Under the pieces are notes generated by a model, which did no database searches, was not told where the DNA came from, and was given only the letters and a program-made list of their open reading frames with translations. This document shows, one piece after another, positions 1-36,737 of a stretch of DNA of 36,737 nt. How positions within the stretch are numbered: the first letter of the stretch is position 1; each line of letters begins with the position of its first letter. Location: positions 1 through 36,737 of the forward strand of contig CAJWHS010000018.1 in the NCBI GenBank assembly GCA_913041415.1, read 5' to 3'. Source of the DNA: an uncultured Acidimicrobiaceae bacterium. Lineage in GTDB: Bacteria > Actinomycetota > Acidimicrobiia > Acidimicrobiales > Aldehydirespiratoraceae. The translations under genes and the position numbers were made by a program.

Positions 1-843
1 GAGCCACTCGTCGATCCATGCCAGGTTCCGGCCGGTGCCACCGGGCACCACCCCGTCGGCTGCGAGCTCGGAGGCGCCCACAATCACGGGAACGTCGTCG
101 ACAACGATCTCGAGCCCGACCCCGGATTCCTGCGCCATGCGGCCGGCATGGCCGAGCAGACCGAAGCCGGTGACATCGGTGGCCCCTGAGGCCCCGCCCG
201 CAACCGCTGCGGCGGCGCCGGCGGCGTTGGTGATGGTCATCGAGGCGATGGCGGCCTGCATCGTGGCGGCATCGACAACATCGCGCTTCTGAGCGGTGGT
301 GATGATGCCTATGCCAAGCGGCTTGGTAAGAACGAGCGCCTGACCGGCCTGGAGGCCGGCGTTGGTGAGCATCTTGTCGGGATGGACTTCGCCCACGACC
401 GCCATGCCGTACTTGGGTTCGGGGTCGTCGACCGTGTGCCCACCGGCAACGACAAAGCCGCACTCGTGCGCAATGTCCTGACCTCCGAGCAGCACGTCGC
501 CCAGCAAATCGTTCGAGAGTTCCTCGGTGTTCCAGCACACGAGGTTGAGCCCGAGGAGCGGAGTGCCGCCCATCGCGTAGATGTCGCTGACGGCATTCGC
601 GGCAGCGACCCGGCCCCAGTCGCGCGCATCGTCGACCACCGGCGTGATGAAGTCGGCGGTGACGACGAGGGCGCGTTCGTCAGAGAGACGGAAGACCGCG
701 GCATCGTCGCCGCTGGCCGCCCCAACGAGCAGATTGGGTGAATCAGGTGGAGTGAGACGGCGCACGACCTGCGCCAGTTCGCCGGGGGCGAGTTTGCAGC
801 CTCAACCAGCGCCGTGGCTGAACTCCGTCAGTCGTCGTGTCAT
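1..843 (-). CDS. selD: Selenide, water dikinase SelD, selenocysteine-containing, partial at left edge
   Basis: Makes selenophosphate from selenide and ATP, the selenium donor for selenocysteine and selenouridine. Reading from ATG 843 with AGGAGG just upstream gives MTRRLTEFSHGAG, an in-frame TGA at 802-804, then GCKLAPGEL. In the SelD family this glycine-rich loop is SHGAG-C/U-GCK, so TGA falls exactly on the catalytic Cys/Sec (residue 14), with the essential Lys three residues later (Lys17). The frame stays open to the window edge and shows further SelD motifs: GDDAAVF, AVSDIYAMGG, GGHTVDDPEPKYG, TDVTGFGLLGHA and GGTGRN. About 281 codons are visible; the C-terminus lies outside. An ordinary gene caller would truncate or miss it at the TGA. 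The family and the Sec position are clear. That the UGA is decoded as Sec is inferred from the family and the downstream hairpin; selA, selB and selC are not in this window. Confidence 0.93.
759..775 (-). promoter_or_regulatory. Candidate bacterial SECIS hairpin of selD
   Basis: On the minus strand GGCGCAGGTCGTGCGCC folds as a perfect 6-bp stem, GGCGCA with TGCGCC, and a GGTCG loop. The GGUC apical loop is the element SelB recognises in the E. coli fdhF SECIS, and the flanking GCAGGUC also matches that element. The loop begins 32 nt after the UGA, further than in fdhF but within the range usually allowed for bacterial SECIS elements. A second small hairpin (TCGCC/GGCGA) lies between the UGA and this one. 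SelB binding is inferred, not shown. Confidence 0.65.
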
Positions 844-893
844 GTCACCTCCTCAGCCTTGTGTCCGGTGGGAGCCGGAGGCCGGCGCCGCAT
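840..893 (-). other. Possible 17-codon upstream ORF overlapping the selD start
   Basis: From ATG 893 the minus strand reads MRRRPPAPTGHKAEEVT and stops at TGA 842-840, which overlaps the selD ATG (843-841) as ATGA. The ATG lies 13 bases after the minus-strand -10 TAGGGT (912-907), so it would sit near the 5' end of the transcript. Because selD starts ATGA and the DNA is GC-rich, an open frame here could be chance. selD also has its own strong AGGAGG. Confidence 0.25.
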
Positions 894-906
894 TGCTCGT
901 ACCCGC

Positions 907-923
907 ACCCTACGTCGTAGGGT
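907..923. promoter_or_regulatory. Palindromic bidirectional promoter between selD and the NMO gene
   Basis: ACCCTACGTCGTAGGGT is a perfect 8+1+8 palindrome. Its right half gives a plus-strand -10 TAGGGT (918-923) seven bases before ATG 931. Its left half gives the identical minus-strand -10 TAGGGT (912-907) facing selD. Both divergent genes can therefore be transcribed from one symmetrical site, the right-hand gene as a leaderless mRNA. Promoter assignment is by pattern only; an operator role for the palindrome is also possible. Confidence 0.65.
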
Positions 924-930
924 CTCGCGC

Positions 931-2007
931 ATGACCGACACCGTCGATCCTCGCCTACAGACAAGCGCAACCGAACTCTTCGGTGTCCGATTCCCGATCG
1001 TGCAGACCGGCATGGGTTGGGTTGCAGGTGCATCACTCGTCAGCGGCACCGCCAACGCCGGCGGACTCGGCATCCTCGCCTCCGCCACCATGACCTTCGA
1101 CGAGATGGTCGAAGCGATCGACGAGGTGCACGAACGCACAAACAAGCCGTTCGGGGTGAACCTTCGAACCGACGCCGTCGACATCGAACAGCGGGTCGAT
1201 CACCTGATCTCCGCCGAGGTCAAGGTGGCATCCTTCGCCCAGGCGCCGCGACCCGACATGGTCGCCAAGCTCAAGGAGGCTGGCCTCGTTGTCATGCCCA
1301 CGGTCGGCGCCCGTCGTCACGCCGAAAAGGTCGCCGAGTGGGGCGTCGACGCAGTGCTCTGCCAGGGCGGTGAAGGTGGCGGGCATACCGGCTCGGTGCC
1401 GACGTCGCTGTTGTTGCCGCAGGTGATTGATGCCGTCGACATTCCCGTCATCGCCGCCGGTGGCTTTCACGATGGCCGGGGTCTCGCCGCCGCACTTGCT
1501 TGGGGCGCCGACGGCATCGCCATGGGTACTCGTTTCCTGCTCACCGCCGACTCCAAGGTCCCCGAGAAGATCAAGCAGGCTTATCTCGCCACGCCGGTGA
1601 CCGGCACCGTTGTCTCCACCGCCATCGACGGTGCGCCCCAGCGGGTAATCCGCACCGACATGGTCGATTCACTCGAAAAGGCCGGCCTCACCCGCTTCCC
1701 GAAGGCGGCGATGAATGCCCTGCGGTTCCGGAAGATGACCGCCACCTCGCTCGGCGACCTTCTCCGTGAAGGTCTGGCCATGAAGAAGAATCAGGATCTC
1801 TCCTGGGCGCAGCTCGCCATGGCGGCCAACGCCCCGATGCTGACCAAGGCCACGATGGTCGACGGCGAGGTCGGAGTCGGCATCCTCCCGACCGGTCAGT
1901 GCGTCGGCGTCGTTGACGATCTTCCGACGTGCGATGAATTGATTCAGCGCATCGTCGCAGAGGCGGTCGAGGCAATGAACCGCCTCGCTCCCGCCACTTC
2001 CTCCTAG
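931..2007 (+). CDS. Nitronate monooxygenase / 2-nitropropane dioxygenase-like FMN enzyme
   Basis: A 358-residue TIM-barrel flavoprotein of the nitronate monooxygenase (NPD) family, which oxidises alkyl nitronates with FMN and oxygen. Family signs are FGVRFPIVQTGMGWVAG near the N-terminus, NAGGLGILAS, the FMN phosphate-binding region GGEGGGHTG (about residues 147-155), IAAGGFHDGRGLAAALAWGADG and GTRFLLTADS. The substrate cannot be read from sequence: related actinobacterial proteins are also annotated as enoyl reductase-like. I chose ATG 931 rather than an upstream in-frame start because TAGGGT sits seven bases before it, the leaderless arrangement common in this window, and because the upstream residues look non-protein-like. 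Divergent from selD; the stop codon TAG at 2005-2007 overlaps a TAGACT hexamer preceding the riboswitch. Confidence 0.85.
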   Translation: MTDTVDPRLQTSATELFGVRFPIVQTGMGWVAGASLVSGTANAGGLGILASATMTFDEMVEAIDEVHERTNKPFGVNLRTDAVDIEQRVDHLISAEVKVASFAQAPRPDMVAKLKEAGLVVMPTVGARRHAEKVAEWGVDAVLCQGGEGGGHTGSVPTSLLLPQVIDAVDIPVIAAGGFHDGRGLAAALAWGADGIAMGTRFLLTADSKVPEKIKQAYLATPVTGTVVSTAIDGAPQRVIRTDMVDSLEKAGLTRFPKAAMNALRFRKMTATSLGDLLREGLAMKKNQDLSWAQLAMAANAPMLTKATMVDGEVGVGILPTGQCVGVVDDLPTCDELIQRIVAEAVEAMNRLAPATSS

Positions 2008-2010
2008 ACT
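2005..2010 (+). promoter_or_regulatory. Candidate -10 element for the B12 operon
   Basis: TAGACT matches the TANNNT pattern seen before many genes here and overlaps the stop codon of the preceding gene. A start site near 2017 would lie inside the first riboswitch hairpin, so the true start may be slightly different. No clear -35 element was seen. Confidence 0.35.
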
Positions 2011-2118
2011 GTGCTTGTTCGCAAGCAGCGAATTCCGGTGAGATCCCGGAACTGTCCCGCAACGGTAAAGCCACGCTCTCGGGGGTGGACGAGTCCGGTC
2101 GCCTGAGGGTGAACGTCA
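2008..2118 (+). ncRNA. Cobalamin (adenosylcobalamin) riboswitch aptamer
   Basis: The conserved core is readable: CCGGTGAGATCCCGG (a short stem-loop) followed by ACTGTCCCGCAACGGT, AAAGCC, then GAGTCCGGTCGCCTG. These are the hallmark B12-box segments of the cobalamin riboswitch. Upstream is a TGCTTG-TTCG-CAAGCA hairpin (2012-2027) with a UUCG tetraloop. It sits directly before a corrinoid import and salvage operon, so B12 binding should switch the operon off. The exact 5' and 3' edges are approximate. Confidence 0.95.
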
Positions 2119-2119
2119 A

Positions 2120-2180
2120 CGAACCAACCCTCGAGGAAGGGGAGGCTCGTGCGAGAGGGGGCTCCTGAGAGGGTGGTTCG
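2120..2180 (+). promoter_or_regulatory. Long hairpin, candidate riboswitch expression platform
   Basis: CGAACCAACCCTC (2120-2132) pairs with GAGGGTGGTTCG (2169-2180) over 12 bp with one bulged A (2126 or 2127). The loop contains a smaller CTCG-TG-CGAG hairpin. It lies between the aptamer and the btuF start (2223; AGGAGG at 2213-2218). No T-run follows, so it is not a classic intrinsic terminator. It may act with Rho, or compete with aptamer pairing. Confidence 0.5.
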
Positions 2181-2222
2181 CTGTCGCTCGTGCCCGACCA
2201 GCTCGAGCCACAGGAGGAAACC

Positions 2223-3224
2223 ATGATGAAGATGCGCTCCACGCTCATCTCCCTGCTGGCTGTGCTTGCGTTGTTTGCTGCTGCCTGCGGCGATGACGAT
2301 AACGACACCGCTACCGAGGCCGAATCGACGTCGGCCTCGCAATCAGCGTCGGCACCCGCCGATGACGAAGATCACGACCACGAAGCTGACGAAAATCACG
2401 ACCACGAGTCCGAGGACGCCATGGCCGGCGACGATGCAGCTCCCGCACGTCCTGATCGCATCGTCTCGATCGATCCATCCGGCACCGAGATCGTCTACGC
2501 CATCGGCGCAGGCGATCGCGTCGTTGCTGTCGACGACTACTCGTACTTCCCCGAGGGAACCCCGGTGACCGATCTTTCCGGTTGGCAGCCCAACCTCGAG
2601 GCGATTCTGGCCTTCGAGCCAGATCTCGTCGTCATGGGATCCAACAGCGATATCGAGGCAGGCCTTGAGGCTGCCGGTGTGGTTGTCGCCCTGAGCAACG
2701 CTCCCATGTCGTTCGACGACGTCTACAGCCAGATTGAGGTCCTTGGCGCCGCTACCGGCAACATCGGTGAGGCCGCCGAGCTCGTGCTCGAGATGCAGAC
2801 CGAGATTGATGAGCTGACGGCCAACGCCCCTGACGGCACGGGTCTGAGCTACTTCCACGAGCTCGACAACACCTTGTACAGCGTGACCTCGTCGACCTTC
2901 ATCGGTGCCGTGTACGCCCTGTTCGGTCTTGAGAATGTCGCTGACCCGGCCGATGCAGACGGCGCCGCCTTCGGTTATCCGCAGCTCAGCGACGAGTATC
3001 TCGTCGACACCGATCCGGACATCATCTTCTTGGCCGACACCATTTGCTGCGGTCAGAGTGCCGAAACCGTTGCCGAGCGCGCCGGCTGGGACCAGCTCTC
3101 GGCTGTCCAGAACGGCACAGTTGTCGAGCTCAACGACGACATTGTGTCGCGCTGGGGGCCGCGCCTCGTCGACTTCATCGAAGCGATCGCTCTGGCCATC
3201 GAGTCAGCGGCCGTCCCGGCCTGA
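2223..3224 (+). CDS. btuF: Corrinoid ABC transporter substrate-binding lipoprotein (BtuF-like)
   Basis: A 333-residue extracytoplasmic binding protein of the class III (FecB/BtuF) fold that should capture cobalamin or cobinamide and deliver it to the BtuC/BtuD-like partners encoded next. The N-terminus MMKMRSTLISLLAVLALFAAAC is a lipoprotein signal with a lipobox ending at the Cys, so the mature protein is lipid-anchored. A Ser/Thr/Glu-rich linker contains an unusual Asp/His-rich run (HDHEADENHDHE, about residues 58-69). The binding domain starts near RPDRIVSIDPSGTEIVYAIG and includes DLSGWQPNLEAILAFEPDLVV and DTICCGQS. ATG 2223 is chosen because AGGAGG lies just upstream and the signal peptide starts there. 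First gene under the cobalamin riboswitch, which supports a corrinoid ligand over iron-siderophore. Confidence 0.88.
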   Translation: MMKMRSTLISLLAVLALFAAACGDDDNDTATEAESTSASQSASAPADDEDHDHEADENHDHESEDAMAGDDAAPARPDRIVSIDPSGTEIVYAIGAGDRVVAVDDYSYFPEGTPVTDLSGWQPNLEAILAFEPDLVVMGSNSDIEAGLEAAGVVVALSNAPMSFDDVYSQIEVLGAATGNIGEAAELVLEMQTEIDELTANAPDGTGLSYFHELDNTLYSVTSSTFIGAVYALFGLENVADPADADGAAFGYPQLSDEYLVDTDPDIIFLADTICCGQSAETVAERAGWDQLSAVQNGTVVELNDDIVSRWGPRLVDFIEAIALAIESAAVPA

Positions 3225-3244
3225 TCCGAATCCGGCCCCAGGCC

Positions 3245-4315
3245 ATGACCGACACGAGTGCTGCTGGGATCGGGGAGGAGCCGCTGCAAGTGGCCCGACT
3301 CGGGCCTGGCGCGCTCGTTGCCGGGCTCGTCGCCGTCGTTGGCGCGATGGTCATCGGGATGGCCCTGGGGCCGGTCGACATCTCCCCGAAGCTGATCGTC
3401 TACGAACTGCTGGACGATCTGCCTCTCATCGAACTCGACTCCGGCCTGTCGGCGCAGCGGGTCGCCATCATTGAACAGATCCGATTGCCCCGCGTGGTGC
3501 TCGGCTTTCTCGTCGGTGCGACGTTGTCGGTGAGCGGCGCCGCGTATCAGGGAGCGTTTCGCAATCCGCTTGCCGATCCGTACCTGCTCGGCATCGCAGC
3601 GGGCGCCGGTCTCGGCGCCACGTTGGCGATCACCCAGGATTGGGGTGACGGGGGCGGCTTCACCGACCCGGTCCCGCTAGCGGCCTTCGGTGGGGCATTG
3701 GTCGCCGTAGTGTTGTCGTACACCGCCGGACACATCGGCGGTCGGTCGACGGCATCCCTCGTCCTCGCCGGCGTTGCCGTTGCGAGCTTCCTGACCGCCG
3801 CTCAGACCTATGTACTGCAGGCCAACTCGGACGCATTCCGGGAGGTGTACGCCTGGATCCTTGGACGGATCGCGACGAGCGGCTGGTCCGAGGTGGTGCT
3901 GATGGTGCCGTACTTCTTGCTCGCTGCCGGCATCGTCTTCCGCTATCGGCGGGCCCTCGACGTGCTGGCCGTCGGCGACGAAGAAGCACAGGCCCTCGGC
4001 CTTGAACCGCGCAAGATCCGCGCGATCGTCGTGCTCGCCGCGTCGCTGGGAGCTGCAGCTGCAGTCTCGGTCAGTGGCCTGATCGGCTTCGTGGGCATCA
4101 TCGTTCCGCATGCCGTGCGATTGGCGTTCGGCGCCAGCCACCGCGTGTTGATTCCCCTGTCGATCCTGTTCGGCGGAGCGTTCATGGTCCTGGCCGACCT
4201 CGCCGCGCGAACGGTCGTCGAACCCGCCGAACTTCCAATCGGCGTGGTCACCGCCTTCTTCGGCGCCCCGTTCTTCGTGTTGGTGCTTCGCACGAGTCGG
4301 AGGTCAGTGTGGTGA
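3245..4315 (+). CDS. btuC: Corrinoid ABC transporter permease (BtuC/FecCD family)
   Basis: A 356-residue polytopic permease of the FecCD/BtuC family, forming the membrane channel of the corrinoid importer. Hydrophobic segments run from about residue 22 to the C-terminus. Family motifs include RLPRVVLGFLVGATLSVSG, AAYQGAFRNPLADPYLLGI, GRIATSGW, and the cytoplasmic coupling segment GDEEAQALGLEP followed by GLIGFVGIIVPHAVRL. The final part, ELPIGVVTAFFGAPFFVLVL, is the usual BtuC ending. It starts 20 bases after the binding protein, and its stop overlaps the ATPase start (GTGA at 4312-4315), so the two are translationally coupled. Confidence 0.9.
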   Translation: MTDTSAAGIGEEPLQVARLGPGALVAGLVAVVGAMVIGMALGPVDISPKLIVYELLDDLPLIELDSGLSAQRVAIIEQIRLPRVVLGFLVGATLSVSGAAYQGAFRNPLADPYLLGIAAGAGLGATLAITQDWGDGGGFTDPVPLAAFGGALVAVVLSYTAGHIGGRSTASLVLAGVAVASFLTAAQTYVLQANSDAFREVYAWILGRIATSGWSEVVLMVPYFLLAAGIVFRYRRALDVLAVGDEEAQALGLEPRKIRAIVVLAASLGAAAAVSVSGLIGFVGIIVPHAVRLAFGASHRVLIPLSILFGGAFMVLADLAARTVVEPAELPIGVVTAFFGAPFFVLVLRTSRRSVW

Positions 4316-5085
4316 GCATTATCTCTATCTCTGGTCTCACTGTTGATCTTGGAAACCAGCGAATCCTGGATGGCGTTGACCTTGACGTTGATGCAGGCGA
4401 GTGGATCAATGTCATCGGACCCAACGGGGCCGGCAAGACCACGATGCTCCGCTCGCTTCTTGGCACGGTTGAGCACACCGGCACGGTTGAACTCGACGGC
4501 ACGCGGCCGACGAAGCCGATCGAGCGGGCCCGTCGTCTCGCCTACGTGCCCCAAAGCCCAGTGATCCCTGGCGGGATGCTCGTCGGGGATTATGTGCTGC
4601 TCGGGCGCACACCGCATCGAGGCGTCTTCGACCGTGATTCCAACACGGACTGCAACGTTGCAATGGACGTCCTGACGCGACTCGATCTTGCGGCCTTCAC
4701 GATGCGCGAGGTCGGCTCACTCTCGGGCGGCGAACGTCAACGGGTCGTGCTGGCGCGTGCCCTCGCCCAGCAGGCAGACATTGTGCTGCTCGACGAGCCG
4801 ACAACGGCGCTCGATCTCGGCCACCAGCAGGAAGTCCTCGACCTCGTCGAATCGTTGCGGCGTGATCGAGGTCTCACGGTCGTCGCCACACTGCACGACC
4901 TGACCCTCGCAGCCCGATACGGCGATCGCATCGCGGTGTTATCGGGTGGGCGTATCGTCGAGACTGGGTCGCCGTCGGCAGTGCTTACCGCCGCCACGAT
5001 CGCCGAACACTTCGGCGCCACCGTTCGCATCATCGACGATCCTGACGGACCGGTGATCGTTCCCACCACAGGAGTACCTCAATGA
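4312..5085 (+). CDS. btuD: Corrinoid ABC transporter ATP-binding protein (BtuD-like)
   Basis: A 257-residue ABC ATPase that powers the importer from the cytoplasmic face. Walker A GPNGAGKTT (about residues 40-48), Q-loop region AYVPQSP, signature LSGGERQRVVLARALAQQ, Walker B IVLLDEPTTALD and switch His in TLHD are all intact. It belongs to the FepC/BtuD subgroup by this layout. Two adjacent GTG codons (4309 and 4312) could start it. I prefer 4312 because it forms a GTGA overlap with the permease stop and is better spaced from GGAGGT. It ends in a 4-base ATGA overlap with the adenosyltransferase gene. Confidence 0.9.
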   Translation: MSIISISGLTVDLGNQRILDGVDLDVDAGEWINVIGPNGAGKTTMLRSLLGTVEHTGTVELDGTRPTKPIERARRLAYVPQSPVIPGGMLVGDYVLLGRTPHRGVFDRDSNTDCNVAMDVLTRLDLAAFTMREVGSLSGGERQRVVLARALAQQADIVLLDEPTTALDLGHQQEVLDLVESLRRDRGLTVVATLHDLTLAARYGDRIAVLSGGRIVETGSPSAVLTAATIAEHFGATVRIIDDPDGPVIVPTTGVPQ

Positions 5086-5678
5086 CCGAAAAACGGGAGT
5101 CCAACTCCACACCGAACGGCGCCCCGCCAGAGGAGGATCCCCGCCCCGACGGTCTCCGATCGGCCAAGAGCCTGCTGCTGGTCAACACCGGAGACGGCAA
5201 GGGCAAGTCGTCAGCTGCGTTTGGCGTCGCCATGCGCGCCCGCGCCCGAGACTGGCCCGTCGCCGTCATCCAGTTCCTTAAGAGTGACGACTGGGTCACT
5301 GGCGAGCAGTTGATGGCCGAACCGCTCGGCATCGACTTCCAGTCGCTCGGCGACGGCTTCACCTGGGATTCCACCGACCTCACCAAAGACGAGGCCGAGG
5401 CCCGGGAGGCCTGGCGTCAAGGGAAAGAAGTCATCGAGGCAGGCGAGCATCGACTCGTCGTCTTCGACGAGATCACCTATCCCCTCAACTGGGGATGGAT
5501 CGACTCGGCCGATGTCGAGGCCACCTTTCGCGACCGCCCCGAGCGGGTCTCCATCGTTGCGACCGGCCGCGACGCGCCAGAGTGGCTGATCGACCTTGCC
5601 GACACCGTGACGGTGATGGAAAACCGCAAGCACGCCTACGAGCAGGGCATCGCCGCCAAGAAGGGCATCGATTACTAG
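5082..5678 (+). CDS. cobO: Cob(I)yrinic acid a,c-diamide adenosyltransferase (CobA/CobO/BtuR)
   Basis: A 198-residue corrinoid adenosyltransferase of the CobA/BtuR type, which attaches 5'-deoxyadenosyl from ATP to Co(I) corrinoids. The P-loop NTGDGKGKSSAAFG (about residues 35-48) is the distinctive reversed-nucleotide-binding loop of the family. VIQFLKSDDWVTGE, VFDEITYPLNWGW and IVATGRDAPEWLIDLAD complete the pattern, and the protein ends with the typical KKGIDY. A short charged N-terminal extension precedes the core. ATGA overlap with btuD and its place between importer and loop-assembly genes fit adenosylation of freshly imported cobinamide or cobalamin. Confidence 0.93.
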   Translation: MTEKRESNSTPNGAPPEEDPRPDGLRSAKSLLLVNTGDGKGKSSAAFGVAMRARARDWPVAVIQFLKSDDWVTGEQLMAEPLGIDFQSLGDGFTWDSTDLTKDEAEAREAWRQGKEVIEAGEHRLVVFDEITYPLNWGWIDSADVEATFRDRPERVSIVATGRDAPEWLIDLADTVTVMENRKHAYEQGIAAKKGIDY

Positions 5679-5694
5679 TGCACTGGAGCGACTC

Positions 5695-6234
5695 GTGATC
5701 CTCTTCATCACCGGTGGCGCCCGTTCGGGCAAGTCGACCGCAGCGGTCGAGGCAGCGCGCCATTGCGGCCGTGCGGTCGTCTTCGTTGCGACGGCGACCG
5801 CAGACGACGACGAGATGGCGGAGCGCATCGCTCGGCACCAGAACCAACGTCCCAGCGAGTGGACGACCGTTGAGGCGCCGTGCGCGCTCACAGAGGCCAT
5901 CACGGGAGCCGACCCGGAGGCGTGCGTCGTCGTCGACTGCCTGTCCCTGTGGATCGCCCATGAGTTGATGGCCGATGAGACGCTCAGCGTCGAGTCACTT
6001 GACCTGAGGCTCGACGCTGTCCTCACCGCAGCCGGCGGACGACCCGGCCCGACGATCCTCGTGTCCAACGAAGTCGGTTCCGGCATCGTCCCCGACAATC
6101 TGCTTGCTCGTTCCTTCCGCGATCTCCTCGGACGCGCCAATCAGCGGGTCGCCGCGGCGGCTGATCGTGCCGTGCTCTCGGTATCCGGTCGTCTCGTCGA
6201 CCTCGGCGCCCCTTCGGAGAGGCTTCGTGTCTGA
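5695..6234 (+). CDS. cobU: Adenosylcobinamide kinase / adenosylcobinamide-phosphate guanylyltransferase CobU
   Basis: A 179-residue bifunctional enzyme that phosphorylates adenosylcobinamide and then transfers GMP to give adenosylcobinamide-GDP. The N-terminal P-loop FITGGARSGKSTAAVEAA is diagnostic. The following FVATATADDDEMAERIARHQ contains the His that carries the guanylyl group in this family. VVVDCLSLWIAHEL and ILVSNEVGSGIVPDN-type segments complete the fold. The start is GTG 5695. Presence of the kinase/GTP branch means the cell can use imported cobinamide. The 3' end overlaps the cobT start by eight bases. Confidence 0.93.
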   Translation: MILFITGGARSGKSTAAVEAARHCGRAVVFVATATADDDEMAERIARHQNQRPSEWTTVEAPCALTEAITGADPEACVVVDCLSLWIAHELMADETLSVESLDLRLDAVLTAAGGRPGPTILVSNEVGSGIVPDNLLARSFRDLLGRANQRVAAAADRAVLSVSGRLVDLGAPSERLRV

Positions 6235-7219
6235 TTCCGCCCTCGCCCGTCTTCTTGAGCACCTCCCCGGCCCCGACACGGTGTCGCAGGCCGCAGTCGC
6301 CGAGCGGGCAGCGACGACCCTTCGCCCGGCGGGGGCCTTCGGGCGCCTCGACGCCGTGGCCTCGTGGCTCGCTGCCTGGCAATGGTCGACCACACCGAAG
6401 GTCGAGAAGCCTGCCGTGGTCGTGTTCGGTGCCGATCATGGCGTCGCGGCCGAGGGCGTCAGCGCGTATCCGGGCAAGGCGACCCAGGCGATGGTCGCAG
6501 CGATGGATCAGGGTGTCGCCACGGTGACGGCGCTCGCTGAGCAGGTCGGTGTCGCCTTCTTTTTCCACGACGCCGGTGTTGGGCGCCCGACCGGCAACAT
6601 CCGCGTCGAGGACGCCATGAGCCCCAACGAGTTCGACGACGCCGTGAAGGTCGGGGTCGACGCGGTCGAAAATATTGAGGCCGACCTGCTCGTCTTCGGC
6701 GAGGTCGGCATCGGCAACACCACTCCTGCTGCGGCTGTGACTGCGGCCGTACTCGGAGGACGCCCCGGCGACTGGGCCGGCCCCGGGACAGGTGTGCAGG
6801 GCGAGGCACTCGCCAACAAGCGCCAGGTCGTCGAAGACGCCGTCGTGCGAGTCGGTGACGTCACCCCACTTGAGGCGCTCCGGCGGCTCGGTGGCCGCGA
6901 GCTCGCAGCGATGGCCGGCGCAACCGTGGCGGCCCGCCATCGCGGTATCCCGGTTCTGCTCGACGGTTTCATCGCCACCGCAGCGGTCGTGCCTGTGCAT
7001 ATGGCTCGCCCCGGAGCGCTCGACCACGTGTGGGCCGGGCACGGATCCGCCGAGCCCGGACACGTGCGGCAACTCGACGCGATCGGAAAGGACCCGTTGC
7101 TTACGCTCGATCTTCGTCTGGGTGAGGGGAGCGGTGCGGTGATCGCGATCCCGATCGTCCAGGCGGCGTGTGCGGCGGTCGTCGAGGTCGCCACCTTCGA
7201 GGAGTTCGGGCTCGCATGA
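6227..7219 (+). CDS. cobT: Nicotinate-nucleotide--dimethylbenzimidazole phosphoribosyltransferase CobT
   Basis: A 330-residue enzyme that activates the lower-ligand base (usually 5,6-dimethylbenzimidazole) to alpha-ribazole phosphate using nicotinate mononucleotide. Family motifs visible are VFGADHGVAAEGVSAYP (the DMB-binding region), GIGNTTPAAAVTAA, GPGTGV, VLLDGFIATAA and near the C-terminus RLGEGSGAVIAIP, which carries the catalytic Glu. The start GTG 6227 overlaps the end of cobU and has GGAGAGG upstream. In-frame upstream starts would only extend into cobU. It ends in an ATGA overlap with cobS. No bluB (DMB synthesis) is in the window, so the source of the lower ligand is unknown. Confidence 0.94.
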   Translation: MSDSALARLLEHLPGPDTVSQAAVAERAATTLRPAGAFGRLDAVASWLAAWQWSTTPKVEKPAVVVFGADHGVAAEGVSAYPGKATQAMVAAMDQGVATVTALAEQVGVAFFFHDAGVGRPTGNIRVEDAMSPNEFDDAVKVGVDAVENIEADLLVFGEVGIGNTTPAAAVTAAVLGGRPGDWAGPGTGVQGEALANKRQVVEDAVVRVGDVTPLEALRRLGGRELAAMAGATVAARHRGIPVLLDGFIATAAVVPVHMARPGALDHVWAGHGSAEPGHVRQLDAIGKDPLLTLDLRLGEGSGAVIAIPIVQAACAAVVEVATFEEFGLA

Positions 7220-7962
7220 GCTTCTGTCACGCCTGGGCGTTCCTGACCCGTCTTCCGGGCGGTGCTCATCCGGCCGACGAGCGGGCGCTTGGCATGAGCG
7301 TCCCGTGGTTCCCGGTCGTTGGCGCGGTGATCGGGCTCTTGATCGGGTTGGGCTGGCTCGGGCTGAACGAACTCGTGTCGCCGCTCACCTCGGCAACGAT
7401 CGCCGTGATGGTCGGGATCATGATCACCGGGGCGTTCCACGAGGACGGTTTGGCCGATACCGCCGACTCGCTTGGCGGGTACACGCCCGAACGTCGTCTG
7501 GAAATCATGAAGGACTCGCGGGTCGGGACGTTCGGGGTGCTGGCACTCGTCTTCTCTGTCCTGGTTCGTGTGGTTGCGCTTGCCGCGCTGGAACCGGTCG
7601 AGGGTGTGGTCGCCCTCGTGATGGCGCACGCAGTGGGTCGCAGCATCGCCACCATCGTGATGGCGTCCAGCAGGGCAGCCTCGTCGACCGGGCTCGGCCA
7701 GAGCTACACCGCGCACCTGCCAAAGCCGGCGGTGTGGGCGATCAGCGCCGTGATTGCAGGCTGCAGCTTCGTGGGCGGACCCGCCGGCGTTGTCGGCTAC
7801 GGCCTGGCCCTGGTCGGCGCTCTGCTGATCGTCGGCTTTGCTCGACGAGCGTACGGCGGCACGACCGGCGACGTGCTCGGCGCGATCGAACAGGTCGGGG
7901 AGATGGCGGTGCTGTCTGCGGCAGCTCGTCTCGTCGCCGAGCACGGGTGGCAGTGGGGGTGA
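7216..7962 (+). CDS. cobS: Adenosylcobinamide-GDP ribazoletransferase CobS
   Basis: A 248-residue integral membrane enzyme that joins adenosylcobinamide-GDP to alpha-ribazole (phosphate), the last committed step of nucleotide-loop assembly. The signature HEDGLADTADSLGG (about residues 76-89) and the downstream RLEIMKDSRVGTFG are typical of CobS. FLTRLP near the N-terminus and AYGGTTGDVLGAIEQ near the C-terminus also match. At least five hydrophobic segments are visible. It overlaps cobT by four bases and the phosphatase gene by four bases (GTGA). Confidence 0.94.
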   Translation: MSFCHAWAFLTRLPGGAHPADERALGMSVPWFPVVGAVIGLLIGLGWLGLNELVSPLTSATIAVMVGIMITGAFHEDGLADTADSLGGYTPERRLEIMKDSRVGTFGVLALVFSVLVRVVALAALEPVEGVVALVMAHAVGRSIATIVMASSRAASSTGLGQSYTAHLPKPAVWAISAVIAGCSFVGGPAGVVGYGLALVGALLIVGFARRAYGGTTGDVLGAIEQVGEMAVLSAAARLVAEHGWQWG

Positions 7963-8465
7963 TTCTCCGGCTCGTTCGTCACGGTGAGACGGACTGGTCG
8001 GCGGAGCGTCGCTACACCGGACGCTCCAATGTCGGGCTCAACTCGGTCGGTCGGCGTCAGGCCGCAGCGCTTGCGGTCATCGCCGCCGGCCCGTACGACT
8101 CGGTCTGGTGTTCCGATCTCGGACGTTGTGTGGAGACCGCCACCCTGATGGAGGCCGAGGCGACGCCGACACCAGAACTGCGCGAGTTCGACTTCGGTGA
8201 GATCGAGGGCCGACGGTGGCCCGATCTCGACGAGGCGACCCAGCGGGGGTTGCTCGATTTCGACGGCTTCGTGGCACCGGGTGGCGAATCCGTAGCGGCC
8301 TTCGGTCTGCGGATCGACCGGTTCGTGGACGGCCTGGCCGACGGTCATCACCTGCTGATCGTGCACGGTGGCGTGGTCCGGCATCTGTTGCGGCGTATCG
8401 GTGCCGACGCTGATGTCCATCCCGGCACCTGGCGTGACGTGGAGCTGGGTCAGTCGAATTCGTAG
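7959..8465 (+). CDS. cobC: Histidine phosphatase, probable alpha-ribazole-phosphate phosphatase (CobC-like)
   Basis: A 168-residue histidine phosphatase with the RHG motif LRLVRHGETDWS at the N-terminus, giving the nucleophilic His. ELREFDFGEIEGR supplies the acid/base region and LLIVHGGVVRHLL the second catalytic His. Family members include CobC, which dephosphorylates alpha-ribazole-5'-phosphate or adenosylcobalamin-5'-phosphate. The family fold is certain; the cobalamin role is inferred from its place at the end of the cob operon and the GTGA overlap with cobS. GTG 7953 is an alternative start two codons upstream. The 3' end overlaps the convergent gene by 16 bases. Confidence 0.85.
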   Translation: MILRLVRHGETDWSAERRYTGRSNVGLNSVGRRQAAALAVIAAGPYDSVWCSDLGRCVETATLMEAEATPTPELREFDFGEIEGRRWPDLDEATQRGLLDFDGFVAPGGESVAAFGLRIDRFVDGLADGHHLLIVHGGVVRHLLRRIGADADVHPGTWRDVELGQSNS

Positions 8466-8962
8466 GGCGCGGCGTCGTCGACCCAGACGCCTGCCTCGCG
8501 TTCGAGCCACGGCTCCGACGACGGAGGCTCGGCCCACACCTCGACGTGGGCGGATCCGGTTCGCCGCCAGCGGCTCGGCGAACCGGCTGGCTCAAGCACG
8601 AGGTAGTCGCCGGTGACGGTTCGGCCCGTGCGGCCGACGCCGTCGACCGGTTCCTCGAGCTTCACGACGGTGGTGGCCTCGTGGAGTTGGCCGGGAACGA
8701 TGTCGCAGACGATTCCGGTCACCGAACCCGTGCCGAGCCAGGTTGCGTCAGGCCCTGGGCTGATGCGGACGGTCAACCCGATCGCAGGAATGAACGCTTT
8801 TGGTGGGGCCGCACCGAACGGCTGGTTTTGGGCGCCCGGCATGTTCTCGAACGAGTCGATGTAGCCGCCGCGGGTGCCGCCCGCAGGTCCGCCGGACTCG
8901 TGCAGCCGTCGATCCGTTTCGTCATCGGTCCGGGAACGCCGCCAGGGGGGAGTGCTGGCCAT
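8450..8962 (-). CDS. Protein of unknown function
   Basis: A 170-residue protein I do not recognise. No signal peptide, membrane segment or catalytic motif stands out. The N-terminal 35 residues are Arg/Gly-rich and probably disordered. The rest has alternating hydrophobic and polar residues typical of a small beta-rich domain (IGLTVRISPG, TGIVCDIVPGQ, TTVVKLEEPV, GDYLVLEPAG) and a Trp/Glu-rich tail. Coding is supported by an open frame with normal GC-rich third positions and by TACCGT six bases upstream of ATG 8962, the leaderless pattern of this window. Its 3' end overlaps the convergent phosphatase gene by 16 bases. Confidence 0.65.
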   Translation of the reverse strand: MASTPPWRRSRTDDETDRRLHESGGPAGGTRGGYIDSFENMPGAQNQPFGAAPPKAFIPAIGLTVRISPGPDATWLGTGSVTGIVCDIVPGQLHEATTVVKLEEPVDGVGRTGRTVTGDYLVLEPAGSPSRWRRTGSAHVEVWAEPPSSEPWLEREAGVWVDDAAPYEFD

Positions 8963-9004
8963 CTGCGAACGGTAGCGAGTGGGTGTGTGCTCGGCCGTGT
9001 CGGG

Positions 9005-10204
9005 TCAGCCGCCGCTGACGAGTTGTTCGGCGCCTTTCGGCATTGCGACCTCGTCGTCGCGGTCGTCGAGCCAGCCTTCGGGAAGATGAACGTCCTTGGG
9101 TGAGCCGGAGTGACCGCGCACCATCCGCATGCCCCCGACGGGGAATGGGGTCTCTCGGTCGAGTGATCCGATGAGCTCGCGCATCTCCTCGAGGGAACCG
9201 ACCCGATTGAGACGCGCCCGCATCTCACCGCCGGCCGGGAAGCCCTTGAGGTACCAGCCGGTGTGCTTGCGGAAGTCGCGAATGCCGTGCTCTTCGCCCA
9301 TCCAGGCGCAGAGGAGCTCGGCGTGTTCGACCATGCCGTCGAGCACCTCGCCCAGGTTGGGGCGTGGAGGGACGGGCCGCTGGTCGAAAACGGCGGCGAG
9401 ATCACCGAAGAGCCATGGGCGGCCGAGGCAGCCGCGGCCGACCACCACACCGTCGCAACCGGTGGTGCGCATCATGCGCAACGCATCGTCGGCTTCCCAG
9501 ATGTCGCCGTTGCCGAAGACGGGGATCGACGTGACGGCGTTCTTGAGCTCTGTGATGCGGCGCCAGTCGGCGTGCCCTGAGTAGAGCTGGTTTGCCGTGC
9601 GGGCGTGGAGCGCGACGGCCTTGACCCCCTCATCTTCTGCGATACGGCCGGCGTCGAGGAACGTGATGGCGTCGTCGTCGATACCGACTCGGAACTTGAC
9701 CGTGACCGGCACATCGCCGGCGTTCTTCACGGCAGCCTGGACGATCTTGCGGTAGTGCTCACGCTTCCAAGGAAGCGCGGCGCCGCCGCCGTGGCGGGTG
9801 ACCTTCTTCATCGGGCAACCGAAATTCATGTCGATGTGATCGACCGGAATGCCATCGACTAGGCCGTCGACGAGGAGCCGAGTGGCCTCGCCGATGGAGT
9901 ACGGGTCGGTGCCGTAGAGCTGGATCGAACGGGGCGACTCGTCGGGGGCGAAGGCGGCGAGCTCAAGACTCTTGCGATGCCCTTCGACCAGCGCACGCGC
10001 CGTGATCATCTGGTTGACATAGATACCGGCGCCGTAGCGGCGACACAGGGTGCGGAACGGCGCATTGGTGACCCCCGCCATCGGTGCCAGCACAACAGGA
10101 GGCCACACCTCGATCGGGCCGATCGACGGCGTGGCGAACTCGCCCGGGCGAGCGGGTGGCTCCGGATCAGGAGACGGCAGGGGAGCGGCGTCGATGTCGG
10201 CCAT
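9005..10204 (-). CDS. dus: tRNA-dihydrouridine synthase (DusB-like)
   Basis: A 399-residue FMN enzyme that reduces uridines to dihydrouridine in the tRNA D-loop using NADPH. After a Pro-rich N-terminal tail of about 35 residues comes VVLAPMAGVTNAPFR, the Dus N-terminal FMN motif. It is followed by VDHIDMNFGCPMKKVTRHGGGAAL, with the catalytic Cys in NFGCP, then HARTANQLYSGHADW, VFGNGDIWEADDA and GCDGVVVGRGCLGRPWLF, which bind FMN phosphate. The C-terminal helical domain includes FRKHTGWYLKGFPAG. It lies six bases downstream of the Maf-decarboxylase gene, probably as the second gene, but also has its own TAGCCT eight bases before ATG 10204. Confidence 0.93.
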   Translation of the reverse strand: MADIDAAPLPSPDPEPPARPGEFATPSIGPIEVWPPVVLAPMAGVTNAPFRTLCRRYGAGIYVNQMITARALVEGHRKSLELAAFAPDESPRSIQLYGTDPYSIGEATRLLVDGLVDGIPVDHIDMNFGCPMKKVTRHGGGAALPWKREHYRKIVQAAVKNAGDVPVTVKFRVGIDDDAITFLDAGRIAEDEGVKAVALHARTANQLYSGHADWRRITELKNAVTSIPVFGNGDIWEADDALRMMRTTGCDGVVVGRGCLGRPWLFGDLAAVFDQRPVPPRPNLGEVLDGMVEHAELLCAWMGEEHGIRDFRKHTGWYLKGFPAGGEMRARLNRVGSLEEMRELIGSLDRETPFPVGGMRMVRGHSGSPKDVHLPEGWLDDRDDEVAMPKGAEQLVSGG

Positions 10205-10210
10205 CGGTGC

Positions 10211-12307
10211 TCAGGCTAGAGGGGTGGGTTCGCGGAGTGGTTCCGAGCTGTTTGATGATCGCCAGGCGGCTTCGCTGTGCCGGGTGATGAGCTCGAGCAG
10301 GATCTCCACGTCGTCAAGGGTCACCGCCGGGTTCATGAAGATCAGACGGAAGCAATTGATGCCGTGGACCGGCTGGTAGCCAATCAACGCCGAACCCTCC
10401 TCCTGCATCGCCGCCTTGGCCGCTGGGGCGACTGTGTGAAGTGCCGCATGTTGTTCGTCGTCGAGAGACGTGAGATCGAACGGGCGGAGTTCGGGCGGGA
10501 CCCAGGTCAGGCAGACGTTGGTGAAGTCCCCGGCGACGATAAACGCCACGTCGTCGCGTTCGGTCACGCGGCGTCGCGCGTGGTCGGCGAGCGCCACGGC
10601 ATGGTCGACCCGCGTCGCCATGCCGACGTCGCCGCGTGACTTCCAGGTGAGCCATGCCTTGAGCGCGTCGACCCGGCGCCCGCACTGCAGGCTTCGGTCG
10701 CCTGCGTCGAGATCGGCGTTCGCCTTGTCGGGCTGGAAGAGATAGTCGGCGCCGGTGGCAAAGGTGGTGAGCAGTCGCTCCGGCTCGCGCACGAGCAGGG
10801 CGGTGCACTGTTGGGTGAGCCCGGCCATCTTGTGAAGGTTCCACACCACGGAGTCGGCGCGCTCGATACCGGAGAGCCGGCGGCGCTCCATGGGCGAGAG
10901 AAGTGCAGCGCCGCCGTAGGCCGCGTCGACATGGAGCCAGATGCCGTGCTCCTCGCAGCGGTCGGCGATCGCGTCGATCGGATCGAATGCAGCGGTCACG
11001 GTGGTGCCCGCCGTGGCGATCACGGCGAGCACCTCGGGCTCGTCGGAGAGACACTCGTCGAGTGCGTCGACATCCATGACCCCTGCGGCATCGGTCGGCA
11101 CCGACACCACCGATGCACGACCGAGCCCCATGACTGCGGCGATCTTCTCGGCGGCGTAGTGCCCCGAATCGCTAACCAGGATCCGAAGTCGTCGCCCGTC
11201 GGAACCCGCCGTGACGAGATCGGGCTGAAGCCGGTGCCGAGCGAGCTGGAGCGCATGAAGCTGCGCAAGCGATGCCCCTGCGCACATGAGGCCGGCGGGG
11301 TGGTCTCCGGACTCGGGAAAACCGACCAGCCGCGCCATCTTCGCGAGAAGTGCACGCTCGATCATCGTGAAGACCGGCGCGGCCTCGAAGGTGGCATTGG
11401 TCGTGTTGAGTGCAGCCCCGAGCCAGTCACCGACAACAGCGAGCGGATCCGCCCCTGCGTAGTTCTGATTGAGGAAGTAGGGATGGTTGGTCTGTACGGA
11501 CCGTCGCACCACCAGGTTGGCCGCGTCGACGAGATCGCCCGGCTTGGCCGGCGGCTCGTCATCGGTGATCTCGAGACCGATCGTGCGGGCGAAGTCGGCG
11601 GCCAGGTCGGCGGGGCCGGCCCACTGGACGACGGGTTCGTCACGGCCGGGTGGACGGGTGACGTGGCGGAGGGCACGGGCGGCGATCGTCTCGACCGGGT
11701 TGATCGGTGCAGGCGACCGAAAATCCAGGAGATCGAGACCGTGAGCGGCGAAGAGTCGGTCGACGAGGGCGAGTGAAAGACCGATGACCCCGTTCGCGCT
11801 TCCCTCGATGCGGTCGGCGAAGAGGCCCGCCGCGCCCTGGAGTCCGTAGGCGCCCGCCTTGTCGTCGGCATCGCCCGAGTCGATGTACCACGCAAGCCGT
11901 TCCTCGGTGATCTCGCCGACTACCACCTCCGTGACATCGAGGGCGCTGTGCACGACAGCATCGCCATCGGTGCCGACAACGGCGACGGCGATACCGGTGA
12001 GTACCTGATGGGATCGGGCGGCGAGCGAACGCAGCATCGCTCGGGCCTCGTCGCGATCTGCGGGTTTGCCGAGGATCACCCCGTCGAGCGCGACGGTCGT
12101 ATCGGCAGCCAGCACGACACGGGCGGGACTGAGCGCGGCCATGGCTTTCGCTTGCGCCAACCGTTCGACGTAGTCGCCCGCGGACTCGCCGCTCAAGGGT
12201 GTCTCGTCGACGGCAGCAGGCTCGACCCGCGGGTGCACCCCGACTCTGCGCAAGAGCTCTCGTCGACGGGGGGAGCCTGACGCCAGGATCAGTTCGAGAT
12301 CGGCCAC
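10211..12307 (-). CDS. Fusion of Maf nucleotide pyrophosphatase and GAD/CSAD-like PLP decarboxylase
   Basis: One uninterrupted 698-residue frame with two full domains. Residues 1-200 are Maf: LILASGSPRRRELL, VVLAADTTVALDGVILGKP and DDKAGAYGLQGAAG. Maf proteins hydrolyse non-canonical or modified NTPs. From about residue 205 to the end is a fold-type I PLP decarboxylase close to the glutamate / cysteine-sulfinate / aspartate decarboxylase group: HPYFLNQNYAG, WLHVDAAYGGAAL with the PLP-pairing Asp, WNLHKMAG with the Schiff-base Lys (about 493), YLFQPDK, LQCGRRVDALKAWLTWK, NVCLTWVPPELR and EEGSALIGYQP. Likely products are GABA, beta-alanine or hypotaurine; the substrate cannot be assigned. I chose GTG 12307, which begins ADLELILASGS, over a longer frame whose extra residues look non-coding. 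I know of no described fusion of this kind. Confidence 0.85.
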   Translation of the reverse strand: MADLELILASGSPRRRELLRRVGVHPRVEPAAVDETPLSGESAGDYVERLAQAKAMAALSPARVVLAADTTVALDGVILGKPADRDEARAMLRSLAARSHQVLTGIAVAVVGTDGDAVVHSALDVTEVVVGEITEERLAWYIDSGDADDKAGAYGLQGAAGLFADRIEGSANGVIGLSLALVDRLFAAHGLDLLDFRSPAPINPVETIAARALRHVTRPPGRDEPVVQWAGPADLAADFARTIGLEITDDEPPAKPGDLVDAANLVVRRSVQTNHPYFLNQNYAGADPLAVVGDWLGAALNTTNATFEAAPVFTMIERALLAKMARLVGFPESGDHPAGLMCAGASLAQLHALQLARHRLQPDLVTAGSDGRRLRILVSDSGHYAAEKIAAVMGLGRASVVSVPTDAAGVMDVDALDECLSDEPEVLAVIATAGTTVTAAFDPIDAIADRCEEHGIWLHVDAAYGGAALLSPMERRRLSGIERADSVVWNLHKMAGLTQQCTALLVREPERLLTTFATGADYLFQPDKANADLDAGDRSLQCGRRVDALKAWLTWKSRGDVGMATRVDHAVALADHARRRVTERDDVAFIVAGDFTNVCLTWVPPELRPFDLTSLDDEQHAALHTVAPAAKAAMQEEGSALIGYQPVHGINCFRLIFMNPAVTLDDVEILLELITRHSEAAWRSSNSSEPLREPTPLA

Positions 12308-12363
12308 CCCGGAAGTCTGGCACGGCCCCAGGAGCGCGCCACCAGCGTTCCCGCCGGGGCGCC

Positions 12364-12369
12364 TAGCCT
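12364..12369 (+). promoter_or_regulatory. -10 element six bases before an ATC codon
   Basis: TAGCCT, identical to the -10 used before the dus and mycothione reductase genes. Here the codon at the leaderless position (12376) is ATC, not ATG or GTG. It lies at the first open codon stretch of the downstream membrane protein. Confidence 0.5.
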
Positions 12370-12375
12370 CTGGGA

Positions 12376-13632
12376 ATCGACACGCCGGAGCCACCGCCTT
12401 CTGACCCGAACGTCCCCCCATCGGACGACGAGGTCCGTGCCCTGCCAGAGCAGCTGCCGCCACCGACCGCGGAGGAGATCCGGCCGGACAGCTTCATCAT
12501 CACCACCGGGTTCTTCCGGGCTGGCACCGATCCCATCCGACTCCCACGAGCCGTTGACGGACCCACCTACACGCCCGAAGAGGCCGCTGTGGTGGCACGT
12601 CAGTTCTTCGAGGCGTTGGCCTCCGGACGCGAACTCGAACACGACCCCCCCGACCCGGTCGAGTTCGCCCGTGCCAACGGTTTGCTGGTCCTCTTCAACG
12701 AGGGTGTCAGGGTGGTCTTCGAGACCCACCTCGAGCGTATGCCGACCGACATCGAGGCACGGTGGCGCGACCTCATTGCCGGTGGAGCTCGATCCGAGGC
12801 GTTCGGCCCCCTCACGTTGCAGGAGCGTCTCGACGAGCGTCAGGTCGAGACGGCGCTGGTGGCTGGCCGACGCCAGCGGGTCGTGAATCTGTTCGTCACG
12901 TTGGTTCTGATCGTCGGCGTCGCTGTCGGCGCTTCGTGGGGATGGCAGGAGTTCGGTCCCGGCGAGGACCGCATCCGCGGTGCGCTGCAGTTCGCCGACA
13001 CCGACGAGACAGCGGACGTCGCCGCGATCGAGGGCGGGCCACCCGTTGCCGAGCCCGCCCTCAGCACGACGCTCAGCGATCCGGTTTCGGTGCTCGCCGG
13101 CGGCGGTCCTGTTGCCGATCGGGTCACGTCGGCGCCCGTCGTGCGGTTTCCGTACCCACCGGGCTCGATCGGAGCGTCGCTCTTTCAGTACGCGAACTCG
13201 GGGCATGTCGCCCTCGTCGGCCCGGCCGGGTTCACCGACGACGCATGCCTGCGGGTCAGTGTCGTCACCGACGAACTTCGTCCGCTTGACACCGTGACCC
13301 ACGGACCGTGCGTCGAGACGATCGGCCGCGACGCCACGGTCGGCTGCATCGGTGAGACGGCGATCCTCTTGGCGCTCGACATCCCGGCCGGTGAGGTGGC
13401 GTTGCCCGAAGGCGGCACCGGTTTCGCTGATGCGATCCGCCTCCAACTCGTCGCCGATGGCGCCCCCGAGTATGAGGTTCTCACCGTGCGGGGCACGATC
13501 GAGGTGGATCCCGACAGCGAGATCGTGATCCCGCGCTTCGGGGGCCAGATCGGGGAGACGATCACGTTCGACACCGGCGCCGGCCGGTCGGGCACGTGCA
13601 CCCTCACCGGCGACTTCCCTGGTCGCTCCTGA
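12376..13632 (+). CDS. Membrane-anchored protein of unknown function with uncertain start
   Basis: The frame is open from 12367 to TGA 13632. The first ATG/GTG codons (GTG 12589 and 12592) lie deep inside sequence that already looks coding, with about three quarters G/C at third positions and protein-like text (DTPEPPPSDPN, IITTGFFRAGTDP). The only candidate initiators upstream are CTG 12370 and ATC 12376, the latter six bases after TAGCCT. The predicted protein is about 418 residues: a Pro/Asp-rich N-terminus, a cytoplasmic domain (EEAAVVARQFFEALASG), one membrane helix (VVNLFVTLVLIVGVAVGASW), then a Thr/Ala/Pro linker and an extracytoplasmic domain with several Cys (DDACLRVSV, GPCVET, VGCIGET, GTCTL). 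The single anchor and outside domain suggest an envelope protein. I do not recognise the family. Confidence 0.65.
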   Translation: MDTPEPPPSDPNVPPSDDEVRALPEQLPPPTAEEIRPDSFIITTGFFRAGTDPIRLPRAVDGPTYTPEEAAVVARQFFEALASGRELEHDPPDPVEFARANGLLVLFNEGVRVVFETHLERMPTDIEARWRDLIAGGARSEAFGPLTLQERLDERQVETALVAGRRQRVVNLFVTLVLIVGVAVGASWGWQEFGPGEDRIRGALQFADTDETADVAAIEGGPPVAEPALSTTLSDPVSVLAGGGPVADRVTSAPVVRFPYPPGSIGASLFQYANSGHVALVGPAGFTDDACLRVSVVTDELRPLDTVTHGPCVETIGRDATVGCIGETAILLALDIPAGEVALPEGGTGFADAIRLQLVADGAPEYEVLTVRGTIEVDPDSEIVIPRFGGQIGETITFDTGAGRSGTCTLTGDFPGRS

Positions 13633-13636
13633 CCCC

Positions 13637-14368
13637 ATGTGTGGGCGTTACGTCTCCGCCACCCCTCCTGATCAGCTCGCCCGCTTTTTCGGTGCAACGT
13701 CGCTCGTGGAGATGCCCGGCAACCCGGAGGAGCGGTATGTCGGCAACTACAACGTCGCGCCGACGCAGGGTGTCTTCACCGTCTACGAGTCGTCCGGCGA
13801 ACGCCTTCTCGATCGGTTCCGCTGGGGCCTCGTGCCGTTCTGGGCCAAGGATCCCTCGATCGGGTCGAAAATGATCAACGCCCGTGCCGAGACACTGGCG
13901 GAGAAGAACTCGTTCAAGCGCCCGTTCGCCACGAAGCGCTGCATCATCCCCGCCGACGGCTTCTACGAGTGGAAGAAAGTCGAAGGACACAAGCGCAAAC
14001 AGCCGATGTTCCTGACCACGATCGACGGCTCACCATTCGCGTTCGCGGGACTCTGGGAGGCCTGGAGCAACGAGCAGGAACTCGACGACGCAGGAGAGCC
14101 GCTGCAACTGTTCAGCTGCACCATCGTCACCTGCGAGCCCAACGACGCGATTGCGGACGTGCACGACCGCATGCCGGTGATGTTGCCTCCGGATGCCTGG
14201 GACACCTGGCTTGATCGCGACAATCGCGACCTTGAGGCGCTCCAAGACCTTCTTGTGCCCGCTCCATCGGGTCTGATCCGGATGCATCCCGTGTCGACCG
14301 AGGTCAACAATGTCCGCAACAACGACCCCCACCTCGTCGACGAGGCCGAGCCGGTCACCGGTGGCTGA
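13637..14368 (+). CDS. SRAP/HMCES-type protein (YedK family)
   Basis: A 243-residue SOS-response-associated peptidase domain protein, the bacterial counterpart of HMCES, which forms a covalent thiazolidine link to abasic sites in single-stranded DNA and shields them. The catalytic Cys is residue 2 (MCGRYVS), exposed after Met removal. Other conserved parts are NYNVAPTQ, RWGLVPFWAKD, INARAET, RCIIPADGFYEWKK with the active-site Glu, and VHDRMPVMLPP with the conserved His. It lies four bases after the preceding membrane-protein gene. Its stop TGA is three bases from the stop of the convergent HIT gene. Confidence 0.94.
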   Translation: MCGRYVSATPPDQLARFFGATSLVEMPGNPEERYVGNYNVAPTQGVFTVYESSGERLLDRFRWGLVPFWAKDPSIGSKMINARAETLAEKNSFKRPFATKRCIIPADGFYEWKKVEGHKRKQPMFLTTIDGSPFAFAGLWEAWSNEQELDDAGEPLQLFSCTIVTCEPNDAIADVHDRMPVMLPPDAWDTWLDRDNRDLEALQDLLVPAPSGLIRMHPVSTEVNNVRNNDPHLVDEAEPVTGG

Positions 14369-14371
14369 GCC

Positions 14372-14770
14372 TCAGGTGCCGAGCGCTGCCGCGAGCTGCT
14401 GGCGGAGCTCGTCGAGGGCAGCTTGATCGGGGTCGGTGTCGGCGTTCGTGAAGTCGAGGTCGCCCATGCCATTGATCGGCACGACATGGACGTGCACGTG
14501 GGGCACCTCGAACCCGGCGATCATGAGCCCGACACGGGCGGGGTCGAGGAGTGTCTTCTGCACCTGACCGATGCGGTGGGCGACGGTCATGAGGTGGGCA
14601 GCGGTGGCGGAGTCGAGTTCGGTCCACTGGTCGACCTCGACACGGGGTACGACAAGGACGTGGCCGTGAGTGAGGGGACGCACGTCAAGGAACGCAACGC
14701 AGACGTCGTCGGTCCAGACGAAGCGACCAGGGATCTCGCCGGTGATGATGCGGGTGAAGATGGAAGGCAC
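14372..14770 (-). CDS. HIT-family nucleotide hydrolase/transferase
   Basis: A 132-residue histidine-triad protein. The motif HVHVHVVPI (about residues 98-106) gives the HxHxHxx catalytic triad, and IFTRIITGEIPGRFVWTDD and LDVRPLTHGHVLVVPR are the usual N-terminal HIT elements. Such proteins hydrolyse adenosine phosphoramidates or related dinucleotides; the physiological substrate is not predictable. GTG 14770 is chosen because TACGAT (minus strand 14782-14777) lies six bases upstream and the family starts at PSIFTRI. Upstream in-frame codons would run through the promoter. Divergent from the pgsA-like gene. Confidence 0.9.
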   Translation of the reverse strand: MPSIFTRIITGEIPGRFVWTDDVCVAFLDVRPLTHGHVLVVPRVEVDQWTELDSATAAHLMTVAHRIGQVQKTLLDPARVGLMIAGFEVPHVHVHVVPINGMGDLDFTNADTDPDQAALDELRQQLAAALGT

Positions 14771-14776
14771 GCCGGG

Positions 14777-14786
14777 ATCGTAGGCT
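14777..14786. promoter_or_regulatory. Bidirectional promoter with two -10 hexamers sharing one TA
   Basis: ATCGTAGGCT holds the minus-strand -10 TACGAT and the plus-strand -10 TAGGCT, overlapping at T14781-A14782. Each is placed for leaderless transcription: six bases before GTG 14770 on the minus strand and seven bases before GTG 14794 on the plus strand. The two genes would therefore compete for one melting site. Confidence 0.6.
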
Positions 14787-14793
14787 GCGAGCC

Positions 14794-15426
14794 GTGAGCG
14801 AGGAAGCCGCCGGCGCACCGCCGGAACGAGAGCGTCAGCCGGGGATTTTCGAGGACAAGATCCTCACCGTCCCGAACATGATCTCGTTGGCTCGCCTCGC
14901 CTGCGTTCCCGTGTTCTTGTGGCTTCTGTTCGCGCAGGACGATCTGTGGGCAGCCGCGTGGCTGTGGGGAGGCATCGGCGCCACCGACTGGGTCGACGGC
15001 TGGTGGGCCCGAAAGTTCGACGTCATCAGCGAGTTCGGCAAGTTCGTCGACCCGCTCACCGACCGGGTCGCGCTCATCGTGCCGATCCTCGCAATCGCCA
15101 TCGAGAGTGCCGTGCCGTGGTGGCTTGTGATCGTCACCCTGGCCCGAGAGGGACTCGTCGCGCTCGCCGGTCTCGCGCTCAGTGCTGCGGGTGGCCGACG
15201 AATCGACGTCACCTGGTGGGGGAAGGTGGCGACCTTCGGTCTGTACTTCGCCTTCCCCTTCCTGCTCGCCGGTGCGAGCGACCACAGCACGGCCGCCGGG
15301 TTCGAGATCGCTGGTTGGGTCGTCGTCGTGCCGTCGCTGATCTACAGCTACCTGTCAGCGGCGCAGTACATCCCGCTCGCCCGAATCGCCTTGCAAGAGG
15401 GGCGCCTCGACAAGCAGATGGGTTGA
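14794..15426 (+). CDS. pgsA: CDP-alcohol phosphatidyltransferase, PgsA-like
   Basis: A 210-residue membrane enzyme of the CDP-alcohol phosphatidyltransferase family, most like phosphatidylglycerophosphate synthase. The family signature D-x2-DG-x2-AR-x8-G-x3-D-x3-D is complete: DWVDGWWAR, then GKFVDPLTD (about residues 67-92). ILTVPNMISLARLACVPVFL is the typical N-terminal segment, and about six hydrophobic stretches follow. GTG 14794 is preceded by TAGGCT at seven bases. In mycobacteria a pgsA paralogue likewise lies a few genes upstream of gcvH and garA, as here. The exact lipid head group cannot be settled from motifs alone. Confidence 0.87.
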   Translation: MSEEAAGAPPERERQPGIFEDKILTVPNMISLARLACVPVFLWLLFAQDDLWAAAWLWGGIGATDWVDGWWARKFDVISEFGKFVDPLTDRVALIVPILAIAIESAVPWWLVIVTLAREGLVALAGLALSAAGGRRIDVTWWGKVATFGLYFAFPFLLAGASDHSTAAGFEIAGWVVVVPSLIYSYLSAAQYIPLARIALQEGRLDKQMG

Positions 15427-15462
15427 GCCGTTCACGGCCACCATCGCGGCCTGCGCGTGCGT

Positions 15463-15468
15463 TAGGTT
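15463..15468 (+). promoter_or_regulatory. -10 element of a leaderless gcvH transcript
   Basis: TAGGTT lies seven bases before ATG 15476, and no Shine-Dalgarno sequence is present between. Confidence 0.55.
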
Positions 15469-15475
15469 CGCAGCC

Positions 15476-15856
15476 ATGAACGTTCCTGTCGGACTCCGCT
15501 ATTCCAAAGACCACGAATGGGTCCGTGTCGGGGGTGATGTCGCCACCGTCGGCATCACCGACTACGCCCAGGACGCGCTCGGCGATGTCGTGTACGTCGA
15601 TCCACCGATGATCGGTAGCGCGCTCAACGCCGGCGACTCCTTCGGCGAGGTGGAGTCGACCAAGTCGGTGTCGGAGCTGTACGCACCGATCAGCGGCACT
15701 GTCGCCTCGACCAACGACGAACTTGAAACCGAGCCCGAAAAGCTCAACGCCGACCCGTACGGCGACGGCTGGATCTGCACCGTCACGATGTCGGATACGG
15801 GTGAACTCGACGCCCTGATGGACTCCGATGCCTACCAGACCTTCATCGCAGGCTGA
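15476..15856 (+). CDS. gcvH: Glycine cleavage system H protein
   Basis: A 126-residue lipoyl carrier that shuttles the aminomethyl group between the P, T and L proteins of glycine cleavage. LRYSKDHEWVRV starts the domain, and VESTKSVSELYAPISG contains the lipoylated Lys (about residue 61). LNADPYGDGWI and the C-terminal acidic segment are standard, and the length is normal. No gcvP or gcvT is adjacent. As in mycobacteria, the neighbours are an FHA protein and a MerR regulator. It starts a compact run of genes, with only two bases before the next start. Confidence 0.95.
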   Translation: MNVPVGLRYSKDHEWVRVGGDVATVGITDYAQDALGDVVYVDPPMIGSALNAGDSFGEVESTKSVSELYAPISGTVASTNDELETEPEKLNADPYGDGWICTVTMSDTGELDALMDSDAYQTFIAG

Positions 15857-15858
15857 TC

Positions 15859-16326
15859 ATGCCTGGGATCATCTGCCCGAGCTGCGGGCTTGAAAACCAG
15901 ATCGGGTCCAACTTCTGCTCGTCGTGCGGTACCGATTTGCGCCACGACGACATCACGTCCGAGACTCCGGCGATCTCGGTGGATAACGACCTCGATGCCA
16001 TCGATCGATCCGCGTTCGGTCCGCACGAGGGTTTGTTCGTTGTCACCCAGGGTCCGAAGTCCGGCGCTCGCTATGCCCTCGACGGCGACACCGTCACCCT
16101 CGGGCGTCATCCCGAGTCCGACATCTTCCTCGACGACATCACCGTCTCGCGACGCCACGCCGAGGTGCGGCGCGACGGTGCCCGGTACCGGGTACGCGAC
16201 GTCGGCTCGCTCAACGGCACCTACATCAACCGTGACCGGGTCGATGAGCAGGAACTCCATGAGGGCGACGAGCTCCAGGTCGGCAAGTTCAAGCTCGTGT
16301 TTGTGTTCGGCACAGGCGAGATCTGA
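15859..16326 (+). CDS. garA: Zinc-ribbon FHA-domain protein, GarA/OdhI-like
   Basis: A 155-residue protein. Residues 5-27 form a zinc ribbon (ICPSCGLENQ with FCSSCGTD, two CxxC pairs). A short acidic linker contains SETPAIS, positioned like the phosphothreonine segment of GarA. The FHA domain occupies about residues 55-150: VTLGRHPESDIFLDDITVSRRHAEV, with Arg, Ser and His of the phosphothreonine pocket, then GSLNGTYINRDRV. In mycobacteria GarA binds 2-oxoglutarate dehydrogenase, glutamate dehydrogenase and glutamate synthase and is switched by PknB/PknG phosphorylation. Synteny with gcvH and two MerR genes supports the same role here. The zinc ribbon is not part of the mycobacterial protein. 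Confidence 0.87.
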   Translation: MPGIICPSCGLENQIGSNFCSSCGTDLRHDDITSETPAISVDNDLDAIDRSAFGPHEGLFVVTQGPKSGARYALDGDTVTLGRHPESDIFLDDITVSRRHAEVRRDGARYRVRDVGSLNGTYINRDRVDEQELHEGDELQVGKFKLVFVFGTGEI

Positions 16327-16350
16327 GCGCTGGATCGGAGGAGAACGGCT

Positions 16351-17151
16351 ATGACCGACGGCCCCTACCACTCGATCGGCGAGGTGCTTTCCCTGCTCAA
16401 GGAGGAGCACGAGGATCTCACGATCTCGAAGATCCGTTTCCTGGAGAGCCAGGGCCTGATCGAGCCCGGGCGAACTCCGTCGGGGTACCGCAGGTTCTAC
16501 GATACCGACATCGATCGGCTCCGCTGGATCCTGTCCCAGCAGCGGGACAACTTCATGCCCCTCAAGGTGATCAAGCGTCACCTCGACAAGGAGGGCTTCG
16601 ATCCTGCTGCGGAGGTGGGGGAGCGCCCGATGGCCCAGTTGCTGCCGGAGCCTTCGCTTTTCTCCGAGCGCGAGATGAGCGGGTCGCTCGAGGCGGCCGA
16701 GGCCGAACGGACCGCAACGGAGGCGACGATCGAGCCCGGACCGGCCGCCCCGGAAGCCGTTGCGGCGATGGGATCGGTGAGTCTGACGGCAGGCGAGCTT
16801 GCCGAAGCGAGCGGTACCGACCTTGGGTTCGTCGGTGAATTGGAAAAGCTCGGCCTGATCGCCGCCGTGAACAGCGCCGAGCGAGCGGTGTTCGACGACG
16901 AGGCCCTCCTCGTCGCCAAGGCGGCCGCCGCGATAGTCGCACGAGGCATGGAGGTCCGTCACCTCCGTATGTACAAGGTGGCCGCTGATCGCGAAGCGGG
17001 CATCCTCGCTCAGCTGCGAGCTTCGGCGCTGGCCAAGGGTGGCTCGTCTGCTGCCGCCGCTCGTGAGGACCTCGCCGAGTTAGTCGCGCAAGGCGACGTG
17101 ATCCGCCGGTCGTTGCTGCGGCGCGAGTTCGGGCTCTCGCTCGGCGGCTGA
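16351..17151 (+). CDS. ftsR: MerR-family regulator, FtsR/Rv1828-like
   Basis: A 266-residue regulator. The N-terminal winged helix-turn-helix reads YHSIGEVLSLLKEEHEDLTISKIRFLESQGLIEPGRTPSGYRRFY, and the following segment includes LKVIKRHLDKEGFDP. A variable Glu/Ala-rich linker (about 95-140) leads to a second helical domain ending in a Leu/Arg-rich region. This layout matches the Rv1828 / FtsR proteins encoded beside garA, which control ftsZ and growth genes in Corynebacteriales. No metal-binding Cys cluster is present. GGAGGAGAA lies upstream of ATG 16351. It is followed three bases later by hpt, so probably co-transcribed. Confidence 0.85.
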   Translation: MTDGPYHSIGEVLSLLKEEHEDLTISKIRFLESQGLIEPGRTPSGYRRFYDTDIDRLRWILSQQRDNFMPLKVIKRHLDKEGFDPAAEVGERPMAQLLPEPSLFSEREMSGSLEAAEAERTATEATIEPGPAAPEAVAAMGSVSLTAGELAEASGTDLGFVGELEKLGLIAAVNSAERAVFDDEALLVAKAAAAIVARGMEVRHLRMYKVAADREAGILAQLRASALAKGGSSAAAAREDLAELVAQGDVIRRSLLRREFGLSLGG

Positions 17152-17153
17152 TT

Positions 17154-17714
17154 GTGGCCAATACCCCAGAGATCCTGCTCGACCGAGACGAGCTTTCGGC
17201 GGTTGTCGAACGCCTCGGGCGTGAGTTGTCCGAACGTCACGCCGACGGTGTGGTCATGGTCGCCGTCCTGCGCGGGAGCGTGCCGTTCCTCGCTGATCTC
17301 GTACGCGTGATGACGATCCGAACCTCAGTCGATTTTGTGGCGTTGAGCCCCTACACGCCGGGGACCGGTCGGGTCCGGCTGGTGATGGACGTCGCCACCA
17401 ACATCGAGGGCAAACACGTCGTGATCGTCGAGGACATTGTCGACACCGGGCTGACGTCGGCGTTCCTCATCGGTGAATTGCAGCGCCGCAACCCGGCGTC
17501 GGTATCGTTGTGCACATTGGTCGACCGCCCCGCCCGCCGAGTGGTGCCAGTGCCGATCGACCACACGGGCGTGCAGATCGAGGACCGTTTCGTGATTGGT
17601 TACGGCCTCGACCATGAAGGCCGGTATCGCAACCTGCAGGTGCTCGCTATAGCCGACCCGACTGTGCTGGCCGAGGATCCGGACGCCTACGTGGAGGCGC
17701 TCTACGGGCCGTAG
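17154..17714 (+). CDS. hpt: Hypoxanthine(-guanine) phosphoribosyltransferase
   Basis: A 186-residue type I phosphoribosyltransferase for purine salvage, converting hypoxanthine (and guanine) to nucleotide with PRPP. MVAVLRGSVPFLADL holds the diphosphate-binding loop. VDFVALSPYTPGTG covers the flexible loop, although the usual SSYG-type sequence is replaced by LSPYTPG. VVIVEDIVDTGLT is the PRPP motif, and VIGYGLDHEGRYRNL is the C-terminal purine-binding part. The start is GTG 17154. It interrupts the otherwise mycobacteria-like garA-MerR-DUF151-MerR order. A promoter hexamer for the next gene overlaps its stop codon. Confidence 0.9.
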   Translation: MANTPEILLDRDELSAVVERLGRELSERHADGVVMVAVLRGSVPFLADLVRVMTIRTSVDFVALSPYTPGTGRVRLVMDVATNIEGKHVVIVEDIVDTGLTSAFLIGELQRRNPASVSLCTLVDRPARRVVPVPIDHTGVQIEDRFVIGYGLDHEGRYRNLQVLAIADPTVLAEDPDAYVEALYGP

Positions 17715-17717
17715 GGT
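17712..17717 (+). promoter_or_regulatory. -10 element of the DUF151 gene, overlapping the hpt stop codon
   Basis: TAGGGT starts with the hpt stop codon TAG and lies six bases before ATG 17724. This suggests an internal leaderless promoter within the gene cluster. Confidence 0.5.
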
Positions 17718-17723
17718 AGGTCC

Positions 17724-18224
17724 ATGCAGGAGATGGACCTTCTTGGCGTCCGGGTGGAGATGCCCGCCAACGCACCCATGGTGTTGCTGCGAGAGCGCGA
17801 CGGGGGCGACCACGCCCGAACCGTGCCGATCTTCATCGGTGCTCCCGAGGCGACGGCGATCGCCTTGGCGCTCGACGGGGTTGCCACACCGCGACCGATG
17901 ACACACGATCTGATTCGCGACATGCTCGAGTCGTTGTCGGTCGATGTCGATCGCATCGTCGTCACCGACCTGCGCGACAAGACCTTCTACGCCGAACTCC
18001 ATCTGATCACCAACGGCGCGCCCACTGTCGTTTCGTGTCGGCCTTCCGATGGGCTCGCCCTCGCCGTGCGCACCGGCACGCCGATCTATGTCAGCGACTC
18101 GGTGATCGCCGAGGTCGGTTTCGTTGATGGCGCCGAGCCCGAGAGCGAGGACCAGCCCGAAGAGGTGGTCGAGGAGTTCAAGGAGTTCCTCGACACGATC
18201 TCACCGGAAGACTTCGAAGATTGA
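17724..18224 (+). CDS. Bifunctional nuclease family protein (DUF151)
   Basis: A 166-residue protein of the DUF151 bifunctional nuclease family. Typical elements are MDLLGVRVEMPANAPMVLLRE, VPIFIGAPEATAIALALDGV, RPMTHDLIRDMLESL, VVTDLRDKTFYAELHL and SCRPSDGLALAVRTGTPIYV. Plant and bacterial members show DNase and RNase activity; the mycobacterial homologue Rv1829 lies in the same cluster between two MerR genes. A strongly acidic tail (PESEDQPEEVVEEF) closes the protein. Directly after its stop lies a large double palindrome. Confidence 0.88.
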   Translation: MQEMDLLGVRVEMPANAPMVLLRERDGGDHARTVPIFIGAPEATAIALALDGVATPRPMTHDLIRDMLESLSVDVDRIVVTDLRDKTFYAELHLITNGAPTVVSCRPSDGLALAVRTGTPIYVSDSVIAEVGFVDGAEPESEDQPEEVVEEFKEFLDTISPEDFED

Positions 18225-18239
18225 GCGCCACGAACAGCA

Positions 18240-18278
18240 CGCGCGAATCTTCGCGCGTTCCGCGCGAAGATTCGCGCG
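18240..18278. repeat. Perfect 39-bp inverted repeat whose arms are themselves palindromic
   Basis: Left arm CGCGCGAATCTTCGCGCG (18240-18257), spacer TTC, right arm CGCGCGAAGATTCGCGCG (18261-18278). The two 18-base arms are exact reverse complements. Each arm is also CGCGCGAA-2-TTCGCGCG, so the octamer occurs four times. It begins 15 bases after the DUF151 stop, with no T-run. It could be a terminator-like hairpin, a double operator for the downstream MerR protein, or a cruciform or Z-DNA-prone site. Confidence 0.9.
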
Positions 18279-18279
18279 G

Positions 18280-18294
18280 AGGGTCGTTGACCCT
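18280..18294. repeat. Short inverted repeat after the large palindrome
   Basis: AGGGTC-GTT-GACCCT forms a 6-bp stem with a 3-base loop, starting one base after the large palindrome. It is probably part of the same terminator or operator region. Confidence 0.6.
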
Positions 18295-18354
18295 GCGCGT
18301 AGAGCGTCGTACGATCCGTTTCGTCACATCGACGTAATTTCGTCGGTGTCGGTT

Positions 18355-18374
18355 ACCGGCGTACACTCGCCGGT
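18355..18374 (+). promoter_or_regulatory. Promoter -10 embedded in an inverted repeat, upstream of the second merR
   Basis: ACCGGCG-TACACT-CGCCGGT: a perfect 7-bp inverted repeat surrounds TACACT, the same -10 hexamer used before aroC. A start near 18374 would leave a leader of about 23 bases with GGGAG before ATG 18397. A repeat enclosing the -10 is a natural operator, possibly for autoregulation by the MerR protein. Confidence 0.6.
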
Positions 18375-18396
18375 GGGGATCGAGGGAGTTGCCACC

Positions 18397-18861
18397 ATGG
18401 CCGAACAGGGTTTCAGCGGAAAGCGGACCGCGGAGATTGTCGATATCACTTATCGCCAGCTCGACTACTGGGCTCGCACCGACCTGGTGAAGCCGTCGCT
18501 TGCGCAGGCAACGGGCAGTGGGAGCCGTCGCCAGTACTCCTACCGCGACCTTCTCGAACTCAAGGTCATCAAGAGCCTGCTTGATGCCGGTATCCGGCTC
18601 GAGCAGGTCCGCAAGGTGTTCACCTACATGCGGGAACAGCTCGGTGAAGACGTCGCCAGCGCCAACCTCGTGATCGACGGCTCGAACTCCGTGCTCGTCA
18701 ACACGGGCGAAGAGCTCATCGACCTACTTCAAAACGGCCAGGGCGTGCTCAACGTCTTGCCGCTCGCCGGCGTGAAGGAAGAAGTCGACGCACGCATCGT
18801 GTCGCTCTACCCCGAGATCGCCGACGAGGTCATCACCCAGCGGGCGGTCGGCGCGAACTAA
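18397..18861 (+). CDS. MerR-family regulator, Rv1830-like
   Basis: A 154-residue regulator. The winged helix-turn-helix covers about residues 5-75: GFSGKRTAEIVDITYRQLDYWARTDLVKPSL, then SGSRRQYSYRDLLELKVIKSLLDAGIRLEQVRKVFTYMRE in two helices. The C-terminal part (NLVIDGSNSVLVNTGEELIDLLQNGQGVLNVLPL) resembles the short effector-less domain of the Rv1830 group found beside DUF151 in mycobacteria. No metal-binding Cys is present. ATG 18397 is chosen for the GGGAG ribosome site and the start of homology. In-frame upstream sequence crosses the palindromes and promoter. Targets are unknown. Confidence 0.85.
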   Translation: MAEQGFSGKRTAEIVDITYRQLDYWARTDLVKPSLAQATGSGSRRQYSYRDLLELKVIKSLLDAGIRLEQVRKVFTYMREQLGEDVASANLVIDGSNSVLVNTGEELIDLLQNGQGVLNVLPLAGVKEEVDARIVSLYPEIADEVITQRAVGAN

Positions 18862-18870
18862 AACCTACTC

Positions 18871-19194
18871 ATGGCCGATTTCGCCCATGAGTCCGAGCGC
18901 CAATTCGCCCAACTCCTTGATGCCTACGGCATCCGCTGGGACTATGAGCCGACCACGTTCGTGCTCGAAGTCGACGCAGAGGGCAACACCGTCGAGGCGC
19001 TCACGCCCGACTTCTACCTTCGTGACTTCGACACCTACGTGGAGTTAACCACCATGCGTCAGCCCCTGGTGACGAAGAAGAACCGCAAGGTCCGCAAGCT
19101 GCTCGAAACGCATCCCGACGTCACGATCAAGCTCCTGTATCGCAAGGACATCGAACGGCTGGAGGCGAAGTATCGCCTCGCCGATGCCGCCTGA
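18871..19194 (+). CDS. Small protein, possible PD-(D/E)XK nuclease-like fold
   Basis: A 107-residue protein I cannot name. Its pattern is suggestive of a minimal restriction-endonuclease-like core: an N-terminal Glu in HESERQFAQLLDAYGIRWDYEP, then TPDFYLRDF with an Asp where the family has its metal ligand, then YVELTTM in the position of (D/E)-x-K or E-x-T, and a Lys-rich helix (KKNRKVRKLLE). TnsA- and Vsr-type proteins share this order. The catalytic Lys is not clear, so activity is uncertain. It starts nine bases after the merR stop without a ribosome site and is probably co-expressed with it. Confidence 0.6.
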   Translation: MADFAHESERQFAQLLDAYGIRWDYEPTTFVLEVDAEGNTVEALTPDFYLRDFDTYVELTTMRQPLVTKKNRKVRKLLETHPDVTIKLLYRKDIERLEAKYRLADAA

Positions 19195-19230
19195 GATCCG
19201 CCGCTCCCCCCAGCAGCAGCGCCGCCCAAA

Positions 19231-19249
19231 TCAGCCGTTCGTCGGCTGA
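19231..19249. terminator. Hairpin between convergent genes
   Basis: TCAGCCG-TTCGT-CGGCTGA, a perfect 7-bp stem in the gap between the nuclease-like gene and aroC. Without a T-run it is a weak intrinsic terminator candidate that could work in both directions. Confidence 0.45.
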
Positions 19250-19252
19250 GGC

Positions 19253-20359
19253 TTAGGGGCGTTCAGGAAGCGGCGGTAGGACGTCGGTTGCCTGCTGGCG
19301 CAGCCAGTGATCGGCAAGCGTCAGCAGAATCATCGATTCGACCATTGGCACCGCTCGGGGCAACACACACGGGTCATGGCGGCCACGAGCGGCAAGGATC
19401 GTGTCTGCACCGTCGCGGGTCACGGTCTGTTGTTCGCTGGAGATCGTGCCGGTGGGCTTGAAGGCAATGCGGGCGGTGATGTCCTCGCCGTTGCTGATGC
19501 CGCCCTGGATACCGCCGCTGTTGTTGCTGGTGGTGCGGATGCGTCCGTCGTCGCCGGCCACGAACGGGTCGTTGTGGGCGAGACCGCTGAGGCGAGTGCC
19601 GGCGAAACCACTGCCGATCTCGACACCCTTCGCCGCCGGAAGCGACATGAGTGCGCCTGCGAGAACAGCATCGAGCTTCTCGAAGACCGGTTCGCCGAGG
19701 CCAGCCGGAACGTTGCGGGCGACCGCTTTGACGACACCACCGAGCGAATCGCCGTCGCGACGGGCCTGCTCGATCGCCGCCGTCATCCGGGCGGCAGCGT
19801 CCGGGTCGGGGCAGCGGGTGGGATCGGCTTCGACCTGCGCAAGGTCGACGGTGGAGCCGTCGACGGAGGCGTCGATGTCAGCGACCTGATCAACCCATCC
19901 GAGCACGTCAACTCCGGCGACCTGCGCCAAGAGCTTCCGGGCGATCGCTGCGGCCGCAACCCGACCAATGGTCTCGCGGGCTGAGGCGCGTCCGCCACCG
20001 GCCCAGTTCCGGAAACCGTATTTCGCATCGTAGGTGAAGTCGGCATGGGAAGGGCGGTAGACGTCGCGAAGGTGGTCGTAGGCGCCGCTGTTGTGGTCCT
20101 TGTTGCGGACGACGATCGCAATCGGCGTGCCGGTCGTGTAACCCTCGAAGACACCGGACAGAATCTCGGCCTGGTCGGCTTCGTCGCGCTGGGTGACGAG
20201 TCGCGACTGGCCGGGACGGCGACGATCCAGGTCGAATTGGATCTCGCTCAGGTCGATCGGCAGGCGTGGCGGACAACCGTCGATGACGACACCGACGCCG
20301 CCGCCGTGGGATTCCCCGAAGGTGGAGACACGGAAAAGCGTGCCGAACGAACTGGACAT
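19253..20359 (-). CDS. aroC: Chorismate synthase
   Basis: A 368-residue enzyme of the shikimate pathway that converts 5-enolpyruvylshikimate-3-phosphate to chorismate using reduced FMN. Family signatures are [23 protein letters not shown] at the N-terminus, [59 protein letters not shown], the conserved GSGFAGTRL-type region and [18 protein letters not shown]. The length is normal. ATG 20359 is preceded by TACACT at seven bases, so it is probably leaderless. No other aro genes are adjacent here. Confidence 0.96.
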
Positions 20360-20366
20360 GGTTGCC

Positions 20367-20372
20367 AGTGTA
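20367..20372 (-). promoter_or_regulatory. -10 element of a leaderless aroC transcript
   Basis: TACACT on the minus strand, seven bases before ATG 20359, with no ribosome-binding site between. Confidence 0.55.
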
Positions 20373-20402
20373 CGGCCCGGACTCGGCCCGTCGCCCGATG
20401 TT

Positions 20403-22115
20403 TTAAGCCTCGACGAGCCCGCGGCCGTCGACCGCCTTCCGACGCTCGGTATCAGCGGTTCGGTCGTCGACCGCCTCGTTGGCGAGGAGTTCGGCGTCGA
20501 CGCGATCGTTCCAGGCCTGGACTTCGTCGACGATGTCATCGGCACGCCAACCCAGCTCCGGAGCGATGAGGGCAGCGACCCGCTCCGCGATCTCCGTACC
20601 GCGATCCACCGTCTCGATGGAGATACGCATACGGCGGGCCAGCACGTCCTCAAGATGGAGTGCGCCCTCGTGCCGCACGGCATAGATGGCCTCGGCAGCG
20701 AGGTAACCCCCACCGGGAAGGATTTCGTCGTGACCGGATTCGTCATCGGCGATGGCGAGCACCGCCGGAACCCGCGACCCGTGGCGCCAGAGCAGGCGTT
20801 CGACCAGGTGCTCGGGAAGATTGTGTTCACGGGCCAGGCGAGGGGCGGCGAGCTCCCAGGTGTCGCTCCAGGCATTTGCACCGATCAACGGGACCTCGTC
20901 GGTGTTGGAGGCTGCGACGGGCCGGTCGAGATCGGCCACGGCGGCATCGACGGCGTCGGCGGCCATCACCCGGTAGGTCGTGTATTTGCCACCTGCGATC
21001 GAAATCAGCCCTTCGGTGGGCTGGGCGACAGCATGCTCGCGACTGAACTGGGTGGTGTCGTCGCCTTCGCCGGCGATGAGCGGACGAAGACCGGCGTAGA
21101 CACCGACGACATCGGTGCGGGTGAGTGGGGTCTGGAGCGCTGCGTTCGCCTGCTCGAGCAGGTAGTCGATGTCCTTCGATGAAGCGGCCGGGTGTGCTCG
21201 GTCGAGATCCCACGTGGTGTCGGTGGTGCCGAGCAGCCAATAGTCGCCCCACGGGATGATGAAGAGGACCGATGACGGTGTGCGCAGAACGACGCCGCTG
21301 TCGCCCCCGATCCGATCTCGTGGCACGACGATGTGGACGCCCTTGGCGGCATGAACGCGTAGGCCGGCCGGGCCCGCCATGTCCTGGATGTCGTCGATCC
21401 AAACGCCGGTGGCATTGATAATGCGCTTGGCGCGGATCTCATGGGTGTCGTCGGACTCGATGTCGCGCACCACGGCACCGACCACGTGGTCGCCGTCCTT
21501 GAGGAGCGACTCGACCCGGGTGGAGGTAGCGATCGCTGCGCCATGATGGGCGGCGGTCCGGCCGACGGCCACGGTGTGACGGGCATCGTCGATCTGGGCG
21601 TCGTAGTAGAGGATCCCGCCGATCAGACTGGTTTTCTGCAGTCCGGGTACCAACTCAAGCGCCTTCTTGCGGCTCAGGTGGCGATGACGGGGAAACTTCT
21701 TGCCACGGGCGAACGCCATGAGGTCATAGAGGAGCACACCGGCGCCGTAGTAGGCCCGCTGCCAGATTCGACCTCGGAGCGGGATGAGGAAGGAGATCGG
21801 GCGCACGAGGTGCGGCGCGATCGAGGTGGTGTGCAAACCGCGCTCTTGGAGCGCCTCGTGAACCAGGGCGAAATCCATCTGCTCGAGGTAGCGCAGGCCG
21901 CCATGCATGAGTTTCGAGGAACGGCTGGAGGTGCCGGAGGCGAGGTCGCGCTGCTCCACAAGACCGACGGAGAGGCCGCGGGTCGCGGCATCGAGGGCGC
22001 AGCCGACGCCGGTGACACCGCCGCCGATGACGAGCACATCGAGTTCGTCCTCGGACATGCGCTCGAGGTCGTGCCGGCGCTGCTGGGGGTTGAGGGAACC
22101 GGGTTCGGGGGACAT
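20403..22115 (-). CDS. glpD: Aerobic glycerol-3-phosphate dehydrogenase
   Basis: A 570-residue FAD enzyme that oxidises sn-glycerol-3-phosphate to dihydroxyacetone phosphate and passes electrons to quinone at the membrane. The N-terminal dinucleotide fold is [19 protein letters not shown]. It is followed by the GlpD signatures [23 protein letters not shown] and [15 protein letters not shown], then [12 protein letters not shown] and [17 protein letters not shown]. The C-terminal domain has [17 protein letters not shown] chose ATG 22115 ([22 protein letters not shown]) because the upstream in-frame ATG lies beyond the promoter. Divergent from the acyl-CoA synthetase gene. Confidence 0.93.
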
Positions 22116-22124
22116 TTGCACGTC

Positions 22125-22134
22125 AGCGTATGCT
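22125..22134. promoter_or_regulatory. Bidirectional promoter with two -10 hexamers sharing one TA
   Basis: AGCGTATGCT contains minus-strand TACGCT (nine bases before glpD ATG 22115) and plus-strand TATGCT (24 bases before ATG 22159, which has an AGGGGG site). They overlap at T22129-A22130, the same geometry as at 14777-14786. Confidence 0.6.
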
Positions 22135-22158
22135 CCGGGCCGTAGCAGGGGGACGTGA

Positions 22159-23778
22159 ATGCCGAATTTCGCCAGCATCTGGGAAGGGATCGCCGACGCT
22201 GTGCCCGATGCGATCGCCGCTGCGCACGGTTTCGACTCGCACTCTTGGAGGGAGTTCGAGGATCGCAGCGCCCGAATCGCCGCCGCGATCGACGCCGCCG
22301 GGATCGGTCACGATGACAAGGTCGGGCTCTACCTCTACAACGGGTTCGAGTACGAAGAGGCGCAATTCGCGGGGTTCAAGCAGCGCGCCGTGCCGAGCAA
22401 CGTCAACTATCGCTACCTGGCCGACGAACTGGCGTATCTACTCACCAACGCCGACGCGAAGGCGCTCTTCTTCGACGTCACGCTCGCGGACCGTGTGGCG
22501 GAGGTTCGCGACCGGTGTCCTGATCTCCAGCTGATGATCCAGGTCGGGGGTGGCGAGCTGCTCGACGGCGCTGTCCACTACGACGATCTCCTTGCGACCC
22601 ACGAGCCTGCACCTCGTATCGAGCGATCTGGTGATGACCTCTGGTTCCTGTACACCGGCGGCACGACGGGCAATCCCAAAGCCGTCATGTGGCCCCACGC
22701 CGAGCTCCAGAAGAGCGCAGAAGCCTTCTATCGCCCGCTCGGACAACCGGTGCCCACCACGGTCGAGGCCGCCATCGCCGACGCAGTCGAACTTCACGAA
22801 CGCAACCGCACGACCCGTGTGCTCGCTGGCGCGCCGCTGATGCACGGCACGTCGGGCATCGTGTCGTTGCAGGTCCTGATGACTGGTGGTGCCGTGGCCA
22901 CCCTTCCGGGCCGCTCGTTCGACGCCAAGGAACTGTGGGAGGTCGTCGCCCATCACCGACTGACCATGCTTGCCATCGTCGGCGAGGCATTCTCCCGCCC
23001 GATGCTTGAGGAACTCGATCGGGCGAAGGCGGCGGGGGACCCCCACGACCTCTCTAGCTTGTTCCAGATCATGTCCTCAGGTGTCATGTGGTCGAAGGAG
23101 TCCAAGACGCGATTCCTCGAGCACAAGAAGCTCACCTTGCTTGACACGCTCGGCTCCTCGGAGAGCCCGGGGCAGGGAAGCCAGCTCACCAAGGGCGATG
23201 CCGACCAGGCCAAGACCGCCAAGTTCGAACTCGGTGACACCACCGTTGTGATCACCGATGACGGCCACATCGTCGAACCCGGTTCCAGAGAGCGAGGTCG
23301 CCTCGCTAACCGCGGCGTCGTGCCACTCGGCTACTTCAAGGACGAGAAGAAGACCGCCGAAACCTTCCCAACGATCAACGGTGTGCGCTATTCGATCCCC
23401 GGCGATTACGCGACTGTCGAAACCGACGGCACGATCACCTTGCTCGGCCGCGGTTCGGTCAGTATCAACTCCGGTGGCGAGAAGATCTACCCCGAGGAGG
23501 TCGAGGAGGCTCTGAAGTCGCACCCCGACGTCATCGACTGCAATGTCGTCGGTTTGCCCGACGAACGTTGGGGGCAGACCGTCAACGCCGTGCTCAGCTT
23601 CGAAGACGGCGCCGATATCAGCGACGACGACCTCATCGCCCACGCCCGAACCCGCATTGCCGCCCACAAGACCCCAAAGCGCATTCTGCGGGTCGACAGC
23701 GTTCTTCGCGGCGCGAACGGCAAGGCCGACTACGCCTGGGCCAAGAAGACCGCCGAGGAGCTCTCCGGCATCTCCTGA
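22159..23778 (+). CDS. Acyl-CoA synthetase (FadD-like, AMP-forming)
   Basis: A 539-residue adenylate-forming enzyme that activates a carboxylic acid to its CoA thioester through an acyl-AMP. The P-loop-like A3 motif is LYTGGTTGNPKAVMWPH (about residues 160-176). LLDTLGSSESPGQG covers A5, GDYATVETDGTITLLGR the A7/A8 hinge, SINSGGEKIYPEEVEEAL follows, and the C-terminal catalytic Lys lies in ANGKADYAW. The short insert and motif spellings resemble actinobacterial FadD19/FadD3-type enzymes that act on steroid side chains or ring fragments, in line with the steroid-type genes at 30445-32869. The substrate is inferred only. Its stop is three bases from that of the convergent mycothione reductase gene. 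Confidence 0.87.
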   Translation: MPNFASIWEGIADAVPDAIAAAHGFDSHSWREFEDRSARIAAAIDAAGIGHDDKVGLYLYNGFEYEEAQFAGFKQRAVPSNVNYRYLADELAYLLTNADAKALFFDVTLADRVAEVRDRCPDLQLMIQVGGGELLDGAVHYDDLLATHEPAPRIERSGDDLWFLYTGGTTGNPKAVMWPHAELQKSAEAFYRPLGQPVPTTVEAAIADAVELHERNRTTRVLAGAPLMHGTSGIVSLQVLMTGGAVATLPGRSFDAKELWEVVAHHRLTMLAIVGEAFSRPMLEELDRAKAAGDPHDLSSLFQIMSSGVMWSKESKTRFLEHKKLTLLDTLGSSESPGQGSQLTKGDADQAKTAKFELGDTTVVITDDGHIVEPGSRERGRLANRGVVPLGYFKDEKKTAETFPTINGVRYSIPGDYATVETDGTITLLGRGSVSINSGGEKIYPEEVEEALKSHPDVIDCNVVGLPDERWGQTVNAVLSFEDGADISDDDLIAHARTRIAAHKTPKRILRVDSVLRGANGKADYAWAKKTAEELSGIS

Positions 23779-23781
23779 GGC

Positions 23782-25137
23782 TCACAACTCGAGTAGAGCC
23801 TGCTCGATGACCTCTGGCAGCGCCGGATGGATGTAGTACTGCCCCCGGCTCATCTCATCGACCGTGCGGCCGAACACCATCCCCTGAATCAGTTGCTGGA
23901 TCAGGGTCGATGCCTGTGGTCCGCAGATGTGGGCCCCGAGCAGTGTGCGGGTCTGGGTGTCCATCACCAGCTTCACGATGCTCGTGGTGTCTTCCATCGC
24001 CCAGCCGTACGCAGCAGAGCTGTACTGCTGGACGTGCGCTTTGTAGCTCCTGCCGGCCGCGACGGCCTGGCGCTCGGTCATACCGACCGATGCCACCTGC
24101 GGGTGCCCGAAGACGGCGTGAGGAATGAACTCGTGGTTGACCTCGACCATCGAATCAGGGTTCGACAGGTTGTGGGCGATGACTCGTGCCTCGTGGTTGG
24201 CCACGTGCTTGAGCTGCACCGGATTTGTGACGTCGCCGAGGGCGAAGACGCCATCGATGGTGGTGCGGAGGTGGGTGTCCGTCACGACGTAACCGGCGTC
24301 GTCCATCTCGTAGCCGTGCTCGGCGAGTCGGAGCTGATCGCCGTTGGGGACCCGGCCCGTCGCAACGAGAACGGCATCGACCCGAAGTTCCTCTCCGTCG
24401 GGGAACAGTTCGAGCACGATGTCATCGCCCTCGGTGCGAGCCGAGGTCACGTCGGTCATGAACCGGGTGTCGAACTTCTGACAGTACGCCTCGGTGAAGG
24501 CAGCGGAAATCGCCTCGTCCTCGTTGCGGAGCATGGCATCGCTGCGAACGATGAAGGTGACCTCCGAGCCGAGAAGGCCGAACACATTGCCGAGCTCCGT
24601 AGCGATATAGCCGCCGCCGAGTACGGCGAGCCGCTTCGGCAACTCGTCGACCCGCATGATCGTGTCGGAGGTGTGGTAGCCGACCTCGTCGAGCCCCGGG
24701 ATCGGCGGAATGAAGGCCCGTGCGCCCGCCGCGATCACGATTTTCTTGGCCGTGATGACGTCGTCACCGACCCGGATCTCCTTGGGGCCGACGAAGGTCG
24801 CCGAGTCCTGGTAGACGGTGACATTGTCGAGGCCCTTGCGGTAGTCCTCGCCGGCGGCGGCAATCGGATCGATACGGTCGAAGATCCGGTCGCGGATCGC
24901 CGCCCAGTTGGCTCCTTCGAAGGTGGTGTGCACGCCAAGCCGCGGGCCGCTGTGGGCGGCGAGTTCGGCGATCTCCGCGGCGTACACGAGCATCTTCGAC
25001 GGGATGCAACCCACGTTCATGCAGGTGCCGCCGAAAAGGCTTCGCTCGACCATGGCGATATCGAGGTTGTCGTGCTCCGGACCGATGATCGAGTTACCAG
25101 ATCCCGCGCCGATGATGACGAGGTCGTGCGTGCGCAT
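23782..25137 (-). CDS. mtr: Mycothione reductase
   Basis: A 451-residue flavoprotein disulfide reductase that regenerates mycothiol from its disulfide with NADPH. The N-terminal FAD fold is DLVIIGAGSGNSII. The redox disulfide lies in LFGGTCMNVGCIPSKMLVYAAE (about residues 34-55), the NAD(P)H fold in AVLGGGYIATELGNVFGLLG, the second FAD motif in GVFALGDVTN, and the catalytic His-Glu pair in HPALPEVIEQALLEL at the C-terminus. The GSGNSI spelling and the GGTCMNVGC motif fit Mtr better than lipoamide or mercuric reductase. It implies a mycothiol-making actinobacterium. TAGCCT lies six bases before ATG 25137. Confidence 0.9.
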   Translation of the reverse strand: MRTHDLVIIGAGSGNSIIGPEHDNLDIAMVERSLFGGTCMNVGCIPSKMLVYAAEIAELAAHSGPRLGVHTTFEGANWAAIRDRIFDRIDPIAAAGEDYRKGLDNVTVYQDSATFVGPKEIRVGDDVITAKKIVIAAGARAFIPPIPGLDEVGYHTSDTIMRVDELPKRLAVLGGGYIATELGNVFGLLGSEVTFIVRSDAMLRNEDEAISAAFTEAYCQKFDTRFMTDVTSARTEGDDIVLELFPDGEELRVDAVLVATGRVPNGDQLRLAEHGYEMDDAGYVVTDTHLRTTIDGVFALGDVTNPVQLKHVANHEARVIAHNLSNPDSMVEVNHEFIPHAVFGHPQVASVGMTERQAVAAGRSYKAHVQQYSSAAYGWAMEDTTSIVKLVMDTQTRTLLGAHICGPQASTLIQQLIQGMVFGRTVDEMSRGQYYIHPALPEVIEQALLEL

Positions 25138-25143
25138 GGGCGC

Positions 25144-25149
25144 AGGCTA
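25144..25149 (-). promoter_or_regulatory. -10 element of a leaderless mtr transcript
   Basis: TAGCCT on the minus strand, six bases before ATG 25137. The rest of 25138-25253 shows only the plus-strand -10 for the next gene. Confidence 0.55.
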
Positions 25150-25241
25150 GGCCGACCGATACAGGGCGACGAACATCAGTCCGATGGCGATGCCCGGCTC
25201 CACGCTGCCGGCGCAGGCATCGGCGCGTGGAGCAGCGGGGC

Positions 25242-25247
25242 TAGGGT
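25242..25247 (+). promoter_or_regulatory. -10 element of a leaderless MaoC-like transcript
   Basis: TAGGGT lies six bases before ATG 25254. Confidence 0.55.
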
Positions 25248-25253
25248 CTGGTC

Positions 25254-25730
25254 ATGACCGATCGCCCTGTCTCTGGGAAGTGGTTCGAGGAGTTGACCGA
25301 GGGCCTCGTCATCCATCACGTCATCCGTCGCACGATCACCGAAGCTGACAACGTGGGCTTCACCACGATGACGATGAACCCGGCGTGGCTGCATCTCGAC
25401 GCCGACTACGCCGCCAAGGAGACCGAGTTTGGAAAACCGCTCGTGAACTCGCTGCTGACGCTCAGCCTGGCGGTCGGTATTTCCGTGCACGAGACGACCC
25501 TCGGGACCACGGTGGCCAATCTGGGTTTCGAGGAGAGCATCTTCCCGGCACCGGTTTTCCACGGCGACACCATCCGAGTTGAGACCGAGGTCCTGAAGCG
25601 CCGGGCGTCGTCGTCTCGGCCGAACCAGGGCGTGGTCATGTTGGAACACCGGGTGTTCAACCAGGATGACGTGCTCGTGTGCCGCACCGTGCGAAACGCA
25701 CTCATGCTGCGCCGCCCCGACGGCAGCTGA
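25254..25730 (+). CDS. MaoC-like hot-dog hydratase
   Basis: A 158-residue single hot-dog domain protein of the MaoC dehydratase family. [44 protein letters not shown] matches the family hydratase region, with Asp/Asn and His in the usual catalytic places. [21 protein letters not shown] completes the fold. Such proteins hydrate enoyl-CoA or mesaconyl-type CoA esters. The neighbour on the opposite strand is a CitE-like CoA-ester lyase. This pairing is often found with (S)-citramalyl- or malyl-CoA chemistry, so the two may act in one short pathway. The stop codon directly abuts the stop of that gene (TGATCA). Confidence 0.85.
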
Positions 25731-26570
25731 TCAGTCGTCGGCCTGGGCGAGCACGCGGCGCGCCTGCACTGCGACCGGCTCGTCGACCATCTGACCTTCG
25801 AACGCGACCGACGCCACACCCTGTGCCTTGGCGTCGTCGTACGCCTCGAGGAGCGAACGGGCCCGGTCGATCTCTTCACTCGACGGGAGAAAGGCCTCGT
25901 TGGCGATCGCGACCTGCGCTGGGTGAATGCAGAGCTTGCCGCTGTAACCCATCGCGCGCGCCTCGAGACACTCTCGGCGGCAACGGCCATCGTCGGTGAA
26001 GTCGGCGACGATCTGGTCGATCACCGTGACCTCGGCAAGACGGCCCGCGAGGGCAATCTGGGCTCGGGCGTAGCCGACCTCATCGTTGGAGGCTGTGCGC
26101 ACCCCGCCCAGGTCGGCGATGAAGTCCTCGGCGCCGAAGTAGCCGGCGCTGATCACGTCGTGGGCAAGGAGGGACCGAGCGTCAGCAACGCCGAGGGCAG
26201 TCTCGACCCCACCGATGACCGGCATGTCGAGTCCGTGGTCGGCCAGCCGCTCAGTGAGCGAGTCGAGTCTGGCGATGGTCTCGATCTTGGGTACGACGAT
26301 GCCGGCGAGCCCTTCGGTCGGGAGGCTGTCGAGATCATCGTCGTGCCATGGTGTCGTGTCGTCGTTGACCCGAACCAGGATGGGGAGCTGCCCGGCCAGG
26401 TCGGCGACCGCCGAGCGCATCTCGGCCCGAGCGGTGTCCTTGGTATCGGGCGGGGTGGCATCTTCCAGGTCGATCACGATTGCGTCGGCGCCGGTGCGCG
26501 GCATCTTCCGCAGGAGGTCGGGCCGGACGGCCGGGGCGAACAGCAATGAGCGGAGACGATGAGGGAGCAC
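25731..26570 (-). CDS. CitE-like CoA-ester lyase (HpcH/HpaI aldolase family)
   Basis: A 279-residue TIM-barrel lyase. RSLLFAPAVRPDLLRKMPRTGADAIVIDLEDATPPDTKD is the typical N-terminal CitE region with the Asp-Glu metal motif. VRVNDDTTPWHDDDL, GIVVPKIET, IGGVETALGVADARSLL with the metal-binding Glu, GAEDFIADLGG and SGKLCIHPAQVAIANEAF follow. Family members cleave citramalyl-CoA, malyl-CoA or related beta-hydroxyacyl-CoA. No citrate lyase subunits are nearby, so citrate lyase itself is unlikely. GTG 26570 is chosen because TAGGGT lies six bases upstream on the minus strand (26582-26577). Confidence 0.88.
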   Translation of the reverse strand: MLPHRLRSLLFAPAVRPDLLRKMPRTGADAIVIDLEDATPPDTKDTARAEMRSAVADLAGQLPILVRVNDDTTPWHDDDLDSLPTEGLAGIVVPKIETIARLDSLTERLADHGLDMPVIGGVETALGVADARSLLAHDVISAGYFGAEDFIADLGGVRTASNDEVGYARAQIALAGRLAEVTVIDQIVADFTDDGRCRRECLEARAMGYSGKLCIHPAQVAIANEAFLPSSEEIDRARSLLEAYDDAKAQGVASVAFEGQMVDEPVAVQARRVLAQADD

Positions 26571-26576
26571 GCTGGC

Positions 26577-26582
26577 ACCCTA
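26577..26582 (-). promoter_or_regulatory. -10 element of a leaderless CitE-like transcript
   Basis: TAGGGT on the minus strand, six bases before GTG 26570. Confidence 0.55.
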
Positions 26583-26607
26583 CGCGCCGATCTGGCAGCG
26601 TGACGTC

Positions 26608-26634
26608 ATGTCCGACGGGGGAGTGGAACGATGA
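26608..26634 (+). other. Possible 8-codon leader ORF before the VOC gene
   Basis: ATG 26608 reads MSDGGVER and stops at TGA 26632-26634, which overlaps the ATG of the VOC gene (26631) as ATGA. CAGCGT, one base from TAGCGT, lies six bases before it, as in leaderless starts here. The VOC gene has its own GGGGGAG, so this may be chance. Confidence 0.25.
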
Positions 26635-27080
26635 AACAGCAGGGTGTGAACCGAGTCGTGATGGCCGTTCGCGATCTCGAAGCCGGTCGGGCGTTCTACG
26701 AGGAGCTCCTCCACTGCACATTCCACTCCGCCAACGATGAGGAGGCGAGCGCGTTCGGCGTGCAGGTGCTGATGTCGTGGGACGGTGGAATCGAACTCGT
26801 CGCCCCGATCGAGGGAGCGGGAAGTCATGTCGACGCGATCCTCGACACCAAGGGGGAAGGCCTCATCGGCGTGGTGTGGGCCGTTGCCGATGCCGACCGG
26901 GCCAAAGAGGCGGCCGAGCGACTCGGCGTTCCCAGCTTCTTCACGCTGGACTACGACCAAGACCAGATCGACGCCAACCTCCAGGGTCGGTTCACGAAGT
27001 ACTACCAGCACTTCCTGATGCCCTCGGGGCCGCTCGGCGACGCTCAGGTGCTCGTCGGCGAGTTCGAGACGCCGGACTGA
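26631..27080 (+). CDS. VOC (glyoxalase/dioxygenase) superfamily protein
   Basis: A 149-residue vicinal-oxygen-chelate protein with two beta-alpha-beta-beta-beta modules. The first begins GVNRVVMAVRDLEAGRAFYEELLHCTF, the usual VOC opening, and the second starts near EGLIGVVWAVADADRAKEAAERLG. Candidate metal ligands are few: Glu in GGIELVAP and Glu in VGEFETPD. Glyoxalase, epimerase, dioxygenase and resistance proteins share this fold, so the reaction is not predictable. GGGGGAG lies seven bases before ATG 26631. Its stop is three bases from that of the convergent LLM oxidoreductase gene. Confidence 0.82.
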   Translation: MKQQGVNRVVMAVRDLEAGRAFYEELLHCTFHSANDEEASAFGVQVLMSWDGGIELVAPIEGAGSHVDAILDTKGEGLIGVVWAVADADRAKEAAERLGVPSFFTLDYDQDQIDANLQGRFTKYYQHFLMPSGPLGDAQVLVGEFETPD

Positions 27081-27083
27081 GCG

Positions 27084-28289
27084 TCAGATCGAGATCGCGA
27101 ACTCCGGTGGGGTGGCCTGGTCGACGATCGGGTCAACCAGGCTGTTGAACGTCGGGAACCGGCGCTGGGCCTGCCGGCGATACTTCGTGGTCGAATGCTC
27201 CGGGTCGGTGTCGAACTCGGGGATCACCTGCTGGCCAAAGACCTCGATCATCTCCAGCACCTGCTCGTGCGCGAAGCCCTCGTCGGGGGTGCCGAACGTG
27301 ACCTGGGTGCAGCCGACGTCCTGGTAGGCCTGAAGCTGCTCGCACACTTCTTCAGGGTTTCCGCACAGCATGTAGCCCTCGGCGATCGCCCAGTCGAGGG
27401 TGGCGTCGTCGAGTTCGGCGTGCGCTCGGGCGTTCGGCCACACGATGGCGTCGGGGCTCTGCGGCATCGAGTCGTGGTAGAGGTTCACCATCGTGACCCG
27501 GTAGCCGCGAAGGTTGCGTTTCGCCATGGCTCGCGCTTCCTCGCGGTCCTCGAGGCAGATGACGGCGTTGGTCATCATCACGTTGTGGTTCTGGAACTGA
27601 CCGACCGGGTCGCTGACGTTCTCGGCCGCTTCGAGGTAGGCGTCAACCCGCCCCTTCAAGTTATGGATCGGTTCGAAGTTGAAGGCGATCGCGCCGAGGC
27701 CCATGGCGCCGGCCTTTGCGTAGGTAGCGGGATTGCCGCACGCCACCCACATCGGGGGGTGGCCCTCGCCGTAGGGCTTCGGGAGGATGTTGTGAGGCGT
27801 TGGCACCGAGAACGCCTCACCATGGTGCTCGTAGTCCTTTTGTTCCCACATGCGCGGGATCTCGCGAATGACCTCGTCCCACATGGCCTTGGTCTCGGTG
27901 AGTTCGGTGCCGTTGAATGTCCGGACCTCGTGGCTGCCGGCGCCCCGACCGGTGCCGAACTCGAACCGGCCCTCGGAAAGGTGGTCCATCATCGCCGCTC
28001 GTTCGGCGATGCGAACCGGGTGGTCCTTACTCGTCGGGAATGAGGTGATGGCCGAGCCGACATGGATCTGGTTGGTCCGTCCGGCGACGTAACCCATCAC
28101 CGGATACGGCGCGGACATATGGCTGTATTCGGTGAGTCCGTGGTGTTCGCCGAACCAGGCGTACTTCCAGTTGTGGCGATCACCGAGCACGGCGTACTTG
28201 GCTTCGCGCATGAGCATCAGATGCTCAGAATCGGGATCGTGTGCTGCGGGCCCCGGCAGGTACCCGTTGAAGAACAGCCCGAACTCCAT
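27084..28289 (-). CDS. LLM-class flavin-dependent oxidoreductase
   Basis: A 401-residue luciferase-like monooxygenase. MEFGLFFNGYLPG is the first barrel strand. WKYAWFGEHHGLTEYSHMSAP, IHVGSAITSFPTSKDHPVRIAERAAMMDHLSEGRFEFGTGRGAGSHE and PPMWVACGNPATYAKAGAMGLG are family signatures, with the typical WFGEHH and GRGAG. It uses reduced FMN or F420; which one cannot be read. ATG 28289 is chosen because GAGGGGG lies directly upstream and homology starts there; a longer in-frame start adds non-coding-like residues. TAGCGT at 28327-28322 is a likely -10. Relatives occur near steroid and fatty-acid catabolic genes in actinobacteria. Confidence 0.88.
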   Translation of the reverse strand: MEFGLFFNGYLPGPAAHDPDSEHLMLMREAKYAVLGDRHNWKYAWFGEHHGLTEYSHMSAPYPVMGYVAGRTNQIHVGSAITSFPTSKDHPVRIAERAAMMDHLSEGRFEFGTGRGAGSHEVRTFNGTELTETKAMWDEVIREIPRMWEQKDYEHHGEAFSVPTPHNILPKPYGEGHPPMWVACGNPATYAKAGAMGLGAIAFNFEPIHNLKGRVDAYLEAAENVSDPVGQFQNHNVMMTNAVICLEDREEARAMAKRNLRGYRVTMVNLYHDSMPQSPDAIVWPNARAHAELDDATLDWAIAEGYMLCGNPEEVCEQLQAYQDVGCTQVTFGTPDEGFAHEQVLEMIEVFGQQVIPEFDTDPEHSTTKYRRQAQRRFPTFNSLVDPIVDQATPPEFAISI

Positions 28290-28397
28290 GTCGCCCCCTC
28301 GGCATCGCGTCGGCGGGACAGACGCTACGGGGGCGGCAGCGAGTGAGCAAGAACTCGATGGTCTCGTCAGCCGGGCGTAGGGCTGCCGTCCCACCGG

Positions 28398-29243
28398 CTA
28401 CACCGTCGTCAGGAGCGCCACCATGCCGAGGCCGTTGATCAGGGCGTGGGTGATGATCGAGGCGCCGATGCGTCCGGTGAGGAGTCGTCCCATGCCGAGC
28501 GCGATGCCCAGGGTGAACAGCACGGGGAACCGGCTCGGTTCAAAGTGGGCCGCTGCGAATGCGGCGGAGGTGATGAGCAACACCCACCATTCCGACATTC
28601 CCCGCTTCAGCAGGGCGCTCCACCACAGGCCCCGGTAGACGAGTTCCTCGATCACCGGGACGGCGGTGGCGGCGAACACGGCGACGAAGACGATCCAGAT
28701 CGTCAGGCCCGACGTGTCCGCGACCTTGACGAGCCCGTCCGATCCTTCCGGCGAATCGTCGAGGCCTTCGTCTGCGGCGTCTTCGAGGAGTTCCGCAACG
28801 CTTGCCGTTGGTGTCTCGGCACCCAGCTCGTTCATTGCAGCGACAACGCCGGCGACCGCCAGAAAGCCGCCGACCACCAACACGGGCCCGATGAGCCAAT
28901 CGATCTTCCGAACGACCATCCCGTAATCGCGGTCGATCCCGGTGCCCTTGCACCTCGCGACCCACCAGACGAAGGCGCCCTGAGCGATCTGGGGGCCGGC
29001 GACGAGAAGTGGGAGCCACGGCGAGTTCAGGGCTGCGTCGGGAGCGACCAGTGCCATGATCCCGACCAGCACGATCGAGGCCACGACGAAGACCCCGAAG
29101 CTGGCAAGCGCGTCACCGAGACCCCACCGGGCGGACGGCGGGAACGGGATCAGTGGTGGCCGACCCTGGTCCTTCCACTCGCTCGCGCCCCCGGCGGGAT
29201 TCAGCGGAGGAGGTGGTGGGGGTGGGAGTGACGACTCGGCCAT
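28398..29243 (-). CDS. CPBP-family intramembrane metalloprotease
   Basis: A 281-residue membrane protein of the CPBP (CAAX protease/bacteriocin-processing) family. A Pro-rich cytoplasmic head of about 35 residues (seven or more consecutive Pro) precedes six to eight hydrophobic segments. The catalytic motifs are EELVYRGLW (about residue 202), FAAAHFEPSRFP and ITHALINGLG, giving the Glu-Glu-Arg and two His of the family. An acidic loop (ELLEDAADEGLDDSPEGSDG) sits in the middle. Substrates are unknown. TACCCT (29258-29253) lies nine bases before ATG 29243. Confidence 0.88.
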   Translation of the reverse strand: MAESSLPPPPPPPLNPAGGASEWKDQGRPPLIPFPPSARWGLGDALASFGVFVVASIVLVGIMALVAPDAALNSPWLPLLVAGPQIAQGAFVWWVARCKGTGIDRDYGMVVRKIDWLIGPVLVVGGFLAVAGVVAAMNELGAETPTASVAELLEDAADEGLDDSPEGSDGLVKVADTSGLTIWIVFVAVFAATAVPVIEELVYRGLWWSALLKRGMSEWWVLLITSAAFAAAHFEPSRFPVLFTLGIALGMGRLLTGRIGASIITHALINGLGMVALLTTV

Positions 29244-29266
29244 CGGATGGCGAGGGTAGTTGTCAC

Positions 29267-30385
29267 TCAGGGGTGGAGGTCACCGCGGTCGTGCAGGTTC
29301 ATCGCCGGGAACGGCCCGAAGAACCCGTGCTCGTAGAGGCCGTACCCGACCTGATCCCCATAGGTGAACTCGCCGACCGAATCGACGACGCCGTACTGGG
29401 CGAGGCCCCGGATCTCGTCGACGTGGTAGGTGAGCGCTTGCACTACCTCGTCGTCGCCTTGCCACATGCCGTGGCGCCAGTCCTCTTCGAAGCCGTAGCC
29501 GGTGCCGATCGAGATGAAGTTGGTGACGAGCGGCTTGGCGGCGATCGTGATCGGGCCCTCGGGCGCATCGGGCATCGTGATGCGGCTTCCCGAGAGCAGA
29601 CGGGTGCCGGAGATCATGTCGTGATCCCACTCGGGAGTTCCGAGCCACTCGACCGGCCGGTCTGGGTCGGCCCAAACGCGGACGGCCTCTTCGAGGGGAC
29701 GAACCCCGTCGGGGCGCTGGTGACACATGTAGACGATCGAGTGGTCGCCGAAATCGATCGGCATGTAGTTCCACATGCCCGGCATGACCGAGATCGACTG
29801 CCGGATGCCGTCGGGCTGCTTCTCGCCGACAGGGCGCACGCCCCAGGAACGATCGCGACTGCCACCGCAACGGTCAGGCGTGACGGCTATGTCCTCGCCG
29901 GCGACGGTGAGCGTGCCCTCCCAGCGGCCCATCTGCGCGAACCGCTGGGTGTCGAAGACCACCGTGCCCCTGCTGCGCAGATACTGGCGGGGTTCCTCGA
30001 AGGCGGGGATCGATGCCGTCCAGGTGACGTCCATGGCGATGTCGGCGTCGTTCGGTTCGACGATCACCCGGAGCTTCTCGAGCGGCTCGATGATCTCCAC
30101 CCGCATGGGGCCGACCGAGATGTCCATGCGGTCCTCGAGCGGCTTCGAGGTCCGCATGATGCGCTGGGTGCCGTCCTTGGTGACCGCGAGAAACGCGTCG
30201 GTCGTGCCCAGGTTGGGGTATTGCCCGATCCCGAAGATCGCGAAGTACTCGTCGGATGACGGGTGCAGGTTGAAGTAGTAGCGGTCGTAGAAGTTCCGGT
30301 CGGACGTGGCGACGTGGCGGATGAACTCCGAGGTCTGATGGACGGGGTAGTCGTCCCACCCGGATACCGAACGTTCTGCAGTCAT
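29267..30385 (-). CDS. Protein of unknown function, resembling CrtC/AttH-like lipocalin-fold proteins
   Basis: A 372-residue protein without signal peptide or membrane segments. It is rich in aromatic residues and beta strands, with two similar halves each typical of a lipocalin-like barrel (YYFNLHPSSDEYFAIFGIGQYPNLG, then GSRDRSWGVRPVGE). The motif DRSWGVR is shared by AttH/CrtC-like proteins, in which it lines the barrel. Those families include carotenoid hydratases and many uncharacterised actinobacterial proteins, so the function stays open. TACCGT lies six bases before ATG 30385, so it is probably leaderless. Divergent from the DUF35-thiolase-hydratase operon, which hints at a link to lipid or steroid breakdown. 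Confidence 0.7.
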   Translation of the reverse strand: MTAERSVSGWDDYPVHQTSEFIRHVATSDRNFYDRYYFNLHPSSDEYFAIFGIGQYPNLGTTDAFLAVTKDGTQRIMRTSKPLEDRMDISVGPMRVEIIEPLEKLRVIVEPNDADIAMDVTWTASIPAFEEPRQYLRSRGTVVFDTQRFAQMGRWEGTLTVAGEDIAVTPDRCGGSRDRSWGVRPVGEKQPDGIRQSISVMPGMWNYMPIDFGDHSIVYMCHQRPDGVRPLEEAVRVWADPDRPVEWLGTPEWDHDMISGTRLLSGSRITMPDAPEGPITIAAKPLVTNFISIGTGYGFEEDWRHGMWQGDDEVVQALTYHVDEIRGLAQYGVVDSVGEFTYGDQVGYGLYEHGFFGPFPAMNLHDRGDLHP

Positions 30386-30391
30386 GAGAGG

Positions 30392-30397
30392 ACGGTA
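30392..30397 (-). promoter_or_regulatory. -10 element of a leaderless transcript of the CrtC/AttH-like gene
   Basis: TACCGT on the minus strand, six bases before ATG 30385. The same hexamer serves the divergent gene at 30432-30437. Confidence 0.55.
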
Positions 30398-30431
30398 ACT
30401 CGCTGGTTCACGGTGGACCCAATGCTCGCGG

Positions 30432-30437
30432 TACCGT
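30432..30437 (+). promoter_or_regulatory. -10 element of the DUF35-thiolase-hydratase operon
   Basis: TACCGT lies seven bases before GTG 30445. Confidence 0.55.
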
Positions 30438-30444
30438 CTCGTGC

Positions 30445-30918
30445 GTGACGAAGACTCGTGTACCCGCCGTCGACGGCCTCTTCACCGAGGTCGACGGCGT
30501 CGCCCACCTGATCGGGGCGAAGACTCCCGACCGAGACTCCTACTTTTTTCCTGCTCACCTGCCCGGCATGGCGGGCGGTGATCCGGCCGCCGTCGGCGCC
30601 GAACTCGAAGAGGTGCTGCTGTCGAACACCGGCACGGTCTGGAGCTACACCACGAGCTCCTATGCGCCGCCACCTCCGTTCGTCGCCAACACTGACCCCT
30701 ACGAGCCGATCACCATCGCAGCGGTAAAGCTCGAGCGGGAGCAGATGGTCGTGCTGGGGCAATGCACACAAGGCATCACCCCTGACGATCTCGAGATCGG
30801 CATGGAGATGGAGCTCTACATCGACGTGCTCAACGAAGACGACGAGCACGAGTACACCGTGTGGAAGTGGCGCCCTCGAGGCGCCGCCACGACTGACGCC
30901 GCAGGTGAGGGGAACTGA
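30445..30918 (+). CDS. DUF35 (OB-fold) thiolase partner, ChsH2-like, without zinc cysteines
   Basis: A 157-residue protein with the DUF35 OB-fold order. An N-terminal segment PDRDSYFFPAHLPG stands where the rubredoxin-like zinc ribbon normally is, then the OB-fold strands YEPITIAAVKLEREQMVVLGQCTQGI and GMEMELYIDVL, ending with YTVWKWRP. DUF35 proteins pair with thiolase-like enzymes, as in ChsH2-Ltp2 of cholesterol side-chain cleavage. The two CxxC pairs that bind zinc in most members are absent; only one Cys remains. It is three bases from the thiolase gene and leaderless at GTG 30445. The partnership is inferred from context. Confidence 0.83.
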   Translation: MTKTRVPAVDGLFTEVDGVAHLIGAKTPDRDSYFFPAHLPGMAGGDPAAVGAELEEVLLSNTGTVWSYTTSSYAPPPPFVANTDPYEPITIAAVKLEREQMVVLGQCTQGITPDDLEIGMEMELYIDVLNEDDEHEYTVWKWRPRGAATTDAAGEGN

Positions 30919-30920
30919 TC

Positions 30921-32108
30921 ATGGACGAACTCGCGATCATCGGCGTCGGGATGCATCCCTGGGGCAAATGGGGCCGCAACTTCGTCGAGTACGGCACGGT
31001 TGCTGCTCGCAAGGCGCTCGACGAAGCCCAAGTCGACTGGAACGACGTCGGCTACATCTCCGGCGCGATCACGGTGCGAAACGGGTACCCCGGCTATGTC
31101 GCCGGTGCCACGTTCGCGCGAGCGCTCGGTTTCAACGGGGCGCAGGTGGCGTCGAGCTACGCGGCGTGCGCCTCGGGCGTCACCGCCCTGCAGGTCGCTC
31201 GCGGCCAGATTCTGTCCGGCGTCACCGACGTTGCGCTGATCATCGGCGCCGACACCACACCGAAGGGCTTCCTGAAGCCCAATGAGGGCGATCGTCCGGA
31301 CGACACCGACTGGCTGCGCTTCAAGCTCGTCGGCGCCACCAACCCGGTGTACTTCGGTCTCAACGCCCGTCGCCGCATGGATCTGTTCGGCGCCACCCAG
31401 GAGGATTTCGCCCGGGTGAAGGTCAAGAACTCGCGCCACGCCGTGCACAACGGGTTGGCTCGCTTCACCAAGGAATACGACATCGACGATGTGATGAACT
31501 CGCCGGTCGTCTCCGATCCGCTCCGGTTGCTCGACATCTGCGCAACCTCTGACGGCGGTGCCGCTCTCGTGGTCTGCTCGATGAAGTACGCCAGAGCCCA
31601 CGGCCACACTGATCCCGTGCGAGTCGCCGGTCTGTCCACGGTCACACCTGTCTATCCCGACACCGTGATCGACCTGCCCTACATGGCCACCGACTCGGCG
31701 GGTGCCACGCCCGAACCGTTGCGGGGCTTCAAGCAGTCGATCGGCGACAAGGTGTACGAGGAGTCCGGTCTCGGCCCTGACGACGTCGATGTCGCCGAGG
31801 TCTACGACTTGTCATCGAGCCTCGAGCTTGACTGGTACGAGCAGCTCGGCTTCTGCGCCGAGGGCGAGGCGGAAAAGCTCCTTCGCGACGGTGTCACCGA
31901 GATTGGCGGCCGCCTTCCGGTCAATCCGTCGGGTGGCCTGGGTGCGTTCGGTGAGGCCGTGCCTGCCCAGGCGATCGCCCAGGTGTGCGAGCTCACCTGG
32001 CAGCTTCGGGGCGAGGCTGGCAAACGCCAGGTCGAGGGCGCCCGCGTCGGCATCTCCGCCAACCAGGGCCTATTCGGCCACGGTTCGTCAGTGTTGGTGC
32101 GCCGATGA
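30921..32108 (+). CDS. Thiolase-like protein, Ltp2/SCP-x type
   Basis: A 395-residue thiolase-superfamily protein. ELAIIGVGMHPWGKWGRNFVEYG opens the fold. SSYAACASGVTALQVARGQILSG carries the Cys at the usual nucleophile position (SSYAACASG). RLLDICATSDGGAALVV and DVAEVYDLSSSLELDWYEQLGF follow. The C-terminal block is LPVNPSGGLGAFGEAVPAQAIAQVCELTWQLRG, where standard thiolases have GGxxxxGHPxGA; here the His is replaced. This is typical of the SCP2-thiolase and Ltp2 group, some of which are aldolases rather than thiolases. AGGTGAGGGG lies upstream. It overlaps the following hydratase gene as ATGA. Confidence 0.88.
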   Translation: MDELAIIGVGMHPWGKWGRNFVEYGTVAARKALDEAQVDWNDVGYISGAITVRNGYPGYVAGATFARALGFNGAQVASSYAACASGVTALQVARGQILSGVTDVALIIGADTTPKGFLKPNEGDRPDDTDWLRFKLVGATNPVYFGLNARRRMDLFGATQEDFARVKVKNSRHAVHNGLARFTKEYDIDDVMNSPVVSDPLRLLDICATSDGGAALVVCSMKYARAHGHTDPVRVAGLSTVTPVYPDTVIDLPYMATDSAGATPEPLRGFKQSIGDKVYEESGLGPDDVDVAEVYDLSSSLELDWYEQLGFCAEGEAEKLLRDGVTEIGGRLPVNPSGGLGAFGEAVPAQAIAQVCELTWQLRGEAGKRQVEGARVGISANQGLFGHGSSVLVRR

Positions 32109-32869
32109 CGATCCACCAATCGGTCACCGCCGAGGGAGTCCTCGAGCTGGTCATGGACAACCCGAAGGTCAACGCGCTCCCGATCGCGGACACCCAGGCG
32201 ATCGCCGAGATGCTCGACGGGGTAAAGCATCGCTCCGAGATCACGGCCGTGATTCTCACCGCGACTGGTCGCGGCTTCTGCGCTGGCGTCGACATCAAGG
32301 AAATGCAATCGATGCCGGGCCACGAGGGGATCCTGGGAGTCAACCGGGCGTGCGCCGAGGCTTTTCGAGCCGTCTACGAATGCGCGGTGCCGGTCGTGTG
32401 CGCCGTCAACGATTTCTGTCTCGGCACCGGCATCGGGTTGGCGGGCTCCGCCGACATCGTGCTCGCCGCCGAGGGCGTGAAGTTCGGACTGCCAGAAGTC
32501 GACAACGGGGCCCTTGGCGCCGCCACCCACCTCGGTCGTCTGGTGCCGGAGAAGCACCTTCGCTGGATGCTCTACAGCTGTGCGCCGGTCTCGGCCGAGC
32601 AACTCCACGAGTGGGGCACGGTGCTCGATGTCGTCCCCGCCGGCGAATTGATGGATCGCGCCCGTGAGATCGCTGGTGTGATCGCCTCGAAGTCCGCCCC
32701 GGTGATCCGAGCGGCAAAGGCATCACTGCTCGGCATCGATGACGCCCCGATGAACTCGTACCGCTTCGAGCAGGGGTTCACCTACGAACTCAACCTGCAG
32801 GGTCACGGCGACGAAGCCCGTGACGCGTTCCTACGGGGTGATCGAGGCGCGAACTCGGCGGCAGACTGA
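32105..32869 (+). CDS. echA20: Enoyl-CoA hydratase family protein, EchA20-like
   Basis: A 254-residue crotonase-fold protein. TGRGFCAGVDIKEMQS forms the first oxyanion loop. NRACAEAFRAVYECAVPVVCAVNDFCLGTGIGLAGSADIVLAAE and FGLPEVDNGALGAATHLGRLVPEKHLR follow, then VIRAAKASLLGID and YRFEQGFTYELNLQGHGDEARDAF. These spellings closely follow actinobacterial EchA20, the CoA-ester hydrolase that opens the last steroid ring (C/D ring) in cholesterol degradation. That match is by recollection of the family, not by search. It is the third gene of the DUF35-thiolase operon (ATGA overlap). The 3' end overlaps the convergent kinase gene by 39 bases. Confidence 0.85.
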   Translation: MTIHQSVTAEGVLELVMDNPKVNALPIADTQAIAEMLDGVKHRSEITAVILTATGRGFCAGVDIKEMQSMPGHEGILGVNRACAEAFRAVYECAVPVVCAVNDFCLGTGIGLAGSADIVLAAEGVKFGLPEVDNGALGAATHLGRLVPEKHLRWMLYSCAPVSAEQLHEWGTVLDVVPAGELMDRAREIAGVIASKSAPVIRAAKASLLGIDDAPMNSYRFEQGFTYELNLQGHGDEARDAFLRGDRGANSAAD

Positions 32870-33736
32870 CGCCCCTGATTCAAGCGAATCGGCAACGGCG
32901 TCGAGGGAGGTTCCCGGTCTCGGAACCGCCACGATCGCGCCGCCGGAGCCACAGAATTTCGCCGCAGCGCCCGCTGCTCGTGCGGCCGTGACGAGGGTCG
33001 CTTGCTCGTCGTCGAGCGTGAAGATCGAGCGCCGCAGATTGAAGTTGGCATCGACTGCATCGCAGAACGTCGTTGGGTTGCGGTCGAGGAGTGCCTGACG
33101 GCCTGTGTCGGCGATCTCGGCGAATCCGGCGAGCGACTGGCGCAATGCCGAGTCGCCGGCGCTCCAGCGCTCCCAGAGCGCTCGATGGACGTCGCCTGAG
33201 GGCGTGCCGGGTTCCTTTGGCCATGCGACCAGCAACGGCGGTAGGAGATCCGGATCGAGAGACTCGTGGACGCCGATGTCGTCGGGGCCGGAGAAGTCCA
33301 TGTACTGGAGGCCTCCGAGGGCCTGAATGACGCGATCCTGGGGGCCGGCGACGAGACCGAGGTCCTCGCGTTCGATGTCCCAAGCGATCTGTGCCATCTC
33401 GAGCGGCGCGAGGCCGAGGTCGAGGTGGGCGTCGAGCGCTCGCAGCGTTGCGAGCAGGATGGCGCTCGAACCGCTGAGGCCCGACCGCAAGGGGACGTCG
33501 GTCGTCAATCCGAGCGCGATCGCCCCTTTCGAGGGAGCCACTCGGGCGACCGCGAGTCGCTGCAGATCTGCAACGTCGGGTTGGAAGGACGCCGGGGCGG
33601 AGGAGACGGTGTCGGTCACCGTCGCGACCGTCTCGAACGTGTCGATCGTGGCGGCAAGGACTTTCCCGCCGTAGAGGTCACCAGGATTACCGAGGAGTCC
33701 AATCCGAGCTCGGGCCCGTCCGATCGATGCCGTCAT
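32831..33736 (-). CDS. GHMP kinase, glucuronokinase-like
   Basis: A 301-residue GHMP-family sugar kinase. RARIGLLGNPGDLYGGKVLAATI stands at the N-terminus and VPLRSGLSGSSAILLATLRAL carries the ATP-binding GLSGSSA loop. LGLVAGPQDRVIQALGGLQYMDFSG, DLLPPLLVAWPKEPGTPSG and AAKFCGSGGAIVAV (the third GHMP motif) complete the fold. This string of motifs follows plant glucuronokinase (GLCAK) more closely than galactokinase or mevalonate kinase, so a sugar or uronic acid 1-kinase is likely. ATG 33736 has no ribosome-binding site but overlaps the stop of a candidate leader ORF (ATGA). No uronate or UDP-sugar genes are adjacent. Confidence 0.85.
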   Translation of the reverse strand: MTASIGRARARIGLLGNPGDLYGGKVLAATIDTFETVATVTDTVSSAPASFQPDVADLQRLAVARVAPSKGAIALGLTTDVPLRSGLSGSSAILLATLRALDAHLDLGLAPLEMAQIAWDIEREDLGLVAGPQDRVIQALGGLQYMDFSGPDDIGVHESLDPDLLPPLLVAWPKEPGTPSGDVHRALWERWSAGDSALRQSLAGFAEIADTGRQALLDRNPTTFCDAVDANFNLRRSIFTLDDEQATLVTAARAAGAAAKFCGSGGAIVAVPRPGTSLDAVADSLESGASVCRRVRASITP

Positions 33737-33789
33737 CGGAGACGGTTTTTCCGCTGCTGCAGCGGGTCGCTTGTCGAGAGGTCAGGCAC
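33733..33789 (-). CDS. Candidate 18-codon leaderless leader peptide, coupled to the kinase gene
   Basis: From GTG 33789 the minus strand reads VPDLSTSDPLQQRKNRLR and stops at TGA 33735-33733, which overlaps the kinase ATG (33736-33734) as ATGA. TACGCT (33802-33797) lies exactly seven bases before the GTG, the leaderless spacing seen across this window. The kinase itself has no Shine-Dalgarno sequence, so translation may depend on ribosomes finishing this short ORF. No run of one amino acid suggests attenuation. The frame is not part of any larger known protein. Confidence 0.45.
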   Translation of the reverse strand: MPDLSTSDPLQQRKNRLR

Positions 33790-33838
33790 GAACGGGAGCG
33801 TAGCGAACGGTGTTGTCGGCCAACCAGGAGCAGCGGGC

Positions 33839-33844
33839 TAGCGT
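33839..33844 (+). promoter_or_regulatory. -10 element of a leaderless glbO transcript
   Basis: TAGCGT lies seven bases before GTG 33852. Confidence 0.55.
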
Positions 33845-33851
33845 CGACCGA

Positions 33852-34247
33852 GTGCGAGAAGAGGTGACCCTGTACGAAGCAGTCGGCGGTGAGCCCTACT
33901 TCACCGCCCTCGTCGAGCGGTTCTACGGCGAGGTCGCCGCCGATGAACTGCTGCGGCCCATGTATCCCCGTGATTTGTCCGGCGCAGAGGAACGGCTCCG
34001 GCTGTTCTTGATGCAGTACTGGGGCGGGCCCACGACCTACTCCGACGAGCGTGGGCATCCTCGGTTGCGGATGCGCCACAACCCGTATCGAGTCGACCTT
34101 GCGGCCCGCGACGCGTGGCTGCGCTGCATGATCACTGCGCTCGAAGGGGATCCGCCGGCCGAGCCGATGCGCTCCGCGATGATCGAGTACTTCGTGCGCT
34201 CAGCCGACTTCATGCGCAACACCGAGGAGCCCGACGGCGGCGTGTGA
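33852..34247 (+). CDS. glbO: Group II truncated haemoglobin (trHbO)
   Basis: A 131-residue 2-on-2 globin of the trHbO type. LYEAVGGEPYFTALVERFYGEVAADELLRPMYP is the A-to-CD region, with Phe-Tyr at B9-B10. AEERLRLFLMQYWGGPTTYSDERGHPRLRMRH carries Trp at G8-type positions, the conserved YSDERGHPRLRMRH loop and the proximal His. NPYRVDLAARDAWLRCM follows. In mycobacteria GlbO binds oxygen tightly and acts in oxygen or peroxide/NO chemistry. I chose GTG 33852 because of TAGCGT at seven bases and because it matches the usual family length; an upstream TTG would extend through the promoter. Confidence 0.93.
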   Translation: MREEVTLYEAVGGEPYFTALVERFYGEVAADELLRPMYPRDLSGAEERLRLFLMQYWGGPTTYSDERGHPRLRMRHNPYRVDLAARDAWLRCMITALEGDPPAEPMRSAMIEYFVRSADFMRNTEEPDGGV

Positions 34248-34437
34248 GCGCCCCGCCCGGCCTCACCCGATCGGTTGTCATTTGACCCCAGTGGCGCCGG
34301 GGATCCATGACTTCCGCGTCATTCTGCGGCAAAGTAGATCCAGGGACAGGCGGAAATGCTTGACTCACGGCGCGATTTCGACTCGCGTGTAACCCAGTCT
34401 CCGCGATTGCCGTGGAACAAAGCAAGGAGTAGCAATC
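34248..34437. other. Intergenic region upstream of HU
   Basis: 190 bases without a gene. A TTGACT-like -35 (34360-34365) is visible but has no convincing -10 at normal spacing. TAGATC (34335-34340) is an alternative -10. An AAGGAG ribosome site stands just before ATG 34438. Unlike most genes here, HU therefore has a normal leader. Confidence 0.4.
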
Positions 34438-34713
34438 ATGAACAAGGGCGAACTCGTCGCAGCGATGGCCGATTCGGCCGGCATTTCCCAGAAGGATGCC
34501 GGCGCGGCGCTCGACGCGATGTTCGAGACCATTGCGGCCGAAATCGGCAAGGGCAACCAGGTGTCGATCACCGGGTGGCTCAAGGTCGAGAAGGCTAACA
34601 CCTCGGCCCGCACCGGCCGCAACCCGCAGACCGGCGAAGCGATCCACGTCCCGGCCGGCACCCGTGCCAAGGTGACCGCCGGCTCGAAGCTCAAGGCCGC
34701 CGGCAAGAGCTGA
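34438..34713 (+). CDS. hup: HU-family nucleoid DNA-binding protein
   Basis: A 91-residue histone-like protein that bends and compacts DNA. MNKGELVAAMADSAGISQKDAGAALDAMFETIAAEIGKGNQVSITGWLKVEK is the dimerisation half. ARTGRNPQTGEAIHVPAGTRAKVTAGSKLK is the DNA-binding arm, with the conserved RNPQTG(E) and Pro that intercalates. Mycobacterial HU has a long Lys/Pro-rich tail; this one ends after KAAGKS, so it is the short bacterial form. AAGGAG lies upstream and a strong terminator downstream, so it is a single-gene unit. Confidence 0.95.
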   Translation: MNKGELVAAMADSAGISQKDAGAALDAMFETIAAEIGKGNQVSITGWLKVEKANTSARTGRNPQTGEAIHVPAGTRAKVTAGSKLKAAGKS

Positions 34714-34736
34714 GCCTCGCTCCCGCGAAATCGCAG

Positions 34737-34764
34737 ACGGGGACGGCCGAGCGGCCGTCCCCGT
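34737..34764 (+). terminator. Strong hairpin terminator after HU
   Basis: ACGGGGACGGCC-GAGC-GGCCGTCCCCGT forms a perfect 12-bp GC-rich stem with a 4-base loop, 23 bases after the HU stop. Only a short T stretch follows, as is common in GC-rich actinobacteria. Confidence 0.8.
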
Positions 34765-34790
34765 TGCGCGTCCGAGCGGCTTTTCCGGTC

Positions 34791-34796
34791 TAGGTT
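34791..34796 (+). promoter_or_regulatory. -10 element of the leaderless bcp-fabZ transcript
   Basis: TAGGTT lies six bases before ATG 34803. Confidence 0.55.
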
Positions 34797-34802
34797 GCGG
34801 CG

Positions 34803-35273
34803 ATGACCGATCCCGTTCGTCTCGCCGCCGGTGACCGTGCACCGGCATTCCATCTCGCCGACCAACACGGCGCCAAGCACCGACTGAGCACCTACAAGGG
34901 GCGCCGGGTGCTGCTGTTCTTCTATCCGAAGGCCAACACCGGGGGTTGTACGACCCAAGCATGCGGCCTGCGCGACCTTGCCGGCGAGATCGGCGACACC
35001 GTCATTCTCGGTGTCTCTCCCGACCTTCCGAAGGCCCAGGCTGCGTGGGATGCCAAGCACGAGTTGGGTTTTCCGTTGCTTTCCGACCCGGATCACGCCA
35101 CCGCCGACTCGTTCGGTACGTGGGGTCCCAAGAAGCTCTACGGCAGGGAGTACGAGGGGATCATCCGCTCGGCGTTCCTGATTGGTGCGAACGGCAAGAT
35201 CGAGCACGCGTGGTACAAGATCAGCCCGAAGGCGACCCCGGAGAAGCTGCTCGCCGCACTCGAGGACGCATGA
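34803..35273 (+). CDS. bcp: Thioredoxin-dependent peroxiredoxin (Bcp/PrxQ type)
   Basis: A 156-residue thiol peroxidase. The core PKANTGGCTTQACGLRDL (about residues 42-59) contains the peroxidatic Cys in the P-x3-T-x2-C motif and a second Cys five residues later, the resolving Cys of the PrxQ group. Family members usually have TPGCT; here the Pro before the Gly is replaced by Gly (TGGCT). VILGVSPDLPKAQAAW, FPLLSDPDH and GIIRSAFLIGANGKIEHAWYK are standard. Leaderless start and ATGA overlap with fabZ. Confidence 0.93.
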   Translation: MTDPVRLAAGDRAPAFHLADQHGAKHRLSTYKGRRVLLFFYPKANTGGCTTQACGLRDLAGEIGDTVILGVSPDLPKAQAAWDAKHELGFPLLSDPDHATADSFGTWGPKKLYGREYEGIIRSAFLIGANGKIEHAWYKISPKATPEKLLAALEDA

Positions 35274-35707
35274 GCATTCCATGTCCCGACGAGGTCCTGC
35301 CCCACCGGCCTCCCTTCCTCTTCGTCGACGAAATCACCGAGCTCGACCCCGGTACGAAGGCCGTTGGTACCTGGACACTGACCGGTGACGAAGCCTTCTT
35401 CTCGGGTCACTTTCCGGGGCGACCGACGTTGCCCGGTGTGCTGATGTGCGAAGCAATCGCTCAGGTGGGCGCGTTCGCGCTGCTTTCCGATGAGCGCTTC
35501 GCCGGCAAGCTTCCGCTCTTCGGAGGACTCGATTCGGCTCGGTTCCGCCGCCAGGTAGGCCCGGGCGACACGCTCGAACTCACGGTCGAGATGGGTCGGT
35601 TGTCGGCACGAGCCGGCAAGGGAAGCGGTAGGGCAATCGTCAACGGCGAACTCGCCGTGAGCTGCGACCTCATGTTCGTGATCGTCGACGCCGACCCCGC
35701 CGGCTGA
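35270..35707 (+). CDS. fabZ: 3-hydroxyacyl-ACP dehydratase FabZ
   Basis: A 145-residue hot-dog dehydratase of fatty-acid elongation that removes water from 3-hydroxyacyl-ACP. LPHRPPFLFVDEITELDPG is the usual opening, and FFSGHFPGRPTLPGVLMCEAIAQVGAF holds the catalytic His and Glu of the FabZ motif. FGGLDSARFRRQVGPGDTLELTVE completes it. ATG 35270 overlaps the peroxiredoxin stop; a longer in-frame reading would only cover bcp in another frame. A FabF-type synthase lies about 450 bases further on the opposite strand. Confidence 0.93.
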   Translation: MSIPCPDEVLPHRPPFLFVDEITELDPGTKAVGTWTLTGDEAFFSGHFPGRPTLPGVLMCEAIAQVGAFALLSDERFAGKLPLFGGLDSARFRRQVGPGDTLELTVEMGRLSARAGKGSGRAIVNGELAVSCDLMFVIVDADPAG

Positions 35708-35711
35708 ACCG

Positions 35712-36089
35712 GTGAACGACGCGCACACAGTGCTGGCGGCCAACGCGGCGTTCTACGACGCCCACGAGTCCCGCAACCTCGCAGCCATGCAGGCAGTCTG
35801 GGAGCACTCCGATCGGGTGGCGTGCACGCACCCGGGCTGGCCGATCCTGCGAGGCTGGGCCGAGGTCGAGACATCGTGGCGCCGAATTCTCGAGGGGCCG
35901 GGACGAAATCAATTCATCATCACCAACGACACCGTCGAGGTGGTCGGTGAGGTGGCATGGGTGACCTGCGACGAAAATCTCGTCGCTCCCGGCTCGACGT
36001 TCACGGTGGCGGCGACCAACGTGTTCGTTCGGGACCCAGGCCGGGGCTGGCTGATGGTCAACCATCACGGCTCGCCGGTCGGCGCCTGA
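35712..36089 (+). CDS. NTF2-like / SnoaL-fold small protein
   Basis: A 125-residue single-domain protein of the NTF2-like superfamily: FYDAHESRNLAAMQAVWEHSDRVACTHPGWPILRGWAEVETSWRRIL, then VEVVGEVAWVTCDENLV and FVRDPGRGWLMVNHHGSPV. The VACTHPGWPILRGW and MVNHHGSP segments are typical of the SnoaL-like/DUF4440 group. Such proteins can be isomerases, dehydratases or binding proteins; the role here is unknown. GTG 35712 begins four bases after the fabZ stop, so it is likely the third gene of that operon. Confidence 0.82.
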   Translation: MNDAHTVLAANAAFYDAHESRNLAAMQAVWEHSDRVACTHPGWPILRGWAEVETSWRRILEGPGRNQFIITNDTVEVVGEVAWVTCDENLVAPGSTFTVAATNVFVRDPGRGWLMVNHHGSPVGA

Positions 36090-36132
36090 TCCGGCGTCGA
36101 AGGCGAACAACAACGAACGCCCCGGCCGAAGC

Positions 36133-36148
36133 CGAGGCGCTGGCCTCG
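36133..36148. terminator. Hairpin between convergent genes
   Basis: CGAGGC-GCTG-GCCTCG, a 6-bp GC-rich stem in the 72-base gap between the NTF2-like gene and fabF. No T-run, so only a weak terminator candidate. Confidence 0.35.
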
Positions 36149-36161
36149 TGATCGGTGCGAA

Positions 36162-36737
36162 TCAGGCCGGGCCGAGCACCAGTGTGCCGTTGTGCCCGCC
36201 GAAGCCGAAACTGTTCGACAGCGATGGTCCGGGCTCCCAGTCGGCGGGGCCACCCTCAACGATGTTGATCGCCGGGAGTTCGGGGTCGCGTTCGGTGAGG
36301 CCCGCCGTGGGCGGCACCTTGCCGTGCTGCATGGCGAGCAGCACCGCCACGGCCTCGAGCGCACCGGCAGCTCCGAGCGCATGGCCGGTGATGCCCTTGG
36401 TCGAGGTGACCAACGGGCCCGAGTCGTCGGTGCCGAACACCTTGGCGACGGCCTCGGCTTCGGCAGCGTCGTTCTTGTCGGTCGAGGTGCCGTGCGCGTT
36501 GATGTGTCGGACCTGATCGGGCGTGATGCCGGCGTCGTCCATGGCCAACTGCATGCACGTGACGGCGCCCACGCCACCTGGCGATGGGGCCGTGATGTGG
36601 TGGGCATCGGCGGTGGAGGCGGAGCCGAGCACTTCGCCAAGGATCGTGGCGCCGCGCGCCTCGGCGAGTTCCCAGGCCTCGAGGACCAGAATGGCGGCTC
36701 CCTCGGCCATGACGAACCCATCACGGTTCGTGTCGAA
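36162..36737 (-). CDS. fabF: Beta-ketoacyl-ACP synthase II (FabF), partial at right edge
   Basis: The C-terminal part (about 191 residues) of a condensing enzyme that extends acyl-ACP with malonyl-ACP. FDTNRDGFVMAEGAAILVLE is the conserved segment after the catalytic Cys, which lies outside the window. HINAHGTSTDKNDAAEAEAV and TKGITGHALGAAGALEAVA carry the two catalytic His. LSNSFGFGGHNGTLVLG is the standard ending. The spelling fits FabF/KasA-type enzymes rather than FabH. Confidence 0.95.
   Translation of the reverse strand, partial: FDTNRDGFVMAEGAAILVLEAWELAEARGATILGEVLGSASTADAHHITAPSPGGVGAVTCMQLAMDDAGITPDQVRHINAHGTSTDKNDAAEAEAVAKVFGTDDSGPLVTSTKGITGHALGAAGALEAVAVLLAMQHGKVPPTAGLTERDPELPAINIVEGGPADWEPGPSLSNSFGFGGHNGTLVLGPA

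Follow-up and report, generated by a model that had tools for sequence, protein, structure and literature searches.

The window analyzed here is a stretch of 36,737 nucleotides from a draft genome, and its positions 1-843 hold, on the minus strand, the 5' part of selD, the gene for selenide, water dikinase. The frame starts with ATG at 841-843, begins MTRRLTEFSHGAG-UGA-GCKLAPGELAQVV, and is open to the window edge. The UGA at 802-804, 13 codons after the ATG and flanked by MTRRLTEFSHGAG on one side and GCKLAPGEL on the other, is the sole in-frame stop before the true end of the gene. When this codon was read through, the product scored 346.8 bits (E = 1e-103) against the SelD profile TIGR00476 (curated family cut-off, 125), both AIRS domains were found (PF00586, N-terminal; PF02769, C-terminal), and the solved SelD structure 3u0o could be aligned to it along nearly its whole length. 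A strong Shine-Dalgarno sequence (GAGGAGGTG, 846-854, minus strand) lies directly upstream of the ATG.

The first base of the window is also base 1 of contig C18, and selD is truncated at this contig end. We found the 3' part of the gene on contig C132 (locus L050), where 51 bases (4116-4166) are identical to window positions 1-51. Joining the two contigs gave a selD of 345 residues with an intact frame and a normal stop. The gene is thus split by the assembly in addition to being interrupted by the UGA. Two other parts of the window are worth recording. A row of genes for cobalamin uptake and nucleotide-loop assembly lies at 2190-7962 on the plus strand (periplasmic binding protein, FecCD, ABC ATPase, CobO, CobU, DBI_PRT (CobT) and CobS). 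At 10211-12463 on the minus strand there is an open frame of 750 residues, a possible gene fusion, in which residues 57-238 form a Maf-type pyrophosphatase and residues 310-652 a PLP-dependent decarboxylase.

An earlier note on this DNA had placed the TGA at 802-804 in the frame from ATG 843, at the column where SelD proteins have a catalytic Cys or Sec, with a conserved Lys three residues later. Both placements are seen in the alignment to 3u0o: the Cys of its SHGAGCGCK motif falls on the UGA (residue 14, the active-site position), and the Lys follows three residues on (residue 17; codon 793-795, minus strand). The residues flanking the UGA (RLTxxSHGAG-U-xCK) are conserved at the protein level. 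SelD was present in 45 of 61 related genomes, with one in-frame TGA in 36 and none in nine. Within the family of the window organism, all 31 SelD-bearing members have the TGA, which excludes the sequencing error (TGC or TGT at 802-804) that the note had named as refuting its reading. Those relatives that carry a name are MAGs of Acidimicrobiaceae, at 94% identity to the isolate EAC9. SelD with a UGA at this position was common across the phylum and the class, and was also found in Gemmatimonadetes and Anaeromyxobacter records. At this column the recovered SelD sequences have TGA, TGC or TGT; the recovery motif admitted only a stop or Cys there, and some distant SelD sequences without TGA were missed. 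Three UGA-containing sequences outside the motif (L259, L265 and L270) are excluded from the counts, and the wider SelD sample is skewed to Actinomycetota.

The assembly contains the machinery for decoding UGA as selenocysteine. We identified a tRNA-Sec with anticodon UCA (64 bits; cut-off, 47), and selA (371.8 bits) and selB (291.1 bits) as neighbors on contig C57, with the SelA domain and the SECIS-binding winged helix of SelB both found by Pfam. SelB was also over the cut-off in 35 of the 36 relatives with a TGA-containing selD, and just below it in the remaining one. Two further genes are each interrupted by one UGA at a Cys/Sec site. In the gene for the formate dehydrogenase alpha subunit, fdhA, the UGA (NNIDSCNRT-U-HAPSVVG) is followed by a SECIS with the loop GGUCU at +21. 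The third selenoprotein gene encodes a SelW-like Rdx protein (L278, G000:C7:27953-28159; MSHTVEITYCVP-U-DYS, with the motif CVP-U) and has a SECIS-like hairpin with the loop CGUGA at +20. The presence of all these genes bears out the earlier suggestion that the organism decodes selenocysteine. The genes selD, fdhA, selAB and selC are on separate contigs of a fragmented draft assembly (143 contigs, 96.9% complete), so that their origin in one cell rests on the binning and on the occurrence of this pattern in related genomes. We considered 2-selenouridine as an alternative use of the SelD product; a search of the genome for the 2-selenouridine synthase YbbB gave no match, and we rejected this use, so that selenocysteine appears to be what the selenophosphate is used for. 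Separately, six related genomes (G043, G045, G046, G049, G054 and G057) have a longer molybdopterin oxidoreductase frame, some 800-1100 residues in length and interrupted by a single TGA. It is distinct from the 650-residue fdhA product and is likely another selenoprotein of the formate dehydrogenase type.

A hairpin, H2, follows the UGA of selD at 759-775 on the minus strand. Its stem of 6 bp (GGCGCA/UGCGCC, 770-775/759-764) closes the loop GGUCG (765-769); numbered from the U of the UGA as 0, the stem is at 29-34/40-45 and the loop at 35-39. Folded alone, H2 has an energy of -11.5 kcal/mol (z = -2.9). Folded with the whole region from the UGA on, the energy is unremarkable (z = -0.18), and we dropped this measure as evidence for a SECIS. 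Energy alone therefore proves nothing here, and the case rests on comparison across species. In a first set of sequences, 46 of 51 distinct UGA-containing sequences formed all six pairs and all had the loop xGUxx; among 57 Cys-containing sequences, one formed all six pairs. In an enlarged set, the 136 distinct UGA-containing sequences fell into class A, with H2 (106), class B (23) and neither (7). Among 78 distinct Cys-containing sequences there were five resembling class A (at least five pairs and a GU loop) and none resembling class B. All six pairs formed in 101 of the 106 class A sequences, and the GU of the loop is invariant in this class. In class B, the stem is at 14-19/23-28 and the loop, Gxx (GGA, GGG, GUC or GUG), is at +20; L232, L237 and L257 and other actinomycetotal loci for Sec-containing SelD belong here. 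The two classes were defined on the same sequences that were counted, so these counts describe and do not predict. The independent part of the test is provided by the Cys-containing sequences and the codon controls.

Of the six pairs in the H2 stem, two have changed on both sides, 29:45 (GC, CG, AU and UA) and 32:42 (GC, CG and UA), and a third has A-U in place of G-C. Overall, 99% of the stem positions were paired in the observed sequences, compared to a mean of 69% and a maximum of 74% after synonymous recoding, and to at most 94% when codons were reshuffled within columns and amino acids. For 16 divergent representatives (less than 78% identity), the energy was -10.7 kcal/mol and the mean of the recodings was -4.0 kcal/mol, and the controls never reached the observed pairing. 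The covariation, the invariant GU of the loop, the near absence from Cys homologs and the synonymous controls support the conclusion that H2 is a real SECIS under selection, and we predict that it is bound by SelB. A SECIS-like stem also occurs at the class A position in two Cys-containing selD genes, L185 (which forms all six pairs) and L099, with the loop CGUCC or GGUCC. SECIS remnants have been reported after changes from Sec to Cys (PMC1794560), and the class A-like sequences with Cys, such as L185, may be what is left after the loss of a Sec codon.

The loop of the selD SECIS starts about 14 nt farther from the UGA than that of fdhA in the same genome (+35 compared to +21; +20 for the selW-like gene). 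The E. coli fdhF loop presumably starts at +21 too, as in the organism's own fdhA. The earlier note had described a 6-bp hairpin with a GGUC loop "as in E. coli fdhF". The stem and the loop letters GGUC, which fdhF and selD share, hold up, but the likeness does not extend to the spacing. H2 is within every limit of the published bacterial SECIS model of bSECISearch (PMC13188914). That model calls for an apical loop of 3-9 nt with a G within the first two positions and the pattern G[G|U], an upper stem of 4-16 bp, an energy of -7.5 kcal/mol or lower, and 16-37 nt between UGA and loop; H2 has a 5-nt loop (GGUCG), 6 bp, -11.5 kcal/mol and 32 nt. Its spacing comes close to the upper limit, and it departs from the model, which has a single stem-loop core, in that a second conserved hairpin lies in the spacer.

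Together, these results make it very highly probable that selD, whose 5' part occupies positions 1-843 on the minus strand, encodes a selenoprotein, with the UGA at 802-804 recoded as selenocysteine by means of the hairpin at 759-775. Three other accounts of the UGA were weighed. Because the genome is a draft and selD is cut by a contig end, the TGA might be a sequencing or assembly error for TGC or TGT, or selD might be a pseudogene. We regard this as extremely improbable, since TGA occurs at the same codon in 36 of 45 relatives, including 31 of 31 in the family, the frame past the UGA is intact to a normal stop, and the SECIS is maintained. It is also extremely improbable that the UGA is read by a near-cognate tRNA (Trp, Cys or Arg), as proposed for the SPS1-UGA of some insects (PMC4561486), or has been reassigned: tRNA-Sec, SelA and SelB are all present, and H2 fits the bacterial SECIS model and shares the loop pattern xGUxx with the organism's own fdhA and selW-like gene. 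Most of the window genes that were checked end in TGA, so UGA has not been reassigned wholesale.

The remaining account has translation start after the UGA, at GTG 765 or another codon, giving a shorter SelD that would be without the N-terminal loop. Mechanical ORF finding does yield the frame 1-765 with the GTG at 763-765 (minus strand) as its start, in keeping with the earlier expectation that standard annotation would mishandle the gene. We consider this start very improbable, by a hair less so than the other two accounts. The GTG lies inside the SECIS, and no Shine-Dalgarno sequence was found in the sequence upstream of it, in contrast to the strong one before ATG 843. The short form would lack the catalytic Cys or Sec and the Lys of SelD proteins, and conservation at the protein level extends to both sides of the UGA (RLTxxSHGAG-U-xCK).

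We conclude that the active-site UGA of selD is almost certainly decoded as selenocysteine in this marine actinobacterium; both the insertion and its efficiency are inferred from sequence. Translation would begin at ATG 843. Sec-tRNA-Sec, made by SelA from selenophosphate and carried by SelB-GTP, would be held by way of SelB at the hairpin at 759-775 and deliver Sec as residue 14, and because of this delivery the ribosome would not stop at 802-804. Sec14 and Lys17, in a mobile N-terminal loop, would handle selenide, and the enzyme would convert selenide and ATP to selenophosphate. With Sec in the loop that makes selenophosphate, the enzyme would itself be the source of its active-site selenium.

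The spacer hairpin, H1, lies at 776-794 on the minus strand, between the UGA and H2 and abutting H2. Its core pairs 787-791 with 779-783 around the loop CCC (10-28 from the U of the UGA, core 13-17/21-25). In class A, H1 has a mean energy of -9.4 kcal/mol. Synonymous recodings average -5.7 kcal/mol, with -6.65 as the best of 200, and the Cys homologs -2.7 kcal/mol. For the 16 divergent representatives the values were -8.4 kcal/mol observed and -5.1 kcal/mol recoded (best of 300, -7.05). Some hairpin is found at this position in 105 of 106 class A sequences, several of them weak; L101 has none. The stem is kept through paired amino-acid swaps in several lineages (KLAPGEL, KLGPAEL, KIRPADL and KLSPAEL). 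When codons were shuffled within columns, five of 500 shuffles reached the observed pairing of the H1 core in the first set and none did in the larger set, in both cases with kinship among the sequences left in. The pairing of H1 is far less strict than that of H2. A three-way junction closed by the helix UGAGGC/GUCUCA was also considered; this helix folds in the window sequence, but its pairing across species was no better than in synonymous controls, and we rejected it as a conserved element.

These properties suggest a two-hairpin SECIS in the SelD genes of Acidimicrobiia and several other groups, Gemmatimonadetes and Anaeromyxobacter records among them. H1 would fold out 13-19 nt, bringing the SECIS loop to about the distance seen in fdhA and the selW-like gene, so that a SelB tuned to about 20 nt could serve a loop 32 nt away; class B, with one hairpin alone and its loop at +20, would then indicate that the SECIS has moved along the message in evolution. 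We give this proposal, taken as a whole, nearly an even chance of being right. That H1 has no function, following from the KLAPGEL protein sequence and GC-rich codons and leaving H2 alone as the SECIS, is a serious possibility that falls somewhat short of even. The codons for LAPGEL are complementary by nature (CTCGCC/GGCGAG), the synonymous recodings already fold at a mean of -5.7 kcal/mol with 69% of the H1 core paired, and L101 belongs to class A without having H1. Against this, the observed energies are lower than those of the best recodings, both over all class A sequences and in the divergent representatives, the Cys-containing sequences average only -2.7 kcal/mol, and the stem survives the paired amino-acid swaps. 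Because H1 is looser than H2 and one sequence does without it, a role for the spacer stays hypothetical. No tandem-hairpin SECIS turned up in a literature search.

Sec-containing SelD is, as the earlier note had recognized, already well known and has been surveyed (PMC1794560, PMC4561486). The genes in those surveys are like the one described here in family, in the UGA at the catalytic position, in the SECIS right behind it and in the accompanying Sec genes, and the protein is no different; no description of Sec-containing SelD for Acidimicrobiia was found in the library searched. The Cys-containing SelD of most Actinomycetes, Bacteroidota and others belongs to the same enzyme family, with Cys at the UGA column and the SECIS nearly absent (five of 78 distinct sequences). 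FdhA and SelD are reported to be the two most widespread bacterial selenoproteins (PMC1794560), so the finding of Sec in this SelD is correct but ordinary. What is less expected is the extra conserved hairpin between the UGA and the SECIS. If the two-hairpin reading is true, it would explain how bacterial SECIS elements tolerate wide distances from the UGA.

The selD case confirms that this lineage decodes selenocysteine. In ordinary gene calling, selD here is prone to be given the wrong start (GTG 765), with loss of the active-site loop. The picture obtained for SelD (two classes, invariant loop letters and near absence in Cys homologs) aids the annotation of selenoproteins in GC-rich genomes, in which a SECIS can hardly be recognized by its folding energy alone.
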